This document shows, piece after piece, positions 1-64,000 of a stretch of DNA of 64,000 nt; the stretch's first letter is position 1; every line of letters begins with the position of its first letter. The DNA is taken from contig NZ_JAHUZF010000003.1 of assembly GCF_019218295.1 (NCBI RefSeq), forward strand, positions 62,001 to 126,000, read 5' to 3'. The notes under the pieces were generated by a model that saw nothing but the letters and a program-made list of their open reading frames with translations, had not been told where the DNA came from and ran no database searches. Both the position numbers and the translations under genes were made by a program. The DNA comes from Maritimibacter sp. DP1N21-5. GTDB taxonomy: Bacteria > Pseudomonadota > Alphaproteobacteria > Rhodobacterales > Rhodobacteraceae.

Positions 1-98
1 AGGAGATCGAGGTTCAGAGCGTTGAGCGCCTCGGGCCGGTTGAGTTTGATCGTGCAGACGTATTGGTCCACGTCCACGATGATGTTTTCATATCCCAT
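1..98 (-). CDS. Enoyl-CoA hydratase/isomerase family protein, N-terminal fragment
   Basis: Only the first 32 codons are inside the window; the gene runs off the left edge. The start reads MGYENIIVDVDQYVCTIKLN followed by RPEALNAL, the classic first strand and LNRPEALNAL signature of crotonase-fold enoyl-CoA hydratases, which hydrate trans-2-enoyl-CoA in fatty acid beta-oxidation. An AAGGA ribosome site lies upstream of the ATG. It follows mutM on the same strand after a 68-base gap and could be read from the same transcript. The exact acyl substrate cannot be judged from this fragment. Confidence 0.85.
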   Translation of the reverse strand, partial: MGYENIIVDVDQYVCTIKLNRPEALNALNLDL

Positions 99-166
99 GA
101 AGCCTCAGGTTCCTTCCATGCGGTTTCAAGTGGGACTCCTACCCACAAGATCGCCGCCCTCGCAAG

Positions 167-1018
167 TCACCTTTGGCAGGTCGGACAATAGAAGGACGAC
201 CGGCCCGATTGCACGATCCGCCCGACGGTGTCGCCGCAACCCTCTGTCACGCAAGGCAAACCTTCGCGGCCATAGACCCGGAAGGTGTGTTGAAAATACC
301 CCAGTTCGCCGTCCGCCTGCCGATAATCCCGAAGCGAGCTTCCCCCGGCCGCGATGGCCTCGGTCAGCACGTCGCGGATGATCGGTACCAGCGCCGCGAA
401 GCGCCTGGCCGAGATGTTGCGACAGCGCCGCGCCGGATGGATGCCGGCGCGAAACAGCGCCTCACAGACGTAGATGTTACCCAGCCCCGCCACGATGCGC
501 TGATCGAGGAGCGCGGACTTGATCGGCGTGTTGCGCCCCTTGAGGGCGTCGACCAGATAAGTTTCGTCGAAGGCATTGCCCAGCGGTTCCGGTCCCAGAC
601 GGGCAAGAAGCATATGCACCGTCTCGCCCCCCTGCGGCAAAAGGTCCATCGCTCCGAACCGACGCGCGTCGTTCAGCGTCACCCGCGCGCCGTTCTCCAT
701 GTGAAGCACCACATGGTCATGTTTCTCGGTTGCGGGATGGTCGTGCACGAACTGCCCCAGCGGATCGCCGGAAATGAGGATCCGCCCGGACATGCCAAGG
801 TGCAGCAGAAACACCTCGCCGGTGTCGAGATCGCCAAGGATATACTTCGACCGTCTGCGTAGCCCCGTCACAGTGGCCCCGGTCAGCCGCTCGGCCATCC
901 GCGGCGGAAACGGCCAGCGCAGACCCTCGCGCCGAACCTCGGCCTGCGCGATCCGGACGCCGGTCATCGCCGGTTCCATGCCCCGGCGCACGGTTTCCAC
1001 TTCAGGTAATTCGGGCAT
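167..1018 (-). CDS. mutM: Formamidopyrimidine-DNA glycosylase MutM (Fpg)
   Basis: This bifunctional base-excision repair enzyme removes 8-oxoguanine and formamidopyrimidines and nicks the abasic site by beta,delta-elimination. The 283-residue protein begins [13 protein letters not shown], which supplies the catalytic Pro2 and Glu3 after Met removal. It ends in a four-cysteine zinc finger (CVTEGC then CPTC) that inserts into DNA. Length and architecture match the family. It lies back to back with ubiE across 136 bases, an arrangement I believe is common in alphaproteobacteria. That gap holds two copies of ACGTATA (1087-1093 and 1117-1123), a possible promoter or operator element. The assignment is secure. 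Confidence 0.97.
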
Positions 1019-1154
1019 CCGTCCGCCTCTCGTGCCTGCTGCCTCGGTCCGCCGCCGACCCTATTGGCCTCCAGAGGAACCCTGCGACGTATAGGGGTTT
1101 GTCTCTCCGCCGTCATACGTATATCCCCAAGCAGACGAAAACGAGGCGCTATCC

Positions 1155-1901
1155 ATGTCCGACCAGAAGACCACCCACTTCGGCTTTCAAACCGTGGACG
1201 AAGACCAGAAGGCCGGAATGGTCCATGGGGTCTTCACCAACGTCGCCTCGAAATACGACATCATGAATGACGTGATGAGCATGGGCATCCACCGGGTCTG
1301 GAAGGACGCGATGATGGACTGGCTCGCGCCGCGCGCCGGAACGAAACTGCTCGACGTGGCCGGCGGCACCGGCGACGTGGCGTTTCGCTACCTCAAGCGT
1401 GCGCCGGGCGCCCATGCCACCGTCTGCGACATGACCGAGGGCATGCTGATCGAAGGCCGCAAGCGCGCAGAGGCCGAGCAGATGGCGGGATCGCTCGACT
1501 GGATCGTGGGCGACGCGATGGCGCTGCCGTTCGAGGACAACAGCTTCGACGTCTACACCATCAGCTTCGGCATAAGGAACGTGACGCGCATCCCCGACGC
1601 GCTGTCCGAGGCGTTCCGCGTCCTGAAACCCGGTGGCCGGATCATGGTGCTCGAATTCAGCCAGATCCCCAACGACCTGATGCAAAAGGCTTACGACCTC
1701 TATTCCTTCAACGTGATCCCCAAGATGGGCAAGGTCATCGCGAACGACTCGGAAAGCTACCAATACCTCGTGGAATCGATCCGCCAGTTCCCGGATCAGG
1801 AGACCTTCGCGGCCATGATCCGCACGGCAGGGTTTGAGCAGGTCAGCTACCGCAACCTCACCATGGGCATCGCCGCGCTGCATTCGGGCTGGAAGATCTG
1901 A
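1155..1901 (+). CDS. ubiE: Ubiquinone biosynthesis C-methyltransferase UbiE
   Basis: This is a SAM-dependent C-methyltransferase of ubiquinone (and, where present, menaquinone) synthesis, acting on the membrane-associated benzoquinol intermediate. The 248-residue protein has the UbiE N-terminal signature (FGFQTV, then [13 protein letters not shown]) and SAM motif I in [13 protein letters not shown] near residues 73-85. Further motifs (DMTEGML, FGIRNV) follow the UbiE/COQ5 pattern. Its stop overlaps the ATG of ubiB by one base, so the two genes are translationally coupled. The aerobic ubiquinone chemistry fits a respiring alphaproteobacterium. Confidence 0.97.
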
Positions 1902-3430
1902 TGCGCGGACCGATCAACATCTGGCGGCTCGTGCGAACGGGCGCGACCTTCGCGCGCACCGGCGCGCTTGGCGAAATGCTCGACGCGATGCGGGCGCCGC
2001 CGCTGATGCGGGTCACCGCCCGCACCGTGTCCTGGACCTTCGCCTGGCTCGGCAAGCGCGGCGATCCCGCGCTGCCGCCGGTGACCCGTGCGATCACAGC
2101 GCTGGGTCCCGCTTACGTGAAGTTCGGCCAGATCCTCTCGACTCGCCCCGATGTGGTGGGGCCGGAGATGGCCGAGCAACTGACCTATCTTCAGGACAAG
2201 CTCGACCCGTTCCCCACCTCGGTCGCCCGCGCCACGGTGGAGCGCGAGCTTGGCATCCGCATCGACGAGGTTTTCTCGGAGTTTTCCGATCCCATCGCCG
2301 CCGCCTCCATCGCCCAGGTCCACAAGGCGACGATCCGCGCCACCGGCCAGCAGGTCGCGGTCAAGGTGCTGCGCCCGCGCATCGAACGCGCTTTCCGCAC
2401 CGACCTCGACGCCTTCCACTTCTCCGCCGCCGTCATCGAGTTCCTGCTGCCCCAGACCCGCCGCCTGCGCCCGCAGGACGTGATCCAGCACTTCGAAAAC
2501 GTGGTCATGGGCGAGCTGGACCTTCGCCTCGAAGCCTCTTCGGCGTCCGAGTTCGCGGAGAACACCCAGAACGACGAAGGTTTCGTCGTGCCCCGCATCA
2601 ACTGGAACCTGTCCTCGCGCCGGGTCATGACGATGGACTGGGCCGAAGGCATTCCCGCCAACGACCTCGCAAGCCTGCGCGCCTCGGGTCTCGACATGCC
2701 TGCGCTGGGCAACCGGGTGCTGCATCTCTTCCTTAGCCACGCCCTTCGGGATGGCCTCTTTCACGGCGACATGCATCAGGGGAACCTGAAGTTCGACGCG
2801 ATGGGCAACATCGTCGCCATCGACTTCGGCATCATGGGCCGGATCGACGAATACACCCGCCGCGTCTATGCCGAGATCCTCTATGGCTTCATCAAGCGCG
2901 ACTACATGCGCGTGGCCAAGGTCCACTTCGAGGCGGGCTATGTTCCTGCCGACAAGGATGTGGAGGATTTCGCCCGCGCGCTGCGGGCCGTTGGCGAGCC
3001 GATCTTCGGCATGGACGCCACCCATATCTCCATGGGACGGCTCCTGTCCTATCTCTTCGAGGTGACCGAACGTTTCGGGATGCAGACGCGCACCGAGCTC
3101 ATTCACCTGCAACGCACCATGGTCATCGTCGAAGGTGTCGCGCGTTCGCTCAATCCCTCGATCAATATCTGGCAGGTCGCGCAACCCGTGGTCGAGGACT
3201 ACATCGCCGGCTCCATCGGGCCCAAGGCGATGCTTGCCGATCTGGCCAAGACCCTGCGTGTGCTCGCCCGTTTCGCGCCCCGGCTGCCCGACATCGCCGA
3301 AGACCTGCTCATCAAACAGGCCGAGCCTCCGCGCGAGCTCGATCGCGCGCGCCCGCTTCGGGCCATGGGCTACTTTGCACTGGGCGGCGCGCTGGCGCTC
3401 ATCGCGGTCACCATCGCGGAACTGCTCTGA
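1901..3430 (+). CDS. ubiB: Ubiquinone biosynthesis protein UbiB (atypical kinase)
   Basis: This is a protein-kinase-like accessory factor needed for ubiquinone synthesis; family members are ATPases tied to the inner membrane. The 509-residue protein has the UbiB/ADCK signatures: an alanine-rich loop (AAASIAQVHKA), the nucleotide lysine in VAVKVLRP, a catalytic-loop equivalent in FHGDMHQGNL, and a metal site in AIDFGIMGR. A hydrophobic C-terminal helix (about residues 488-509) is the membrane anchor. The ATG overlaps the ubiE stop. It converges on the downstream phosphotransferase gene across a hairpin-rich spacer. Confidence 0.96.
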   Translation: MRGPINIWRLVRTGATFARTGALGEMLDAMRAPPLMRVTARTVSWTFAWLGKRGDPALPPVTRAITALGPAYVKFGQILSTRPDVVGPEMAEQLTYLQDKLDPFPTSVARATVERELGIRIDEVFSEFSDPIAAASIAQVHKATIRATGQQVAVKVLRPRIERAFRTDLDAFHFSAAVIEFLLPQTRRLRPQDVIQHFENVVMGELDLRLEASSASEFAENTQNDEGFVVPRINWNLSSRRVMTMDWAEGIPANDLASLRASGLDMPALGNRVLHLFLSHALRDGLFHGDMHQGNLKFDAMGNIVAIDFGIMGRIDEYTRRVYAEILYGFIKRDYMRVAKVHFEAGYVPADKDVEDFARALRAVGEPIFGMDATHISMGRLLSYLFEVTERFGMQTRTELIHLQRTMVIVEGVARSLNPSINIWQVAQPVVEDYIAGSIGPKAMLADLAKTLRVLARFAPRLPDIAEDLLIKQAEPPRELDRARPLRAMGYFALGGALALIAVTIAELL

Positions 3431-3447
3431 CCAGGCGTGCCCCGGCA

Positions 3448-3589
3448 TTTCATCTTTCCTGAAAATACTCCGCGGGTGCTGCCGCAGGCAGCGGGGAGGA
3501 TCTCCCTCGGGTGGCTCGCCAAGGGCGAGGCACCGCGCCCGTTTCGCCGCAGGCGAAATGCCGCAAGACCTGTACGCGCGTCAGCGCGT
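3448..3589. repeat. Cluster of five mini-hairpins plus a TTTC/GAAA hairpin
   Basis: Five short perfect inverted repeats lie almost end to end between the convergent ubiB and phosphotransferase genes. They are GCTGCC-GCA-GGCAGC (3478-3492), GGGAG-GAT-CTCCC (3494-3506), CTCGCC-AAG-GGCGAG (3515-3529), TTTCGCC-GCA-GGCGAAA (3542-3558) and ACGCGC-GTCA-GCGCGT (3574-3589). A pyrimidine-rich stretch with TTTC/GAAA arms (3448-3464) precedes them. Most loops are only three bases. None ends in a T-run, so this is not a simple terminator. It looks like a REP-type intergenic element. Confidence 0.75.
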
Positions 3590-3593
3590 TCCG

Positions 3594-4385
3594 CTAGGTT
3601 TCCTCCAGCAGAGAGGCCTTGCCATAGCCCTCGTCGCCGCGGGCCGCGCGCCATCGGCAATAGGCCCGCATCCGCGCGGCATAGAGCGGGGCGAGCGCGC
3701 GATACCTTGCCGCGACCTCCTCGTTCCCATAGGCCGCGAGAAATCCCTCGACCTCTTCCGGGCTCAGGGGATTGTTCCCCGACATCCACTGCATGGCCGG
3801 CGACAGGAACACCGCGATATCGGCGGCCGCGTCGCCCGAGGCCGGGCATTGCCAGTCGATCAGAGTGACCTCGTCGTCATGCACCAGCACGTTGGCCGCT
3901 GTCGCGTCGCCGTGCAGGAAGACCTCGGTCGCTGGAGGCAGGTCGTCTGGCACCGGGGGCACTTTGCCCGACATGACGAGCGTCTGGCGCACCAGTTCGT
4001 TCTTGCGCAAGTCCGCGTGCGCGAGCCCTTCGGGGATCGGCTGGGCATGGAGCCGGGCGAGCGCCTTTGCCACGCCTTCAACCCCGTGTTCCGGGCGCCA
4101 GACCTCGCCTGTGACCCGGCGATAGACCACCGTGTCGCCCTCGGCGTCGATCAGCTCCGGGGCGAGGCCCGTGCCCTTCAGCACCCGAAGCGCCAGCCGT
4201 TCGGAGCGCACATCGTTGCCGAAGATGGGCGTTTCGCCGCCTTCTCGGAACCGTTTCACGATCCGCTCGCCCACGCGCCAGGTTTCGTTGGTGTTGCCTC
4301 CGGTGAGCAACTCCCAGTCGTCGGCCCCGTCGACCGCGCCCCGCGCGATCCAGAAATGGGCGAAATCAGCGTCCGGGGATGGCAC
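3594..4385 (-). CDS. Phosphotransferase of the APH/choline kinase fold
   Basis: The 263-residue cytoplasmic protein has the aminoglycoside phosphotransferase fold. Near residue 160 it carries the Brenner motif HGDATAANVL (catalytic Asp and Asn), followed by the metal-binding LIDWQ. The N-terminal region (LTGGNTNETWRV) is the glycine-rich nucleotide loop. Such proteins phosphorylate small alcohols, sugars or cell-wall intermediates, or confer drug resistance; the substrate cannot be read from the sequence. Its start overlaps the end of the LOG-family gene by 20 bases, so the two are co-translated. Chromosomal context suggests metabolism rather than resistance. Confidence 0.8.
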   Translation of the reverse strand: MPSPDADFAHFWIARGAVDGADDWELLTGGNTNETWRVGERIVKRFREGGETPIFGNDVRSERLALRVLKGTGLAPELIDAEGDTVVYRRVTGEVWRPEHGVEGVAKALARLHAQPIPEGLAHADLRKNELVRQTLVMSGKVPPVPDDLPPATEVFLHGDATAANVLVHDDEVTLIDWQCPASGDAAADIAVFLSPAMQWMSGNNPLSPEEVEGFLAAYGNEEVAARYRALAPLYAARMRAYCRWRAARGDEGYGKASLLEET

Positions 4386-5220
4386 CGCGCTTCACTCCTT
4401 TACCGTCCCAGTTCTCCATGGCCGCCATCGCTTCTTCCGCCGTTTCCACGAAACGAAAGAGCGACAGGTCGGCGGGCGAGATCGTGCCCGCATCGGCCAA
4501 CGCATGCCAGTTCACGATGGTTTCCCAGAATTCACGTCCAAAGAGCAGAACGGGCACCTGCCGCATCCGCCCGGTCTGGATCAGGGTGAGCGCCTCGAAG
4601 AGCTCGTCGAGCGTACCGAAGCCCCCGGGGAAGACCGCGATCGCCTCGGCCCGCATCAGGAAATGCATCTTGCGGATCGCGAAATAGTGGAAGTTGAAGC
4701 AGAGCTCCGGCGTCACGTATTCGTTCGGCGCCTGTTCGTGCGGCAGCACGATATTGAGTCCGATGGATACGCCGCCCGCCTCCATCGCGCCCCGGCTTCC
4801 GGCCTCCATCACGCCCGGACCGCCGCCGGTGACGACCACCTTGGAGAGGTCCGGGGTCTTCAGCCCCTCTTCCGTCAGCATCCGGGCAAAGATCCGGGCT
4901 TCCTCGTAATACTTCGACAACCCCTGGAGCGTTTCGGTCCGTGCCAGATGCGCCATTTCGGGCGCGGGGATGCGTGCGCCGCCGAACATGACCACAGTGG
5001 ACTTGATCCCGGCCTCGTTCATCGCGAGTTCCGGCTTCAGAAGCTCCAGTTGCAGCCGCACCGGGCGCAGTTCGTCCCGGGTCAGGAAATCCAGGTCGTC
5101 GAAGGCGAGCCGGTAGGTCGGGCTTCGGGTCTGCGGCGTGTCGGGGATATCGTGGCTCGCTCGCTGGTCCTCCTGGGAGTCCCGAAAGGGGTGCGCGCGG
5201 GAGCGGGTCTGTTCTGTCAT
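4366..5220 (-). CDS. LOG-family nucleotide 5'-monophosphate phosphoribohydrolase (TIGR00730)
   Basis: The 284-residue Rossmann-like protein releases a base from a nucleoside 5'-monophosphate in characterised relatives (Lonely Guy and PpnN families). The diagnostic [12 protein letters not shown] motif is present (about residues 195-206), along with [10 protein letters not shown] and [17 protein letters not shown] chose the ATG at 5220 because the longer frame would add 73 residues that are low-complexity and unlike the family. Its end overlaps the phosphotransferase start. It diverges from dapD across 170 bases. Whether it acts on cytokinin-type or ordinary purine nucleotides is unknown. Confidence 0.88.
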
Positions 5221-5390
5221 TCTTGTCCTTCTTGGCCGGTCTGGCGGCGCTCTCATCCTCGATGCCGGGCACGCTCGGCGCGGTCCTTCGGCGGCCTTGC
5301 TGCATTGCGCGGCAGGGTTCGACCCACTATAGCCGTGCGCGAACAGACGAAAACCGCCAAATTCCGGCAATCCATCTTCGGGGAGAGACG

Positions 5391-6218
5391 ATGTCCAACG
5401 CTCAGCTTGAAACTGCCATCGAAGCCGCCTGGGAGGCACGCGATACGATCACGCCCGCCACCACGGGCGAGACCCGCGAGGCGATCGAGGACACGCTCAA
5501 TGCGCTCGACAGCGGCTCCCTGCGGGTGGCCGAGCGTCGCGAGAACGGCGACTGGCACGTGAACCAATGGGCGAAAAAGGCCGTGCTTCTGGGTTTCCGT
5601 ATCAAGGATATGGAGATTCAGACCGGCGGTCCGCAGGGCGGGGCCTGGTGGGACAAGGTCGACTCCAAGTTCGCCGGATGGGGTGACAATCAGTTCCGTG
5701 CGGCGGGCTTCCGCGCCGTGCCGAACGCGGTCGTGCGCAAGTCGGCCTTCATTGCGCCGGGCGTGGTGCTCATGCCCTCCTTCGTGAACCTCGGCGCCTA
5801 TGTGGACGAGGGCACGATGGTTGACACTTGGGCCACCGTCGGCTCCTGCGCCCAGATCGGCAAGGGCGTGCACCTGTCGGGCGGCGTCGGCATCGGCGGG
5901 GTGCTCGAACCCATGCAGGCCGGCCCCACGATTATCGAGGACAATTGCTTCATCGGTGCGCGGTCGGAAGTGGTCGAAGGCTGCATCGTGCGCGAGGGCT
6001 CGGTCCTTGGGATGGGCGTCTTCATCGGCAAATCGACCAAAATCGTCGACCGCGAGACGGGCGAAGTCACATATGGCGAAGTGCCGCCCTATTCGGTGGT
6101 CGTGGCAGGCTCCATGCCGTCGAAGAACGGGATCAACCTTTACTGCGCCGTGATCGTGAAGCGGGTGGACGAGAAGACTCGCTCGAAGACCGGGATCAAC
6201 GAGCTTCTGCGCGACTGA
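5391..6218 (+). CDS. dapD: 2,3,4,5-Tetrahydropyridine-2,6-dicarboxylate N-succinyltransferase DapD
   Basis: This enzyme succinylates tetrahydrodipicolinate in the succinylase branch of diaminopimelate/lysine synthesis; dapE for a later step is at 14.7 kb. The 275-residue protein has an N-terminal helical domain followed by left-handed beta-helix hexapeptide repeats (from about residue 105; [20 protein letters not shown]). It ends in the acceptor-site region [11 protein letters not shown]. The ATG at 5391 follows GGGGAGAGACG and gives the family length; an upstream in-frame ATG adds an unrelated 56 residues. A clear terminator follows the gene. Confidence 0.97.
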
Positions 6219-6241
6219 TCGCGCTGCGTCGATCCGCTGAC

Positions 6242-6274
6242 AGGCCTCGCGCAATCGCGCGGGGCCTTTTTGTG
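6242..6274 (+). terminator. Rho-independent terminator after dapD
   Basis: AGGCC pairs with GGCCT in a GC-rich stem (AGGCCTCGCGC, loop AATC, GCGCGGGGCCT with a one-base bulge), followed by TTTTTGTG. It sits 23 bases after the dapD stop codon. Confidence 0.85.
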
Positions 6275-6528
6275 TCCGGTCATTGGTGGGAAACGCGGGT
6301 CAAGTCGTCGAGCCCACCGGTTACGAGGTCCGTAATCCGCGGGTCGCTGGCCGGCAAGGCTCGACTCCTGACGCGGGACCGCGCCGCCCGAAAAAAGGGT
6401 CGGCCACGGCACTCGTTGAAACACCGACGCCTGTCTAGCGGCGGGGTCGCCCCTAATTATGGCCGACTTCGTACGTTTTCATGCCAAGCGCTGCGGACCT
6501 TGGCGTGATTGCCATGAATCAGGCCCTC
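6275..6528. other. Intergenic stretch without a recognised gene
   Basis: About 250 bases between the dapD terminator and the EcfG-type promoter of the GlsB gene. I see no coding frame with family resemblance and no convincing tRNA. The minus strand near 6285 ends in CCCACCA but cannot form a cloverleaf. An A/T-rich patch (CCTAATTATGG, near 6450) is the only promoter-like composition. Confidence 0.5.
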
Positions 6529-6554
6529 GGAACCCGAGCACCCTTCGCGTCGTT
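6529..6554 (+). promoter_or_regulatory. EcfG-type general stress promoter of the GlsB gene
   Basis: GGAAC at 6529-6533, a 17-base spacer, and CGTT at 6551-6554 match the alphaproteobacterial EcfG (sigma-T, SigG) consensus exactly. The predicted start lies near 6561, about 47 bases before the GlsB start codon. This places a gene 18 kb from the phyR-nepR-ecfG locus under general stress control. Confidence 0.85.
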
Positions 6555-6607
6555 GAGAGTGAGGACGCCGGGATCCTCCCGGATGCAGACTTGAAAGGTG
6601 TATTCAC

Positions 6608-6862
6608 ATGACCGGTATCGGCTGGCTTGCCGCCATCATCATCGGGGCCATCGCGGGGTGGCTTGCCGAACAATTCATGAAGTCCAACATGGGCCTCCTG
6701 ATGAACATCATCCTCGGGATCGCCGGTGCGCTGATCCTGAATGCGATCCTCATGGCCGTTGTCGGCTCTACCCTTGGCGGCTGGCTCGGACAACTCGTGA
6801 TCGGGTTCATCGGGGCTTGCCTGCTGATCGCCATCGCCCGCATGTTGCGCCGCGCGACCTGA
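6608..6862 (+). CDS. GlsB/YeaQ/YmgE-family stress response membrane protein
   Basis: This 84-residue inner-membrane protein is almost all hydrophobic, with three predicted helices rich in glycine (IGWLAAIIIGAIAGWLAEQF at the start, then NIILGIAGALILNAIL, then LVIGFIGACLLIAIARML). This is the transglycosylase-associated/GlsB pattern linked to stress in many bacteria; its biochemical role is unknown. An exact EcfG promoter precedes it, which supports a stress role here. The spacing from promoter to gene fits a monocistronic transcript. Confidence 0.9.
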   Translation: MTGIGWLAAIIIGAIAGWLAEQFMKSNMGLLMNIILGIAGALILNAILMAVVGSTLGGWLGQLVIGFIGACLLIAIARMLRRAT

Positions 6863-6968
6863 TGCGGGGTAAATTTCCATCGACGGAGGCGGGTGCCATT
6901 GCATCCGCCTTTTTCGTCTCCACATGTCCCGGGCGCGGGTCGTCCGCGTTGCCGGAGTCCCTCCCCCA

Positions 6969-7916
6969 ATGCTCGATATCCTTCTTGTGGCCGTCGGCCT
7001 GATCGGCCTTCTGATCGGCGGCGAATTTCTTGTGCGTGGTTCGGTCGCGGTGGCCCGTGCGGCAGGTTTGTCGCCAATGGTGATCGGTCTGACACTTGTC
7101 GGCTTCGGGACCTCCGCGCCCGAGCTTGTCACGTCGCTTCAAGCTGCCGCCATCGGGTCGCCCGGCATCGCCGTGGGGAACGTCGTCGGCTCGAATATCG
7201 GGAACATCCTGCTCATTCTGGGCATCGCGGCCTCGATGGGGGTGATCGTGGTGGATCGCGGAGCCTTCGCGCGTGACGGTCTCGTCCTCGCCATCGCCTC
7301 GCTCGCGGCCCTCGCGGTTGTGCTTTCTGGCGCCATGAGCCGCCCGGCTGGGGCCGTGCTCTTCGCGCTCCTTCTCAGCTATCTGGCCTTCACGCTGATC
7401 TCCGAGCGTCGTCGTCCGCAGGCGATGGACGTCTACGAAGCCGAAGCCGACCTTCCAGCGCCGATGGCCACCTTTCCCGCCATCCTCACCACCATCGCGG
7501 GTCTTGCAGGCACGATCCTCGCCGCCAAGGCGCTGGTCACCGGGAGCGTCGGGCTTGCACAACTGGCGGGCCTCTCGGAAACGCTGATCGGCCTGACCAT
7601 CGTCGCCATCGGCACCTCCATGCCCGAACTCGTCACCAGCGTCATCGCCATGCGCAAGGGCGAGGGTGACGTGGCCTTCGGCAACGTGGTCGGGTCGAAC
7701 ATCTTCAACATCCTGGGCATCCTCGGTATCACCGCACTGATCAGCCCGCTCGCCGTTCCGCCCGAGATCGCGCGCTTCGATATCTGGGTGATGCTCGCGG
7801 CCACCTCCGCCCTGATCGTCGCGGCTGTGTCAGGCTGGCGGATCACGCGGGGGGAGGGGGCCGTGCTCCTTCTGGGCTATCTTGTCTATCTCGGCGTTCT
7901 GATCGCCGGCGCCTGA
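6969..7916 (+). CDS. Calcium/sodium antiporter, CaCA family (YrbG-like)
   Basis: A 315-residue inner-membrane cation/Ca2+ exchanger with about ten helices and both alpha-repeats intact. Repeat 1 contains [10 protein letters not shown] and [13 protein letters not shown]; repeat 2 contains [10 protein letters not shown] and [13 protein letters not shown]. The paired Glu and Asn residues of these repeats form the ion site in structurally known family members. I chose the ATG at 6969 because the longer frame adds 15 arginine-rich residues ahead of the first helix. A second, divergent CaCA gene follows 36 bases later on the same strand. Confidence 0.92.
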
Positions 7917-7952
7917 CCGGAACCATCGGAGGGGCCGCGTGTTGGCTTCCCG

Positions 7953-8987
7953 ATGTTCTCCGCGCTTCCGACCCCCGTTCTCTTCACGCTCTTCGCGCTC
8001 GCCGGGGCGGTGGTCGTCGCGGCGTCGGTGAAGGCGACGCATCTCGCCGACATCATCGCCGACCGCACACGCATGGGCGAGGCGCTCGCAGGCGGGGTCA
8101 TCCTCGGGGGTGCGACCTCGCTTTCTGGCGTCGTGGTATCAGTGACGGCGGCAGCGCAGGGCGACGCAAGCTTCGCCTTTTCGAACGCGGTCGGCGGCAT
8201 CGCGGCACAGACCATGTTCCTCGCTCTCGCCGATCTCATCTATCGCCGCGCCAATCTGGAACATGCGGCGGCGGAACCGGCGAACATGTTCCAGGCTGTG
8301 ATGCTCCTCATCCTCCTGAGCCTGCCCATCGCCGCCATGTCCGGCCCCGACATCGCCTATTTCGGCATTCACCCGGTCTCGATCGTTCTCTTCCTCGCCT
8401 ATCTCGCGGGCGTGCGCCTATCGGCGGGCGTGCGCGAGCGACCGATGTGGCAACCTGTCGAAACCCGGGAAACCCGTCACGACACGCCCGAAAGCGCGGA
8501 AGAGGCCGAGAAACCTGTTGCGCGCCCGGCCACGCTCTTCGCGGCGCTCGCCGTGACCATGGCGATGGCCGGCTGGATCATTTCGCAGGTAGGCACCCAG
8601 TTCATCGACCGCTTCGCGCTGTCCTCCTCGCTCGTCGGCTCGCTCATCACGGCGGTGGTGACCTCGATCCCCGAGCTGGTGACGACGCTGGTCGCGGTCC
8701 GGCGTGGTGCACTGCAACTTGCGGTCGGCGGGATTATCGGTGGCAACACCTTCGACACGTTGTTTCTTGTCTTTTCCGACGTCGCCTATCGTGACGGCTC
8801 GCTGTTCCATGCGGTCGGGATGAACGACCTCTACTGGCTCGCGACGGGCATGTTGCTGACGGCGATCCTGCTGGGCGGGTTGATCTTGCGTCAGCGCGAA
8901 GGTCCGGCGCGGATCGGCATCGAAAGCCTGCTCATGCTGGTGGTCTATGCCAGTGCCGTCGCGGTCGAGGTGACCGCGAATGGATAG
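7953..8987 (+). CDS. Divergent CaCA-family membrane protein with degenerate first alpha-repeat
   Basis: The 344-residue protein has two blocks of about five hydrophobic helices joined by an acidic loop (near residues 165-185, ESAEEAEKP). The second alpha-repeat is normal (TSIPELVTTL with Glu241, then GGIIGGNTFDTLF). In the first repeat the usual Pro-Glu is replaced by Ser-Gly (GATSLSGVVVS, residues 53-63), and the GSN motif becomes GGIAAQ. One of the two ion-binding acids is therefore absent, so transport stoichiometry or function may differ. It follows a canonical CaCA gene and precedes a DUF389 operon. Confidence 0.8.
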   Translation: MFSALPTPVLFTLFALAGAVVVAASVKATHLADIIADRTRMGEALAGGVILGGATSLSGVVVSVTAAAQGDASFAFSNAVGGIAAQTMFLALADLIYRRANLEHAAAEPANMFQAVMLLILLSLPIAAMSGPDIAYFGIHPVSIVLFLAYLAGVRLSAGVRERPMWQPVETRETRHDTPESAEEAEKPVARPATLFAALAVTMAMAGWIISQVGTQFIDRFALSSSLVGSLITAVVTSIPELVTTLVAVRRGALQLAVGGIIGGNTFDTLFLVFSDVAYRDGSLFHAVGMNDLYWLATGMLLTAILLGGLILRQREGPARIGIESLLMLVVYASAVAVEVTANG

Positions 8988-9081
8988 GAGCCCCGTGTCC
9001 TTCGAGCGGTCCCGTTCGCCCGCGCCGCTTGACACGCGCCCCGCCCCGTCGCACCCATCCCTCAGGCGACCGGAGGCTGGC

Positions 9082-9441
9082 ATGACCGAAACAGCGGAAA
9101 AACCGAAAAAACCGAAGCGGCCCCAACAGGTCTTCACGCTGCTCGTCGAAGTGGGCCGCCACAAGGACGACGGCCTGCCTGACGGCAGCACCGGCGCCGC
9201 GCTCATGTGCTATGCCTCCGGCGTGGACGAGGCCGAAGCCGTGCGCGAGACAGTGGCGATCCTGAAGCAGGCCGACCTCGCGCCCCTCGATGTCACCGGC
9301 TACGGCACGCTCGAGGAACGGCTGGAGATGGGCCATGACATCTCGGAGGAGGAGCGCGACCTGATGGCACGGGCGCTGGCCGAGAATTCGGTCATCGTGG
9401 CCCAGATGACGCCGTTCTTCGAGGACGGCAAGAATGGCTGA
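9082..9441 (+). CDS. Conserved-looking small acidic protein of unknown function
   Basis: I do not recognise this 119-residue soluble protein. It starts with a lysine/proline-rich tail (KPKKPKRPQQ), then a compact alpha/beta region (VFTLLVEVGRHKDD ... AALMCYASGVDEAEAVRETV), and ends with an acidic helix. No membrane segment or signal peptide is visible. The ATG at 9082 follows GGAGG, so I preferred it to the upstream start inside the CaCA gene. Its stop lies eight bases into the DUF389 gene, so the two are co-translated. A regulatory partner of that membrane protein is a guess. Confidence 0.75.
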   Translation: MTETAEKPKKPKRPQQVFTLLVEVGRHKDDGLPDGSTGAALMCYASGVDEAEAVRETVAILKQADLAPLDVTGYGTLEERLEMGHDISEEERDLMARALAENSVIVAQMTPFFEDGKNG

Positions 9442-10435
9442 CCGCCTCATTCAGGTCATCGCGGGCAAGGACGACATCGGCACCATCACCAAGTGTTTCG
9501 AGGACCTGCCGGAAGAACATTGGTATTGCATGCCGGCCGGTGACGGCGACCGACAGGCGGTGATCGCTGCGCTCGACAAGGTCGATCTGCAGGACGTGCT
9601 CGACGCGATTTCCGAGGCGATGCAGGGCCGTGAGGGCTGGACGCTCCATGCGCTCCCGACCGAGGCGAGCCTACCCGAGGTCGACGAGGAAGAGGAAGAG
9701 CGCGTCGCGCAGGCCGAAAGCGCCAATGCCCGGGAAGAGATCTACAACGACATCCGGGCCGGCACCGCGCTGACGGTCGATTACCTCATCATGACGGGGC
9801 TGGCGACGGTCGTGGCGGCGATCGGGCTCTTGCAGGATCAGGTCGCCGTGGTCATCGGGGCGATGGTTATCGCGCCACTTCTGGGGCCGATCCTCGCCTT
9901 TGCCTTCGCCACCACCATCGGCACCGTGCCCCTCATGCTCATCGCGCTTCGGGCGCTTGGCGCGGGGCTGCTGGTGGCCATCGTCGCGGGCGTCGCGCTG
10001 GCCTACATCGTTCCGTTCAACGGCGAGTCGTCGCTGCTCGACTACACGGGCGAGTTGTCCCTGATGACCGTCGCCCTGCCTCTTGCATCCGGCGCCGCGG
10101 CGGCGCTCATGGTCGCGGGCGGGCAGACTTCGGGTCTGGTCGGAGTGATGGTCGCCGCCGCGCTCCTGCCGCCGCTGGCGGCCTTCGGGCTTCTGTTCGG
10201 CAACGGCAACTATGTGCAGGCACTTCGCGCCTTCGCCACGGTCATCATCAATATCGCTGCCATCAACCTCGCTACGCAAGGTGTGTTCTGGCTCAAGGGC
10301 ATCCGCCCTCGAAAATGGGAAGGCGAGAACTACGCGACGTCCATCCGCATTTCGCTCGGCTCGTCGGTCCTCGTCGTTCTCGTCCTTGCGGGCGCGGCCA
10401 TCGCTGCAGACCAGGGCTGGGCGTGGTTCGGATGA
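9434..10435 (+). CDS. TIGR00341/DUF389 family membrane protein
   Basis: A 333-residue protein with a soluble N-terminal half (residues 1-105, ending in an EEEEE-type acidic run) and a membrane half of six or so helices. The helices begin at TALTVDYLIMTGLATVVAAI and include the family signature VVIGAMVIAPLLGPILA. The biochemical function of DUF389 proteins is not established; transport is suspected. It overlaps the preceding small gene by eight bases and the following HAD gene by four (ATGA), giving a tight three-gene operon. Confidence 0.88.
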   Translation: MADRLIQVIAGKDDIGTITKCFEDLPEEHWYCMPAGDGDRQAVIAALDKVDLQDVLDAISEAMQGREGWTLHALPTEASLPEVDEEEEERVAQAESANAREEIYNDIRAGTALTVDYLIMTGLATVVAAIGLLQDQVAVVIGAMVIAPLLGPILAFAFATTIGTVPLMLIALRALGAGLLVAIVAGVALAYIVPFNGESSLLDYTGELSLMTVALPLASGAAAALMVAGGQTSGLVGVMVAAALLPPLAAFGLLFGNGNYVQALRAFATVIINIAAINLATQGVFWLKGIRPRKWEGENYATSIRISLGSSVLVVLVLAGAAIAADQGWAWFG

Positions 10436-11070
10436 GCACCGTCTTTCTCGATCTCGACGGCACCCTCACCGATCCGAAGCCGGGGATCACACGGTCGGTG
10501 ATCCACGCCCTTCAGCGCCTTGGCCTGCCCGCGCCCGAGGAGGACGAACTGACATGGGTCATCGGTCCGGCTCTCATCGACAGTTTCGCCCGGCTCGGCG
10601 TGTCGGAACCCGACATCGCGCTGGCGCATTACCGGGAACGGTTCTCCACCGTGGGGCTTTTCGAGAATGCGCCCTTCGACGGCATTCACGACGTTCTGGA
10701 CCGGCTCGCCGCGTCGCATCGCCTCTGTCTCGCTACCGCGAAACCGCATGATTTCGCGGTCCGGATCACCGAGAAATTCGGCCTCGACCGCCACCTTGCC
10801 GCGCAATTCGGCCCCGAGCTCGACGGCACCCGCAACGACAAGGCCGAGCTTCTGGCCTATGCGCTCGACACCCTCGGGGCGGACCCTGCCGACTGCGTCA
10901 TGGTCGGGGACCGGCACCACGATTTCGACGCGGCGCGGGCCAACGGGATGGCGAGCGTCGCGGTGACCTGGGGCTACGGGACTGACGAGGAATACCGCGG
11001 CGCGACCGTGATCTGCCGGACGCTCGCGTATCTGCCGCAGGCGGTGGACGTCGCGCTCGGGATGGACTGA
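10432..11070 (+). CDS. HAD-superfamily hydrolase, phosphoglycolate phosphatase-like
   Basis: This 212-residue cytoplasmic phosphatase carries all HAD motifs: I, FLDLDGTLTD with nucleophile Asp6; II, ATAKP; III, Lys in NDKAELL; IV, MVGDRHHDFDAA. The helical cap between motifs I and II is of the C1 type seen in Gph/PpaX enzymes. Likely substrates are phosphoglycolate, pyrophosphate or another small phosphate ester. It starts at an ATGA overlap with the DUF389 gene, so expression is coupled, although a functional link is not evident. Confidence 0.88.
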   Translation: MSTVFLDLDGTLTDPKPGITRSVIHALQRLGLPAPEEDELTWVIGPALIDSFARLGVSEPDIALAHYRERFSTVGLFENAPFDGIHDVLDRLAASHRLCLATAKPHDFAVRITEKFGLDRHLAAQFGPELDGTRNDKAELLAYALDTLGADPADCVMVGDRHHDFDAARANGMASVAVTWGYGTDEEYRGATVICRTLAYLPQAVDVALGMD

Positions 11071-11089
11071 TCGCGCCTGGATATGCGGA

Positions 11090-11689
11090 TCAGCCGCCTG
11101 GCTGCACCACGACTTCGAACATCTCGGGCACGTCGGGATTGGCGGACGAGAACATGTCCTCGAGCGGGATCACAAGCTGGGCGGTCTTGCCGTCGTCCAC
11201 GATCTCGCCGCTCGTTTCGATGATCTCCTCGCCCCGCACCCGTATCGTGATTGCGTGGCCCACGAAGGCGTCGCCGAACATCATCGCCATCTGGGCGCGT
11301 TCTTCAGGGCTGGGCATGTCCGCGGTCATGTCGGAAAGGTCGAAGCTGACCCGGACATAGCCTTCGGGCGTTTCTACCATGCTCACGCCTTCGCTCATGC
11401 CCAGATCGCTGTTCGGATCGGCGACTTCGGCCATCAGGGCCTCGAGCGTGCGGACGTCGGACTGCGCACAGGTATAGGACCCGTCGGCGTTCACGGTCCC
11501 GACGCCGTCCTTGCAGGGATCTTCACCCATGGAAGCGGCCATCTGATAGACATCCGCCCCCATCGTCATCACCGCATCGAGGCGCACGGCCTCGCGATCC
11601 GTGAAATCCGCGGTCACATCGGCGTCGAAGCAGGCCGCGAGGGGCAGGGTCAGGGCCAAGACGGCCAAGGCTAGGAAACGACGCATCAA
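11090..11689 (-). CDS. Putative lipoprotein of unknown function
   Basis: The 199-residue protein begins with an arginine pair, a hydrophobic stretch and the lipobox LPLAAC, so Cys20 should be lipidated and the mature protein exported. The mature part is acidic, with one cysteine pair likely to be disulphide-bonded (CKDGVG ... YTCAQ). It alternates beta-strand-like segments (GYVRVSFDLSD, HAITIRVRGEEIIETSG). I do not recognise the family. It lies between the convergent HAD gene and the Hint gene, apparently alone. Confidence 0.75.
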   Translation of the reverse strand: MMRRFLALAVLALTLPLAACFDADVTADFTDREAVRLDAVMTMGADVYQMAASMGEDPCKDGVGTVNADGSYTCAQSDVRTLEALMAEVADPNSDLGMSEGVSMVETPEGYVRVSFDLSDMTADMPSPEERAQMAMMFGDAFVGHAITIRVRGEEIIETSGEIVDDGKTAQLVIPLEDMFSSANPDVPEMFEVVVQPGG

Positions 11690-11739
11690 TGTTCTCCAAT
11701 GGACTCACGGGGCACCTTGGCAGGGGGTGCCGGAACTGT

Positions 11740-12834
11740 CTAGCGGTGCAGGACCATCGCCAGACTGCGCGCCTCGTGGTCCGAAAGGCGATGGCGGGCA
11801 AAAACGCGGTGCATCGGCAGCGCGGTGACCGGAAGATGCGCCAGAGCGGTGGCGGAAAGTCGCGTCTTGTCGAGCGCGATCTGGCCAACGAAAAGGCTCT
11901 CGGACCAGACCGTGTCATGCAGCAGGCAATCATGCTGGTCGAGCAACACCTGGTAATAGGTCACGAGCTTCGCGCGTTCGTCCGGGCAGGCGGCGTGACT
12001 GCCGACAAGACGCCGCGTCTCAAGCAGGACGTCGTCTTCGCCCAACATGTATTCCGCTTCGGCGCCGCCCACCCGGATGCGGTGGTCGGGCGCCATCGTG
12101 AGATCGTTCTCGAGGCCGAAGAAGGGCGCGCGCAGGCGCACGGGGCGGAAGGCCCCCAGCGCCGGGACCGTGCGCTTGGTGATCCAGCGCACCGGCTGGA
12201 CGCCCGAACTCGCCGTCACGACACTGTCGCCCAGCCTCAGTCGCTCGATCGGCACCGCGCCCGAGGGCGTTTCGACCGGCGTGCCCTCGCAGATGCCGGC
12301 GCCAAGCCCGATCGGCTCGACCTTGTCCGACACTGCGAGGAAGACGCAGTCCTCGGACGTCTTCGACTTGTTCCCGTTGCGCATGATCGTCATGGCATCG
12401 AGCACCGGCATCGGCAGCGGGTCGTCAAAGTAAGCGACGTGGAACTCGCCAGAGGCGATGAATTTGATCGCGAGACGCGCCCAGCGTTGGGGCCCGTTCC
12501 AGCTGTAGTAAAGCCGGACGCCCGTATCCTGATGAGGCACCGGGAAATCGAGGGACGCATCAATGCGGGACCGGCCTTGCACCGCCTCGACCTCGAACTT
12601 GCCCGAGGCATGAAGGGTAAGTGACAACTCCCGCTTCCATTCGCGGTGACGGGCGAAGCGCAGGACCTCTTGCGGCGTGTCTTCGGTGGCGAGAAAGCGG
12701 GTTTCGACGATCAGCGTGCCTTCGGCGAGGATCGCGTTCGGCAGCTCTTCCTTGACTGCTTCGGACTTGGGCGTGCCGATCCCCGCAGGGTTGAAATGGG
12801 CGCGCTTGAGGTCGGTCAATCCAATCCAGCTCAT
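11740..12834 (-). CDS. Hint-domain protein with unknown N-terminal domain
   Basis: This 364-residue protein has an N-terminal region of about 180 residues with alternating strands that I do not recognise. A Hint (hedgehog/intein) domain follows, starting at Cys182 (CEGTPVETPSGAVPIERLRL, then GDSVVTASSG). The DHRIRV segment is the block B-type His motif. Hint domains make an N-to-S acyl shift at this Cys and cleave or ligate the upstream peptide. The start overlaps the stop of the upstream Hint gene (ATGA), so the pair is an operon. Function is inferred only at domain level. Confidence 0.85.
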   Translation of the reverse strand: MSWIGLTDLKRAHFNPAGIGTPKSEAVKEELPNAILAEGTLIVETRFLATEDTPQEVLRFARHREWKRELSLTLHASGKFEVEAVQGRSRIDASLDFPVPHQDTGVRLYYSWNGPQRWARLAIKFIASGEFHVAYFDDPLPMPVLDAMTIMRNGNKSKTSEDCVFLAVSDKVEPIGLGAGICEGTPVETPSGAVPIERLRLGDSVVTASSGVQPVRWITKRTVPALGAFRPVRLRAPFFGLENDLTMAPDHRIRVGGAEAEYMLGEDDVLLETRRLVGSHAACPDERAKLVTYYQVLLDQHDCLLHDTVWSESLFVGQIALDKTRLSATALAHLPVTALPMHRVFARHRLSDHEARSLAMVLHR

Positions 12835-14414
12835 GCCGCGGCCCCCTGCGGCAGGAGAAGCCGCGCTTCGTAACCCTTGAGCATCTTGCGGGCCGCCGCC
12901 GGAAAACCGGTTCCCGTCACGGGGTCGAGCTCAGGGAACAGAGACAGGATCTCGGCGGCGATCTCTGCTTCGAAGCCACCGATGATATGCGGACCGGGCA
13001 GGAAGCTCTCGGTCGCGAGCCCTTCAGAATAGATCACCTGATGCCGGTCGAAGAGTACATGGACATAGTCCACATCACCGCCTTCGACCCGGCGCACGCT
13101 GCGGTCGTTGACGAGGTTCTTCGCGGCGATCAGCACTTCAGGCTCGCCGAAGAGAAGTTCGGCCATCCCGTCGCGGATGAGGACCCGGTGAAGCGGCGAC
13201 AGGCGCAGCGTGCCATGGGTGCCGAAGGTGTTGGCGCGAATTTCGATGGGGGCGAACAGTCCCGTGGCCGCGACCCGCCGCATGCCGATCCAGCGCACCG
13301 GCTGCGGTCCCTGATCAAGGGTGAGCACGAGATCGCCGGGGCTGAGGCTTTCAACCGGCACCGCGCCCGAGGGGGTGTCGATGCGCGTGCCCGCGACGAA
13401 GCAGGGGATCGAGTTGATCGTGACGAAGGCGCTGTCGGACGCGCCGGCGCCACCGCCGGAGGCGACCGTGTAGGAAAAGTTCACCGACTCGATGTCGGTG
13501 CCGTTCACGACCGTGAAGGTGCCGTTCGGGTTCAGCGTCACCTGCTGACCGGTGGTCAGGGTGACGGTATCGCCCGCGACCACGGCGATTCCGTTGACAT
13601 GGGTGATCGTCAACGTCGAACTGCCCGGGCCGTCGTCGTTGGACAGGACGTCGATGGTTTTGGTCCCGCCCAGCCCGATGGACAGTTCATCGTCATGCGC
13701 GATCACGGCCGATTGCCCGGACTCCGCGGCGATGAGCAGGGTGGAATCGTAGCTCGCGTCGCCCACGTCGGCGATGCCGATACGGATCGTGTTCACCACA
13801 TTGGGAATGACCGACATCTTCACGGTCATGGTGACGGTGAACCCGTCCATCTCGGTGTTGTATTGGTCACCGGTATTGGAGACGTAGAGGTTCTCGTTCG
13901 ACGATCCGTTGATGTTGCCGACCGAGGACTTGCCGGTCCCGATGGTCATGGTCGCGGGCTGGCCATTGACCCAAACGCCGACGATGTCGTTGTAGATCGA
14001 GCCCGCGTATTCCGGGTATTCTTCCGACGAGAACACGAACTGAAGCGAAATCGTGTCGCCTGTCGGGATCACGTCCGCCGTGATGTAGCTCGCGTCATAG
14101 GTCGAGGCCCCCGCGAGCGCGTTGAAGAGCGCGTTGTTGTTCTGGCCCGAGGTATCGGTCGACGTCGAGGCGGATCGATTCGGGTCGCCGTTGCGTTGAG
14201 TGAAATCGGCAAGGTTGCCTGTCGAGAGCAGAACGCCGCTGTCCGCCGGCGTGATCTCGGGCGAGACGGTGTCGCCGTTGGAATAGATGCCGGAGGACCG
14301 ATTGTCCCCGGTATAGGTCGCCGATACGACCGTGACGCCCTCGCCGAAGATGGTGTTCGCCATCTGCAACGCCGACGCGCCCGTGTTGATCGGGAGTTCC
14401 TGTCCCGTCGCCAT
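12831..14414 (-). CDS. Choice-of-anchor-L protein with Ig-like segment and Hint domain
   Basis: A 527-residue protein of likely extracellular destiny. Residues 1-230 form the choice-of-anchor-L type beta domain (VFSSEEYPEYAGSIYNDIVG, and TIGTGKSSVG). Residues 240-330 resemble a VCBS/cadherin-like Ig module (DDELSIGLGGTKTIDVLSND). A Hint domain begins at Cys338 (CFVAGTRIDTPSGAVPVESL) with LSPLHRVLI as the His block. There is no N-terminal signal peptide, as in many type I secreted proteins. RTX repeats are absent. Self-cleavage at Cys338 would release the N-terminal modules. It is co-translated with the next Hint gene. Confidence 0.88.
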   Translation of the reverse strand: MATGQELPINTGASALQMANTIFGEGVTVVSATYTGDNRSSGIYSNGDTVSPEITPADSGVLLSTGNLADFTQRNGDPNRSASTSTDTSGQNNNALFNALAGASTYDASYITADVIPTGDTISLQFVFSSEEYPEYAGSIYNDIVGVWVNGQPATMTIGTGKSSVGNINGSSNENLYVSNTGDQYNTEMDGFTVTMTVKMSVIPNVVNTIRIGIADVGDASYDSTLLIAAESGQSAVIAHDDELSIGLGGTKTIDVLSNDDGPGSSTLTITHVNGIAVVAGDTVTLTTGQQVTLNPNGTFTVVNGTDIESVNFSYTVASGGGAGASDSAFVTINSIPCFVAGTRIDTPSGAVPVESLSPGDLVLTLDQGPQPVRWIGMRRVAATGLFAPIEIRANTFGTHGTLRLSPLHRVLIRDGMAELLFGEPEVLIAAKNLVNDRSVRRVEGGDVDYVHVLFDRHQVIYSEGLATESFLPGPHIIGGFEAEIAAEILSLFPELDPVTGTGFPAAARKMLKGYEARLLLPQGAAA

Positions 14415-14455
14415 ACGCTCTGCCCCTTGCCCCGGACGGCAGAGACGGTTCAGCC

Positions 14456-14468
14456 GGGCACAGTGCCC
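14456..14468. promoter_or_regulatory. GGGCAC-A-GTGCCC palindrome upstream of the Hint operon
   Basis: A perfect 6+1+6 palindrome lies 42 bases before the anchor-L/Hint start codon, in a 278-base gap shared with dapE. The position suits an operator or a 5' leader hairpin. No regulator is identifiable. The rest of the gap is more A/T-rich toward dapE (CAACCTGTTAACGG near 14573), which is likely promoter DNA. Confidence 0.45.
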
Positions 14469-14692
14469 GCTTGTCCTGAAAGTCCGCTCGGTGGTCCCCG
14501 CTTTTGCCGCGTCTAGATGGACCGCACCCCTGCCTCGGGATTTGTTATGAGCCGACTATGGGGCAAAATGGGCAACCTGTTAACGGACTTGTTCATTTTC
14601 GCTGCGCAGGGAGAAGACCCTGTCGCAGGCCTGCAACATTTGCGCCTTCGGACAGGGGACGGTAAGTATCGCGGGCGCAAGGAGAAAACCCC

Positions 14693-15832
14693 ATGGTCGA
14701 ACGTCACGCTGTCGAGATCACCAGACGGTTGATCGAATGCCCTTCGGTTACGCCGGAAGAAGGCGGGGCGCTCGTCTATCTGGCGGAGGTGCTCGAGCAG
14801 GCGGGCTTTGCCTGCACCCGCGTCGACCGGGGCGGGATCGCGAACCTCTTCGCGCGCAAGGGCCCCAAGGGCGCGGGAAGGACGCTGGGTTTCAACGGCC
14901 ATACCGATGTCGTGCCGGTCGGGGACACGGGCGCCTGGACGGTGCAGCCCTTTGGTGCGGAAGAGCGGGACGGGATGCTCTGGGGCCGGGGCGCGACCGA
15001 CATGAAGTCCGGCGTGGCGGCCTGGGTCGCAGCGGCCGCGGCGGCCGATCTGCCCGAGGACGGGGCCCTTGTGCTGGCCATCACGGGCGATGAGGAGGGC
15101 GATGCCACGGACGGGACCGTGGCGCTGCTCGACTGGATGGCGGCCAACGGCGAAGCGATGGACGCCTGCATCGTGGGCGAGCCGACCTGTCCCGAGGTCA
15201 TGGGCGACATGATGAAGATCGGGCGACGCGGGTCGATGACCGCCTTCTTCACTGCGCGCGGCGTGCAGGGGCACGCAGCCTATCCGCACCGGGCCAAGAA
15301 CCCGGTGCCCGCGCTCGCCCGGCTGGTCGCGCTGCTCGATACCCATGTGCTGGACGACGGTACCGATCATTTCGACGCCTCGACCCTGGCCGTCACGACG
15401 ATGGACGTGGGCAATCCCGCGACCAATGTGATCCCGGCCGAGGCCCGCGCCACGGTGAACATCCGCTTCAACGACGCGCATACCTCTTCCGGGTTGACCC
15501 GTTGGCTCGAAGAGATGGCCGACGAGGTGGCAGCACAGACCGGGATCGGAATTTCCATGACGGTGAAGGTTTCGGGCGAAAGCTTCCTCACCCCGCCCGG
15601 TGCCCTGTCGGACCTCGTCGCCGCGGCCGTCGAGGTCGAGACGGGGCGGCGGCCGGAAATGTCGACGAGCGGCGGAACCTCGGACGCGCGCTTCGTCAAG
15701 GACCACTGCCCGGTGGTCGAATTCGGGCTGGTCGGAAAGACCATGCACCAGGTCGACGAACGGGTCGAGATCGTCCAGATCGAACAGCTCGCGCGGATCT
15801 ACGAGCGGATCATCAGGGACTTCTTCCGCTAA
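14693..15832 (+). CDS. dapE: Succinyl-diaminopimelate desuccinylase DapE
   Basis: This dizinc M20 peptidase-family enzyme removes succinate from N-succinyl-LL-diaminopimelate in lysine and cell-wall synthesis, downstream of DapD. The 379-residue protein shows the metal-site motifs [13 protein letters not shown] and [14 protein letters not shown], the catalytic [12 protein letters not shown], and a C-terminal His ligand ([10 protein letters not shown]). The dimerisation domain lies at about residues 180-290. Length is typical. An AAGGAG site precedes the ATG. dapE stands alone here, with a conspicuous inverted repeat about 90 bases after its stop. Confidence 0.97.
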
Positions 15833-15911
15833 AGCGTTCCTTTGCTTGGGGTTGGACTGTTAACCTTTGGCAGGGGGCGGGGTCTCATAAGGGCCTGATT
15901 TCGCTCTGGTT

Positions 15912-15947
15912 TTAAGGAATCCAGGATTCTAGAATTCCGGAATCCTG
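15912..15947. repeat. Inverted repeat CAGGATTC-N10-GAATCCTG
   Basis: Perfect 8-base arms lie at 15922-15929 and 15940-15947. A further GGAATCC immediately before the left arm (15917-15923) repeats the same motif, and the 10-base loop contains GAATTC. No T-run follows on either strand, so it is not a standard terminator. It lies in the 177-base gap between the convergent dapE and pncA genes and could be an mRNA 3' stabiliser or a protein site. Confidence 0.6.
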
Positions 15948-16009
15948 AAACACCTCTTGCGCCTAATGCGGCCCGCCCCTGAAACCCGCGCCAATTGCCC
16001 GACCACAAC

Positions 16010-16603
16010 CTAGCTCAGCGTGACCCCCGCCGCCCGCATGTCCTCCAGCGCCCCGTCGAGCGAGCCGTCGAGGTCGATGGCGCGGCAGGCCGACAACTTC
16101 ACTTCGACCTCGAACCCAAGTCGCACCGCATCGAGGGCCGACCATGCGACGCAGTAGTCCGTGGCGAGACCCACCAGGGTCAGCCGGGTCGCGCCGCGTG
16201 TCCTCAGGTAGCCTTCAAGCCCTGTCGGCGTCTGATGGTCGTTCTCGGAAAAGGCCGAGTAGCTGTCGATCTCCCTGCGAAACCCCTTGCGCAGGATGAG
16301 ATCGGCGGGATCACGGTCCAGAGCTGCGTGGAACTCCGCCCCCGTGCTGCCCTGAAGGCAGTGATCGGGCCAGAGCACCTGCGGCCCGTAGGACATTTCG
16401 AGGACTGAAAAAGGGGCACGCCCGGGGTGGGAGGAGGCGAAGCTCGAATGCCCGGCGGGGTGCCAGTCCTGCGTGAAGACCCGGATCGGAAACTGCGGCA
16501 GCATCCGATTGATGTAGGGCACGACCTCGTCCCCTCCCGCCACGGCGAGCGCGCCGCCGGGGCAGAAATCGTTCTGCACGTCGATGACGATGAGCGCGTC
16601 CAT
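16010..16603 (-). CDS. pncA: Nicotinamidase/pyrazinamidase PncA
   Basis: This enzyme hydrolyses nicotinamide to nicotinate for NAD salvage (and would activate pyrazinamide). The 197-residue protein has the catalytic triad Asp8 (IDVQNDFCPGGAL), Lys106 (LRKGF) and Cys151 (GLATDYCVAWS), and metal ligands Asp46, His48 and His52 (TQDWHPAGH). I chose the ATG at 16603 because the upstream frame adds 22 residues that belong to the protease gene's sense sequence. It begins nine bases after the protease stop and is probably co-transcribed with it. Confidence 0.95.
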   Translation of the reverse strand: MDALIVIDVQNDFCPGGALAVAGGDEVVPYINRMLPQFPIRVFTQDWHPAGHSSFASSHPGRAPFSVLEMSYGPQVLWPDHCLQGSTGAEFHAALDRDPADLILRKGFRREIDSYSAFSENDHQTPTGLEGYLRTRGATRLTLVGLATDYCVAWSALDAVRLGFEVEVKLSACRAIDLDGSLDGALEDMRAAGVTLS

Positions 16604-16611
16604 GACGGGCC

Positions 16612-18003
16612 TCAGCCGTTGAAGCGCGCGGTGACCTGCCGGTTGCCGCGCAGGTAATCCACCCGCCACCAGCCCGATTGCCCGGTGACAACGGCTTCCA
16701 GGTCGGCCGCGGTGCGAACACCGATGCGGTTCACCGTGAGGATGACGTCGCCGCGCTGAAACCCGGTGCGGGCCGCGCGTCCTTCGACCTCCACGACAAA
16801 AAGCCCTTCGGTGACATAGGGATTGCGGGTCGCTGCGCCGATTTCCGGGCTCATCGGGGCGACGGTCAGCCCCTGGAACGGACCGGGCGCCGCGATGGTG
16901 ACGAGGTCGAGTTCCGGTCCTTCGGGTGCGGGCACGAGCGCCACTTCGGTGCCTTGCCAGGATCCGCCCGAGACGTAACGCACCGCGACGCTTTCGCCGA
17001 GGGGATGGGTGGCCAGGCGGAAGTCGAGCTCGGCCGCCGCGTTCACCGGCTGATCCTCGATCGCCACGATCACGTCGCCGGGGACAAGCCCCGCCTCGGC
17101 GAAGGGGCTGTCGTCGGCGAGACGGCGGAGGATCACACCCATGGGCCGGTCAAGCCCCAGCGCCTCGGCCATGGCGGCGTCGACCACCTGCACCTCGACC
17201 CCGGAATAGGGTCGGGTGAAGCGGTCGTTGCCGGCGGCGGCCTGATCCACGACCTGTTTCACGAGGGCGGCGGGGATCGCGAAGCCGATGCCGTTCGACC
17301 CGCCCGATCGCGTCACGATCTGGGTGTTGATGCCGACGAGGCGACCTTCCATGTCGACCAGCGCGCCGCCCGAGTTCCCGGGATTGATCGGCGCGTCGGT
17401 CTGGATGAAATAGCGCCCGCCCTGCATCATCGCGCCACCCCCCTGACCGCTGCGGGCAAGGCCCGACACGATGCCGGAGGACACCGTCTGGCCCACGCCG
17501 AAGGGGTTCCCGATGGCCAGCACCAGGTCACCGACCCGGAGCCCGTCACTGTCGGCAAATTCGAGCGCGGGCAGGTCCGGCGCGTTCTCGAGCCGGATCA
17601 CCGCGAGGTCAGCGAATTCGTCGGCGAGCACCATGGTCCCGGCATATTCGCGCCGGTCGGCGAGGACGACGCGGATGTCGTCGGCATTGCCCACCACATG
17701 GAAGTTCGTAACCACGAGCCCTTCGCCAAGGATCACCCCGGAGCCGAGCGAATTCTGCTCCCGGGGACCCAGCACGAAATCCTTGAAGAATTGCGAGAAG
17801 AAGGGGTCGTCCTGAAACGGCGAGCGCTGCTCGAGCGTGCGCGAGGCATAGATGTTGACCACGGCCGAGGCAGTCGCCTCGACCACCGGGGCAAAAGACA
17901 TCTGCATGTCCATCCGGCTTTCCGGCACGCGGGTGTCGGTGGCGGTCTGTGCCGCGAGGGGTGTCGCCAGTCCGGCGACGATCAGGATCAGAATGCGAAA
18001 CAT
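16612..18003 (-). CDS. Periplasmic serine protease of the DegP/DegQ (Do) family
   Basis: A 463-residue protein with a signal peptide (about residues 1-19, cleaved after LAAQ). The chymotrypsin-like domain carries the triad His102 (VTNFHVVGN), Asp132 (FADLAVI) and Ser211 (NPGNSGGAL). Two PDZ domains follow, from about residues 260 and 365. It degrades or refolds misfolded envelope proteins. The ATG at 18003 follows GGGAGGGACC, a better ribosome site than that of the ATG four codons upstream. The second PDZ ends early and is compact. pncA follows downstream. Confidence 0.92.
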   Translation of the reverse strand: MFRILILIVAGLATPLAAQTATDTRVPESRMDMQMSFAPVVEATASAVVNIYASRTLEQRSPFQDDPFFSQFFKDFVLGPREQNSLGSGVILGEGLVVTNFHVVGNADDIRVVLADRREYAGTMVLADEFADLAVIRLENAPDLPALEFADSDGLRVGDLVLAIGNPFGVGQTVSSGIVSGLARSGQGGGAMMQGGRYFIQTDAPINPGNSGGALVDMEGRLVGINTQIVTRSGGSNGIGFAIPAALVKQVVDQAAAGNDRFTRPYSGVEVQVVDAAMAEALGLDRPMGVILRRLADDSPFAEAGLVPGDVIVAIEDQPVNAAAELDFRLATHPLGESVAVRYVSGGSWQGTEVALVPAPEGPELDLVTIAAPGPFQGLTVAPMSPEIGAATRNPYVTEGLFVVEVEGRAARTGFQRGDVILTVNRIGVRTAADLEAVVTGQSGWWRVDYLRGNRQVTARFNG

Positions 18004-18124
18004 GGTCCCTCCCATTGTGTCTTCGATGTGGGCAAGTCCGGAGCGAAATCAAGAGAATGCACCAGCTGAGCCAAAATCCAGCCCCATTCCCGGACCATCG
18101 TGCGGGCACTGCCACGAGGACATC

Positions 18125-18622
18125 ATGACACCCGAAACATACGACTACACGTTGACCACCGCAAAGGGGTCCACGCTTGGGGGGCTTTTCGCCGTTGCGG
18201 CGCTTGGACTTGGCTACATGGCCGTTTCTCATGACGGGTCCCTGCGGATCCTGTGGGTGGACCTGGGCCAAGTGGGAACGACAGCCTTCCTTGCCGCGCT
18301 GGCGCTTGTCGCGGCGGCGCTTGGGGCGGACCAATTGCGCCTGATCCTGCGGCCCGGTGCGGTGAACGCGCCGATCCGTCTGGATACGGAGGCCATCGTC
18401 GCGCCTGCGCGCTGCGACGATCCGGCGCTGCTCCGCCTTACCTACAAGGGAATTTCCGAGATCAAGCCGCGCACCATGGCGGGCGACCGCGTGCTCGAGA
18501 TCAGGCATATCGAGGGCAACCTCTATATCTCGGGCACCGCGATGGAGAGCCGCGAGGCTTTTGACCGGCTGTGGCGCTCGCTCGAAGCGCGGGTCGGGCT
18601 GCATCGCGGCTATCGCTACTGA
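18125..18622 (+). CDS. Two-helix membrane protein of unknown function
   Basis: A 165-residue protein with two hydrophobic helices near the N-terminus (LGGLFAVAALGLGYMAV and TTAFLAALALVAAALGA, about residues 18-65). A cytoplasmic domain of about 90 residues with alternating strands (RLTYKGISEIKPRTMAGD, LEIRHIEGNLYISG) could resemble a PH-like fold. I do not recognise the family. The ATG at 18125 follows a GAGGA site; the longer frame reads back into the divergent protease gene. trhO starts 39 bases after its stop. Confidence 0.7.
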   Translation: MTPETYDYTLTTAKGSTLGGLFAVAALGLGYMAVSHDGSLRILWVDLGQVGTTAFLAALALVAAALGADQLRLILRPGAVNAPIRLDTEAIVAPARCDDPALLRLTYKGISEIKPRTMAGDRVLEIRHIEGNLYISGTAMESREAFDRLWRSLEARVGLHRGYRY

Positions 18623-18661
18623 CGCTTGATTGAAGAGGGCGGGGGGCGTAATCCCCCGCCC

Positions 18662-19576
18662 ATGTTCACCGTCTGCGCCCTTTACCACTTCACGCCCTTC
18701 GACGACCTGCCCGCGATCCAGAAGCCGCTGGCGGCGCTGTGCTGTGGTCAGGGGATCACCGGCTCCCTGCTCCTGGCCCCCGAGGGGATCAACGGCACCG
18801 TCGCGGGCAGTGCCGAGGCCATCGACAGGCTGATTGCCTATATTCGCGCCCTGCCGGGTTGTGCGGATCTCGATTACAAGCTCTCGACGGCGCAGGAGCA
18901 GCCTTTCGGCCGCATGAAGGTGCGGCTCAAGCGCGAGATCGTGACCATGGGCCAGCCCGACGTCGATCCCCGCGCGGGCACCGGGCACTACTGCACGCCC
19001 GAGGAGTGGAACGACCTCATCCGGCAGGACGACGTCGTGGTGATCGACACGCGCAACGACTATGAGGTCGCCATCGGCACTTTCGAGGGTGCCGTCGATC
19101 CGCATACGACGAGCTTTCGCGAGTTTCCCGCGTGGTGGGAGGAAAACCGCGAGCGGTTCCACAACAAGCGCGTCGCGATGTTCTGCACCGGCGGCATCCG
19201 CTGCGAGAAATCGACGAATTATCTGCTCGGGCAAGGGGTCGAGGATGTGTTCCACCTAAAGGGCGGCATCCTCAAGTATCTGGAAGAAATACCCGCCGAG
19301 GAAAGCCTCTGGCAGGGCGAGTGCTTTGTCTTCGACGGACGGGTGAGCGTGGGCCACGGCCTTGTCGAAGGGCCGCACGAGATGTGCCATGCGTGTCGCC
19401 GCCCGATCCTGCCCGAGGACAAGGCGGGGCCGGAGTATGAGGAAGGAGTGTCCTGTCACCTTTGCGCGGGCGACTACGACGCGGATCGGCGCGAGCGATT
19501 TCGGGAACGCCAGCGCCAGATCGCGCTCGCCAGGTCGCGCGGCGACAGGCATCTGGGTCCGCGTGATCCGGACTGA
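18662..19576 (+). CDS. trhO: tRNA uridine(34) hydroxylase TrhO (YceA), rhodanese family
   Basis: This oxygen-dependent enzyme makes 5-hydroxyuridine at the tRNA wobble position. The 304-residue protein has an acylphosphatase-like N-terminal domain (PEGINGTVAGS), a central rhodanese domain (VVVIDTRNDYEVAIGTF), and the catalytic loop MFCTGGIRCEKS with Cys175 and Cys181. The C-terminal extension has paired cysteines (CHACRRP, SCHLCAG), probably zinc-binding. The ATG at 18662 gives the family length; the earlier TTG adds 12 residues without support. It appears to follow the two-helix membrane protein gene in one transcript. Confidence 0.92.
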   Translation: MFTVCALYHFTPFDDLPAIQKPLAALCCGQGITGSLLLAPEGINGTVAGSAEAIDRLIAYIRALPGCADLDYKLSTAQEQPFGRMKVRLKREIVTMGQPDVDPRAGTGHYCTPEEWNDLIRQDDVVVIDTRNDYEVAIGTFEGAVDPHTTSFREFPAWWEENRERFHNKRVAMFCTGGIRCEKSTNYLLGQGVEDVFHLKGGILKYLEEIPAEESLWQGECFVFDGRVSVGHGLVEGPHEMCHACRRPILPEDKAGPEYEEGVSCHLCAGDYDADRRERFRERQRQIALARSRGDRHLGPRDPD

Positions 19577-19643
19577 TCTCACGTCACGCGTGACCTGAGC
19601 GCCCCGCGCGTTATCCTTCCGACAAACCACGGGAGGACCGAAC

Positions 19644-20801
19644 ATGAGCCTTTTCACACCGACCGCCACCTGGGCCACGGACGAACACCGCATGTTCGCC
19701 GACATGGCAGGCAAATTTCTTGACGACGCGATGGTGCCCAACATCGAGAAATGGGTGAAGGCCGGCGTCGTCGACCGCGACTTCTGGCGCGCGGCGGGCG
19801 AGGCGGGCCTCATGGGCGGGTCGATCCCCGAAGAACATGGCGGCGTTGGGGGTGACTACGGCTTCGACGCAGTGCTCCTTTACGAACAGACCCGGCGCGG
19901 CGACATGGGCTGGGGCTACGGCATCCAGTCGATCGTGGCGCATTACATCACCGCCTATGGATCGCAGGAACAGAAGGCCCGCTGGTTGCCGGGGCTCGTC
20001 TCTGGCGACATCGTCGGCGCCATCGCGATGACCGAACCGGGCACCGGGTCCGACCTGCAAAGCGTGCGCACCTTCGCCGAGAAGGATGGCAACCACTACA
20101 AGATCAACGGGTCGAAGATATTCATCACCAACGGGCAGACGGCCGATCTGGTGATCACGGTGGCGAAGACGTCGAAGGAAAAAGGCGCGAAGTCCATCTC
20201 GCTGATCGCGGTCGAGCCGAAGGAAGCCGAGGGTTTCCGGCGCGGGCGCAACCTCGAAAAACTGGGCATGAAGGCCAATGACACGGCGGAGCTTTTCTAC
20301 GAGGACGTGCGCGTGCCGACCTCGAACCTCATCGGGACGGAAGAGGGGCAGGGGTTCTACCAACTGATGAAGCAACTCCCGTGGGAACGGCTGCTGATCG
20401 CCATTCAGGCGCTGGGCGCGGTCGACTTCGCCATCGAAGAGACGGTGAAATACGTGCAGGAGCGCAAAGCCTTCGGCCAGCGCGTCATGGATTTCCAGAA
20501 CACGCGCTTCAAGCTCGCGGAATGCAAGACAAAGGCCGAAGTGCTGCGATCCTTCGTCAACGACTGCACCGCGCGGCTGGTCAAGGGCGAGCTCGACGCG
20601 GCCACGGCAAGCATGGCGAAATATTATGGGTCCGAGGTGCAGGGGCAGGTCATGGACGACTGCCTGCAACTCTTCGGCGGTTACGGCTTCATGATGGAAT
20701 ACCCCATCGCGCGCGCCTATGCCGATGCGCGGGTGCAGCGGATTTATGGCGGCACCAATGAGATCATGAAGGAACTGATCGCGCGGTCGATAGACGTCTA
20801 G
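19644..20801 (+). CDS. Acyl-CoA dehydrogenase, LCAD-like
   Basis: This FAD enzyme oxidises acyl-CoA to trans-2-enoyl-CoA in beta-oxidation or amino acid breakdown. The 385-residue protein has the family motifs GAIAMTEPGTGSDL, FITNGQTADL and LQLFGGYGFMMEYPIAR. The C-terminal signature reads IYGGTNEIMKELIAR: glycine replaces the glutamate that is catalytic in medium-chain enzymes, as in long-chain dehydrogenases. In those, the base sits in an earlier helix (here AIEETVKYVQ), so activity is expected. Substrate is not predictable. An AGGAC-type ribosome site precedes the ATG. Confidence 0.92.
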   Translation: MSLFTPTATWATDEHRMFADMAGKFLDDAMVPNIEKWVKAGVVDRDFWRAAGEAGLMGGSIPEEHGGVGGDYGFDAVLLYEQTRRGDMGWGYGIQSIVAHYITAYGSQEQKARWLPGLVSGDIVGAIAMTEPGTGSDLQSVRTFAEKDGNHYKINGSKIFITNGQTADLVITVAKTSKEKGAKSISLIAVEPKEAEGFRRGRNLEKLGMKANDTAELFYEDVRVPTSNLIGTEEGQGFYQLMKQLPWERLLIAIQALGAVDFAIEETVKYVQERKAFGQRVMDFQNTRFKLAECKTKAEVLRSFVNDCTARLVKGELDAATASMAKYYGSEVQGQVMDDCLQLFGGYGFMMEYPIARAYADARVQRIYGGTNEIMKELIARSIDV

Positions 20802-20890
20802 GGGCGGCGATGAACGTCCGCTTTGCCCTTCACTTCCCGGCGGCAGTGCATAGGTTCCTAGCCAGCCAACCATAAACAGCAGGAGCCCCC

Positions 20891-21334
20891 ATGCGCTACC
20901 TCCACACCATGATCCGCGTCACCGACATCGACGAAAGTCTCGACTTCTGGGTGGGCAAGATGGGACTTGTCGAAACCCGGCGCAAAGAAGTGCCGGAAGG
21001 CAAGTTCACCCTGATCTTCCTTGCCGCCCCGAAGGACGAAGCGGATGCAAAGGCGCACAACGCGCCGGAGCTCGAGCTTACCTATAACTGGGACTCGGAC
21101 GAAAAGCTCGACACGGCCCGTGCCTGGGGTCATCTCGCCTACAAGGTCGACAACATCTATGACACCTGCCAGCGGCTGATGGATGCCGGGGTCACGATCA
21201 ACCGGCCGCCGCGCGACGGGAACATGGCCTTCGTCAAGTCGCCGGACAACATCTCGATCGAGCTTCTGCAAGAGGGCGATCCGCTTCCGAAACAGGAGCC
21301 TTGGGCCAGCATGGAGAACACCGGGAGCTGGTAA
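20891..21334 (+). CDS. gloA: Lactoylglutathione lyase (glyoxalase I) GloA
   Basis: This metalloenzyme converts the methylglyoxal-glutathione hemithioacetal to S-lactoylglutathione, the first step of methylglyoxal detoxification. The 147-residue protein has two beta-alpha-beta-beta-beta modules with the four metal ligands in place: His5, Glu62 (LELTYNW), His81 (WGHLAYKV) and Glu124 (SIELLQ). Length and the [11 protein letters not shown] motif match proteobacterial GloA. AGCAGGAG precedes the ATG. It ends 16 bases before the convergent MgtC-family gene. Confidence 0.95.
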
Positions 21335-21349
21335 GTCCCGGGGCCCGGC

Positions 21350-21841
21350 CTACACCGGGTCCTCGTCCTTGGACCAGCGGCGTTCGACTGCGCCCAGAAA
21401 CCGGATGACGATCAGCGCCGGCACGGCGGTCAGGATCGCTACATCCCATAGCCCGAGGCCGCAGGCCACGCCTACCGCCGCGACGAGCCAGAGGCTCGCC
21501 CCGGTGGTGAGGCCGTGGACCTTGCCCTGAGAAAAGACGATCATACCGGCCGCGAGGAAGGCAACGCCCGAGGTGACAGCTTCGATCACACGGATCGGAT
21601 CGTAGCGTGCTGTGTCCACGGTGTTGTCGCCTTGGGCCATCAATTCGAGCGTCAGGATGCAGTAGACCGCCGCCGCCAAACCGACGAGCATATGGGTGCG
21701 CAGCCCCGCCGGACGGTCGCGGGACTCGCGTTCGAAGCCGATCGCCCCACAGAGCACAAGTGCGCCCAGAATACGGAGCGCAATGATGCCCAAAGGCATC
21801 TGAGTCGTCGGCGAGAATTCGGCTATGAGTGTATCGAGCAT
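21350..21841 (-). CDS. MgtC/SapB family membrane protein
   Basis: A 163-residue inner-membrane protein with five hydrophobic segments. It has the MgtC/SapB signature GAIGFERESRDRPAGLRTHMLVG in overlapping parts and a second conserved block, TSGVAFLAAGMIV. Family members respond to low Mg2+ or acid stress and, in Salmonella, inhibit the F-type ATPase; many environmental members have other roles. It lacks the C-terminal soluble domain of virulence MgtC. The ATG at 21841 puts the first helix at the right distance; longer frames add 63 unrelated residues. Confidence 0.88.
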   Translation of the reverse strand: MLDTLIAEFSPTTQMPLGIIALRILGALVLCGAIGFERESRDRPAGLRTHMLVGLAAAVYCILTLELMAQGDNTVDTARYDPIRVIEAVTSGVAFLAAGMIVFSQGKVHGLTTGASLWLVAAVGVACGLGLWDVAILTAVPALIVIRFLGAVERRWSKDEDPV

Positions 21842-21990
21842 GATTTGAACCCTTGCCTCAACACGCTGAATCGTTGGATGGTTCCCTTGCAGGGGGTGAT
21901 TTCGCAGCAAGCCCAAGAAATTCGGGAACATTTTTGTGAGATGCGAGATTACCTCATAGGACAAAGATTCCGTGAACGAAGGAGACAGAC

Positions 21991-22260
21991 ATGAAAGCCC
22001 CCCTCTTTGCCATTGCCATTGCGTCCGCATTTGCCGTCGCTGGCTGTGAAACGCAGAACCAGACGCAGGCGACGCTTGCCGGTGCCGCTACCGGCGCGGC
22101 CATCGGGGGTCTGACCTCCGGCTCCGTGGGCGGTGCGCTTATCGGTGGTGCGACGGGTGCCGTCGCCGGCAACCTCATCGGCCGCGTGGCCGACAGCCAG
22201 AACGATTGCTACTACCGCGACGCTGCCGGTCGCCGTTACGTGGCAGCCTGCCCGTCCTGA
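21991..22260 (+). CDS. Small lipoprotein with glycine-zipper 2TM domain
   Basis: An 89-residue protein with signal peptide and lipobox VAGC (Cys19), so probably an envelope lipoprotein. A glycine-zipper hairpin follows (LAGAATGAAIGGLTSGSVGG ... IGGATGAVAGNLIG), then a short C-terminal tail with two cysteines (NDCYYRD, AACPS). Such proteins (17-kDa antigen, SlyB/OsmB types) are common envelope stress factors of unclear activity. AAGGAG precedes the ATG, and a strong terminator follows. GGAAC occurs upstream but without a CGTT partner, so EcfG control is not supported. Confidence 0.85.
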   Translation: MKAPLFAIAIASAFAVAGCETQNQTQATLAGAATGAAIGGLTSGSVGGALIGGATGAVAGNLIGRVADSQNDCYYRDAAGRRYVAACPS

Positions 22261-22286
22261 TCCTTCAAGACAACAGGTGCACCTTG

Positions 22287-22316
22287 CCCCGTCTCTTCGT
22301 GAGGCGGGGTTTTTCT
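22287..22316 (+). terminator. Rho-independent terminator after the glycine-zipper lipoprotein
   Basis: CCCCGTCTC pairs with GAGGCGGGG (nine pairs, one G-T wobble) around loop TTCGT, followed by TTTTTCTTT. Confidence 0.9.
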
Positions 22317-22341
22317 TTGCGTCGCCATCCTGCGCTCAAAC

Positions 22342-22377
22342 AAAAAAAGCGCCCGCCGGATTACTCCGACGGGCGCT
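22342..22377 (-). terminator. Rho-independent terminator after csbD
   Basis: Read on the minus strand, AGCGCCCGTCGGA pairs with TCCGGCGGGCGCT (one mismatch or wobble) around a four-base loop, followed by seven T. It is 18 bases past the csbD stop. Confidence 0.92.
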
Positions 22378-22394
22378 CGTCTGTCTTGGCGCGA

Positions 22395-22592
22395 TCAGTG
22401 GCGGCTCAACCAGTTGTCGACTTCGTGGCGGGCTTCTTCCTTGGATTTGCCGTAGCGTTCCTGGATCTTGCCTTCGAGCTTCTCGCGGTCGCCCGCGATT
22501 TCGTCGAGCTCATCGTTGGTGAGCTTGCCCCACTGGCTCTGTGCTTCACCTTTGACCTGTTTCCATTGACCTTGGACTTGGTCCCAATTCAT
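22395..22592 (-). CDS. CsbD family stress protein
   Basis: A 65-residue hydrophilic, helical protein with the CsbD pattern MNWDQVQGQWKQVKG, QWGKLTNDEL and GDREKLEGKIQERYG. CsbD proteins are abundant general stress proteins (sigma-B regulated in Bacillus) of unknown molecular role. AAGGAGAACGTT precedes the ATG. An exact EcfG promoter lies upstream, and a strong terminator follows, making this a single-gene stress transcript directly after the stress kinase gene. Confidence 0.95.
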   Translation of the reverse strand: MNWDQVQGQWKQVKGEAQSQWGKLTNDELDEIAGDREKLEGKIQERYGKSKEEARHEVDNWLSRH

Positions 22593-22628
22593 AACGTTCT
22601 CCTTTCACCTCATGGGTTGTGAAAGAGA

Positions 22629-22654
22629 AACGTCGAGTCCCTCGTGGGGGTTCC
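22629..22654 (-). promoter_or_regulatory. EcfG-type promoter of csbD
   Basis: On the minus strand, GGAAC (22654-22650), 17 bases, then CGTT (22632-22629) match the EcfG consensus exactly. The expected start is near 22622, 30 bases before csbD. The -35 element lies four bases from the stop codon of the histidine kinase gene. Confidence 0.88.
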
Positions 22655-22657
22655 CGC

Positions 22658-24421
22658 TTATGCGCGGGCGACGATGGGGTGAGTGTGATCCGACGGCACG
22701 ATCTCGTCGTCGAAGGCCTGGATCGGGAACTCGATCTGAACGTGGTATTCCCCGTCCTCTTCGAGCCGCGTGACCTTGGCTTCCATCTGGCTTGCAAACG
22801 CGCGCACGAGCTGTTCGCCAAGCCCGGTGCTTTCCTCGCCCGCGCCCTCGCCGAAGGGGGTGCCGAGGGTGTTGCACACGGTCACGACACCCTTGTCGCC
22901 GCCCGCCTCGCAGGCCAGCCGAACGGTCAGCCGCGGCGGGCCGCCGGTCTCGGGGCGGCCGAGATGCTTCAGGGCGTTGGTCACGAGCTCGGACACGGCG
23001 AGAGACAGAGGCACGGCCTGATCCGGGTAGACCACGCATTCGTCGAAGTGGAACTCGGTCTCGATGCTTTCGTCGCCCGTCGTCGCGGAAGCGAGGATCT
23101 GGTGCACGATGGCGTCGAGCAACTCGTTGGCGCGAACCCGTTCTGCGGTCGATGTCTCGTAAAGGTTCTGGTGCACGCGGGCGATAGACATGACCCGCTG
23201 CTGGATGTCGGCGAGCGCGTTCTTGATCGTGGGCGAGTTCGACTTGCGCATCTTCATGCCCACGATGGACACGATGAGCTGCAGGTTGTTCTTCACCCGG
23301 TGATGGACCTCCTTCAACAGGACGGTGCGCTGGTGGATCGTGTCGTAAAGCTCCGCCTCGTCATGGAGGATGTTCTCGGCCAGACGCATCCAGGTTTCTT
23401 CCATGTCCCGGATTTCGGCGGGCACGGTCGGATCGGCCTTGGGCTCGACCAGCTTGCGCGACCGCATGAAGGCGAGCATCCGTGCGCGAAGGTTACGGGT
23501 CGGTTTGATGACCATGCGCTGCACGGCGTAGAAGGCGACGACGAGGCTGACGATCCACATGATGAGCGGGAACACCATCGAGGTGCCCCAGCTGACGCCG
23601 CCGATCGTGGCGCCTGACCGATACTCCCAGGAGCCGAGGGCAAAAACCTGCCCGGGGACGATGGGCACGACAGCGAACAGGCGTGGCTCGCCCGAGGCGG
23701 TTTCGCCGGCGAATGTCACTTCGTCCGTGCCGGCCAGCGCCGCCAACGCACGATTCAGCGGGATATGCTGCTCTACGTCGTCCATGCCTGAAGACGCCGT
23801 CAGCACGTCGCCCTCGGCGTTGAAGGTGATGAGCTCGAGGGGGCGACCTTCGGTCGCCGTGTCGTCGATGGGTGTCAGTTTGCGGTGCGGGATGGAGGCG
23901 CTGACGTAGCCATCGTATTCCCCGTCGGTGATGACGGGAAGCGACACGATGATGACCGGAGTCTGGCTGATCGAGGGCGCGAGGTTGAACTTCACGCGCG
24001 GGCCGGGACGTTCGATGAACTCCTCGTGCAGGGGGCGGCCAGTCAGGTCGTTGCCCTGCCCGCCGGAGGCACAGGCCACGGTGCCATCGGCCTGGACATA
24101 GGCGATCAGGGACAATTCCGGCGTGTCGCGCAGGAGCGAGGCCAGGGGCCCCTCGCAGGGCCAGCCTTCTGCCCGCAGGACCGGAATGAGCGAGACCAGC
24201 GTCTTCGCGACGCCGGTGGCCGTGCGGATGGCAGCCTCCGGCTCGGCGGCCGCATCCGACGTCAGCGCCAGAAGCGTGTCGGCAAGGTCCTCTTCGGTCC
24301 TGTTGAGGAGCTGATAGGTCGTGGCGACGGAGATCAGGCCGACCGGCAGGAGCGCAAGCGCCAGCAGGGCCGCAATCCGGAAGGTGAGGGTTCTACTCCG
24401 CTCGCGAAGCGTTGTAATCAA
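22658..24421 (-). CDS. Membrane sensor histidine kinase (HisKA_2) of the general stress locus
   Basis: A 587-residue kinase with a helix at about residues 15-35, a periplasmic sensor region, a second helix near 275-300 with HAMP-like linker, then HisKA_2 and HATPase. His373 in EVHHRVKNNLQLI is the expected phosphoacceptor; SLAVSELVTNALKHL is the N box. This class phosphorylates PhyR in several alphaproteobacteria (PhyK-type), which is likely here from position. It starts with TTG overlapping the ecfG stop (TTGA), so it should be co-translated with the sigma factor. No ATG lies near enough to the first helix to compete. Confidence 0.88.
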   Translation of the reverse strand: MITTLRERSRTLTFRIAALLALALLPVGLISVATTYQLLNRTEEDLADTLLALTSDAAAEPEAAIRTATGVAKTLVSLIPVLRAEGWPCEGPLASLLRDTPELSLIAYVQADGTVACASGGQGNDLTGRPLHEEFIERPGPRVKFNLAPSISQTPVIIVSLPVITDGEYDGYVSASIPHRKLTPIDDTATEGRPLELITFNAEGDVLTASSGMDDVEQHIPLNRALAALAGTDEVTFAGETASGEPRLFAVVPIVPGQVFALGSWEYRSGATIGGVSWGTSMVFPLIMWIVSLVVAFYAVQRMVIKPTRNLRARMLAFMRSRKLVEPKADPTVPAEIRDMEETWMRLAENILHDEAELYDTIHQRTVLLKEVHHRVKNNLQLIVSIVGMKMRKSNSPTIKNALADIQQRVMSIARVHQNLYETSTAERVRANELLDAIVHQILASATTGDESIETEFHFDECVVYPDQAVPLSLAVSELVTNALKHLGRPETGGPPRLTVRLACEAGGDKGVVTVCNTLGTPFGEGAGEESTGLGEQLVRAFASQMEAKVTRLEEDGEYHVQIEFPIQAFDDEIVPSDHTHPIVARA

Positions 24422-24996
24422 GTGCCGGATTTCCTCACCTGAAGACCCGCATTGATCACGGCCATGGTGGCCCGATCCGTGATCTCGATTCCATCTTCGT
24501 CGCCCAGTTCCAGCAACTCGGCCAGACGCGACCGACCCCGGTTGATGCGGCTCTTGATCGTGCCGATGGCCACGCCGCAGGTTTCGGCGGCTTCCTCATA
24601 GGACATGCCGGAGGCGCCAACAAGGATCAGCGCTTCGCGCTGTTCGACGGGCAGTTCGGAGAAGACCTTCTCGAAATCGGCGAAGGCCAATCGACCGTCG
24701 TGCGCCGGTTTTTCGGAAAGCGTCCCGGCCATCACGCCATCGACATCCTCCACCTCGCGGCGTTTCTTGCGCAGGTCGGAATAGAAGGTGTTGCGAAGAA
24801 TGGTGAAAAGCCAAGCCCGCAGGTTGGTTCCGGGCTTGAACTTGTCGAAGTTCTTCCACGCCTTCACGATGGTGTCCTGCACCAGATCGTCGGCGGCGGC
24901 GGAATTGCGCGTCAGGCTCGCGGCAAAGGCACGCATGGCGGGCAGATGCTCTACCACAGCCTCTCGGGGATCGTCGAACGCCTTGTCATTTGCCAT
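24418..24996 (-). CDS. ecfG: General stress response sigma factor EcfG (ECF15)
   Basis: A 192-residue ECF sigma factor. Region 2 includes DDLVQDTIVKAWKNFDKF and LRAWLFTILRNTFYSD; region 4 includes LPVEQREALILVGASGMSYE and VAIGTIKSRINRGR. It directs RNA polymerase to GGAAC/CGTT promoters, several of which are visible in this window. NepR holds it inactive until phosphorylated PhyR takes NepR away. The ATG at 24996 overlaps the nepR end by 11 bases; an ATG at 25014 is possible. Gene order nepR-ecfG-kinase, divergent from phyR, is diagnostic. Confidence 0.95.
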   Translation of the reverse strand: MANDKAFDDPREAVVEHLPAMRAFAASLTRNSAAADDLVQDTIVKAWKNFDKFKPGTNLRAWLFTILRNTFYSDLRKKRREVEDVDGVMAGTLSEKPAHDGRLAFADFEKVFSELPVEQREALILVGASGMSYEEAAETCGVAIGTIKSRINRGRSRLAELLELGDEDGIEITDRATMAVINAGLQVRKSGT

Positions 24997-25147
24997 GGGC
25001 CGAACCCCCGGCATCCTGCTCCTTCAACTTGGCGAGAAGGTCCAGAAACTTGTCCGGCACGTCTTCGTCCAACTTGCTTTGAAACACTTTCCGAAGGTTG
25101 TCGTCTATCTGCCTCTGCAGTCGATCGTCGTCTTTTTGCTTTGTCAT
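24986..25147 (-). CDS. nepR: Anti-sigma factor NepR
   Basis: A 53-residue protein with the NepR core: helix 1 RQIDDNLRKVFQ, linker LDEDVPDKF, helix 2 LDLLAKLKEQ. It binds EcfG and, during stress, PhyR. A longer frame starts at 25222, but that ATG lies inside the nepR promoter's -10 to -35 region, upstream of the expected transcript start near 25208. The ATG at 25147 is therefore the real start. It overlaps ecfG by 11 bases. Confidence 0.93.
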   Translation of the reverse strand: MTKQKDDDRLQRQIDDNLRKVFQSKLDEDVPDKFLDLLAKLKEQDAGGSAHGK

Positions 25148-25207
25148 TCCCGGCTCGTCCCGTCCAATGTCTGGCCGATGGCTCGGCACATTTTTTTTGC
25201 GCAGTTT

Positions 25208-25232
25208 GGAACCTAACGCCATGGGCGACGTT
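25208..25232 (+). promoter_or_regulatory. EcfG-type promoter of phyR
   Basis: GGAAC at 25208-25212, 16 bases, CGTT at 25229-25232. The expected start is near 25240, about 35 bases before phyR. It is completely interleaved with the nepR promoter on the other strand. Confidence 0.88.
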
Positions 25233-25239
25233 CGGTTCC
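25215..25239 (-). promoter_or_regulatory. EcfG-type promoter of nepR-ecfG-kinase
   Basis: On the minus strand, GGAAC (25239-25235), 16 bases, CGTT (25218-25215). The expected start is near 25208, leaving a leader of about 60 bases before nepR. Autoregulation of ecfG through this site is expected. Confidence 0.88.
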
Positions 25240-25273
25240 CGTGAAGACCAAAAAAAGTAGGGGCCTTTCAGGG

Positions 25274-26092
25274 ATGGACGGAATGCCGGACAACGAACAA
25301 GAATACCTGTCGGTGAAGATCGCATCGCTCTTGCCGTATCTTCGCCGCTATGCGCGTGCGCTGACGGGCAGTCAGACCACCGGAGATACATATGCTGCCG
25401 CCACGCTCGAGGCGCTGCTCGAAGACCGCTCGGTGTTCGAGATGGGGCTCGATCACAAGGTGGCGCTGTTTCGCGCCTTCAACCAGATCTGGACGAGCTC
25501 CGGCTCGCCCGTCGCGACCGAAGAAAACGGCATACGCGAGCGCGCTCAAACCCATCTGGCGCGGCTGACCACCAACACCCGCGAAGCGTTGCTTCTGCAC
25601 ACGGTCGAAGAGTTCAGCGTTTCCGATATCGCCGCGATCATGCAGGTCGACGAGGTCGAAGTGACCGAGCTGATCAAGATCGCGCGTCGCGAGATGGAAG
25701 ACAGCGTGAAGGGCCGGATCCTCATCATCGAGGACGAGGCGATCATCGCGATGGACCTCCAGGATATCGTGGCCGACATGGGCCATGCGATCACCGGAGT
25801 CGCCCGCACGGAACGCGGTGCCGTCGACTTGGCCGGCAAGGAAAAGCCCGACATGATCCTGTCGGACATCCAGCTTGCCGACGGATCCTCGGGGATCGAC
25901 GCCGTGAACGCGATCCTGAAGTCGGCGGGCGACGTGCCGGTCATCTTCATTACCGCTTTCCCGGAACGACTTTTGACCGGCGAACGCCCGGAACCGGCAT
26001 TCGTGATCACCAAGCCCTATTCCGAGGACCAGGTGCGCTCGGCCGTGAGCCAGGCGATGTTCTTCTCTTCAACGGAAACGCTGGAGATCTAA
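25274..26092 (+). CDS. phyR: Response regulator PhyR, anti-anti-sigma factor
   Basis: A 272-residue regulator with an N-terminal sigma-like domain (residues 1-135; LLPYLRRYARALTGSQ, TREALLLHTVEEFSVSDIA). The C-terminal receiver domain (residues 148-265) has acidic pocket IIEDEA, phosphorylation site Asp198 (ILSDIQLADG) and switch Lys in ITKPYSE. When phosphorylated, the sigma-like domain sequesters NepR and frees EcfG. A GTG frame starting at 25241 would lie at the transcript start, so I use 25274; the ATG at 25283 is also possible. A terminator follows. Confidence 0.96.
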   Translation: MDGMPDNEQEYLSVKIASLLPYLRRYARALTGSQTTGDTYAAATLEALLEDRSVFEMGLDHKVALFRAFNQIWTSSGSPVATEENGIRERAQTHLARLTTNTREALLLHTVEEFSVSDIAAIMQVDEVEVTELIKIARREMEDSVKGRILIIEDEAIIAMDLQDIVADMGHAITGVARTERGAVDLAGKEKPDMILSDIQLADGSSGIDAVNAILKSAGDVPVIFITAFPERLLTGERPEPAFVITKPYSEDQVRSAVSQAMFFSSTETLEI

Positions 26093-26124
26093 CTCTTCGA
26101 TCTAAGGTGCACGATCGAAAGAAG

Positions 26125-26150
26125 CGCGGGGCCATCGGTCCCGCGTTTTC
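26125..26150 (+). terminator. Terminator after phyR
   Basis: CGCGGGGCC pairs with GGTCCCGCG around loop ATC, followed by TTTTC. It is 32 bases after the phyR stop. Confidence 0.85.
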
Positions 26151-26172
26151 TTGTGCGCTGACCGCAGACACG

Positions 26173-26207
26173 AAAAAGGGGCGCCCGAGGTACATTCGGC
26201 GCCCCTT
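26173..26207 (-). terminator. Terminator after the DUF1328 gene
   Basis: On the minus strand, AAGGGGCGCC pairs with GGGCGCCCCTT across an 11-base loop, followed by TTTTTCG. It is placed 25 bases past the stop. Confidence 0.88.
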
Positions 26208-26231
26208 AACTCATTCTCTTTGAGCGTCTCG

Positions 26232-26402
26232 TCAGATGTTACGGCCACGAACGGCCCGTGCCACGAGGGTGACCACGAAGAGCACCAGGAACACGAAGAA
26301 CAGGATCTGCGCGATGCCGGCCGAAGCCGATGCGATGCCGCCGAAGCCGAACAGCGCCGCGACAAGCGCGATGACGAGGAATGTAAGAGCCCAACCAAGC
26401 AT
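26232..26402 (-). CDS. DUF1328 (YtjA-like) small membrane protein
   Basis: A 56-residue protein of two hydrophobic helices ([19 protein letters not shown] and [19 protein letters not shown]) and a basic tail (ARAVRGRNI). This is the DUF1328/YtjA family, small inner-membrane proteins often induced by stress. The ATG at 26402 follows a GAAGGAG site and gives the family length. Upstream on the minus strand is GGAAC, 16 bases, CGGTT: a one-base-off EcfG promoter (26482 to 26457) that may put it in the stress regulon. Confidence 0.9.
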
Positions 26403-26506
26403 GGGTATTCTCCTTCGATTTGCGATGTGCCGCACGGGCACGGTGATTGAGAAGAAAACCGCCTGCGGCATGGAAATGTTCCGCCAAAAAGAATCTCGGG
26501 CGCTTC

Positions 26507-26532
26507 GGAACAGCCGCGCGGGGGATTGCGTT
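26507..26532 (+). promoter_or_regulatory. EcfG-type promoter of the DUF883-holin pair
   Basis: GGAAC at 26507-26511, 17 bases, CGTT at 26529-26532, an exact match. The expected start is near 26539, 30 bases before the ATG at 26569. Confidence 0.88.
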
Positions 26533-26568
26533 TATGGCCAAAGGACAGACACCTTAAGGAGTTTCTAC

Positions 26569-26907
26569 ATGGCAACCGCCACCCAAACTGCGAAGCCCTC
26601 GAACGGCATGGACAAGAGCGTCAAGGAGCTCGAGGCCCAGATCGCCGCGTTGAAATCGGATGTTTCGGAGCTGACCGCCACCCTTGGAAAACTTGGCCGC
26701 GAGGCCGGAACTGAAGCCCGTGCGCGTGCGTCGAAAGCCGCCAACACGGCCAAGGAGAGCGCCTATTCGACGGCCCACGCAGCCGGCGCACAGGCCCGTG
26801 AGTATTACGGACAGGCCGAAGCGCAGGTGCGCGAGAATCCCGCTGCGGCCGTCGGCATCGCAGCCGGCGTCGGATTCCTCGCCGGTCTCCTTTTCGCGCG
26901 GAAGTAA
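26569..26907 (+). CDS. DUF883-family (ElaB/YqjD-like) membrane-anchored protein
   Basis: A 112-residue protein with an amphipathic helical body (VKELEAQIAALKSDVSELTA, coiled-coil-like) and an alanine-rich stretch. A C-terminal helix (AAVGIAAGVGFLAGLLFARK) ends in the RENPAAAVGIAAG signature of ElaB/YqjD proteins. In Escherichia coli such proteins tether stationary-phase ribosomes to the membrane; the role here is inferred from family only. An exact EcfG promoter drives it. A holin-like gene starts about four bases past its stop. Confidence 0.9.
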   Translation: MATATQTAKPSNGMDKSVKELEAQIAALKSDVSELTATLGKLGREAGTEARARASKAANTAKESAYSTAHAAGAQAREYYGQAEAQVRENPAAAVGIAAGVGFLAGLLFARK

Positions 26908-26911
26908 GCCG

Positions 26912-27295
26912 TTGTTGTTCGGCGCGATCGAAATGAAGGCTCGTCTGGCTGCACGCAGAGCCGCGTTCAGCCTGGCGGGCGCTTTGCTGTTGATGGTGGG
27001 GCTCGCGTTCCTGACGGTAGCGGCCTGGATCGGCTTGGTTCAGGCGACCGATACGCTGACGGCCGCTCTGGTCATTGGCGGGGCCTATACCGGCCTCGCA
27101 CTCATCGCATTCGCCTTTGCGATCCGGCGGCCCCGCGTGCCGATGCGCGATCCCTACGTCGCCGCTGCGATGGCGACGCCGCCCCGTCACAAGAGCGGGC
27201 TGGAGGAAGCGGGCGGAATCGCTGCGGCCTTCATGTCCGGGCTGAACGCGGGTTCGGCGGCACGCAACGGCTTTCACCGTGGGCGGGAGCACTGA
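26912..27295 (+). CDS. Phage holin family (Holin-X-like) membrane protein
   Basis: A 127-residue protein with two long hydrophobic helices (LAGALLLMVGLAFLTVAAWI and LTAALVIGGAYTGLALIAFA). A soluble tail contains a glycine-rich amphipathic segment (GGIAAAFMSGLNAG). Such proteins commonly follow ElaB/YqjD-type genes, forming the same pair as YqjD-YqjE in enterobacteria; no phage origin is implied. The start is uncertain: TTG at 26912 has a GGAAG site seven bases upstream, while the first ATG is 26933. It shares the upstream EcfG promoter. Confidence 0.75.
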   Translation: MLFGAIEMKARLAARRAAFSLAGALLLMVGLAFLTVAAWIGLVQATDTLTAALVIGGAYTGLALIAFAFAIRRPRVPMRDPYVAAAMATPPRHKSGLEEAGGIAAAFMSGLNAGSAARNGFHRGREH

Positions 27296-27333
27296 TCCAA
27301 CTGGATCGTGCCGCCCGCGGCCAGAACCTATCC

Positions 27334-27813
27334 TCAATGCTTGTGGTGCTTGAGATCGCCGTGGTGCAGAACCGGTGCCGCGTCGATATCCCTTGCGTCG
27401 AGCATCGCCGCCACGCGTTCGAGCGCGGCGATGATCTGCGCCTGCTCCCAGTCTTCCAGGGCCTCGAACTTGCGCACATACCGCTGTTGAAGCGCGTCCG
27501 GCGCCTCGTCGAGCACCGCTTGCCCGGCGGCCGTGACCGTGACGTTCGTCTGCCGCCGGTCACGTTGGGACTGCTCGCGGGACACGAGCGCCTTCGCGAC
27601 GAGCTTGTCGACGAGTGTCGTGATCGTCGCCTGGCTCACCCCCATGCGCGCGGCAATGGCCGAAGGGGTCGCAGAGCCCGCTTCCCCGGCAATCTGGAGC
27701 ACACGCAACTGCGGCGCGGAAAGACCCGCCGCCTGGGCAAGCTCTTTCCCGTAAAGCTCGGTCGCGCGCAGGATACGGCGCAGCGCGATCAGACTGACAT
27801 CGGTCCGGTCCAT
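27334..27813 (-). CDS. ectR: MarR-family regulator EctR of ectoine synthesis
   Basis: A 159-residue winged-helix MarR protein: RILRATELYGKELAQAAG (dimer helix), then LSAPQLRVLQIAGEAG, the HTH ATPSAIAARMGVSQATIT, and wing REQSQRDRRQTNVTVT. The tail is histidine-rich (LHHGDLKHHKH). It is divergent from ectABC-ask, the position of EctR, which represses ect genes in methylotrophs and other halophiles. The ATG at 27813 follows AGAGGGG; starts at 27834 or 27867 would add up to 18 residues. An imperfect dyad between the genes is its likely operator. Confidence 0.88.
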   Translation of the reverse strand: MDRTDVSLIALRRILRATELYGKELAQAAGLSAPQLRVLQIAGEAGSATPSAIAARMGVSQATITTLVDKLVAKALVSREQSQRDRRQTNVTVTAAGQAVLDEAPDALQQRYVRKFEALEDWEQAQIIAALERVAAMLDARDIDAAPVLHHGDLKHHKH

Positions 27814-27875
27814 GGTTTTCCCCTCTTTCGGCATAGGTGCCACAAGGGTGAGCAGTGAATCAATCATGATCCTTA

Positions 27876-27930
27876 GATAGGCGAAAGATTAGATAAGTAA
27901 AGGTTATGCGGTGCTTATCTGAAGCCTATC
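27876..27930. promoter_or_regulatory. Candidate EctR operator (double dyad)
   Basis: Two pairs of inverted arms lie in the 230-base ectR-ectA gap: GATAGGC (27876-27882) with GCCTATC (27924-27930), and AGATAAG (27891-27897) with CTTATCT (27914-27920). TTAGATA also occurs twice as a direct repeat 16 bases apart (27873 and 27889). The region is A/T-rich relative to its surroundings. The geometry suits a MarR dimer site controlling both directions. Confidence 0.65.
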
Positions 27931-28043
27931 AAAGCAAAAAGGCCAGATATTCATGGGTTTCTCCAGAATTTTCCTTAGACGGTTGAAACATTATGGCCGA
28001 TCCATTAGTTTAGTTTGCGAAGGAACTTTGGAGGCACTGACCC

Positions 28044-28598
28044 ATGAAAGACATGAATGACTTCATGCATTCCACCGACCGAACCGGATCGCCCCGATCC
28101 GACGCTCTCACCCTGCGCAAGCCGGTGAGCGAGGACGGGGCCGCAATCTGGGACCTCGTGCGCGCGTGCAAGCCGCTCGATGAAAACTCTGTCTACTGCA
28201 ATCTTCTGCAATGCGACCATTTCCGCGACACCTGTGTCGTGGCTGAGAAAGACGGTGAAGTTGTCGGCTGGATCTCCGGCTACATCGTCCCGAATGAAGA
28301 CACGCTGTTCGTCTGGCAGGTTGCCGTTGGCGAAAAGGCACGCGGTCTGGGGCTCGCGGGCAAGATGCTCGACGAGATCATGGAGCGCGAGGAATGCATC
28401 GACGTGGACCGCATGAAGACCACGATCACCGAGGATAACGACGCCTCCTGGGCGCTGTTTCGGAAATTCGCCCGCCGTCACGGTGGCGAGTTGACCGACG
28501 ATCCGCATTATCACGAGGACGACCATTTCGGCGGACGTCACGACACCGAACATATGGTGACGATCACGCTGCCGGAACCGCTGGCCGCCGCCGCGTAA
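28044..28598 (+). CDS. ectA: L-2,4-diaminobutyrate acetyltransferase EctA
   Basis: This GNAT-fold enzyme transfers acetyl from acetyl-CoA to diaminobutyrate in ectoine synthesis. The 184-residue protein has the EctA signatures LDENSVYCNLLQCDHF and GWISGYIVP, and the acetyl-CoA loop VAVGEKARGLGLAGKML. The ATG at 28044 follows GGAGG. It is the first gene of ectABC-ask. A C-terminal acidic/histidine stretch (HYHEDDHFGGRHD) is typical. Ectoine synthesis points to a salt-exposed habitat. Confidence 0.97.
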   Translation: MKDMNDFMHSTDRTGSPRSDALTLRKPVSEDGAAIWDLVRACKPLDENSVYCNLLQCDHFRDTCVVAEKDGEVVGWISGYIVPNEDTLFVWQVAVGEKARGLGLAGKMLDEIMEREECIDVDRMKTTITEDNDASWALFRKFARRHGGELTDDPHYHEDDHFGGRHDTEHMVTITLPEPLAAAA

Positions 28599-28643
28599 TT
28601 CGCGCCGCGCCGCACGTCCCTTTCACATCACTGGAGAATTCTC

Positions 28644-29945
28644 ATGACGACCCAGAAGTCCGTCAACGACCCCGTTTTTGCCCGCCGTGAGAGCGAAGCC
28701 CGCTCTTACTGCCGGAGCTTCGACACCACCTTTGCCTCTGCGCAGGGGTCCATCATGACCGACACGAACGGCCGCGACTACATCGACTTCCTCGCGGGCT
28801 GCTCGTCGCTCAACTATGGCCATAACGACCCCGACATGAAGGCGGCGCTTGTCGACCACATCACGTCGGACGGCATCGCGCATGGTCTGGACATGTTTAC
28901 CGAGGAAAAGGCCAAGTTCCTCAAGGCCTTCGAGGAGATCATCCTCAAGCCGCGCGGCATGGACGACTACAAGATCATGATGACTGGCCCCACCGGCACC
29001 AACGCCGTTGAAGCCGCTATCAAACTCGCCCGCAAGGTGACGGGTCGGCGCAACGTCGTGGCCTTCACCAACGCGTTTCACGGTATGACGATGGGCGCAC
29101 TTGCCCTGACTGGCAATGCCGGCAAGCGCGGCGGAGCGGGCACCGGCTCGCTCACCGACGTGACGCATTTGCCCTATGACGGTGCATTCGGCGACGACGT
29201 CGACACGCTCGCGATCATCGAACAGATGCTGACCAACTCGTCCTCCGGCATGGACGCGCCGGCGGCTTTCATCTTTGAACCCGTGCAGGGCGAGGGGGGC
29301 CTCAATGCCGCCTCGCGCGAATGGATCGAAGGTGTCGCGAAACTCGCCCGTGAACATGGTGCGATGATCATCGTGGACGACATACAGGCGGGCATCGGCC
29401 GCACCGGCAAATACTTCGGTGTCGAGGATATGGACATCGAGCCCGACATGATCACCCAGGCGAAATCGCTCTCTGGCTTCGGGCTTCCCTTTGCCTGCCT
29501 GCTCATCAAGGGCGAGCACGACATCTGGAAACCGGCCGAGCACAACGGCACCTTCCGGGGCAATACCCATGCCTTCGTGACTGCCCGCGTGGCGCTCGAG
29601 AAATTCTGGGCCGACAAGGTCGCCATGGAAGGCATGATCGCCGAGAAATCGGAGACCCTGCATAAGAAGCTGTCCGAAGTCGCCAAGCTGATCCCGGGTG
29701 CGCGGCTCAAGGGACGCGGCTTCATGCAGGGCGTGGACGTCGGCTCGGGCGAGCTTGCCTCCGACATCTGCGCGCGGGCCTTCAAGAAAGGTCTGATCAT
29801 CGAAACCTCGGGTGCCGAGGACGAGGTGGTCAAGGTCCTCGCCGCGCTCACCATCCCGAACGATGTGCTGGAGCGGGGGCTCAACATCCTCCTGGATGCG
29901 ACCCGCGACGCGCTTGCCGACAATCACAAAATCGCTGCGGAGTGA
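28644..29945 (+). CDS. ectB: Diaminobutyrate-2-oxoglutarate transaminase EctB
   Basis: This class III aminotransferase makes L-2,4-diaminobutyrate from aspartate semialdehyde and glutamate, the first committed step of ectoine synthesis. The 433-residue protein has pyridoxal phosphate sites [29 protein letters not shown] and Schiff-base Lys274 in [13 protein letters not shown]. Length is typical. It starts 45 bases after ectA with a GGAGAA ribosome site, and is followed by ectC after five bases. Confidence 0.97.
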
Positions 29946-29950
29946 CAGAC

Positions 29951-30343
29951 ATGCTTATTCGCGACTTCAACGAACTGAAAAACACCGACAAGGAAGTGGC
30001 TGACGCGCGCTGGACCTCGGTCCGGATGTTGCTTGCCGATGATGGAATGGGCTTTTCCTTCCACATCACGACGCTCGAAACGGGCTCGGAGCACACGTTC
30101 CACTACAAGCACCACTTCGAAAGCGTCTATTGCATCTCGGGCAAGGGATCGATCACCGACCTCGCCACCGGCGAGACGCATGAGATCAAGCCGGGCGTGA
30201 TGTATGCGCTCAACAAACACGATCACCACACGCTGCGCGCGGAAGAAGAGCTGGTCATGGCCTGCTGTTTCAACCCGCCCGTAACCGGGACCGAGGTGCA
30301 CCGTGAAGACGGCTCCTACGCGCCCGCAGAGGACGCGGCGTAA
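29951..30343 (+). CDS. ectC: Ectoine synthase EctC
   Basis: This cupin-fold, iron-dependent enzyme closes the ring of N-gamma-acetyl-diaminobutyrate to ectoine. The 130-residue protein begins [16 protein letters not shown] and carries the cupin motifs [20 protein letters not shown] and [20 protein letters not shown], with conserved Glu, Tyr and His metal residues. The GTG at 29942 overlaps the ectB stop; the ATG at 29951 fits the family. No ectD hydroxylase follows, so 5-hydroxyectoine is not made from this operon. Confidence 0.97.
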
Positions 30344-30353
30344 GGAGGGCCAG

Positions 30354-31787
30354 ATGACCCAAGACGAGATCAACAAGCGAAATCATACTGTCGAGAAAAT
30401 CGGCGGAACCTCGATGAGCCGGGTGCACGAACTGCGTGACAGCCTGCTCATCCGCGCCACGGACCCCTACAACCGCATCTTCGTGGTGTCGGCCTTCGGA
30501 GGGATCACCAACCTGCTGCTCGAACACAAGAAGTCAGGCGAGCAGGGGGTCTATGCGCTCTTCGCCGAGGACAACGACGACCACGGCTGGCTCGATGCAC
30601 TCAAGCGCACCGGGCGGGCGATGGAAGACGCGCATCGCGCCGTGCTCGACCACCCTGCCGACATTTCGGACGCGACGGACTTCGTGCGCGACCGGATCGA
30701 GGGCGCGCGGTCCTGCCTTTTCGACCTGCAACGGCTCTGCACCTATGGCCACTTCCGGCTGTCCGAACACATGGGCCGGGTGCGCGAGCTTCTGTCAGGT
30801 CTCGGCGAGGCGCATTCCGCCTATGTCACCGCGCTCATGCTGAAGCGGGCCGGTGTCGCCGCGCGGTTCGTGGACCTGTCGGGTTGGCGCGACGAAGGTG
30901 ACGTGACGCTCGACGAGCGGATCGCACTGGGCCTCGAGGGCGTCGACGTGTCGGCGGAGATGCCCATCGTCACGGGCTATGCCCAGTGCCGCGAAGGGCT
31001 GATGAGCGAATACGACCGGGGTTACTCAGAAGTGACCTTCGCCCGGCTCGCCGCGCTGACGCAGGCGAAAGAGGCGATCATTCACAAGGAGTTCCACCTG
31101 TCCTCGGCCGATCCGAACCTTGTCGGCGGCGCGGTGCGCAAGATCGGGCACACGAACTATGACGTGGCGGATCAGTTGTCGAACCTCGGGATGGAGGCCA
31201 TCCACCCCTCGGCGGCAAAGATGCTGCGCCAGGCGGACGTGCCGCTTCGTGTGACCAATGCCTTCGAGCCGGAAGATCCCGGCACGCTCATCGACGACAA
31301 GCCCGCGGACAAACCGGGCGTGGAGATCGTCACAGGGCTCGACGTCTTCGCGCTCGAAGTCTTCGAGCAGGACATGGTTGGCGTCAAAGGTTACGACGCG
31401 ACGATCCTTGACGCGCTCAAGCGTCACAAGGTCTGGATCGTCTCGAAGACGTCGAACGCCAACACGATCACGCATTACCTGCGCGGCAATCTCAAGTCCG
31501 TGCGGCGGGTCGAAGCCGACCTGAAGGAAGCCTATGCAAACGCCTGCGTCGGCGTGCGCTCGCTCTCGATCGTCTCGGCGGTCGGTCGCGATCTGCGCAA
31601 ACAGTCGGTGCTGGGCCGCGGGCTTCTGGCGCTGGACCAAGCCGGGCTCGACGTCATCGCCGCCCATGCGACGCCGCGCAACGTGGACGTGCAGTTCCTC
31701 ATGAACCGTGACGAGGCGAAAGCCGCCATCGCCGCGCTTCACAAGGCCTTCATGGAAGAAGAGGCCGACCTGCAAGACGCCGCCTGA
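30354..31787 (+). CDS. ask: Aspartate kinase of the ectoine operon (Ask_Ect)
   Basis: A 477-residue specialised aspartokinase that supplies aspartyl phosphate for ectoine. The N-terminal motif is VEKIGGTSMSRV rather than the usual KFGGTS, as in Ask_Ect enzymes. The substrate loop KEAIIHKEFHLSSADP and C-terminal ACT regions (SIVSAVGRDLR) follow. Ectoine-dedicated aspartokinases are thought to escape lysine/threonine feedback. It starts 10 bases after ectC with a GGAGGG ribosome site, and a terminator follows the gene. Confidence 0.95.
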   Translation: MTQDEINKRNHTVEKIGGTSMSRVHELRDSLLIRATDPYNRIFVVSAFGGITNLLLEHKKSGEQGVYALFAEDNDDHGWLDALKRTGRAMEDAHRAVLDHPADISDATDFVRDRIEGARSCLFDLQRLCTYGHFRLSEHMGRVRELLSGLGEAHSAYVTALMLKRAGVAARFVDLSGWRDEGDVTLDERIALGLEGVDVSAEMPIVTGYAQCREGLMSEYDRGYSEVTFARLAALTQAKEAIIHKEFHLSSADPNLVGGAVRKIGHTNYDVADQLSNLGMEAIHPSAAKMLRQADVPLRVTNAFEPEDPGTLIDDKPADKPGVEIVTGLDVFALEVFEQDMVGVKGYDATILDALKRHKVWIVSKTSNANTITHYLRGNLKSVRRVEADLKEAYANACVGVRSLSIVSAVGRDLRKQSVLGRGLLALDQAGLDVIAAHATPRNVDVQFLMNRDEAKAAIAALHKAFMEEEADLQDAA

Positions 31788-31822
31788 CGCCAAGGTTCCT
31801 TCAAGACTTGTCAGGCTGTGAT

Positions 31823-31857
31823 GCGGGCGCTCGGGTGGACCGGGCGCCCGTCTTTTT
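31823..31857 (+). terminator. Terminator of the ectABC-ask operon
   Basis: GCGGGCGC pairs with GCGCCCGT (wobble at the base) across a loop of about 14 bases, followed by TCTTTTTG. It is 36 bases after the ask stop. Confidence 0.8.
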
Positions 31858-31864
31858 GTGCCGC

Positions 31865-32641
31865 CTATCCCCGAGACACCTGCACCCTCTGTTCAACGAG
31901 CGTCGCCGGCGCGAGCGAGGTCATGAAGGCGATGTCGTAGGCGTCGCGTCCGACCGCCACGATGGCGAGCGTTTCCGGCGTGCTCATCCCGGTCGCGTCC
32001 ACCAGATGCCAGCCGCCATCGAGCCAGACCTGGGCGACGGCATGGAAATCCTGCGGGTTCACATCCGGTCCATAGGCCGCGACCATTCGCGCGGGAAGGT
32101 TGGCCGCCCGCAGCATGGCGCAGGTCAGATGGGCATAGTCGCGACACACGCCTTCCCGCCCAGCGAAGGTATCGAGCACGGTTGTGTCCGCAATCGAACT
32201 GCCGGGTACATAGGACAGCTCCCGCCCGATCCAGTCCACGATCGCCTGCGCCTTGGCGCCGCCGTCCAGATGCCCGAACTTCTTGGCCACGAAACTCACG
32301 AACTTGTCCGACTGGACATAGCGCGAAGGTCGAAGATAGGGCGCGGCCTCGGCGGGGATCTGGTTCAAGGGCTGCGCGGTGAGGCTGTCGAGTGGCGGGT
32401 TTGCGCGGGGCGTTTCGACCTCGGCATGATAGGTCAGGGTCAGCCCCGCGCCAGGGATGTCGACCCAGAGCCTGTTGCCGACGCCGGAATCCCCGATGAA
32501 GCGGGTCACCGTGGCGTCCTGTATCGCGATGTTCTCCGTCACGATCTCCTGCCCATCGGTGTGGGCGGCCTCGATGGCCAGAAGGGCGGTCGTGGGTTCG
32601 GGGAAGGTATACTGAAGCGAAACGTCGAGGATGAGGCGCAT
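31865..32641 (-). CDS. Transglutaminase-like (papain-fold) domain protein
   Basis: A 258-residue protein with an N-terminal beta-rich domain of about 115 residues and a transglutaminase-like core. The core has Cys in GREGVCRDYAHLTCAMLRAA, His in DFHAVAQVWLDGG and Asp in HLVDATG. Bacterial proteins of this kind are mostly amidases or cysteine proteases rather than cross-linkers; the substrate is unknown. The ATG at 32641 gives a sensible N-terminus (MRLILDVSLQY). It is the last gene downstream of the oligopeptide operon, about 100 bases after the dehydrogenase-like gene. Confidence 0.85.
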   Translation of the reverse strand: MRLILDVSLQYTFPEPTTALLAIEAAHTDGQEIVTENIAIQDATVTRFIGDSGVGNRLWVDIPGAGLTLTYHAEVETPRANPPLDSLTAQPLNQIPAEAAPYLRPSRYVQSDKFVSFVAKKFGHLDGGAKAQAIVDWIGRELSYVPGSSIADTTVLDTFAGREGVCRDYAHLTCAMLRAANLPARMVAAYGPDVNPQDFHAVAQVWLDGGWHLVDATGMSTPETLAIVAVGRDAYDIAFMTSLAPATLVEQRVQVSRG

Positions 32642-32743
32642 TGCGGGTCCATGTTCGGGGAAAGGGTCCTGTCCACGCCAACGGGCCAAAGGGGACGAGG
32701 GTTCCAGCAGGAGGGGAGTATTCGTGTCAGGCTCGTCACCCGG

Positions 32744-33787
32744 TCACCCGATCATCCGTGATTTGTCGAGGGTCAGGACGAACTCCGACCCCAAGGCGCG
32801 GGCAGGGGTCTGAAAGCCGGTCGGAAGGCGCCCGTCCGCCGCAGCCTGCGCGAACATCGGCGCGGTGATCGAGGTCAACTCGTAGGGCTCCATCGTCTCG
32901 AGCCGAAGCTCTACCACCTCGCCCGCGCCATTTACCGCCCGCCCGTAGATGCGCGCGCGACCCGTGGCGCGCGCTTCCGCGTCCGGCCCGTCCGGCATCT
33001 TGCGAAGCTGGGCGTTGACGATGGGCTTGCCAAAGGGTGTGGACAGGAACCATTTCACCACGCGCGGCAGGCGGAGCAGCGCGACCGTGGCCGGTGGGGG
33101 TTGGAAGAAGACCTCGATGTTCTGGACGCCGGTGGTATGGGCGGCGGTCACGATATCGCCCCATGAGACGGCCATCACCTCTTCCGGACCTTGGCCGAAA
33201 TCGACCTCGGTCGAAAGCGGTCCTTGGCGCGCCTCGATGCGGCCGTTCCGGCGCACCTGTGGTGGCGTCGCCAGATGCCGCGCGCCGGTCGTCGCGGTCC
33301 CGCGCGAGGCCTGGCCGACGCCGCGAAAGGCGAGCGTGATCTCCTGCGCGTCGGGCAGGCGTTCGACCAGCATCGCGGCCATGCAGTCGGTCGGCACCAC
33401 GTCGAAACCGACGCCGGGCAGGATCGTGATGCCCACGCCCTTCGCCGCCTCGTCAAGCGACGCGCAGCCAGCGAGCACATCGGGTTCGCCGGTGATGTCG
33501 AGGTAATGGGTGCGCGTGTCGAGACAGGCGCGGGTCATGTGCTCCCAGGTGTCCGCGAAAGGCCCGGCACAGTTCAGGACCGCCTCCACATCGGCGAGCG
33601 CCTCACGGGCGGCGGCATTGTCGGTGACTGCGAAGGCCGTTTTCTCGCAGCCAAGCTCCTCGGCGATCGGGGCAAGGCGAGTCATCGAGCGCCCCGCGAG
33701 GATCGGATCAAGACCCACCGCCACCGCCTGCCTCGCCGCAAGGGCGCCGGTGTATCCGGTGGCTCCATAGATCATGATCTTGCGCAT
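32744..33787 (-). CDS. Saccharopine dehydrogenase-like NAD(P)-binding protein
   Basis: A 347-residue oxidoreductase with an N-terminal Rossmann domain starting MRKIMIYGATGYTG (GxxGxxG-type loop). Conserved blocks are VLNCAGPFADTWEHM, YLDITGEPDVL and ILPGVGFDVVPTDCMA. These are features of the saccharopine dehydrogenase/trans-acting enoyl reductase group, whose substrates vary widely. It begins 29 bases after the oligopeptide ATPase stop and is probably read with that operon. A role in lysine metabolism cannot be concluded. Confidence 0.85.
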   Translation of the reverse strand: MRKIMIYGATGYTGALAARQAVAVGLDPILAGRSMTRLAPIAEELGCEKTAFAVTDNAAAREALADVEAVLNCAGPFADTWEHMTRACLDTRTHYLDITGEPDVLAGCASLDEAAKGVGITILPGVGFDVVPTDCMAAMLVERLPDAQEITLAFRGVGQASRGTATTGARHLATPPQVRRNGRIEARQGPLSTEVDFGQGPEEVMAVSWGDIVTAAHTTGVQNIEVFFQPPPATVALLRLPRVVKWFLSTPFGKPIVNAQLRKMPDGPDAEARATGRARIYGRAVNGAGEVVELRLETMEPYELTSITAPMFAQAAADGRLPTGFQTPARALGSEFVLTLDKSRMIG

Positions 33788-33816
33788 CAGGTGCTCCTGT
33801 TCGGGACAGAGGGACG

Positions 33817-35670
<1,854 letters not shown>

Positions 35671-35684
35671 CGTGGCGGTCCCCC

Positions 35685-36617
35685 TTACCTGTCTTTTGGA
35701 TCGAGCGCGTCGCGTAGACCGTCGCCGATGAAGAACATCGTGATGATGATCGCGACATAGAAGAAGAGCGGATAGAGAAGCTGCCATGTCGTGCCATAGG
35801 CCATGGTGCCAGCGCCTTCCGCGATGAGCTTGCCGAGCGAGGTGTAGGGCTCGGAAATGCCAAGACCGAGGAACGAGATGAAGCTTTCCGTCAGGATCAT
35901 CTCCGGCACGAGGAGCGAGGCATAGACGATCACCACCCCGATCAGGTTGGGCAGGATATGCCGCAGCATTATGGTGGTTTCGGGCACACCGGCGGCGCGG
36001 GCGGCCTCGATGAACTCGCGGTTCTTGAGGCTCAGGGTCTGGGCCCGCACGATCCGGGCCATGGTGAGCCAGCCGAAGGCCCCCAGCGCCACGAAGAGCA
36101 TGAAGAAGCTGCGCCCGGCGATGACCATGAGGAGGATGATGATAAGCGTAGTCGGGATCGCCAGAAGGATATCGACGAAGCGCATCATGGCGCTGTCGGC
36201 CCGCCCGCCCACATAGCCCGCGATAAGTCCAAAGGCAGTCCCGATGATGAGTGCGGTGGCCGCACCCACCACGCCGACAAGGAGCGATGTTCGCGTCGCC
36301 TGAATGACGCGCGAATAAAGGTCCCGGCCCAGTTCGTCCAAGCCGAAGTAATGCCCGTTCGCGATCGAAGGCTGGCCCGAGGCCGCGATGTCGCCCATCC
36401 GTTCCCAGTCGATTTCCTCGTTCGACCATTGCGCGAAAAGCGGGCCGATCAGGACGAAGAGCACGATGAGCGCCAGAACGACGACGGAACCCATTGCGGC
36501 CTTGTTGCGGATGAACCGGCGGTAGGCGTCTTGAAACAGCGACCGGCCCTTGACGGGCAGGACGTCGGTGACCTCATCCGCGATCTGCGCGGCCTTGGCG
36601 GAGCTTCCGAATGCCAT
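35685..36617 (-). CDS. oppC: Oligopeptide ABC transporter permease (OppC/DppC type)
   Basis: A 310-residue inner-membrane permease with an N-terminal OppC motif ([20 protein letters not shown]), a long periplasmic loop, then five more helices. The EAA coupling loop is [20 protein letters not shown]. It pairs with the OppB-type permease to form the peptide channel. It starts nine bases after the oppB stop. The periplasmic loop contains [14 protein letters not shown], the OppC family signature. Confidence 0.93.
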
Positions 36618-36626
36618 GTCGCCCCC

Positions 36627-37550
36627 TTAGTAACGGATTTTCGGATCGAACCATGCATAGGCAAGGTCGGTGAGAAGGTTCACGAAGACGGTGAGCACCC
36701 CGTAGAGGATCGTGACCCCCAGAAGCACGGCGTAGTCGCGGGTCAGCGCGGAGCCGACATAGGCCTGGCCCAGACCGCCGGTCGAGAAGTAGAGGTCGAC
36801 GAAAACCGACCCTGTCAGCACATATACGAACACGGGACCGAGATACGACACCACCGGCAAGAGCGTCGGCTTCATCGCGTGTTTCCAGATCACGCTGCGC
36901 ATGGGCAACCCCTTGGCGCGCGCGGTGCGGATGAAGTTTGAGTTGAGGACTTCGAGCATCGAGGATCGGGTCAGGCGCGCGATGTTGCCCATGTAGGACG
37001 TCGACAGCGCGATCACCGGCATGATCAGGTATTCCCACTGGCCACCGTTCCAGCCGCCGCCAGGCAACAGGCCCAGCCAGAGCGTGAAGGTCAGGATCAG
37101 GATCGGCCCCATGATGAAGTTGGGCAGCGCCTGCGCCGCGATGCCCAGGGTCACGGCGAAATAGTCGATGAAGCTGTTGTGCCGGATCGCGGCCCAGACG
37201 CCGAGGCCGACACCCACCAGCGTGGCGGCGATGAAGGACAGCGACCCGTAAGTGAGCGAGATCGGGAAGCCCTGCGCGATGATGTCGTTCACGTCCCGGT
37301 CCTTGAACTTGAAGGACGGGCCGAAATCGAAATGCAGGATGATATTGGTCAGGTAATCCCAGAGCTGTTTCCACAGCGGCTGATCGAGTCCATAGCGCGC
37401 CTCGATATTGGCGAGCACGGCAGGCGGCAGGGGCCGTTCTGACGTGAAAGGACCGCCGGGCGCGAAGTGGATCAGGAAGAAGGACGCGATGATCAGGATC
37501 AGGATCGTCGGAATGGCGATCAGCAGTCGCTTGATGATGTAGGCCAGCAT
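36627..37550 (-). CDS. oppB: Oligopeptide ABC transporter permease (OppB/DppB type)
   Basis: A 307-residue permease that begins MLAYIIKRLLIAIPTILILI, the typical OppB N-terminus, with six helices. The coupling loop is NSNFIRTARAKGLPMRSVIW, with the C-terminal GSVFVDLYFSTGGLGQA. The ATG at 37550 was preferred because the four-residue longer form lacks the family start. It is separated from oppA by 76 bases holding a very stable hairpin, consistent with differential expression of binding protein and channel. Confidence 0.93.
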   Translation of the reverse strand: MLAYIIKRLLIAIPTILILIIASFFLIHFAPGGPFTSERPLPPAVLANIEARYGLDQPLWKQLWDYLTNIILHFDFGPSFKFKDRDVNDIIAQGFPISLTYGSLSFIAATLVGVGLGVWAAIRHNSFIDYFAVTLGIAAQALPNFIMGPILILTFTLWLGLLPGGGWNGGQWEYLIMPVIALSTSYMGNIARLTRSSMLEVLNSNFIRTARAKGLPMRSVIWKHAMKPTLLPVVSYLGPVFVYVLTGSVFVDLYFSTGGLGQAYVGSALTRDYAVLLGVTILYGVLTVFVNLLTDLAYAWFDPKIRY

Positions 37551-37571
37551 GGGGCGCTCCAATACCGATGA

Positions 37572-37600
37572 CCGCGCCCCCGAGGTGATCGGGGGCGCGG
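37572..37600 (-). promoter_or_regulatory. Intercistronic hairpin between oppA and oppB
   Basis: A perfect 12-base stem (CCGCGCCCCCGA with TCGGGGGCGCGG, almost all GC) with five-base loop. No T-run follows, so it should act as a 3' stabiliser or partial attenuator of the oppA message. Confidence 0.8.
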
Positions 37601-37626
37601 ATCGTTAGGATGCGAGCAACGCGGGG

Positions 37627-39252
37627 TTACTCGGCGATCTTGTAGAGGTTCTTCGAGTACCAGTTCTGCTCGACGTTGTTGACGGGCCAGTTGCCCAGAT
37701 CGGTGTCGAGCATGTAGACGCCGGCATAGTGGTAGATCGGGATCACCGGCATTTCGTCGTAAAGGATCTGTTCCACCTCGGTATAGATCGGGCCGGTGTC
37801 GTCCGCCGTCTTGGCCTCTTCCAGAAGCTCGTCGACGCGGGCGTTGTTGTACTTGCCGTCATTATATCCCGACTCGCTGTCGAGCAGGTCGAGGAAGGTC
37901 GAGGCTTCGTTATAGTCGCCGCACCACGCGCCGCGCGCCATTTCGAAGTTCTGGTTGCCGCGCTCTTCGAGGAAGACCTTCCACTCCATGTTGGCGAGCG
38001 TGGCCTGAACGCCGAGCTTCGACTTCCACATCTGGCTCAGGGCCACCGCGACCTTCTCGTGGTCGTCCGAGGTGTTGTAGACCATCTCGAACTCGAGCGG
38101 GTTGTCGGGTCCATACCCGGCTTCGGCCAGAAGCTCCTTGGCCATCGCGTCACGGTCGGCCTGCGTCATGCTCGCCCATTCGAGTGCCGGCGGCTCGAAC
38201 CCGGCCACGGCGGCGGGGGTGAAGGTATAGGCGGGCGGCTGGCCCCCCTGCATCACCTTCTCCACGATGATGTCACGGTCCACGGCCATGGCGAGCGCCT
38301 TGCGCACGTTCACGTCCTTGAAGGCCTCGGGGCCGGACTCGGAGACGTTGAAGGTGTAGTAGTAGTTACACAGACGGGGGAAGCTCGTGGCTTCATCCGG
38401 GTATTCCTCGGCCATCTTCGGATACTGACCGGCCGGGATTTCCGTGCGGTCGAGCTCGCCGGCGAGGTAACGGGTCAGGGCGACGTTTTCATCATTGATG
38501 ACCAGGGCCACGGTCCGTTCGATGACCGTGTTCTCGTTGTCCCAATACATCTCGTTGCGTTCACGCACCGAGCGTTCGTTGGGCAGGTGCTCGGTCAGGA
38601 CGTAGGCCCCGTTCGACACGATGTTCTCGGGCTTGGTCCAGTCTTCGCCGAACTCCTCGATCACCGACTGAGGCGCGGGGAAAGTCGTGGCATGGGTGGT
38701 CATATAGGGGAAATAGGGGAGCGGGGCGGTCAGCTTGACCTCGAGCGTGCGGTCGTCGATCGCGGTCACGCCCAGCGTGCCCGGTTCGGCGGTTCCGGCG
38801 ATGATCTCGGACGCGCCTTCGATCGACATCAGTTCGATGAACCACTGGTAGGGCGAGGCGAGCGCCGGATCGGCGGCGCGGTTCCAGGCATAGACGAAAT
38901 CGCCCGCGACCACGGGGTCGCCGTTCGACCACTTGGCGTCTTCGCGCAGGTGGAAGGTGTAGGTCATCTTGTCTTCGGAGACATCGTAATCAGTGGCGAC
39001 ACCCGGCACGAGATTGCCGTCGGCGTCCTGGTTCATCAGGCCTTCAAAGAGGTCGCGCACGATTTCCGAGCCGGTGACGTCTTCGACGACCTGCGGATCG
39101 ACCGAGGAGTGTTCATCGAGGACGCGATAAGTGAAGGTTTGATCATCTGCGAGTGTCACGCCTTCGGGCACGTGGCTCGCGGCCACGGCGACCCCGGCCA
39201 GCATGGTGGACGACAATAGCGTCGCCACAGCAAAGCGAGTGGTGTGTTTCAT
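37627..39252 (-). CDS. oppA: Periplasmic oligopeptide-binding protein (OppA family)
   Basis: A 541-residue SBP_bac_5 protein with a signal peptide (MKHTTRFAVATLLSSTMLAG, cleaved after VAVAA). Family motifs are YRVLDEHSSVDPQ, REDAKWSNGDPVVAGDFVYA and a C-terminal peptide-pocket region. It delivers peptides to the OppBC-ATPase complex encoded directly downstream. The ATG at 39252 is preceded by GGGAGAAA; the longer frame adds 78 residues from the promoter region. Codon use and composition match its neighbours. Confidence 0.94.
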   Translation of the reverse strand: MKHTTRFAVATLLSSTMLAGVAVAASHVPEGVTLADDQTFTYRVLDEHSSVDPQVVEDVTGSEIVRDLFEGLMNQDADGNLVPGVATDYDVSEDKMTYTFHLREDAKWSNGDPVVAGDFVYAWNRAADPALASPYQWFIELMSIEGASEIIAGTAEPGTLGVTAIDDRTLEVKLTAPLPYFPYMTTHATTFPAPQSVIEEFGEDWTKPENIVSNGAYVLTEHLPNERSVRERNEMYWDNENTVIERTVALVINDENVALTRYLAGELDRTEIPAGQYPKMAEEYPDEATSFPRLCNYYYTFNVSESGPEAFKDVNVRKALAMAVDRDIIVEKVMQGGQPPAYTFTPAAVAGFEPPALEWASMTQADRDAMAKELLAEAGYGPDNPLEFEMVYNTSDDHEKVAVALSQMWKSKLGVQATLANMEWKVFLEERGNQNFEMARGAWCGDYNEASTFLDLLDSESGYNDGKYNNARVDELLEEAKTADDTGPIYTEVEQILYDEMPVIPIYHYAGVYMLDTDLGNWPVNNVEQNWYSKNLYKIAE

Positions 39253-39608
39253 GAGTGTTTTCTCCCTGTGTTCGTGAAGGGTCCCGGGCGTTTCGGCCCC
39301 GGCCATTCTTTTTTCCGATTGGTCAATCCTAGCGGGACAATAGGTCCCGACAAGCGATTGCAAGGCTGACGTGAGGAAACCGTGCGAAAATTTGCTCAAA
39401 TTCCGTGAACCATTTCGTCCGCAAGTCGACGCATCCGCCAGCGCGCCCTGAAGCAGGCCGAATCGTTTTGGTATACCGTCGCACACATTGACTTGCCCGA
39501 TCCCGTGATTTAGGGCGGTGGCAACCCGGCGGCGGGGGGTGCCTTGCCGCGATTCCCACCCAGCGACGGAGACCTCCCGTCGCGCGATTTACCGTGACGG
39601 AGACGAGC
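39253..39608. promoter_or_regulatory. Divergent promoter region of opp operon and icd
   Basis: A 356-base gap between divergently transcribed oppA and icd, without a convincing gene. It contains an inverted repeat CGGGAC-AATAG-GTCCCG (39333-39349) 81 bases before oppA, a T-rich run nearby, and an A/T-richer core (near 39380-39420). TTGACT at 39490 could be a -35 element for icd, but its -10 partner is weak. A frame starting at the GTG at 39594 only extends icd by five codons. Confidence 0.5.
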
Positions 39609-44442
<4,834 letters not shown>

Positions 44443-44618
44443 GACAGTTGTAGGTCCGTGGGTCCATCTGGCGCAATGAGACCATTCCCTCTGTTGGCCT
44501 CCGCCTCTACGCGTAGTATGGGGACCAACGCGACCGCGGGGCCCAGTTGCTCCGGATCACCTGGCGGGGGATGCACGTGGGACGACAGTCCGTCACATCG
44601 GCCAAGGCCATCGCGACC

Positions 44619-45362
44619 ATGGCAGGGCCTGGCACGGCCCGCGTGGCGTGGCTGAACCTGTCGGGCGTGACGCTGCGGATTGACGGCCGGACCATCATCG
44701 ACAACCTGTCTTGCGACATCCGGGAACGACGCGTGGGCATCGTCGGGCGCAATGGATCGGGCAAGACCACGCTGGCCCGGCTCATAGCCGGACTGCAGAA
44801 GCCCGACTCCGGTCGCGTGGAAATCGACGGGGCGGACATGCTGTCGGACCGGCGCGCGGCCCTGAGCCATGTGGGCATCCTGTTTCAGAACCCCGAGCAC
44901 CAGATCATCTTCCCCACCGTGGAAGAGGAGTTGGCTTTCGGCCTCTTGCAACAGGGACAATCGAGAGAAGACGCGGCCGAGGGCGTGGCGCGGGTCCTCG
45001 CCCGTTTCGGGCGCTCGGACTGGCGCGATGCGGCGACCGCCACCCTGTCGCAGGGCCAGAAACAGCTGGTCTGCCTGATGGCGGTGCTGGCCATGCGGCC
45101 GCGGTTGATCGTGCTCGACGAACCTTATTCGGGGCTCGACATCCCGACGCGGCGGCAACTCATGCGCCATGTCGATCAGGTCGAAGCCAGCGTGGTGCAG
45201 ATCACGCACGACCCGGACAGCGTGGCCGATTGCGACCGCGTCCTCTGGATCGACAAGGGAGCCATCCGCCGCGACGGTCCCGCGCCCGAGGTGCTGGCCG
45301 AGTTCTGCCGGACGATGGAAGCCTGGGGGGACGACGATGATCTCGCTCACCTCGCCAGTTGA
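44619..45362 (+). CDS. bioM: Biotin transporter ATPase BioM (ECF type)
   Basis: A 247-residue energy-coupling-factor ATPase: Walker A GRNGSGKTT, Q-loop FQNPEHQIIF (the FQNPEHQ pattern is typical of ECF ATPases), signature LSQGQKQLVCLMAVLA and Walker B LIVLDEPYSGLD. It powers BioY-mediated biotin uptake with BioN. The start is uncertain: the frame is open from TTG 44547 and ATG 44571, but neither has a well-spaced ribosome site, and the conserved part begins after 44619. The end overlaps bioN by 26 bases. Confidence 0.9.
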   Translation: MAGPGTARVAWLNLSGVTLRIDGRTIIDNLSCDIRERRVGIVGRNGSGKTTLARLIAGLQKPDSGRVEIDGADMLSDRRAALSHVGILFQNPEHQIIFPTVEEELAFGLLQQGQSREDAAEGVARVLARFGRSDWRDAATATLSQGQKQLVCLMAVLAMRPRLIVLDEPYSGLDIPTRRQLMRHVDQVEASVVQITHDPDSVADCDRVLWIDKGAIRRDGPAPEVLAEFCRTMEAWGDDDDLAHLAS

Positions 45363-45969
45363 GACCTGGGCGCACCGGCTGCCGGCCGGAGTGAAACTCG
45401 CCGCACTCTCGGCCGCGACAATCCTGCTCTTCGCGCTGGACGACCCTCGCCTGCTCGCCATGGCCCTCGCCGGGGCGGCGGCACTGACCTTGAGCGGGGG
45501 GCTGCGGTTTTCACGGGCGGCGGTGCGGGCGCTGCGCGTGCTGGTGCCCTTTCTGCTGCTCATCGCGGTCTGGCACGGGGTCACCGGTCAGCTCGCGACG
45601 GGCCTCGCGGTATCGCTTCGCCTGTTGGCAGCCCTCGCCCTGGCCAATTTCGTTACAATGACCACGCGGATCACCGACATGGTCGCGGTCATCGCCTGGC
45701 TGCTCGCGCCGCTGCGCCGGTTCGGCCTGTCCACCCGGCATTTCGAGCTTGCCGTGGCGCTGGTCATCCGCTTCACGCCGGCCATCGCCCGCAAGGGCAC
45801 GCTTCTGTCCGAAGCCTGGCGCGCCCGTTCGCGCCGGCGAGCAAGCTGGCGCATTGTCTTACCACTCGCTGCGCTGGCGCTCGACGATGCCGATCACGTG
45901 GCCGAGGCGCTGCGCGCGCGGGGCGGGCTGATCCCGCCCGGCGCCCCACATCCAAACCCCGCCCCCTGA
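45337..45969 (+). CDS. bioN: Biotin transporter transmembrane protein BioN
   Basis: A 210-residue ECF T-component with four or five helices (AALSAATILLFALDDPRLLA, LRVLVPFLLLIAVWHGVTGQ). The cytoplasmic coupling region has two short arginine motifs (SEAWRARSRRRASW, ALRARGG), the marker of EcfT proteins. It links the ATPase BioM to the substrate protein BioY. The ATG at 45337 lies inside the end of bioM, so translation is coupled. The next gene, bioY, begins 15 bases after its stop. Confidence 0.92.
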   Translation: MISLTSPVETWAHRLPAGVKLAALSAATILLFALDDPRLLAMALAGAAALTLSGGLRFSRAAVRALRVLVPFLLLIAVWHGVTGQLATGLAVSLRLLAALALANFVTMTTRITDMVAVIAWLLAPLRRFGLSTRHFELAVALVIRFTPAIARKGTLLSEAWRARSRRRASWRIVLPLAALALDDADHVAEALRARGGLIPPGAPHPNPAP

Positions 45970-45984
45970 CAAAGAGGATACGTC

Positions 45985-46527
45985 ATGGAACGCAACATCG
46001 CTCATATCGCCCTGTTCGCCGCGCTGATCGCGGCGCTCGGGCTCATTCCGAAATTCACGCTCGCCTTCGGGGTGCCGATCACGGCGCAAAGCATGGGCGT
46101 CATGCTCTGCGGCGCGGTGCTGGGTGCGCGGCGCGGCGCGTTGGCCGTGCTCCTTTTCCTGGCGCTCGTCGCCATTGGGCTGCCGCTGCTTGCCGGGGGA
46201 CGGGGCGGGCTTGGCGCCTTCGCCACGCCGTCGGTGGGCTTCCTGATCGGCTGGCCGATCGCGGCCTTCGTCACCGGGCTGGTGGTCGAGAAATGGCGCG
46301 GCAACATCGGCATGGTCGCAACCCTCGGCGCGCTCGTCGGCGGCGTGCTGGTTATGTATGTCTTCGGCGTGCTGGGCATGGCCTATATGCTCGACAAGGG
46401 TCTCGTCGAAAGCCTGATGCTCGTCACGGCCTTCATCCCCGGCGACATCGTCAAGGCTATCGTCACTGGCGTCGTGACCGCGGGCCTCGCCCGGTCGCGG
46501 CCTTCAAGCCTGCTGTCGCGGGCATGA
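45985..46527 (+). CDS. bioY: Biotin-binding S-component BioY
   Basis: A 180-residue membrane protein with six helices that binds biotin. BioY motifs include GVPITAQSMGVMLCGAVLGARRG (in overlapping parts), GLPLLAGGRGGLGAF, TPSVGFLIGWPIAAFVTG and the C-terminal FIPGDIVKAIVTG. It completes bioMNY. AAGAGGA precedes the ATG. It overlaps the following nitroreductase gene by four bases (ATGA), an unusual addition to this operon. Confidence 0.96.
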   Translation: MERNIAHIALFAALIAALGLIPKFTLAFGVPITAQSMGVMLCGAVLGARRGALAVLLFLALVAIGLPLLAGGRGGLGAFATPSVGFLIGWPIAAFVTGLVVEKWRGNIGMVATLGALVGGVLVMYVFGVLGMAYMLDKGLVESLMLVTAFIPGDIVKAIVTGVVTAGLARSRPSSLLSRA

Positions 46528-47201
46528 CCGAACGCCCCGTTTCGAGCGCGCTCACCAAGCGCCGCTCGATCCGGGCTTTCCGTCCGGACCCGGTGGACCG
46601 GGACATCGTCGCGCGGCTTCTGACCGCCGCGCGCACGGCACCTTCGGGGGCCAACCTGCAACCGGGGCGGTTCATCGCGCTTGCCGGTGCGGCCCTCTCC
46701 GATTTCACCGAGCGCCTCTGCGCGGAGATCGAGGCAGGACGCCCTCCGGTTTCCGAGTATTCCTATTTTCCCCAGCCGATGCCGCCGGCGCTCAAGGAAC
46801 GGCAACGGGCCGCCGGTTATGCGCTTTACGAAAGCCTTGGCGTTGCGCGGCGCGACGTGGCGGGCCGAAAGGCGCAGTTCCTTCTGAACTATCGATTCTT
46901 CTCGGCCCCGGTCGGGATCGTCATCACGATCCGCCGCGACATGGGCAAAGGGTGTTTCATGGACCTCGGCATGTCGCTCATGGCGCTGATGATGGCGGCC
47001 GAGGACGAGGGGCTCGCCACCTGCGGGATCGGCGCGCTGGCGAATTACGGCGATCTCGCAGGGGCGCTCCTGAACATCCCAGGGGAAGAGCTCGTGGTTT
47101 GCGGCGTGGCGCTGGGATACCCCGATCCGGACGCGCCGGTGAACCGGGTCCGGACGGCGCGCGACGACCTCGACGTCTTCGCCGAGTTTCGCGGCTTCTA
47201 G
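46524..47201 (+). CDS. Nitroreductase-family flavoprotein
   Basis: A 225-residue FMN oxidoreductase: N-terminal TKRRSIRAFRPDPVDRDIV and APSGANLQPGRFIAL, with C-terminal VVCGVALGYPDPDAPVNRVRT in overlapping parts. Family members reduce nitroaromatics, quinones or flavins with NAD(P)H; the natural substrate is not predictable. It is co-translated with bioY (ATGA overlap), so a link to biotin or a biotin precursor is possible. Its TAG stop overlaps the stop of the convergent thiolase gene within the palindrome CTAG. Confidence 0.88.
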   Translation: MTERPVSSALTKRRSIRAFRPDPVDRDIVARLLTAARTAPSGANLQPGRFIALAGAALSDFTERLCAEIEAGRPPVSEYSYFPQPMPPALKERQRAAGYALYESLGVARRDVAGRKAQFLLNYRFFSAPVGIVITIRRDMGKGCFMDLGMSLMALMMAAEDEGLATCGIGALANYGDLAGALLNIPGEELVVCGVALGYPDPDAPVNRVRTARDDLDVFAEFRGF

Positions 47202-48310
47202 GGCGCGGTGGACAGAAGCACCGCCGTCCCGATCCCACCGGCTGCCGCAATGGCGGCAAGCCCGAGCCCGCCAACCGACCGAAGTTCATGCCAGAGCCGC
47301 ACGGCGTTGACTGCGCCCGAGGCGCCGATGGGATGTCCTCGGGCCAGCCCGCCGCCGCCGGGGTTGACGCGCGCGGGATCGAGACCGGCCAGGCGCACGC
47401 AGGCCATCGCTTGCACGGCATAGGCTTCCATCACCTCGATCACCGCCAGATCGCTCACGCGGGTCTCGGTCTGCGCAAGGAGATCGCGGATCGCCTCGAC
47501 CGGCGCCAGTCCCGGCATCTCGGGCCGCCCGCCAAGCGTGATCCCCGCAACGAAACGGGGGCCCGGGCGCCCGAGCTGCCGCGCGACGCGATCAGAGACC
47601 ATGACACAGACCGCGGCACCGTCGGCGGCCACGGCGGCATTGGCGGCCGTCACCGGTCCGACGAGCACGGGGGCCCGCGCGGCGATCCGGGGTGTGAGGT
47701 CGCGGGTGAAAGCATCTTGGGCGAGCCCGCCCAAAGGCAGGATCTCGGACCGGAGGCGGGCTTCGGCCATCCGCGCGCGGCGATGGCTTTCCACGGCCCA
47801 GCCGTCCATCTCTTCCCGCGTCAGGCCCAACTCCCGCACCAGATCTGCCGCCGCATCGTCCATCTCCGGGTCGCGGTCGGGCCAGGGGGTAAAGGGGGGC
47901 CGGTCATAGGCGACCGGGGGGCCACCGTCGGGATCCGTGCGCCATCGCAAGGGTCGGCGGGAATAGCTTTCGACACCGCCCGCGACGACGACCTCGGCCT
48001 GTTCGGCCCGGATCAAGGCGGCGCCCATGACCAGAGCGTCAAGACCGCTCACGCATTGCCGGTCGAGCGTCAGCCCGGCTACCCGTTCCCCAAGCCCTGC
48101 GGCCAGTGCGATGCGTCGCGCCGGGTTACCCCCGGCCCCAAGGGCGTTCCCAAGGATCACCTCATCCACGGCATCTCGTGCCATGCCGGCGGCCTCGAGT
48201 GCCGCGCCAATGACAGGTGCGCAAAGCTCGGGCAGGTCCAGCCGGGACAGGGCGCCGCCCCGGGGCGCAACCGGGGTCCGCAGAGCCGCGAGGATCTGCA
48301 CGCCGCTCAT
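47198..48310 (-). CDS. Thiolase-family protein lacking the C-terminal catalytic cysteine
   Basis: A 370-residue thiolase with the acyl-enzyme nucleophile Cys86 (DRQCVSGLDAL) and the active-site His326 (GGGLARGHPIGASG). At the third catalytic position, where thiolases have a cysteine in CIGGGQG, this protein has Ala355 (AIAAAGGIGTA). The normal Claisen condensation or thiolysis may therefore be altered. It overlaps the upstream acyl-CoA ligase gene by four bases. Position next to bioMNY resembles the yhfS-yhfT-bioY grouping of Bacillus. The assignment to thiolase fold is firm; the reaction is not. Confidence 0.85.
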   Translation of the reverse strand: MSGVQILAALRTPVAPRGGALSRLDLPELCAPVIGAALEAAGMARDAVDEVILGNALGAGGNPARRIALAAGLGERVAGLTLDRQCVSGLDALVMGAALIRAEQAEVVVAGGVESYSRRPLRWRTDPDGGPPVAYDRPPFTPWPDRDPEMDDAAADLVRELGLTREEMDGWAVESHRRARMAEARLRSEILPLGGLAQDAFTRDLTPRIAARAPVLVGPVTAANAAVAADGAAVCVMVSDRVARQLGRPGPRFVAGITLGGRPEMPGLAPVEAIRDLLAQTETRVSDLAVIEVMEAYAVQAMACVRLAGLDPARVNPGGGGLARGHPIGASGAVNAVRLWHELRSVGGLGLAAIAAAGGIGTAVLLSTAP

Positions 48311-49485
48311 ACTGCGGTTCTCATGCGCCGCGTCACTTCGGCATAATGCGGCTTTCCGGCAGCCGTGAGAGGAAAATCGTCGAGGACCATGAAGCGGCGC
48401 GGCGCGGCGAGGGGGCCGAATGCCGTTCGGCAGTCGGCCAGTAGCTGTGCCGTGACCTCGGGGCCGGTCGTCCTTTCGGGTCGGGCGCCGATGGCAGCGA
48501 CCAGCACGTGACCGCGCAACGGATCGGGCACCGGAACCACCGCACAGAAGTCCACATCGGGGTGGGCCAGACACCGTTCCTCGATAGCTTCGGGAAAGAC
48601 GTTCTGATCCGCAATCGTCACCATCCGGTTGCGCCGTCCCAGCACAGTCAGAAAGCCCGCCTCGTCGATCCGGCCCATCTCGCCAAGGCTCACGTGGCCG
48701 TCCACCTGCTCCAGCGGCGTGATCCCGTCGCCCACGTAGCCTTCGGCGAGGTAGGGGCTCTTGATCCAGATGTCGCCAACCTCTCCGGGCGGAGCATCCA
48801 CGCGCAGCGACACGCCCGGATAGGCGCGGCCTACGCTCCCCTCCGGGCCGGTTCCGTCGCCCCAGGCGATGAAGCTCGTCTCGGCTGCGCCGTAGAACTC
48901 CCGCACCACGGCCTTGGGGCAGAGCGTCGCAACAGCCCTGCGCAGGTCAGCGCCCATCCGGCCGCCACCGCAAAGCACATGGCGCAGGGCGGGCAGCGTG
49001 ATGCCGGTGCCGACGAGAAGGCGCAACTGGGTCGGCGTGGCGTAAAGCACGCTCACCCCGTCAAGAGCCCGCGCCTGTGCCCGTGGCCCAAGTCCTGCGA
49101 GCGCGTGGATGTCGGCGCCGAGGAAGGCCGCCTCGACCATCGCGTAGAGCGACAGGGAGTGGACTTCGGGACCCAGAACGCCGTAGCGGTCTGCGTCGGT
49201 CAGCCCCAGTTCGGCCGCATTGACCCGAAAGCTGGCGATCCACGAGGAATGGGTTCGCCGGATCGCCTTGGCCTGGCCTGTCGTTCCGCCCGTCGCCGTG
49301 CGGAAGAAACCGGGAACGCCGCCTTGCACGTCGGACACTCCGGACGGGCCGACAGCGAATTCGATCCCGCGCGCAATCGCGTCGAGCAGAGGCGTCAGGT
49401 CGCCAGCACCTTGAACCCGGGTCCGGGTCGAAGGATGCAGGCGAAAGGTCTCGGGCGAGGTGGGGTGCAAGGCGCCGGGGGTCAT
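48307..49485 (-). CDS. AMP-forming acyl-CoA ligase (ANL superfamily)
   Basis: A 392-residue adenylate-forming enzyme: P-loop TATGGTTGQAKAIRRT, motif YGAAETSFIAWGDG, GEMGRIDEAGFLTVLGRRN hinge region, and catalytic C-terminal Lys in LTAAGKPHYAE. It is shorter than usual acyl-CoA ligases (about 500), lacking part of the N-terminal domain, as in some specialised ligases. The ATG at 49485 has AGGGA seven bases upstream; the ATG at 49491 is nearly on top of that site. It is co-translated with the atypical thiolase. Substrate could be pimelate-like, but this is inference. Confidence 0.85.
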   Translation of the reverse strand: MTPGALHPTSPETFRLHPSTRTRVQGAGDLTPLLDAIARGIEFAVGPSGVSDVQGGVPGFFRTATGGTTGQAKAIRRTHSSWIASFRVNAAELGLTDADRYGVLGPEVHSLSLYAMVEAAFLGADIHALAGLGPRAQARALDGVSVLYATPTQLRLLVGTGITLPALRHVLCGGGRMGADLRRAVATLCPKAVVREFYGAAETSFIAWGDGTGPEGSVGRAYPGVSLRVDAPPGEVGDIWIKSPYLAEGYVGDGITPLEQVDGHVSLGEMGRIDEAGFLTVLGRRNRMVTIADQNVFPEAIEERCLAHPDVDFCAVVPVPDPLRGHVLVAAIGARPERTTGPEVTAQLLADCRTAFGPLAAPRRFMVLDDFPLTAAGKPHYAEVTRRMRTAV

Positions 49486-49973
49486 GGTCATGTCCCTGCT
49501 ATAGCCGGGCGGAACACCTGCGGGAAGCGGTGGGTGGAGGTCCGGGCGGTCAGCCGAGCCCTGTCCATAGCGCGACTGCGCCAAGAATTACGCGGAACAG
49601 ACGGTTGATCACGCGCGCTCTCGTCCCCGACGCGGGGTCCTCTCGGCTCTCCGCTCCGCCCTTTCCAGCGGGACTCAGCAGACTTCCGCCATAAACCAGA
49701 GCTATAAATGGACCATCTGGTACGGGTCCCGGGTCCTCGGTTCCGCCCCAAAATAGTTCTCTTTCAATAACTTACATTAGGTAAGGCATAGGCTTGCCGA
49801 TGCCACGGCGCAATTCTGCCGAACGCGACTCCGACCGCCGTTTGACTTGAATAACCGCCTCGGCAACGTTTTCGCCAGTCGGCCAAAGCGGTCGGCAGGC
49901 CTGCTTCGCGACGTCGAAGAGGTCCTGCGCCGCACACAGAGCCGGTCATTGGGACAGGACAGGACATTAGGAC
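49486..49973. other. Gene-free divergent region before the redox module
   Basis: About 490 bases between the ligase gene and the cytochrome gene. No family-like reading frame is seen. It holds an A/T-rich patch (about 49740-49790) with the dyad CTTAC-ATTAG-GTAAG (49770-49784), a candidate operator. A GGACA repeat run (49950-49970) lies just before the cytochrome start. GGAAC, 17 bases, CGCT near 49601 is a near miss to an EcfG promoter. Parts of 49800-49960 could be decayed coding DNA. Confidence 0.45.
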
Positions 49974-50603
49974 ATGAGCATGCGGCGTTGGCCACGTACG
50001 GACATCGGCACGGTGGTCCTGCATTGGCTGGTTGTCGGCGCCATCGGCGTCCTGACCTGGACAGGCCTTAGGTTTGCCGCCGACGATGTTCATAGCGAAT
50101 GGCTGCGTGACTTCGACCGGCAACTCGCGTCGGAGGATCTCTGGGTCTGGCACATCTATGGGGGATATGTCCTGACCTTCGCTGTCGCCGCCTATGCGGT
50201 CTACATGATCCGGGCGCGGCTGGGTGCACGCATTCGCCTCGACGCCGCGCGACTACAGGGTCTCTTCGGCACCGCGAAACAGCGTTGGAGCTGTATCAAC
50301 GTCCTCCTTTGCTGGGGCCTCTTCGCGTCCGTGGCGGGCGTCTGTGTGACAGGCTGGCTCGCCTATCACGATGCCGGGGCGCCGGTCCTGCTGGTCCATC
50401 GGTGGTGCACCTGGGCGATCCTCGGCTTTCCCCTGCTGCATGTCTTCGCCCTGATCCGGATGGGTGGGGCGACGCAGATCGTGCGGATCTTCCGTCCGAA
50501 GCGAACGGAGGTTCCGGAAGAGGACATCGACCTTGCCGATCTGGTCGCCGACCTGCTCGCCCAAAAGCAGGACAAGACCCGAACGCTCGACCGCACGCAT
50601 TGA
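49974..50603 (+). CDS. Cytochrome b561-type di-haem membrane protein
   Basis: A 209-residue protein with four transmembrane helices. Histidines sit in each haem-bearing helix: His17 (VVLHWLVVGAIG), His60 (WVWHIYGGYVL), His142 (LVHRWCTW) and His156 (GFPLLHVFAL), the spacing of bacterial cytochrome b561/hydrogenase b subunits. It would move electrons between quinol or a cytoplasmic donor and a periplasmic partner. The C-terminus is hydrophilic and acidic (VPEEDIDLADLVADL). It is the first gene of a three-gene redox module; the next gene starts 15 bases after its stop. Confidence 0.88.
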   Translation: MSMRRWPRTDIGTVVLHWLVVGAIGVLTWTGLRFAADDVHSEWLRDFDRQLASEDLWVWHIYGGYVLTFAVAAYAVYMIRARLGARIRLDAARLQGLFGTAKQRWSCINVLLCWGLFASVAGVCVTGWLAYHDAGAPVLLVHRWCTWAILGFPLLHVFALIRMGGATQIVRIFRPKRTEVPEEDIDLADLVADLLAQKQDKTRTLDRTH

Positions 50604-50617
50604 CCGAAGAGGCGATC

Positions 50618-51751
50618 ATGGCTTCCAGAAAAGCACATCCACTCGTCACCGCCGCAGTTGGCGGGACCATGGCCTGCCTCGGGCTCATCGCACTTGACTG
50701 GGTGACGAGCCCGCGTCTCGTGGTGTCGACGATCAACGCGGTCGATGCCCCGATGCTCGACGGTGACATCTCGGACCGGGTCTGGGCGGATGCGACCCCG
50801 GTAACGGTCCTGACCCGGCATGGCGGGGATTTCGGCGGCAGCGGCGAAAGCCGGATCGTCGTGCGCGCGGTGCGCGACGACCAGAACGTCTATTTCGCCT
50901 TGCAATGGGAAGACCCGACCCGGTCGCTCAAACACCTGCCCCTGGTCAAGGCCAATGGCGGTTGGCACGGGCTGGAAACCGATACGGACAGGGCGAGCGA
51001 AGAACGGTTCTTCGATGACAGGATCGCCGTGATGCTCGCGTCTCCGGGAATGCCTCTGATCGGCGGTGCAATTCATCTGGGCGAGCGGCCGCTGCCCGAT
51101 GGCCCGCCTTCGACGACAGGCCGGGGTCTTCATTTCACCGATCCCGGAACCTGGGTGGATCTGTGGCAATGGCACGCTGCCGTGGGGGCTGTGAGCGACC
51201 GGGTCGAGGATGGATTCGTCGGAGAACCCTTGCCGCCGACAGAAGCCCAGATGGCCGGCGAGGAGCGCTATCCCGGCGGGCTTGGCATCGACGACCCGGA
51301 AGCGCCCGTCCTGATGTCGAACATCGACCCGCGCTTTTCCGGTGAAGGCGACAGTCTTGAGCCCCGCGTTCTGCCGCGCCTTGCGAGCCTGAACCTTGGC
51401 GACGTCGAACCCGACGCACAGTTCAGCGACGAGAGGAACGGCATCCGAAGCTGGGCGCTCCGCGCGTCGTTCGCGGTGCCGCACACGGAAGCGGTCGACG
51501 ATACGCTCCCGGACGGAACCGTCATTCCCGGCGTCTTCGTCGACGACAGCGTGGCCCCCGGTGCCCATGATGTCACCGCCCGCGGTGCCTGGGCGGGGGG
51601 GCACTGGATCCTCGAAATGAAACGCAGCCTCGATGCCGGACCGATGGATCTCGAAATTTCGGACGGCCTCATGTTGTGGTTTGCCGTCTTCGACCACGCC
51701 CAGACCAGACACACCTATCACCTTCGTCCGCTCATCATGGAGATGCCCTGA
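50618..51751 (+). CDS. Ethylbenzene dehydrogenase-type haem-binding protein, membrane anchored
   Basis: A 377-residue protein with one N-terminal helix (VTAAVGGTMACLGLIALDWV) and a large beta-sandwich of the EB_dh family. Typical features are DGDISDRVWADATPV, RAVRDDQNVYFALQWEDPTR and the C-terminal GHWILEMKRSL. EB_dh domains bind haem b as electron-transfer gamma subunits of DMSO reductase-type molybdoenzymes. No molybdopterin subunit is encoded nearby. The protein probably faces the periplasm. It lies between the cytochrome b and ferredoxin-reductase genes; its stop is one base from the next start. Confidence 0.85.
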   Translation: MASRKAHPLVTAAVGGTMACLGLIALDWVTSPRLVVSTINAVDAPMLDGDISDRVWADATPVTVLTRHGGDFGGSGESRIVVRAVRDDQNVYFALQWEDPTRSLKHLPLVKANGGWHGLETDTDRASEERFFDDRIAVMLASPGMPLIGGAIHLGERPLPDGPPSTTGRGLHFTDPGTWVDLWQWHAAVGAVSDRVEDGFVGEPLPPTEAQMAGEERYPGGLGIDDPEAPVLMSNIDPRFSGEGDSLEPRVLPRLASLNLGDVEPDAQFSDERNGIRSWALRASFAVPHTEAVDDTLPDGTVIPGVFVDDSVAPGAHDVTARGAWAGGHWILEMKRSLDAGPMDLEISDGLMLWFAVFDHAQTRHTYHLRPLIMEMP

Positions 51752-51752
51752 C

Positions 51753-52754
51753 ATGCCCAAGACTTTCAACGTGACCGTCAGCGATCAGAGTTTCACGATC
51801 AAGGCGGGGGACCGGTTGCTCGATGCAGCCCTGCAGAGCGGCGTGGACCTGCCGCATGATTGCCGGTCCGGACAATGTGGGACCTGCACGGTCGAACGGG
51901 TGCGGGGCATCACGCTTGGGGGTGAGGCGGGCAGCGGCAGCATCCTTGCCTGTCAGGCGCGGGTGTTTTCGAACCTCGAAGTTCAGGTGCCCAACGCCCC
52001 GAAGACGGTCGAACGCAATGCGGTCGTCGAAGAAATACGGGATCTTGCCGAAGGGGTGGTCGAAGTCGTCATTCAGCCCCGCCAGCCGATCGACTGGCTG
52101 CCCGGCCAATACATGAAGTTGCAGTTTCGCGGCTATCCCGCCCGCTGCTTCAGCCCCACTGCGACCCTTGGCGGCGGCGCATTCGATGGCAAGCTGAGGT
52201 TCCATATCAAGCGTGTTCGGGGTGGGCTGGTCACACCCAGACTCGGCACCGAGATTGTCGCCGGGGCGCGGTTGAAACTGGTGGGACCTTTGGGGCACGC
52301 CTTCCTGCGCGATCACGAGGCCGGACGGCTCGTTCTGGCCGGGAGCGGCACAGGCTTCGCGCCGATCTGGGCCATCGCGTCGGCTGCACATCACGCGTCG
52401 CCAGAGCGTGAGATCCTGCTGGTCTGCGGCGCGAAGGACGCCAAGTCGCTTTACATGGGCGAGGCCCTGTTGACGGCGTCGCGGCGAAAACGCACCTCGG
52501 TCAAGATCGCCTTCGAACGCAACACGCCCCCCATTCCTGGTGTGGGAACCGGCACGCCCGCCGATTTCCTGGGCCAGTTGTCGTCTTCGGATGTGGTCTA
52601 CGCCGCCGGAGGTCCGCGCATGGTGGAGCGCGCAAGGGACCTGGCCGAGGACGCCGGGGCGCGCTTCTACGCCGATCCCTTCCTTCCCTCGCCCCGGTCG
52701 GACCCTTCGAGCGCATTCGGACTCGTGTCGCGCGTGTTCAGCGCAGCCAGATAG
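51753..52754 (+). CDS. Ferredoxin-FAD-NAD(P)H reductase (phenol/benzoate reductase type)
   Basis: A 333-residue electron-transfer protein. The N-terminal plant-type 2Fe-2S domain has Cys37, Cys42, Cys45 and Cys67 (CRSGQCGTC ... ILACQ). An FAD domain follows (ARCFSPTATLGGG variant of RxYS), then an NAD(P) domain (LVLAGSGTGFAPIWAIASAA, LLVCGAKDAKSLY, VVYAAGGPRMVERAR). Such reductases pass electrons from NAD(P)H to oxygenases or, here perhaps, to the membrane cytochrome. It starts one base after the haem protein stop. No oxygenase gene lies nearby. Confidence 0.9.
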   Translation: MPKTFNVTVSDQSFTIKAGDRLLDAALQSGVDLPHDCRSGQCGTCTVERVRGITLGGEAGSGSILACQARVFSNLEVQVPNAPKTVERNAVVEEIRDLAEGVVEVVIQPRQPIDWLPGQYMKLQFRGYPARCFSPTATLGGGAFDGKLRFHIKRVRGGLVTPRLGTEIVAGARLKLVGPLGHAFLRDHEAGRLVLAGSGTGFAPIWAIASAAHHASPEREILLVCGAKDAKSLYMGEALLTASRRKRTSVKIAFERNTPPIPGVGTGTPADFLGQLSSSDVVYAAGGPRMVERARDLAEDAGARFYADPFLPSPRSDPSSAFGLVSRVFSAAR

Positions 52755-52826
52755 ACTGTCGGTGAGGCGATCCGGGCCGGCCCGAGGCCCGCCCGGCACG
52801 CCATCTGCCATCAGTCTGTTACAAAA

Positions 52827-52868
52827 AATTCACTGTCATCTCTTAATTATTTCTTATATTCGTGAATT
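52827..52868. promoter_or_regulatory. Candidate ars promoter and operator
   Basis: Inverted repeat AATTCAC (52827-52833) and GTGAATT (52862-52868), 28 bases apart, flank an A/T-rich stretch with a TATATT -10 box (52855-52860). The right arm touches the ATG of the ArsR-ArsC gene. A transcript start at or next to the ATG is expected. Confidence 0.6.
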
Positions 52869-53720
52869 ATGGAAAAAGAAGCCCAAACACTGCTCTCACC
52901 GCTCGCCGATCAGCTTGCCACGCTCGGCCATTCCCAGCGGCTCGCGCTGTTTCGCCTCATGGTGCGCCGTTACCCCGATCAGGTGCCGGCGGGCGAGCTT
53001 GGCGCTTCCTTGGGCGTGAAGCCGAGCACCCTGTCCTCTTACCTGGCCTCGCTGCAAAGGGCGGGGCTGATCACGCAGACGCGGCACGGAACCTCGCTTC
53101 TCTATACCGCCGAACTCGATGCCGTGCGTCGCATGTTCGACGGGCTGCTTGGCGATTGTTGCGCAAACAGGCCCGACCTTTGTTTTCCCATGCCTCAAGG
53201 AGCGATGACCGTGGCGAACCGGCACTACAATGTCCTCTTCATCTGCACCGGGAACTCGGCGCGCTCCATCTTTGCCGAGACGCTGCTGCGCGATCTGGGC
53301 GGGGAACGCTTCATCGCCTACAGCGCCGGAACGACGCCGCACTCGGAGCTGAACCCCTTTGCGGTTAAGGTCCTCAAGGACAAGGGACATGACGTGAGCC
53401 CCTTGTACTCGAAAAACGTGGCAGAGTTCACCGGCCCCGATGCGCCGCAACTCGATTTCGTCTTCACCGTCTGCAACACGGCCGCGAACGAGGTCTGCCC
53501 GCCATGGGAAGGACAGCCCGTCAGCGGCCATTGGGGCATGCCGGACCCGGTCAAGGCCACCGGGACGGACGCGGAAAAGGCGCTGGCCTTCCAGCAGGCC
53601 TACGGCGCGCTGCGGCGGCGGATCGAAGCCTTCGTGGCCCTGCCGGTCGAAAGCCTCGACCGGATCGCGCTTCAGACTGCGATCGACGATATCGCGAAAA
53701 ACCACAAGGACTTCGCATGA
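52869..53720 (+). CDS. ArsR-type repressor fused to LMW-phosphatase-type arsenate reductase
   Basis: A 283-residue fusion. Residues 1-92 form a winged-helix ArsR domain ([17 protein letters not shown]). Cys97, Cys98 and Cys105 ([10 protein letters not shown]) resemble the As(III) site of AfArsR. Residues 118-283 form an ArsC of the low-molecular-weight phosphatase fold, with P-loop CTGNSARS (Cys126, Arg132) and relay cysteines Cys202 and Cys210 typical of thioredoxin-linked enzymes. It should both sense arsenite and reduce arsenate. An in-frame stop six bases upstream fixes the ATG; there is no ribosome site, suggesting leaderless translation. It overlaps the next gene by four bases. Confidence 0.92.
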
Positions 53721-54715
53721 CGACTTATGCCCTGAACGGGCTTGGCCGGATCGGCAAGCTCGCCCTGAAACCGCTGCTTGAACGCGGGGCCGAGATCGCC
53801 TGGATCAACGATGCGGTGGGAGACCCGGAGATGCACGCGCATCTGCTCGAGTTCGACACGGTTCATGGTCGTTGGTCCGCGGATTTTTCCCATGACAGGG
53901 ATAGCGTGACGGTGAACGGAAAGCGCCTCCCCTTCATCGGGACGCGCAGGATCGAGGATCTGCCACTCGCGGGCGTGGACGTCGTCATCGACTGCACGGG
54001 CGTGTTCAAATCCGAAGCCGCGCTCGCGCCTTATTTCGCGGCGGGGGTCAAGAAGGTGGTGGTCTCGGCACCGGTCAAGGACGGACCGACCGCCAATATC
54101 GTCTATGGCGTGAACGAGGCGACCTATGACGTCGACCTGCATGACATCGTGACCGCCGCGTCCTGCACCACCAACTGCCTCGCGCCGGTGGTCAAGGTCG
54201 TACACGAAAACCTCGGCATCCGGCACGGGTCAATCACGACGATCCATGACGTGACCAATACGCAGACCATCGTGGACCGGCCCGCCAAGGACCTGCGGCG
54301 CGCGCGCTCGGCGCTCAATTCGCTCATTCCGACCACGACGGGGAGCGCGACGGCGATCACTCTCATCTATCCCGAACTCAAGGGCCGGCTGAACGGTCAT
54401 GCCGTCCGGGTGCCACTCCTGAACGCCTCGCTCACCGATTGCGTTTTCGAGGTCGAGAGGGCGACGACCGCGGAAGAGGTGAACGGCTTCTTCAAGGCGG
54501 CGGCCGAAGGCGAATTGCGCGGCATTCTGGGATATGAGACGCGCCCGCTCGTGTCCACGGATTACACCAACGACACAAGGTCGGGGATCGTCGATGCGCC
54601 CTCCACGATGGTCGTCAACGGCACGCAGGTGAAGGTCTATGCCTGGTATGACAACGAAGTCGGCTATGCCAACCGGCTCGTCGATGTGGCGCTCATGGTA
54701 GGGGCAAGCCTGTGA
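53717..54715 (+). CDS. ArsJ-associated glyceraldehyde-3-phosphate dehydrogenase
   Basis: A 332-residue GAPDH: NAD domain ([20 protein letters not shown]), catalytic Cys in [12 protein letters not shown], His in [13 protein letters not shown] region, and C-terminal [14 protein letters not shown]. With arsenate as substrate it makes 1-arseno-3-phosphoglycerate, which ArsJ exports. Its place directly before arsJ, with four-base overlaps on both sides, argues for this arsenate role rather than glycolysis. The ATG at 53717 overlaps the fusion gene stop. Confidence 0.94.
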
Positions 54716-55965
54716 GCCAGGCCGAAACCCGGCCCGAGGGCATGTCGGCCTATGTCGCGGTGACGGCGGCTTATTGGGCCTTCATGCTGACGGACGGGGC
54801 CCTGCGCATGCTGGTGCTTCTCCATTTTCACACGCTCGGGTTCTCGCCCGTCGCGCTTGCCTATCTCTTCGTGCTTTACGAAATCGCGGGCATGGTGACC
54901 AACCTCACCGCTGGCTGGATTGCCGCGCGCTTCGGACTGACCTCGACGCTCTATGCCGGGCTCGGGCTACAGGTCGTGGCGTTGCTCGCGCTGACCCAAC
55001 TCGATCCGGCCTGGACCATCGGCGCATCGGTCGCTTTCGTGATGTGCGTGCAAGGGGCCAGCGGCGTGGCCAAGGATCTGGCCAAGATGTCGTCCAAGTC
55101 GGCGGTGAAGCTGCTCGCGCCCACACAGGACGGCGGACTTTTCCGCTGGGTGGCCGTGCTGACCGGGTCGAAGAACGCGATCAAGGGGTTCGGCTTTCTG
55201 CTGGGTGCGGCGCTTCTTGCGACGGTCGGCTTCACGGGGTCGATCCTCGCCATGGCGGCCGTGCTGACCGTCATCCTCGTGGCGGTCGCGGTTTTCATGC
55301 CTCAGGGGCTGCCCCGTGGCCGTAAAGGCGCGAAATTCACTGAGGTCTTCTCGAAGTCGGCCAATGTGAACTGGCTTTCTGCGGCCCGGGTGTTCCTTTT
55401 CGGAGCGCGCGACGTCTGGTTCGTCGTCGGCATCCCGATCTACTTCTACGCAGTCCTGTCGGACGGGACCACAGAGGGCAATCGCACGGCCTTCTTCCTG
55501 ATCGGCGGCTTCATGGCGGTCTGGATCATCCTCTACGGGGCGGTGCAGGCTGCTGCCCCGCGCATTCTTGGCGCGGCCCGCCGGCCGGAGAGCGACCTTG
55601 TCCAAGCGGCGCGGCGCTGGGCCGTGGCGCTGTTCTTCGTGCCCGTCGCTTTGGCTCTTGCGCTCTTCTTCGCTGGCGGGCCGCAATCCTGGATGACCGC
55701 CACGCTGGTGGTCGGATTGCTCGTCTTCGGCGTGATCTTCGCGGTGAACTCGTCGCTCCATTCCTATCTCATCCTAGCCTTCACACAGTCCGAGCGGGTG
55801 ACGATGGATGTCGGGTTCTACTACATGGCCAATGCGGGCGGGCGGCTTCTTGGGACGGTGCTGTCGGGTCTGACCTATCAGATCGGCGGGCTTTCCTTGG
55901 TCATGGCGACCGCGGCCTTCATGGTCGCGCTGGCGGCGCTGACGTCGACCCGGCTCCGCGCCTAG
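54712..55965 (+). CDS. arsJ: Organoarsenical efflux transporter ArsJ (MFS)
   Basis: A 417-residue MFS transporter with about 11-12 helices that extrudes 1-arseno-3-phosphoglycerate, which then decays to arsenate outside. ArsJ-like features include the N-terminal [20 protein letters not shown], the loop [20 protein letters not shown] and [16 protein letters not shown]. It starts with GTG overlapping the GAPDH stop (GTGA). It converges on the binding-protein gene with a six-base gap and no terminator between. Confidence 0.94.
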
Positions 55966-55971
55966 TGCACC

Positions 55972-57015
55972 TCAGGGTGGGGGCGCCTGCGAAAAGGCGT
56001 CGCGCCAGCGGGCGAAGAACTGTTGCTCGGTGCTCTTGTCCAGCGCCACGAGGAGCGGAGGAGCCAGCGGGATCGAGCGGCGAGCCGACGGGATCAGCCC
56101 CTGGTCCACCGGATCGCCCGCCTGGATCAAGCCGGCTGCGGCCAGGATCGCCTGCCCCTGATCGGAGAGCAGAAAGTCCAGAAATCGCTCGGCGGCCTCC
56201 GGGTTCGCGGCGCGGCGCGGGATCATGTAGGCCCGCGAGAGGAAGAGCGTATAGTCCTCTGGCAAGACGATCCCCACATTCGCGGGCGCGGCATTCGTCA
56301 CGTAGGACCCGAGCACGTTATAGGCGATGAGATATTCGCCGCGTGACACGCCGTCGATGATCTCGGCGGAGCAACAGGTGGCGATGGCATCCGACCGCGC
56401 GAGACCTTCGAGGAGCGAACCGAAGGTCGTGGCCTCCAGGCTGTCTGCATAGGCGAAGAGATAGCCCAGTCCCGAGTCCTCGATGTCGTAGGTCGCGATC
56501 CGACCTTGCAGGAGCGCGGGGCGCTGTCGCATGAGGTCGAGCAGGGCGAAGCGCGACAGGGGCACCTCGTCGCCCGAGATCCGGTCGGTGTTGTAGATGA
56601 TGACGGCAGGTTCCTGCGTCAGGCCCCAGACTTCGTTGCGCCAGCGCCGTGTATCAGGGAGCGCGTTTGTCAGGGACGAGGAATAGGGGCGGGCGCAGGC
56701 CCGGTTGACCAAGGCGACAACCAGATGCGCCGCCGAGGACCAGACCGCATCGGCGGCCTGGGCGTTTCCGTCACAGGCGCGTTCGGCTTCCTCGAACAGC
56801 GGGATCGAGCCCCATTGTTCGTAGGTCACCGCGAGGTCGGGGTTCGCGTCGGCGAAAGCATCGAGCGCGGGCTGGATGATGTCGATATCCGTTGTCGAAC
56901 GTACGACGAAGGGGGTCGGTCCATCCCCGACGGTGGTGACCGCTTCCTGAGCGGCGAGCGGCCCCGTCGCGACAAGGACGGCGAGGACCGCAGGGATCAG
57001 GCGGGACATCATCAT
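55972..57015 (-). CDS. Periplasmic binding protein encoded with the TctDE two-component system
   Basis: A 347-residue exported protein with signal peptide (cleaved after GPLAAQ) and the fold of iron(III)/spermidine-type binding proteins (SBP_bac class; STTDIDIIQPALDAFADANP, EPAVIIYNTDRISG, AYMIPRRAANPEAAERFLDF). The ligand is unknown. It overlaps the histidine kinase gene by four bases (ATGA). No permease follows, so it may serve as a sensor accessory rather than a transporter part. Several cysteines (ERACDGN, NRACARP, ATCCSAE) could form disulphides. Confidence 0.82.
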   Translation of the reverse strand: MMMSRLIPAVLAVLVATGPLAAQEAVTTVGDGPTPFVVRSTTDIDIIQPALDAFADANPDLAVTYEQWGSIPLFEEAERACDGNAQAADAVWSSAAHLVVALVNRACARPYSSSLTNALPDTRRWRNEVWGLTQEPAVIIYNTDRISGDEVPLSRFALLDLMRQRPALLQGRIATYDIEDSGLGYLFAYADSLEATTFGSLLEGLARSDAIATCCSAEIIDGVSRGEYLIAYNVLGSYVTNAAPANVGIVLPEDYTLFLSRAYMIPRRAANPEAAERFLDFLLSDQGQAILAAAGLIQAGDPVDQGLIPSARRSIPLAPPLLVALDKSTEQQFFARWRDAFSQAPPP

Positions 57016-58403
57016 GGGTCCTCCACGAGCGGCAGGGACAACGTCACGCGAAAGGCGTTGCCGTCATGATGGGTCGAGAGGGAGCCGTCGAAGGCCTGCG
57101 CCACGGCAGTGACGATGGATAGGCCAAGTCCCACGCTATCTTCCCGGGAAGCGGCGCTGCGCTGGAACCGCTTGCCGAGATCGGCCGAGAGCGCGGCAGG
57201 CATGCCCTTGCCGTGGTCCTCGATCCAGAGCCGGGCCAGCCCGTCCTGACTGTCGACCCCGAGACGCACGGGGGGTGCGCCATGTTTGAGCGCATTGGTG
57301 AGGAGGTTCTTGCCCGCCTGCACCAGCGAGAACTCGACCGCCGCGACCATGACCGGACTTTCCCCCAGAACGAGGTCAATCTCCCCACCCTGCGACAACG
57401 TTTCGTGGTCGCGCGTTTCGATGATGTCGAGCGCGATCTGGCGCAGATCGAAGACCTCGCGCGCCACCGAGTCGGTCCGATGAATGACCAGCGCGCGCGA
57501 CAGCATCTGGTCGAGAAGTGTGCCGAGCGACCGAGTGCGTTTCGCAAGCCGTTCGAGAAGGCGTTCGCGCTCGGCGGCATCGGTCGTTTCAATGGCGGTT
57601 TCGGCCTGTGCCCGGATCGCGGCGACGGGCGTGCGCAGCTGGTGCGCCGTATCGGAGATGAGGGACTGCATCGCGGTGAACTGGCGGTCGAGGCGCCCCA
57701 TGAAACGGTTCATCGCCAAGAGAATCCCGGTGATTTCGCGTGGCACCTTGGCGGTATCGACCGGGGTCAGGTCATAGGGATCGCGGCGCAGCATGTCGTC
57801 GGTGATGCGGTTCAGCGGACGGACCGCGCCGCGCACCACGAAGATCGAAATGAGGACGAGCGCGATCCCGCCCGCCGCCATGGGCACCAGCGCATTGAGC
57901 ATGAGGTCGGTCGCAAGCGCCCGGCGCGCGATCATGGTCTGGCCGACGGTGATTTGAACGGTGCCCGAGAAATCGCGCTCGGCGAAGCGGCGCGGAACCT
58001 CCACGAAGCGCGCGCTTTCGCCCTGAAGCACGCCGTCGAAGAAGAAGGCGCCCGCCGCGCGGGGACGGTCTGGCGGGGCGACTTCGTTCTCTCCGGTAAC
58101 TAGGGTGCCCCCGGGATCGCGCACGGCATAGGCGATCCGGTCGTCGGGGGCCTGTGCGAGCAACTCGAAGGCCGAAGTGGGCAGGTTCACGACAACGGCG
58201 CCCTCGACGATGCGGATCGATTCCGCGATGTCGTTCGCCGCGCCCAGCAAGAGCCGGTCGTAAGCCTCCCACGATGCGCGGCGACCGTTGAACCACGTCG
58301 ACAGGGCAAGGACCACCGCGCCCACGATCAGGATCAGGACGACCCCGGTCAGAAGCCTCGCCAGAAGGCTGGGCGCCGGGCGAAGGCTGCGTGGATCAGC
58401 CAT
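57012..58403 (-). CDS. tctE: Sensor histidine kinase TctE-like
   Basis: A 463-residue kinase: helix 1 at about residues 13-37, periplasmic sensor of about 130 residues, helix 2 near 170-190, HAMP, then HisKA with His254 (SDTAHQLRTPVAAI). The HATPase has N box GKNLLTNALKHG and G boxes DHGKGMP and GLGLSIV. TctE kinases sense tricarboxylates and act on TctD. It overlaps tctD by eight bases and the following binding-protein gene by four, and is divergent from tctCBA. The ATG at 58403 avoids an unrelated 39-residue extension. Confidence 0.9.
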   Translation of the reverse strand: MADPRSLRPAPSLLARLLTGVVLILIVGAVVLALSTWFNGRRASWEAYDRLLLGAANDIAESIRIVEGAVVVNLPTSAFELLAQAPDDRIAYAVRDPGGTLVTGENEVAPPDRPRAAGAFFFDGVLQGESARFVEVPRRFAERDFSGTVQITVGQTMIARRALATDLMLNALVPMAAGGIALVLISIFVVRGAVRPLNRITDDMLRRDPYDLTPVDTAKVPREITGILLAMNRFMGRLDRQFTAMQSLISDTAHQLRTPVAAIRAQAETAIETTDAAERERLLERLAKRTRSLGTLLDQMLSRALVIHRTDSVAREVFDLRQIALDIIETRDHETLSQGGEIDLVLGESPVMVAAVEFSLVQAGKNLLTNALKHGAPPVRLGVDSQDGLARLWIEDHGKGMPAALSADLGKRFQRSAASREDSVGLGLSIVTAVAQAFDGSLSTHHDGNAFRVTLSLPLVEDP

Positions 58404-59067
58404 CCTGCAAGATCCGGTATCCGAAGCCGCGCTGCGTTTCGATGGACACCCCGCTGGCCGCCAGTTTCTTTCGCAGCCGCGCAATATAAAGCTCGACGGC
58501 ATTGAGGCCCACATCGGCATCGTCGAAGGCGAAGAGCCCGTCGTAGAGACGTTCCTTGGACAGGAACTGCTCCGGGTAACGCATCAGGAGCTCAAGGAGC
58601 GCGGCCTCGCGTCGGGTCAGGGTCAGCCTGTCGTCACCCAGTGTCGCGGTGCGCTCCGCAGGCCAGTAGGCAAGGGGGCCAAGCCGGATCACGTCGCTTT
58701 TCTGGATCGCCTCGCGCCGGACCAGGGCGCGCAGCCTGGCCTCCAGCTCGCGCTGGTCGAAGGGTTTGACGAGGTAGTCATCGGCCCCGATGTCGAGCGC
58801 GTCGACCCGATCGTCCACCGTCCCGAGCGCGGTGAGCATGAGCACGGGCGTCCGGTCGCCCGCCTCCCGAAGACCGCGCAGGAGCGTCGTGCCGGTTCCG
58901 TCCGGGAGGTTGATGTCGAGAACGAGCGCGTCATAGCGCTGCACCGAGAGGTGGTCGCGCGCGTCCGACACGGTCCCGGCGATGTCGCAGACGATGCCCA
59001 CGCGGGCGAAACGGGCGGCGACCGTTTCGGCAAGGTCCGTCGCGTCTTCCACCATCAATACGCGCAT
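58396..59067 (-). CDS. tctD: OmpR-family response regulator TctD-like
   Basis: A 223-residue regulator with receiver domain (acidic pocket MVEDAT, phosphorylation Asp51 in LVLDINLPDG, LVKPFDQREL) and a winged-helix DNA-binding domain (LTRREAALLELLMRYPEQFL, VELYIARLRKKL, QRGFGYRI). It probably activates the divergent tctCBA operon through the TGACAG direct repeats in between. The ATG at 59067 is used; an upstream 43-residue extension would run through the promoter. Confidence 0.92.
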   Translation of the reverse strand: MRVLMVEDATDLAETVAARFARVGIVCDIAGTVSDARDHLSVQRYDALVLDINLPDGTGTTLLRGLREAGDRTPVLMLTALGTVDDRVDALDIGADDYLVKPFDQRELEARLRALVRREAIQKSDVIRLGPLAYWPAERTATLGDDRLTLTRREAALLELLMRYPEQFLSKERLYDGLFAFDDADVGLNAVELYIARLRKKLAASGVSIETQRGFGYRILQDG

Positions 59068-59133
59068 GTCGGGGTATCCGTTGGGGCCTTGGGTGGCGAT
59101 TTCAAGGGGGCGGCCCTCTGGGCTTGGGGCACA

Positions 59134-59150
59134 TGACAGGTTTGTGACAG
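59134..59150. promoter_or_regulatory. Direct repeats, candidate TctD operator
   Basis: TGACAG occurs at 59134-59139 and 59145-59150, 11 bases start to start, in the 200-base gap between tctD and tctC. OmpR-family regulators bind tandem half-sites one helical turn apart. The second copy is also part of GTGA-CAGCT-TCAC. Confidence 0.6.
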
Positions 59151-59225
59151 CTTCACGCGGTATTTCCCTCCTAACCCGTCCGGAGGATTGCTGCAAAGAC
59201 TGGCGGCATGGGCGGGGACTGGTGT

Positions 59226-59245
59226 GAGCGGCATGGAGGCCGCTC
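59226..59245 (+). promoter_or_regulatory. Leader hairpin before tctC
   Basis: Perfect seven-base stem GAGCGGC with GCCGCTC, loop ATGGAG, 22 bases before the tctC ATG and just ahead of its GGAGGA ribosome site. It may influence initiation or leader stability. Confidence 0.55.
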
Positions 59246-59267
59246 GTTCACAAAGTGGAGGACATAA

Positions 59268-60254
59268 ATGACTTTCGTGACCCGCATCGCGCTGGCTGCC
59301 GCATTTGTCGGCGCTTCGGCTTTCACCGTTTCCGCACAGGGCTTCTCGCCCGAAAACCCCGAGTGCATTGCGCCCGCCAACCCCGGCGGCGGCTGGGACT
59401 TCACCTGCCGTCAGGTCGGCAAATCGCTGCAGGACCTCGGCCTGATCGACAAGACCATGCAGGTCGTGAACCTTGCCGGCGGTGGTGGCGGCGTCGCCTA
59501 TGCCGAGGTGGTGAACAAGCGCAACGATTCGAACGATCTCATCGTGGCGGCCTCGTCCGCGACTGCGACCCGTCTCGCCCAAGGGGCGTTCCCGGGCAAC
59601 ACCATGAACCAGGTGCGCTGGCTCGCGTCGGTCGGTGCCGACTACGGCGTGGTCGCCGTGGCCGCTGACAGCGACATCGCGACGCTCCCCGAGCTTCTGG
59701 ACATGATCAAGGCCGACCCGACCAGCGTGTCGGTCGCCGGCGGTTCGGCCGTGGGTGGCTGGGATCACCTCAAGGTTCTGATCGCGGCCAATGCCCATGG
59801 CATCGAAGATGTCCGCTCGGTCAAATACATCGCCTTCGATGGCGGCGGCGAGGCTGTGACCCAGCTTCTGGCCGGGTCTGTGCAGGCCTTTACCGGCGAT
59901 ATCTCGGAAGCCAAGGGTTTCGTCGACTCGGGCGACATCAAGGTGCTGGCCGTGCTCGCGCCAGAACGGCTTGAAGGCGAGTTCTCCGAGATGCCGACCG
60001 CCCGCGAACAGGGCGTTGATGCGCTCGGCGCGAACTGGCGTGGCTTCTATGCGCCCGGCGGCATGTCCGACGAGGCCTATGACGCCTGGGTCGCGAAGAT
60101 CGGCGAGCTCTACGCCTCGCCCGAATGGAAAGAGATCATGGCCGTGAACGGGATCGCCCCGCTCGACCTTCAGGGCGCCGAGTTCGAGGCCTTCGTCGCC
60201 GACTCCGTCCAGCAGATCCAGGACATCTCCCGCGAAATCGGGATCATCAAATAA
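59268..60254 (+). CDS. tctC: Tripartite tricarboxylate transporter binding protein TctC
   Basis: A 328-residue periplasmic receptor with a signal peptide (cleaved after FTVSAQ). TctC motifs include CIAPANPGGGWDFTCRQVGK, NLAGGGGGVAYAEVV and SVAGGSAVGGWDHL. It captures a carboxylate (citrate-like in known members) for TctAB. GTGGAGGACATAA precedes the ATG. A hairpin separates it from tctB, in keeping with higher expression of the binding protein. The substrate cannot be fixed by sequence. Confidence 0.94.
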   Translation: MTFVTRIALAAAFVGASAFTVSAQGFSPENPECIAPANPGGGWDFTCRQVGKSLQDLGLIDKTMQVVNLAGGGGGVAYAEVVNKRNDSNDLIVAASSATATRLAQGAFPGNTMNQVRWLASVGADYGVVAVAADSDIATLPELLDMIKADPTSVSVAGGSAVGGWDHLKVLIAANAHGIEDVRSVKYIAFDGGGEAVTQLLAGSVQAFTGDISEAKGFVDSGDIKVLAVLAPERLEGEFSEMPTAREQGVDALGANWRGFYAPGGMSDEAYDAWVAKIGELYASPEWKEIMAVNGIAPLDLQGAEFEAFVADSVQQIQDISREIGIIK

Positions 60255-60274
60255 CGCGCCACTCGCGTAACTTC

Positions 60275-60309
60275 GGGGGCCGGCCAATTAGGGTCGGCCT
60301 CCGACCCCC
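60275..60309 (+). promoter_or_regulatory. Intercistronic hairpin between tctC and tctB
   Basis: GGCCGGC (60278-60284) pairs with GTCGGCC (60293-60299), one wobble, inside an outer GGG/CCC clamp. No T-run follows. It likely stabilises the tctC message end. Confidence 0.65.
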
Positions 60310-60348
60310 ACGGGTATTCACCAAGACCAAGCCGTAAAGGAGGTCGCC

Positions 60349-60780
60349 ATGAGCGATCGGATTTTCGGCGTCGTCGGGCTCCTGCTTGCCATCGGTTTCG
60401 CGCTTACGGCGCTCAGCATCGAGGAAAGCTTCCTGTCGGACGCTGTCGGCCCCAAGGCCTTCCCTCTCATTATCGCCGTCATCCTCGGGCTGTCGAGCCT
60501 CGTAATCGCCCTGCGCCCCGATCCGGAGCCGCATTGGCCCGCCTTCGGGCGGCTGGCCGAGATTGCCGGCGCCGTCGTCGTGATGCTGCTCTATGCCGAG
60601 CTACTCCCGGTCGTCGGCTTCGTCATCGCCACCGCTTTCGCCGCCGCCTACCTTGGATGGCGGCTCGGCTCCGGCCCGTTGGGTGCTGTCCTGACGGGCG
60701 TCGGAACCTCTCTCGGCATCTATGTCATTTTCCACCTCGTGCTGGGTCTGTCGCTCGCGCGCGGTCCGCTCGGGTTCTGA
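60349..60780 (+). CDS. tctB: Tripartite tricarboxylate transporter small membrane subunit TctB
   Basis: A 143-residue protein with four helices, matching the TctB family in length and hydropathy: MSDRIFGVVGLLLAIGFALT, the FLSDAVGPKAFPLIIAVILG region, and a C-terminal GIYVIFHLVLGLSLARGPLG. AAAGGAGG precedes the ATG. tctA starts ten bases after its stop. It forms the permease with TctA. Confidence 0.93.
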   Translation: MSDRIFGVVGLLLAIGFALTALSIEESFLSDAVGPKAFPLIIAVILGLSSLVIALRPDPEPHWPAFGRLAEIAGAVVVMLLYAELLPVVGFVIATAFAAAYLGWRLGSGPLGAVLTGVGTSLGIYVIFHLVLGLSLARGPLGF

Positions 60781-60790
60781 GGAGGCGCGC

Positions 60791-62326
60791 ATGGACATTT
60801 TCGCAAACCTCGGCGACGGCTTCGCCATCGCTTTCACCTGGAACAACCTGTGGCTCGCGCTTCTGGGATGTTTCCTCGGCACCATCATGGGCGCGCTGCC
60901 GGGCCTTGGCCCGTCGAACGGCGTGGCAATCCTTATTCCGCTCGCCTTCACGCTCGGACTTGGTGCGACCCCCGCGCTGATCCTGCTGACATCTGTCTAC
61001 TATGGCGCAATGTATGGCGGGCGTATCTCGTCCATCCTTCTGGGCATCCCCGGAGACGAGCCAGCCATGATGACGGTGCTCGACGGGCATCCGATGGCGA
61101 AAAAGGGCATGGCCGGCGAGGCGCTTTCGCTGTCCGGCATCGCCTCTTTCGTCGGGGCCTTCATTGCGACCTGGGGCCTGATCCTGCTCGCCCCGCAACT
61201 CGTGAAAATCGCGCTTCTGTTCGGCCCTGCCGAATACTTCGCGCTCTTCGCCCTGGCCTTCATGACGCTTGGCGGTGTCTCATCGACGAACCAGGCGAAA
61301 TCGGCCTTTGCCGCCGCGCTGGGCCTTGGCCTCGCCATGATCGGCGTGGACACCCAGACCGGCGTGCCGCGCTTCACCTTCGGAGAGGTCCACCTTTACG
61401 ATGGTCTGGATTTCCTCGTCGCTATCGTCGGCCTCTTCGCGCTCTCGGAAGTGTTCATCTTCCTCGAAACGCGCCACGGCGCCTCCGATGCCCAAGGGCA
61501 GAAGCTCAATATCGGTCGTCTGACCCCGCCGATGTCGATGATCAAGCAGACCACCCCAACGATGCTGCGCACGTCGGTGCTTGGTTTCATCGCGGGCGTG
61601 CTGCCGGGGGCGGGCGCGTCGCTCGGCTCCTTCATCAGCTATTCCTTCGAGAAGCGGCTGGTGGACAAAGAGGGCACCTTCGGAAAGGGCGATCCCCGGG
61701 GCGTCGCGGCGCCCGAGGCGGGCAACAACGCCGCCGCCGGGGGTGCTCTGGTGCCGATGCTCGCGCTGGGCGTGCCGGGGTCGGGGACCACTGCCGTGCT
61801 TCTCGCGGTGCTCCTGTCGCTCAACATCACGCCGGGGCCGCTCCTCTTCACCCAGAACCCGGACGTGGTCTGGGGCCTGATCGCGGCGCTCTTCATCGCG
61901 AACTTCATGCTGCTCGCGCTGAACATCCCGATGGTGGGGCTCTTCACCCGCATCCTGCTGATCCCGCCGCGCGTCCTCATGCCCATCGTGGCCATGGTGA
62001 GCTTCGTCGGCATCTACGGCATCTCGGGCTCGTCCTTCGACCTGCTCGTGATGATCGGCTTCGGTGTCATGGGCTGGGTGCTGCGCAAGTTCGACGTGCC
62101 TCTGGTGCCGATCATCCTCGGCACGCTCCTGGGCAACGCGATGGAGAACAACCTGCGTCGTGCCATCACCATCGACAATGGCAACTGGTGGACGCTGATC
62201 GACAGCCCGCTGACCATCGTGCTCTGGTCGATCGCGATCGTCGGGTTCATCCTGCCGATCATCGTGGGCCGCCGGGTCAAGGCGAAGATGCAGCGCCGGG
62301 ACGAAGAAGGCGCGATCCGGGACTGA
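60791..62326 (+). CDS. tctA: Tripartite tricarboxylate transporter large membrane subunit TctA
   Basis: A 511-residue membrane protein with about 11-12 helices. TctA signatures are GTIMGALPGLGPSNGVAILI, YYGAMYGGRISSILLGIPGD (near residues 72-92), and the second-half VLPGAGASLGSFISYSFEK and APEAGNNAAAGGALVPMLAL. The ATG at 60791 follows GAGGAGG; the longer frame reads from tctB. A strong terminator closes the operon. Confidence 0.96.
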   Translation: MDIFANLGDGFAIAFTWNNLWLALLGCFLGTIMGALPGLGPSNGVAILIPLAFTLGLGATPALILLTSVYYGAMYGGRISSILLGIPGDEPAMMTVLDGHPMAKKGMAGEALSLSGIASFVGAFIATWGLILLAPQLVKIALLFGPAEYFALFALAFMTLGGVSSTNQAKSAFAAALGLGLAMIGVDTQTGVPRFTFGEVHLYDGLDFLVAIVGLFALSEVFIFLETRHGASDAQGQKLNIGRLTPPMSMIKQTTPTMLRTSVLGFIAGVLPGAGASLGSFISYSFEKRLVDKEGTFGKGDPRGVAAPEAGNNAAAGGALVPMLALGVPGSGTTAVLLAVLLSLNITPGPLLFTQNPDVVWGLIAALFIANFMLLALNIPMVGLFTRILLIPPRVLMPIVAMVSFVGIYGISGSSFDLLVMIGFGVMGWVLRKFDVPLVPIILGTLLGNAMENNLRRAITIDNGNWWTLIDSPLTIVLWSIAIVGFILPIIVGRRVKAKMQRRDEEGAIRD

Positions 62327-62352
62327 TCCTTGTGATCTTGTCGAAAGAAAGG

Positions 62353-62380
62353 GAGCGGCGTGCGAGCGCCGCTCTTTTTC
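62353..62380 (+). terminator. Terminator of the tctCBA operon
   Basis: GAGCGGCG pairs perfectly with CGCCGCTC around loop TGCGAG, followed by TTTTTCGTT, 26 bases past tctA. Confidence 0.93.
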
Positions 62381-62382
62381 GT

Positions 62383-63348
62383 TCAACTGCAGATACGCGC
62401 CTTGGCGGATTCGTATTCCGCCTCCAGTCTGTCAACGACTGTGGCGGTGGGCAGCACCTCACGGATCGGCCCGATGCCTTGACCCGCGCCCCAGATGTCG
62501 CGCCAGGCTTTCGACTTCTCGCCTGCCGCGACAGAGGAAATCGCCCCCTTCTCCCCGCCCAAGGCTGTCGGGTCGAGGCCCGCGTTCACAATGGAGGGGA
62601 TCAGGTAGTTCCCGTTCACTCCGGTGAAATGGTCGGAGTAGAGGATGTCTTCCGCCCCGCAGTCGCAGATCATCTGCTTGTAGCCCGGCTGGGCGTTCGC
62701 TTCCTCGGTCGCGATAAACAGGGACCCGGCATAGCCGCCGTCTGCCCCCATCGCGCGCGCCGCGAGGACCGCGTCGCCCTTGGCGATCGCGCCGGACAGA
62801 AACACGGGCCCATCGAACCAGTCGCGGATTTCCTGAACCAGCGCGAAGGGGGATTGCACCCCCGCATGACCCCCGGCCCCGGCGGCCACCGCGATCAGCC
62901 CGTCTGCACCTTTTTCGATGGCCTTCTTCGCGAAGCGGTTGTTGATCACGTCGTGCAGCACCACGGCGCCGACCGAATGCGCCGCCTCGTTGATCTCCGG
63001 CCGGGCGCCGAGAGAGGTGATCCAGAGCGGCACGCGGTGCTTCACTAGGATGTCGATGTCGCGCTGAAGCCTTGCGTTGGTGCCATGCGCGATGAGGTTC
63101 ACGCCAAAGGGCGCGGCGGGACGTTCCGGATGGGCCGCGTCATGGGCGGAAAGCTCGGATTTGATCCGTTCGATCCAGGCTTCGAGCAGGATCGGTTCGC
63201 CCTCCTTCTCCCGCGCGTTGAGCGCCGGGAAAGTGCCGACGATCCCCGCCTTGCACTGGGCGATGACGAGTTCCGGGCCGGACAGGATGAACATCGGCGC
63301 CCCGACGAGCGGAAGGCGGAGATTGTCGAAAAGGGCGGGCAGGGTCAT
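62383..63348 (-). CDS. Nitronate monooxygenase-family (2-nitropropane dioxygenase-like) FMN enzyme
   Basis: A 321-residue TIM-barrel FMN protein: N-terminal LPLVGAPMFILSGPELVIAQ, the active-site region IAVAAGAGGHAG with the family His, SGAIAKGDAVLAARAMGADG, and a substrate/phosphate region ATEEANAQPGYKQM. Members oxidise alkyl nitronates or act as enoyl reductases. It starts three bases after the stop of the enoyl-CoA hydratase gene, so the two form an operon, perhaps in acyl-CoA metabolism. Confidence 0.9.
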   Translation of the reverse strand: MTLPALFDNLRLPLVGAPMFILSGPELVIAQCKAGIVGTFPALNAREKEGEPILLEAWIERIKSELSAHDAAHPERPAAPFGVNLIAHGTNARLQRDIDILVKHRVPLWITSLGARPEINEAAHSVGAVVLHDVINNRFAKKAIEKGADGLIAVAAGAGGHAGVQSPFALVQEIRDWFDGPVFLSGAIAKGDAVLAARAMGADGGYAGSLFIATEEANAQPGYKQMICDCGAEDILYSDHFTGVNGNYLIPSIVNAGLDPTALGGEKGAISSVAAGEKSKAWRDIWGAGQGIGPIREVLPTATVVDRLEAEYESAKARICS

Positions 63349-63351
63349 AGG

Positions 63352-64000
63352 TTACTTCCCCTTGAAGGTCGGTTTGCGTTTCTCGATGAAGGCCTGGACC
63401 GCTTCGCGCGCATCCTCGCTCTCGGTCAGGTCGGTCTGTTCCCGTGCCTCGGCGCTGATCGACGCTTCGTAGCTCATGCCATCCATCTGCCGCAGAAGCC
63501 GCTTGGCAGCAGAGGCGGCCAGCGGCGCGCTGGCGGCGATGCGGTGAGCGAGCGCCGTGGTATCCTCGGCCAGCGTCTCCGGCGCATGGGCCGAATTGGC
63601 AAGGCCGAGCGCCACCGCCTCCGCCGCCGGGATCTTGCGCCCTTCCAGGATGGCCTGCATCGCGCGCTTGTAGCCAAGCCCCCGGTGCAGAAGCCAGGTG
63701 TTGCCGCCGTCCGGCACCAGACCGATCGCGGCGAAGGCCATGTAGATCGTCGCATCCTCGGCCATCGTCATCAGGTCGCAGTTCATCGCAACCGCCGCAC
63801 CGATCCCGGCTGCCGAGCCATGCACCTGCGCGATCCAGATCTTGGGAGAGTTCGAGATCGCCGCCAGAATGGGCCTGTATTCCTGTTCGAGGAGCAGCGA
63901 GATCGGGCTCACCAGCCCCTCTTTCAGATCGGTGCCCGCCGAGAACCCGCGCCCGTTGCCGGCCAGGATGACCACGCGCACATCCTTGGCCTTATGGATG
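63352..64000 (-). CDS. Enoyl-CoA hydratase family protein, C-terminal part
   Basis: The gene runs off the right edge; about 215 C-terminal residues are inside. The open frame continues past the GTG at 63981 (IHKAKDVRVVILAGNG), so that GTG is an internal Val, not the start. Crotonase motifs are GRGFSAGTDL, the oxyanion hole in VHGSAAGIGAAVAMNCDLMT, and FAAIGLVPDGGNTWLLHRGLG. One of the two catalytic glutamates is replaced (PDGGN), so the reaction may be isomerase-like rather than hydration. It is followed by the nitronate monooxygenase gene. Confidence 0.9.
   Translation of the reverse strand, partial: IHKAKDVRVVILAGNGRGFSAGTDLKEGLVSPISLLLEQEYRPILAAISNSPKIWIAQVHGSAAGIGAAVAMNCDLMTMAEDATIYMAFAAIGLVPDGGNTWLLHRGLGYKRAMQAILEGRKIPAAEAVALGLANSAHAPETLAEDTTALAHRIAASAPLAASAAKRLLRQMDGMSYEASISAEAREQTDLTESEDAREAVQAFIEKRKPTFKGK

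Follow-up and report, generated by a model that had tools for sequence, protein, structure and literature searches.

Interleaved, opposed EcfG-type promoters between phyR and nepR in Maritimibacter: a probable bidirectional promoter conserved among Rhodobacterales

Divergent EcfG promoters between phyR and nepR-ecfG are known from alphaproteobacteria (PMC8103513, PMC4814048, PMC3892343; like the other papers cited here, represented by parts of their text), as the preliminary description of this DNA had already said. The published systems resemble the present locus in genes, layout, motif and positive autoregulation. The class rule is that both units are driven by EcfG (PMC8103513, PMC4814048), and a spacer of either 16 or 17 is accepted in EcfG promoters (PMC4814048). 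However, those parts of the published accounts describe two promoters and do not mention that they interleave. The other close parallel is provided by the bidirectional sigma-70 promoters of E. coli and Salmonella (Warman, Grainger), which also consist of pseudo-symmetric DNA used in exclusive orientations and often lie between divergent genes (PMC12825309, PMC10268837). Sigma-70 promoters of this type have a common or overlapping -10 element, and their starts are 7-25 bp apart, most often 18.

The locus compared here with these systems lies in a window of 64,000 nucleotides, the whole stretch of DNA analysed. The genes on either side of the site are as follows.

22658..24421, minus strand: HisKA_2/HWE histidine kinase (Pfam), last gene of the likely minus-strand operon
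24418..25014, minus strand: ecfG, general stress response ECF sigma factor (Pfam Sigma70_r2, Sigma70_r4_2)
24989..25147, minus strand: nepR, anti-sigma factor (Pfam NepR, 54.3 bits with a cut-off of 25.7), likely start ATG 25147
25274..26092, plus strand: phyR, anti-anti-sigma response regulator (Pfam PhyR_sigma2, PhyR_sigma-like, Response_reg), start ATG 25274 or 25283

Pfam matches and coordinates identified the divergent phyR and nepR-ecfG units expected around an EcfG promoter pair, and the same neighbours recurred in relatives. The open frames of nepR, ecfG and the kinase overlap on a single strand, so the three genes most likely share the minus transcript. For RSP_1273-1272 of R. sphaeroides, dRNA-seq points to co-transcription (PMC5830050). 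Both points bear on the earlier proposal that a positive loop (ecfG, phyR) competes with a negative loop (nepR) for the DNA. One site with two orientations would suit such a contest, but gene order disagrees with it, the sigma factor and its anti-sigma factor being encoded on the same side, and the R. sphaeroides co-transcription also argues against it. We therefore regard a contest between the two loops as very improbable, and the best reading is a competition of phyR with the whole nepR-ecfG-kinase operon.

The elements in the gap between phyR and nepR are listed below.

25191..25198: T8 tract, 10-17 nt outside the plus-strand -35, a putative upstream element for the phyR promoter
25208..25232, plus strand: EcfG-type promoter toward phyR; -35 GGAAC at 25208-25212, spacer 16, -10 CGTT at 25229-25232
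about 25239-25241, plus strand: phyR-side start, predicted from the -10
25215..25239, minus strand: EcfG-type promoter toward nepR-ecfG-kinase; -35 GGAAC at 25239-25235, spacer 16, -10 CGTT at 25218-25215
about 25206-25208, minus strand: nepR-side start, predicted
25250..25256: A7 tract, 11-17 nt outside the minus-strand -35, a putative upstream element for the nepR promoter

Coordinates and sequence of the exact GGAAC-N16-CGTT match on both strands within the 32 bp of 25208-25239 were confirmed as first described, and each strand thus carries a motif of the GGAAC-N16/17-CGTT type that defines an EcfG promoter pair at a general-stress-response locus. The two halves form an inverted repeat with arms GGAACCTAACG and CGTTCGGTTCC at 25208-25218 and 25229-25239, 91% complementary and separated by 10 nt, in which the opposite -35 box sits 2 bp outside each -10 box. 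A consensus scan of 25000-25400 found no housekeeping promoter in the gap. We rejected a role of the repeat as an RNA hairpin: it lies between the two predicted starts, so that neither mRNA should contain it, and 24000-27500 gave no Rfam match at the gathering threshold. On the plus strand, 25174-25198 has a terminator-like score, given by a small stem with the T8 tract after it; one such structure was found, with 0.4 expected from shuffles.

The preliminary description took the promoters to exclude two alternative gene starts, which goes too far for both. The phyR GTG at 25241 lies at the predicted transcript start, and could thus only serve a leaderless mRNA. The nearest relative, L031, has an ATG at the matching place, and four of the seven relatives read (L032, L036, L040, L041) have stops close upstream of phyR. 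The long nepR frame from 25222 is doubtful rather than excluded: the extension has no visible conservation in the seven relatives, and the 25 codons upstream of nepR contain stops in L031, L035 and L036 and none in L032, L034, L040 and L041.

To follow the pair in relatives, we examined the 80 best-matching loci among 540 confirmed relatives of PhyR, a sample from which records very near the window's genome are perhaps missing; the closest PhyR among the matches listed is from a Maritimibacter (92%). All of these best 80 loci are from Rhodobacterales (43 Roseobacteraceae and 37 Paracoccaceae by NCBI names); where we speak of the family, group f1 of the search set is meant. An opposed, overlapping pair scoring at least 7/9 on each strand was present at 79 of these best 80 of 540 loci, a positive answer to the preliminary description's question whether both element pairs and their overlap are conserved, and the pair was exact on both strands at 30 (L089 and L100 among them). 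nepR, ecfG and the kinase were each matched at 79 of the same best 80, a different locus being missed each time. The sole locus with no pair, L094 of Pseudaestuariivita rosea, has nepR and kinase matches and no adjoining ecfG, and a separate phyR-nepR-ecfG locus of the same genome has the pair (17/18).

Thirty further loci were drawn together with the genome's second PhyR. All scored at least 16/18, although some are shared with the 80; L239 has an odd geometry and L221 a 15-bp spacer. In the combined set the pair was found at 129 of 131 loci, or at 103 of 105 when the 26 rows chosen by pattern are left out (these rows are what is left of L183-L212 after removal of 2 duplicates and 2 short ones; across the whole set, 13 duplicates and 2 short rows were discarded before counting). 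One ecfG-linked locus, L116 (G252:C6), has only the minus site at 8/9 or better, and L144 of the same genome has the pair.

Single motifs and the paired form behave differently with respect to chance. Exact matches with spacers of 15-18 are only mildly enriched in the window (6 found, 2.48 expected; 6 reached in 5 of 100 shuffles). Genome-wide, 102 matches with spacers of 16-17 compare with 71 for the reversed control, indicating that many single matches elsewhere are due to chance. The window's remaining matches are these.

6529, 22654 (minus strand), 26507 and 32705 (minus strand): four matches outside the pair, each 37-54 nt before a gene, in promoter position

Two of the genes behind them encode CsbD and DUF883 proteins (Pfam); the frame at about 6608 we tentatively take to encode a membrane protein of the GlsB type, and that at about 32641 a protein resembling transglutaminases. 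With these four further exact EcfG-type sites before genes, the window resembles a stress-regulon gene cluster.

Across the 3.86-Mb genome the strict paired pattern had a single match, and 2 of 385 genomes of the class contained it, with no match of the reversed control in the rows listed. A match in G205 was not counted as a second case: a solitary response-regulator frame flanks it on one side, and on the other is the 3' end of the gene that follows on the same strand. When pairs were scored, 17/18 or better was reached upstream of phyR at 71 of the best 80 of 540 loci, in 5 of 2000 dinucleotide shuffles and, among control stretches, in 2 of 575; lowering the threshold to 15/18 gave 79 of the same best 80, 145 of 2000 and 44 of 575. 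The interleaved form is therefore neither a product of chance nor peculiar to this genome.

We also searched 295 genomes of group f1 without reference to genes, using the pattern GGAACN{1,3}AACGN{9,12}CGTTNNGTTCC. It matched in 63 genomes, at one site in each, and its reversed control in 1 of 295; the figure of 63 is a lower bound, since the pattern demands that both -10 boxes be exact. All 63 sites adjoin phyR (30 of 30 and 18 of 18 in two sets, and 15 by coordinates). The exceptions among neighbours were L208, with no nepR match, and L247, with nepR and no ecfG match. Although a centre of 9-12 bp was permitted, the lengths of the 63 sites listed show just 10 and 11.

An inverted repeat with near-symmetric arms (GGAACCTAACG and CGTTCGGTTCC) could instead be the binding site of a dimeric regulator, overlapped by one EcfG promoter at most. 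Such an operator would have a fixed half-site spacing and symmetric free positions, and the relatives bear directly on both properties. Half-site spacing varies: 127 of 129 loci (all but L221 and L239) combine a left gap of 1-3 with a centre of 10-11, and 119 have a right gap of 2. Whenever the left gap is 1 (35 loci) the centre is 11, and whenever it is 3 (14 loci) the centre is 10. At 128 of 129 loci each promoter spacer thus measures 16 or 17, with 15-18 permitted (102 of 103 without the pattern-chosen rows). Such compensating insertions, which keep both spacers at 16-17, fit two promoters and not a palindrome for a dimeric protein.

The spacers are equal in 81 of 129 loci and differ by one in 48. 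The complete overlap with equal spacing first described thus holds for this locus (N16 and N16) but fails as a general rule; frequent equality is expected, as an indel in the common centre alters both spacers together. On a quick FastTree tree of PhyR proteins we counted 38 geometry changes, and in the 7 supported independent pairs left gap and centre never shifted the same way, a weak sign test (median p 0.06, range 0.03-0.25; a second split gave 2 pairs). As to free positions, one pair is complementary above expectation (23 with 17.2 expected, of 48; 16 with 8.9 expected, of 27), which would suit a dimer, but the other free positions show no consistent excess, and on the 4 independent tree pairs available the single excess is unsupported. 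The base next to each -10 is the same in 53 of 128 loci (40.9 expected); covariation there was rejected, having no support on independent tree pairs. Moreover, other families have the same elements in the form of separate promoters. With varying spacing and one unexplained excess, we rejected the operator on the ground of spacer compensation and consider it very unlikely.

The boxes themselves address the alternative that just one strand has a working promoter and the mirror match is incidental. The -35 reads GGAAC in 129 of 129 loci on the plus strand and 128 of 129 on the minus strand, in a scan that required 4/5, so both -35 boxes are near invariant. The -10 is exactly CGTT in 105 of 129 on the plus strand and 77 of 129 on the minus strand (79 and 51 of 103 without the pattern-chosen rows): both are exact in 64 loci, plus only in 41, minus only in 13 and neither in 11. 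One side is hence less constrained, as a single promoter would have it, and L116, with its one site, points the same way. Against this, the two gene units point outward from the site, and in relatives both are EcfG-dependent according to published work (PMC3892343, PMC8103513, PMC4814048). Together with the near invariance of both -35 boxes, this makes a single working promoter very improbable.

The flanks of the pair carry mirror tracts. Outside the right-hand -35, relatives have A in 50-82% of cases at distances of 3-8 and of 12-17 nt and less often in between, and outside the left-hand -35 they have T at 42-62% at 12-17 nt. Runs of at least 4 on the right are of A in 109 of 128 loci and of T in 15, and on the left of T in 60 of 128 and of A in 32. 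Such tracts are absent from three of the window's four single sites; the fourth, before the DUF883 gene, has an A5 a little more distant (17-21 nt). The T8 and A7 tracts of the pair lie at corresponding distances, and their position fits upstream elements, presumably bound by the alpha subunit.

Outside the group, 63 loci with relatively strong PhyR matches were examined in other families of the class, several of them from the same genome or family. A pair was obtained at 22, no divergent ecfG was found at 28, and 13 had a divergent ecfG but no pair. Unlike the pair described here, the promoters at 10 of the 63 loci stand back to back, their -35 boxes separated by 6-8 bp (8 bp in eight, 7 bp in one, 6 bp in one). 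The exact 8-bp back-to-back geometry was seen in several other alphaproteobacterial families (L117, L118, L136, L139, L146-L149). Wider arrangements were spacings of 28-41 bp in three cases, promoters far apart in two, and in one an offset of +106, without overlap. Interleaved pairs had an offset of +6 in four cases (groups f42 and f149) and of +2 in two. An offset of +2 (L156, L160, L161, L176) is a tighter overlap, in which one promoter's -10 overlaps the other's -35; L160 and L161 show it at a lower score (8/9 per strand) in one scan and a far pair in the 63-locus scan. The interleaved form is thus usual in this group and present in two other families.

In the window's own genome, a second, complete kinase-ecfG-nepR / phyR stress locus, L143 (G000:C6:186000-198000), has an interleaved pair at locus positions 7248-7280, in which both -10 boxes read CGTA instead of CGTT. 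These CGTA boxes could reflect a separate specificity of the second sigma factor. We make no claim of a concerted change to CGTA, which affects both strands in L143 only and the plus strand alone in L214, L215 and L217.

The strongest alternative accepts both promoters as real and used, and regards their overlap as a by-product of compaction or ancestry, at an occupancy too low for interference. Once interleaved, neither promoter can drift, and this could alone explain conservation. In the tested E. coli bidirectional promoters, basal activity was too low for competition; the sigma-70 promoters showed no interference at basal activity but did interfere when strongly activated (NAR 2026; PMC12825309). 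Autoregulated stress promoters, however, would be expected to be strongly active when induced. The close geometries of other families (8 bp in eight, +6 in four and +2 in two of the 63 loci) further hint that closeness itself is held, although no pair could be assessed at 41 of the 63 and some families contribute several loci. We regard a by-product as a serious possibility, though not the probable one.

Our preferred reading is that 25191-25256 forms a pseudo-symmetric bidirectional EcfG promoter with two exclusive polymerase orientations, which we consider quite probable. That one polymerase could not use both opposed promoters at once, as the preliminary description proposed, appears well supported by the comparison of sequences. 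EcfG holoenzyme would bind one at a time, one orientation yielding phyR mRNA and the opposite one nepR-ecfG-kinase mRNA. Since either -10 is located 2 bp inward of the -35 on the other strand, melting for one start would disrupt the -35 of the other, and binding should be mutually exclusive on this geometry. As the same sigma factor would read both, both units are expected to rise together under stress. At high occupancy the single common site would make the output ratio depend on the strengths of the two orientations and not on the free EcfG level; simple algebra suggests that an exclusive site would keep its output ratio at that of the two binding weights whatever the sigma level, while the outputs of two separate sites would converge on saturation. 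The ratio of PhyR to NepR/EcfG synthesis would thereby be kept steady and the total capped. The sequences establish the two sites, their conservation, the compensating spacers and, within the gene-blind scan, the restriction of the pair to this locus; use of both sites in the cell, exclusion and the ratio function are what we infer from this arrangement.

Published expression data from R. sphaeroides qualify such a lock. There phyR mRNA increases 2-3 fold with singlet oxygen, superoxide and diamide and not with membrane stress, and ecfG mRNA increases only with membrane stress (PMC5830050). As the two units respond to different stresses, either further inputs act in that species or the ratio is not locked. 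For the wider group we offer a doubtful extension: in the Rhodobacterales of this group, the partner switch of the general stress response might be fed by one symmetric, exclusive ECF-sigma promoter with mirror tracts, kept for a synthesis ratio of anti-anti-sigma to sigma plus anti-sigma that stays fixed whatever the degree of activation, and other alphaproteobacterial lineages might achieve exclusion by other fixed geometries (8 bp back to back, offset +2).

Taken together, divergent EcfG promoters and bidirectional sigma-70 promoters were already known, and we found no report of conserved interleaving of EcfG promoters among the open-access papers covered by our search. Unlike the sigma-70 type, the site described here belongs to an ECF sigma factor, has interleaved -35/-10 pairs and predicted starts about 32 bp apart. 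It falls outside the definition of Warman (divergent starts 7-25 bp apart, with -10s and start positions that overlap reciprocally; PMC10268837), since the predicted distance is ~32 bp and the -10s do not overlap. Despite the start distance, two polymerases may be unable to bind together, and the site may work like a bidirectional promoter of the Warman type. If so, a single site that the circuit's own sigma factor reads in either of two exclusive orientations would be a simple physical means to keep the parts of a stress switch in proportion. Bidirectional sigma-70 promoters have been associated with reduced noise (NAR 2026; PMC12825309), and the present site would extend such promoters from sigma-70 to ECF sigma factors, in a form conserved across a large group.
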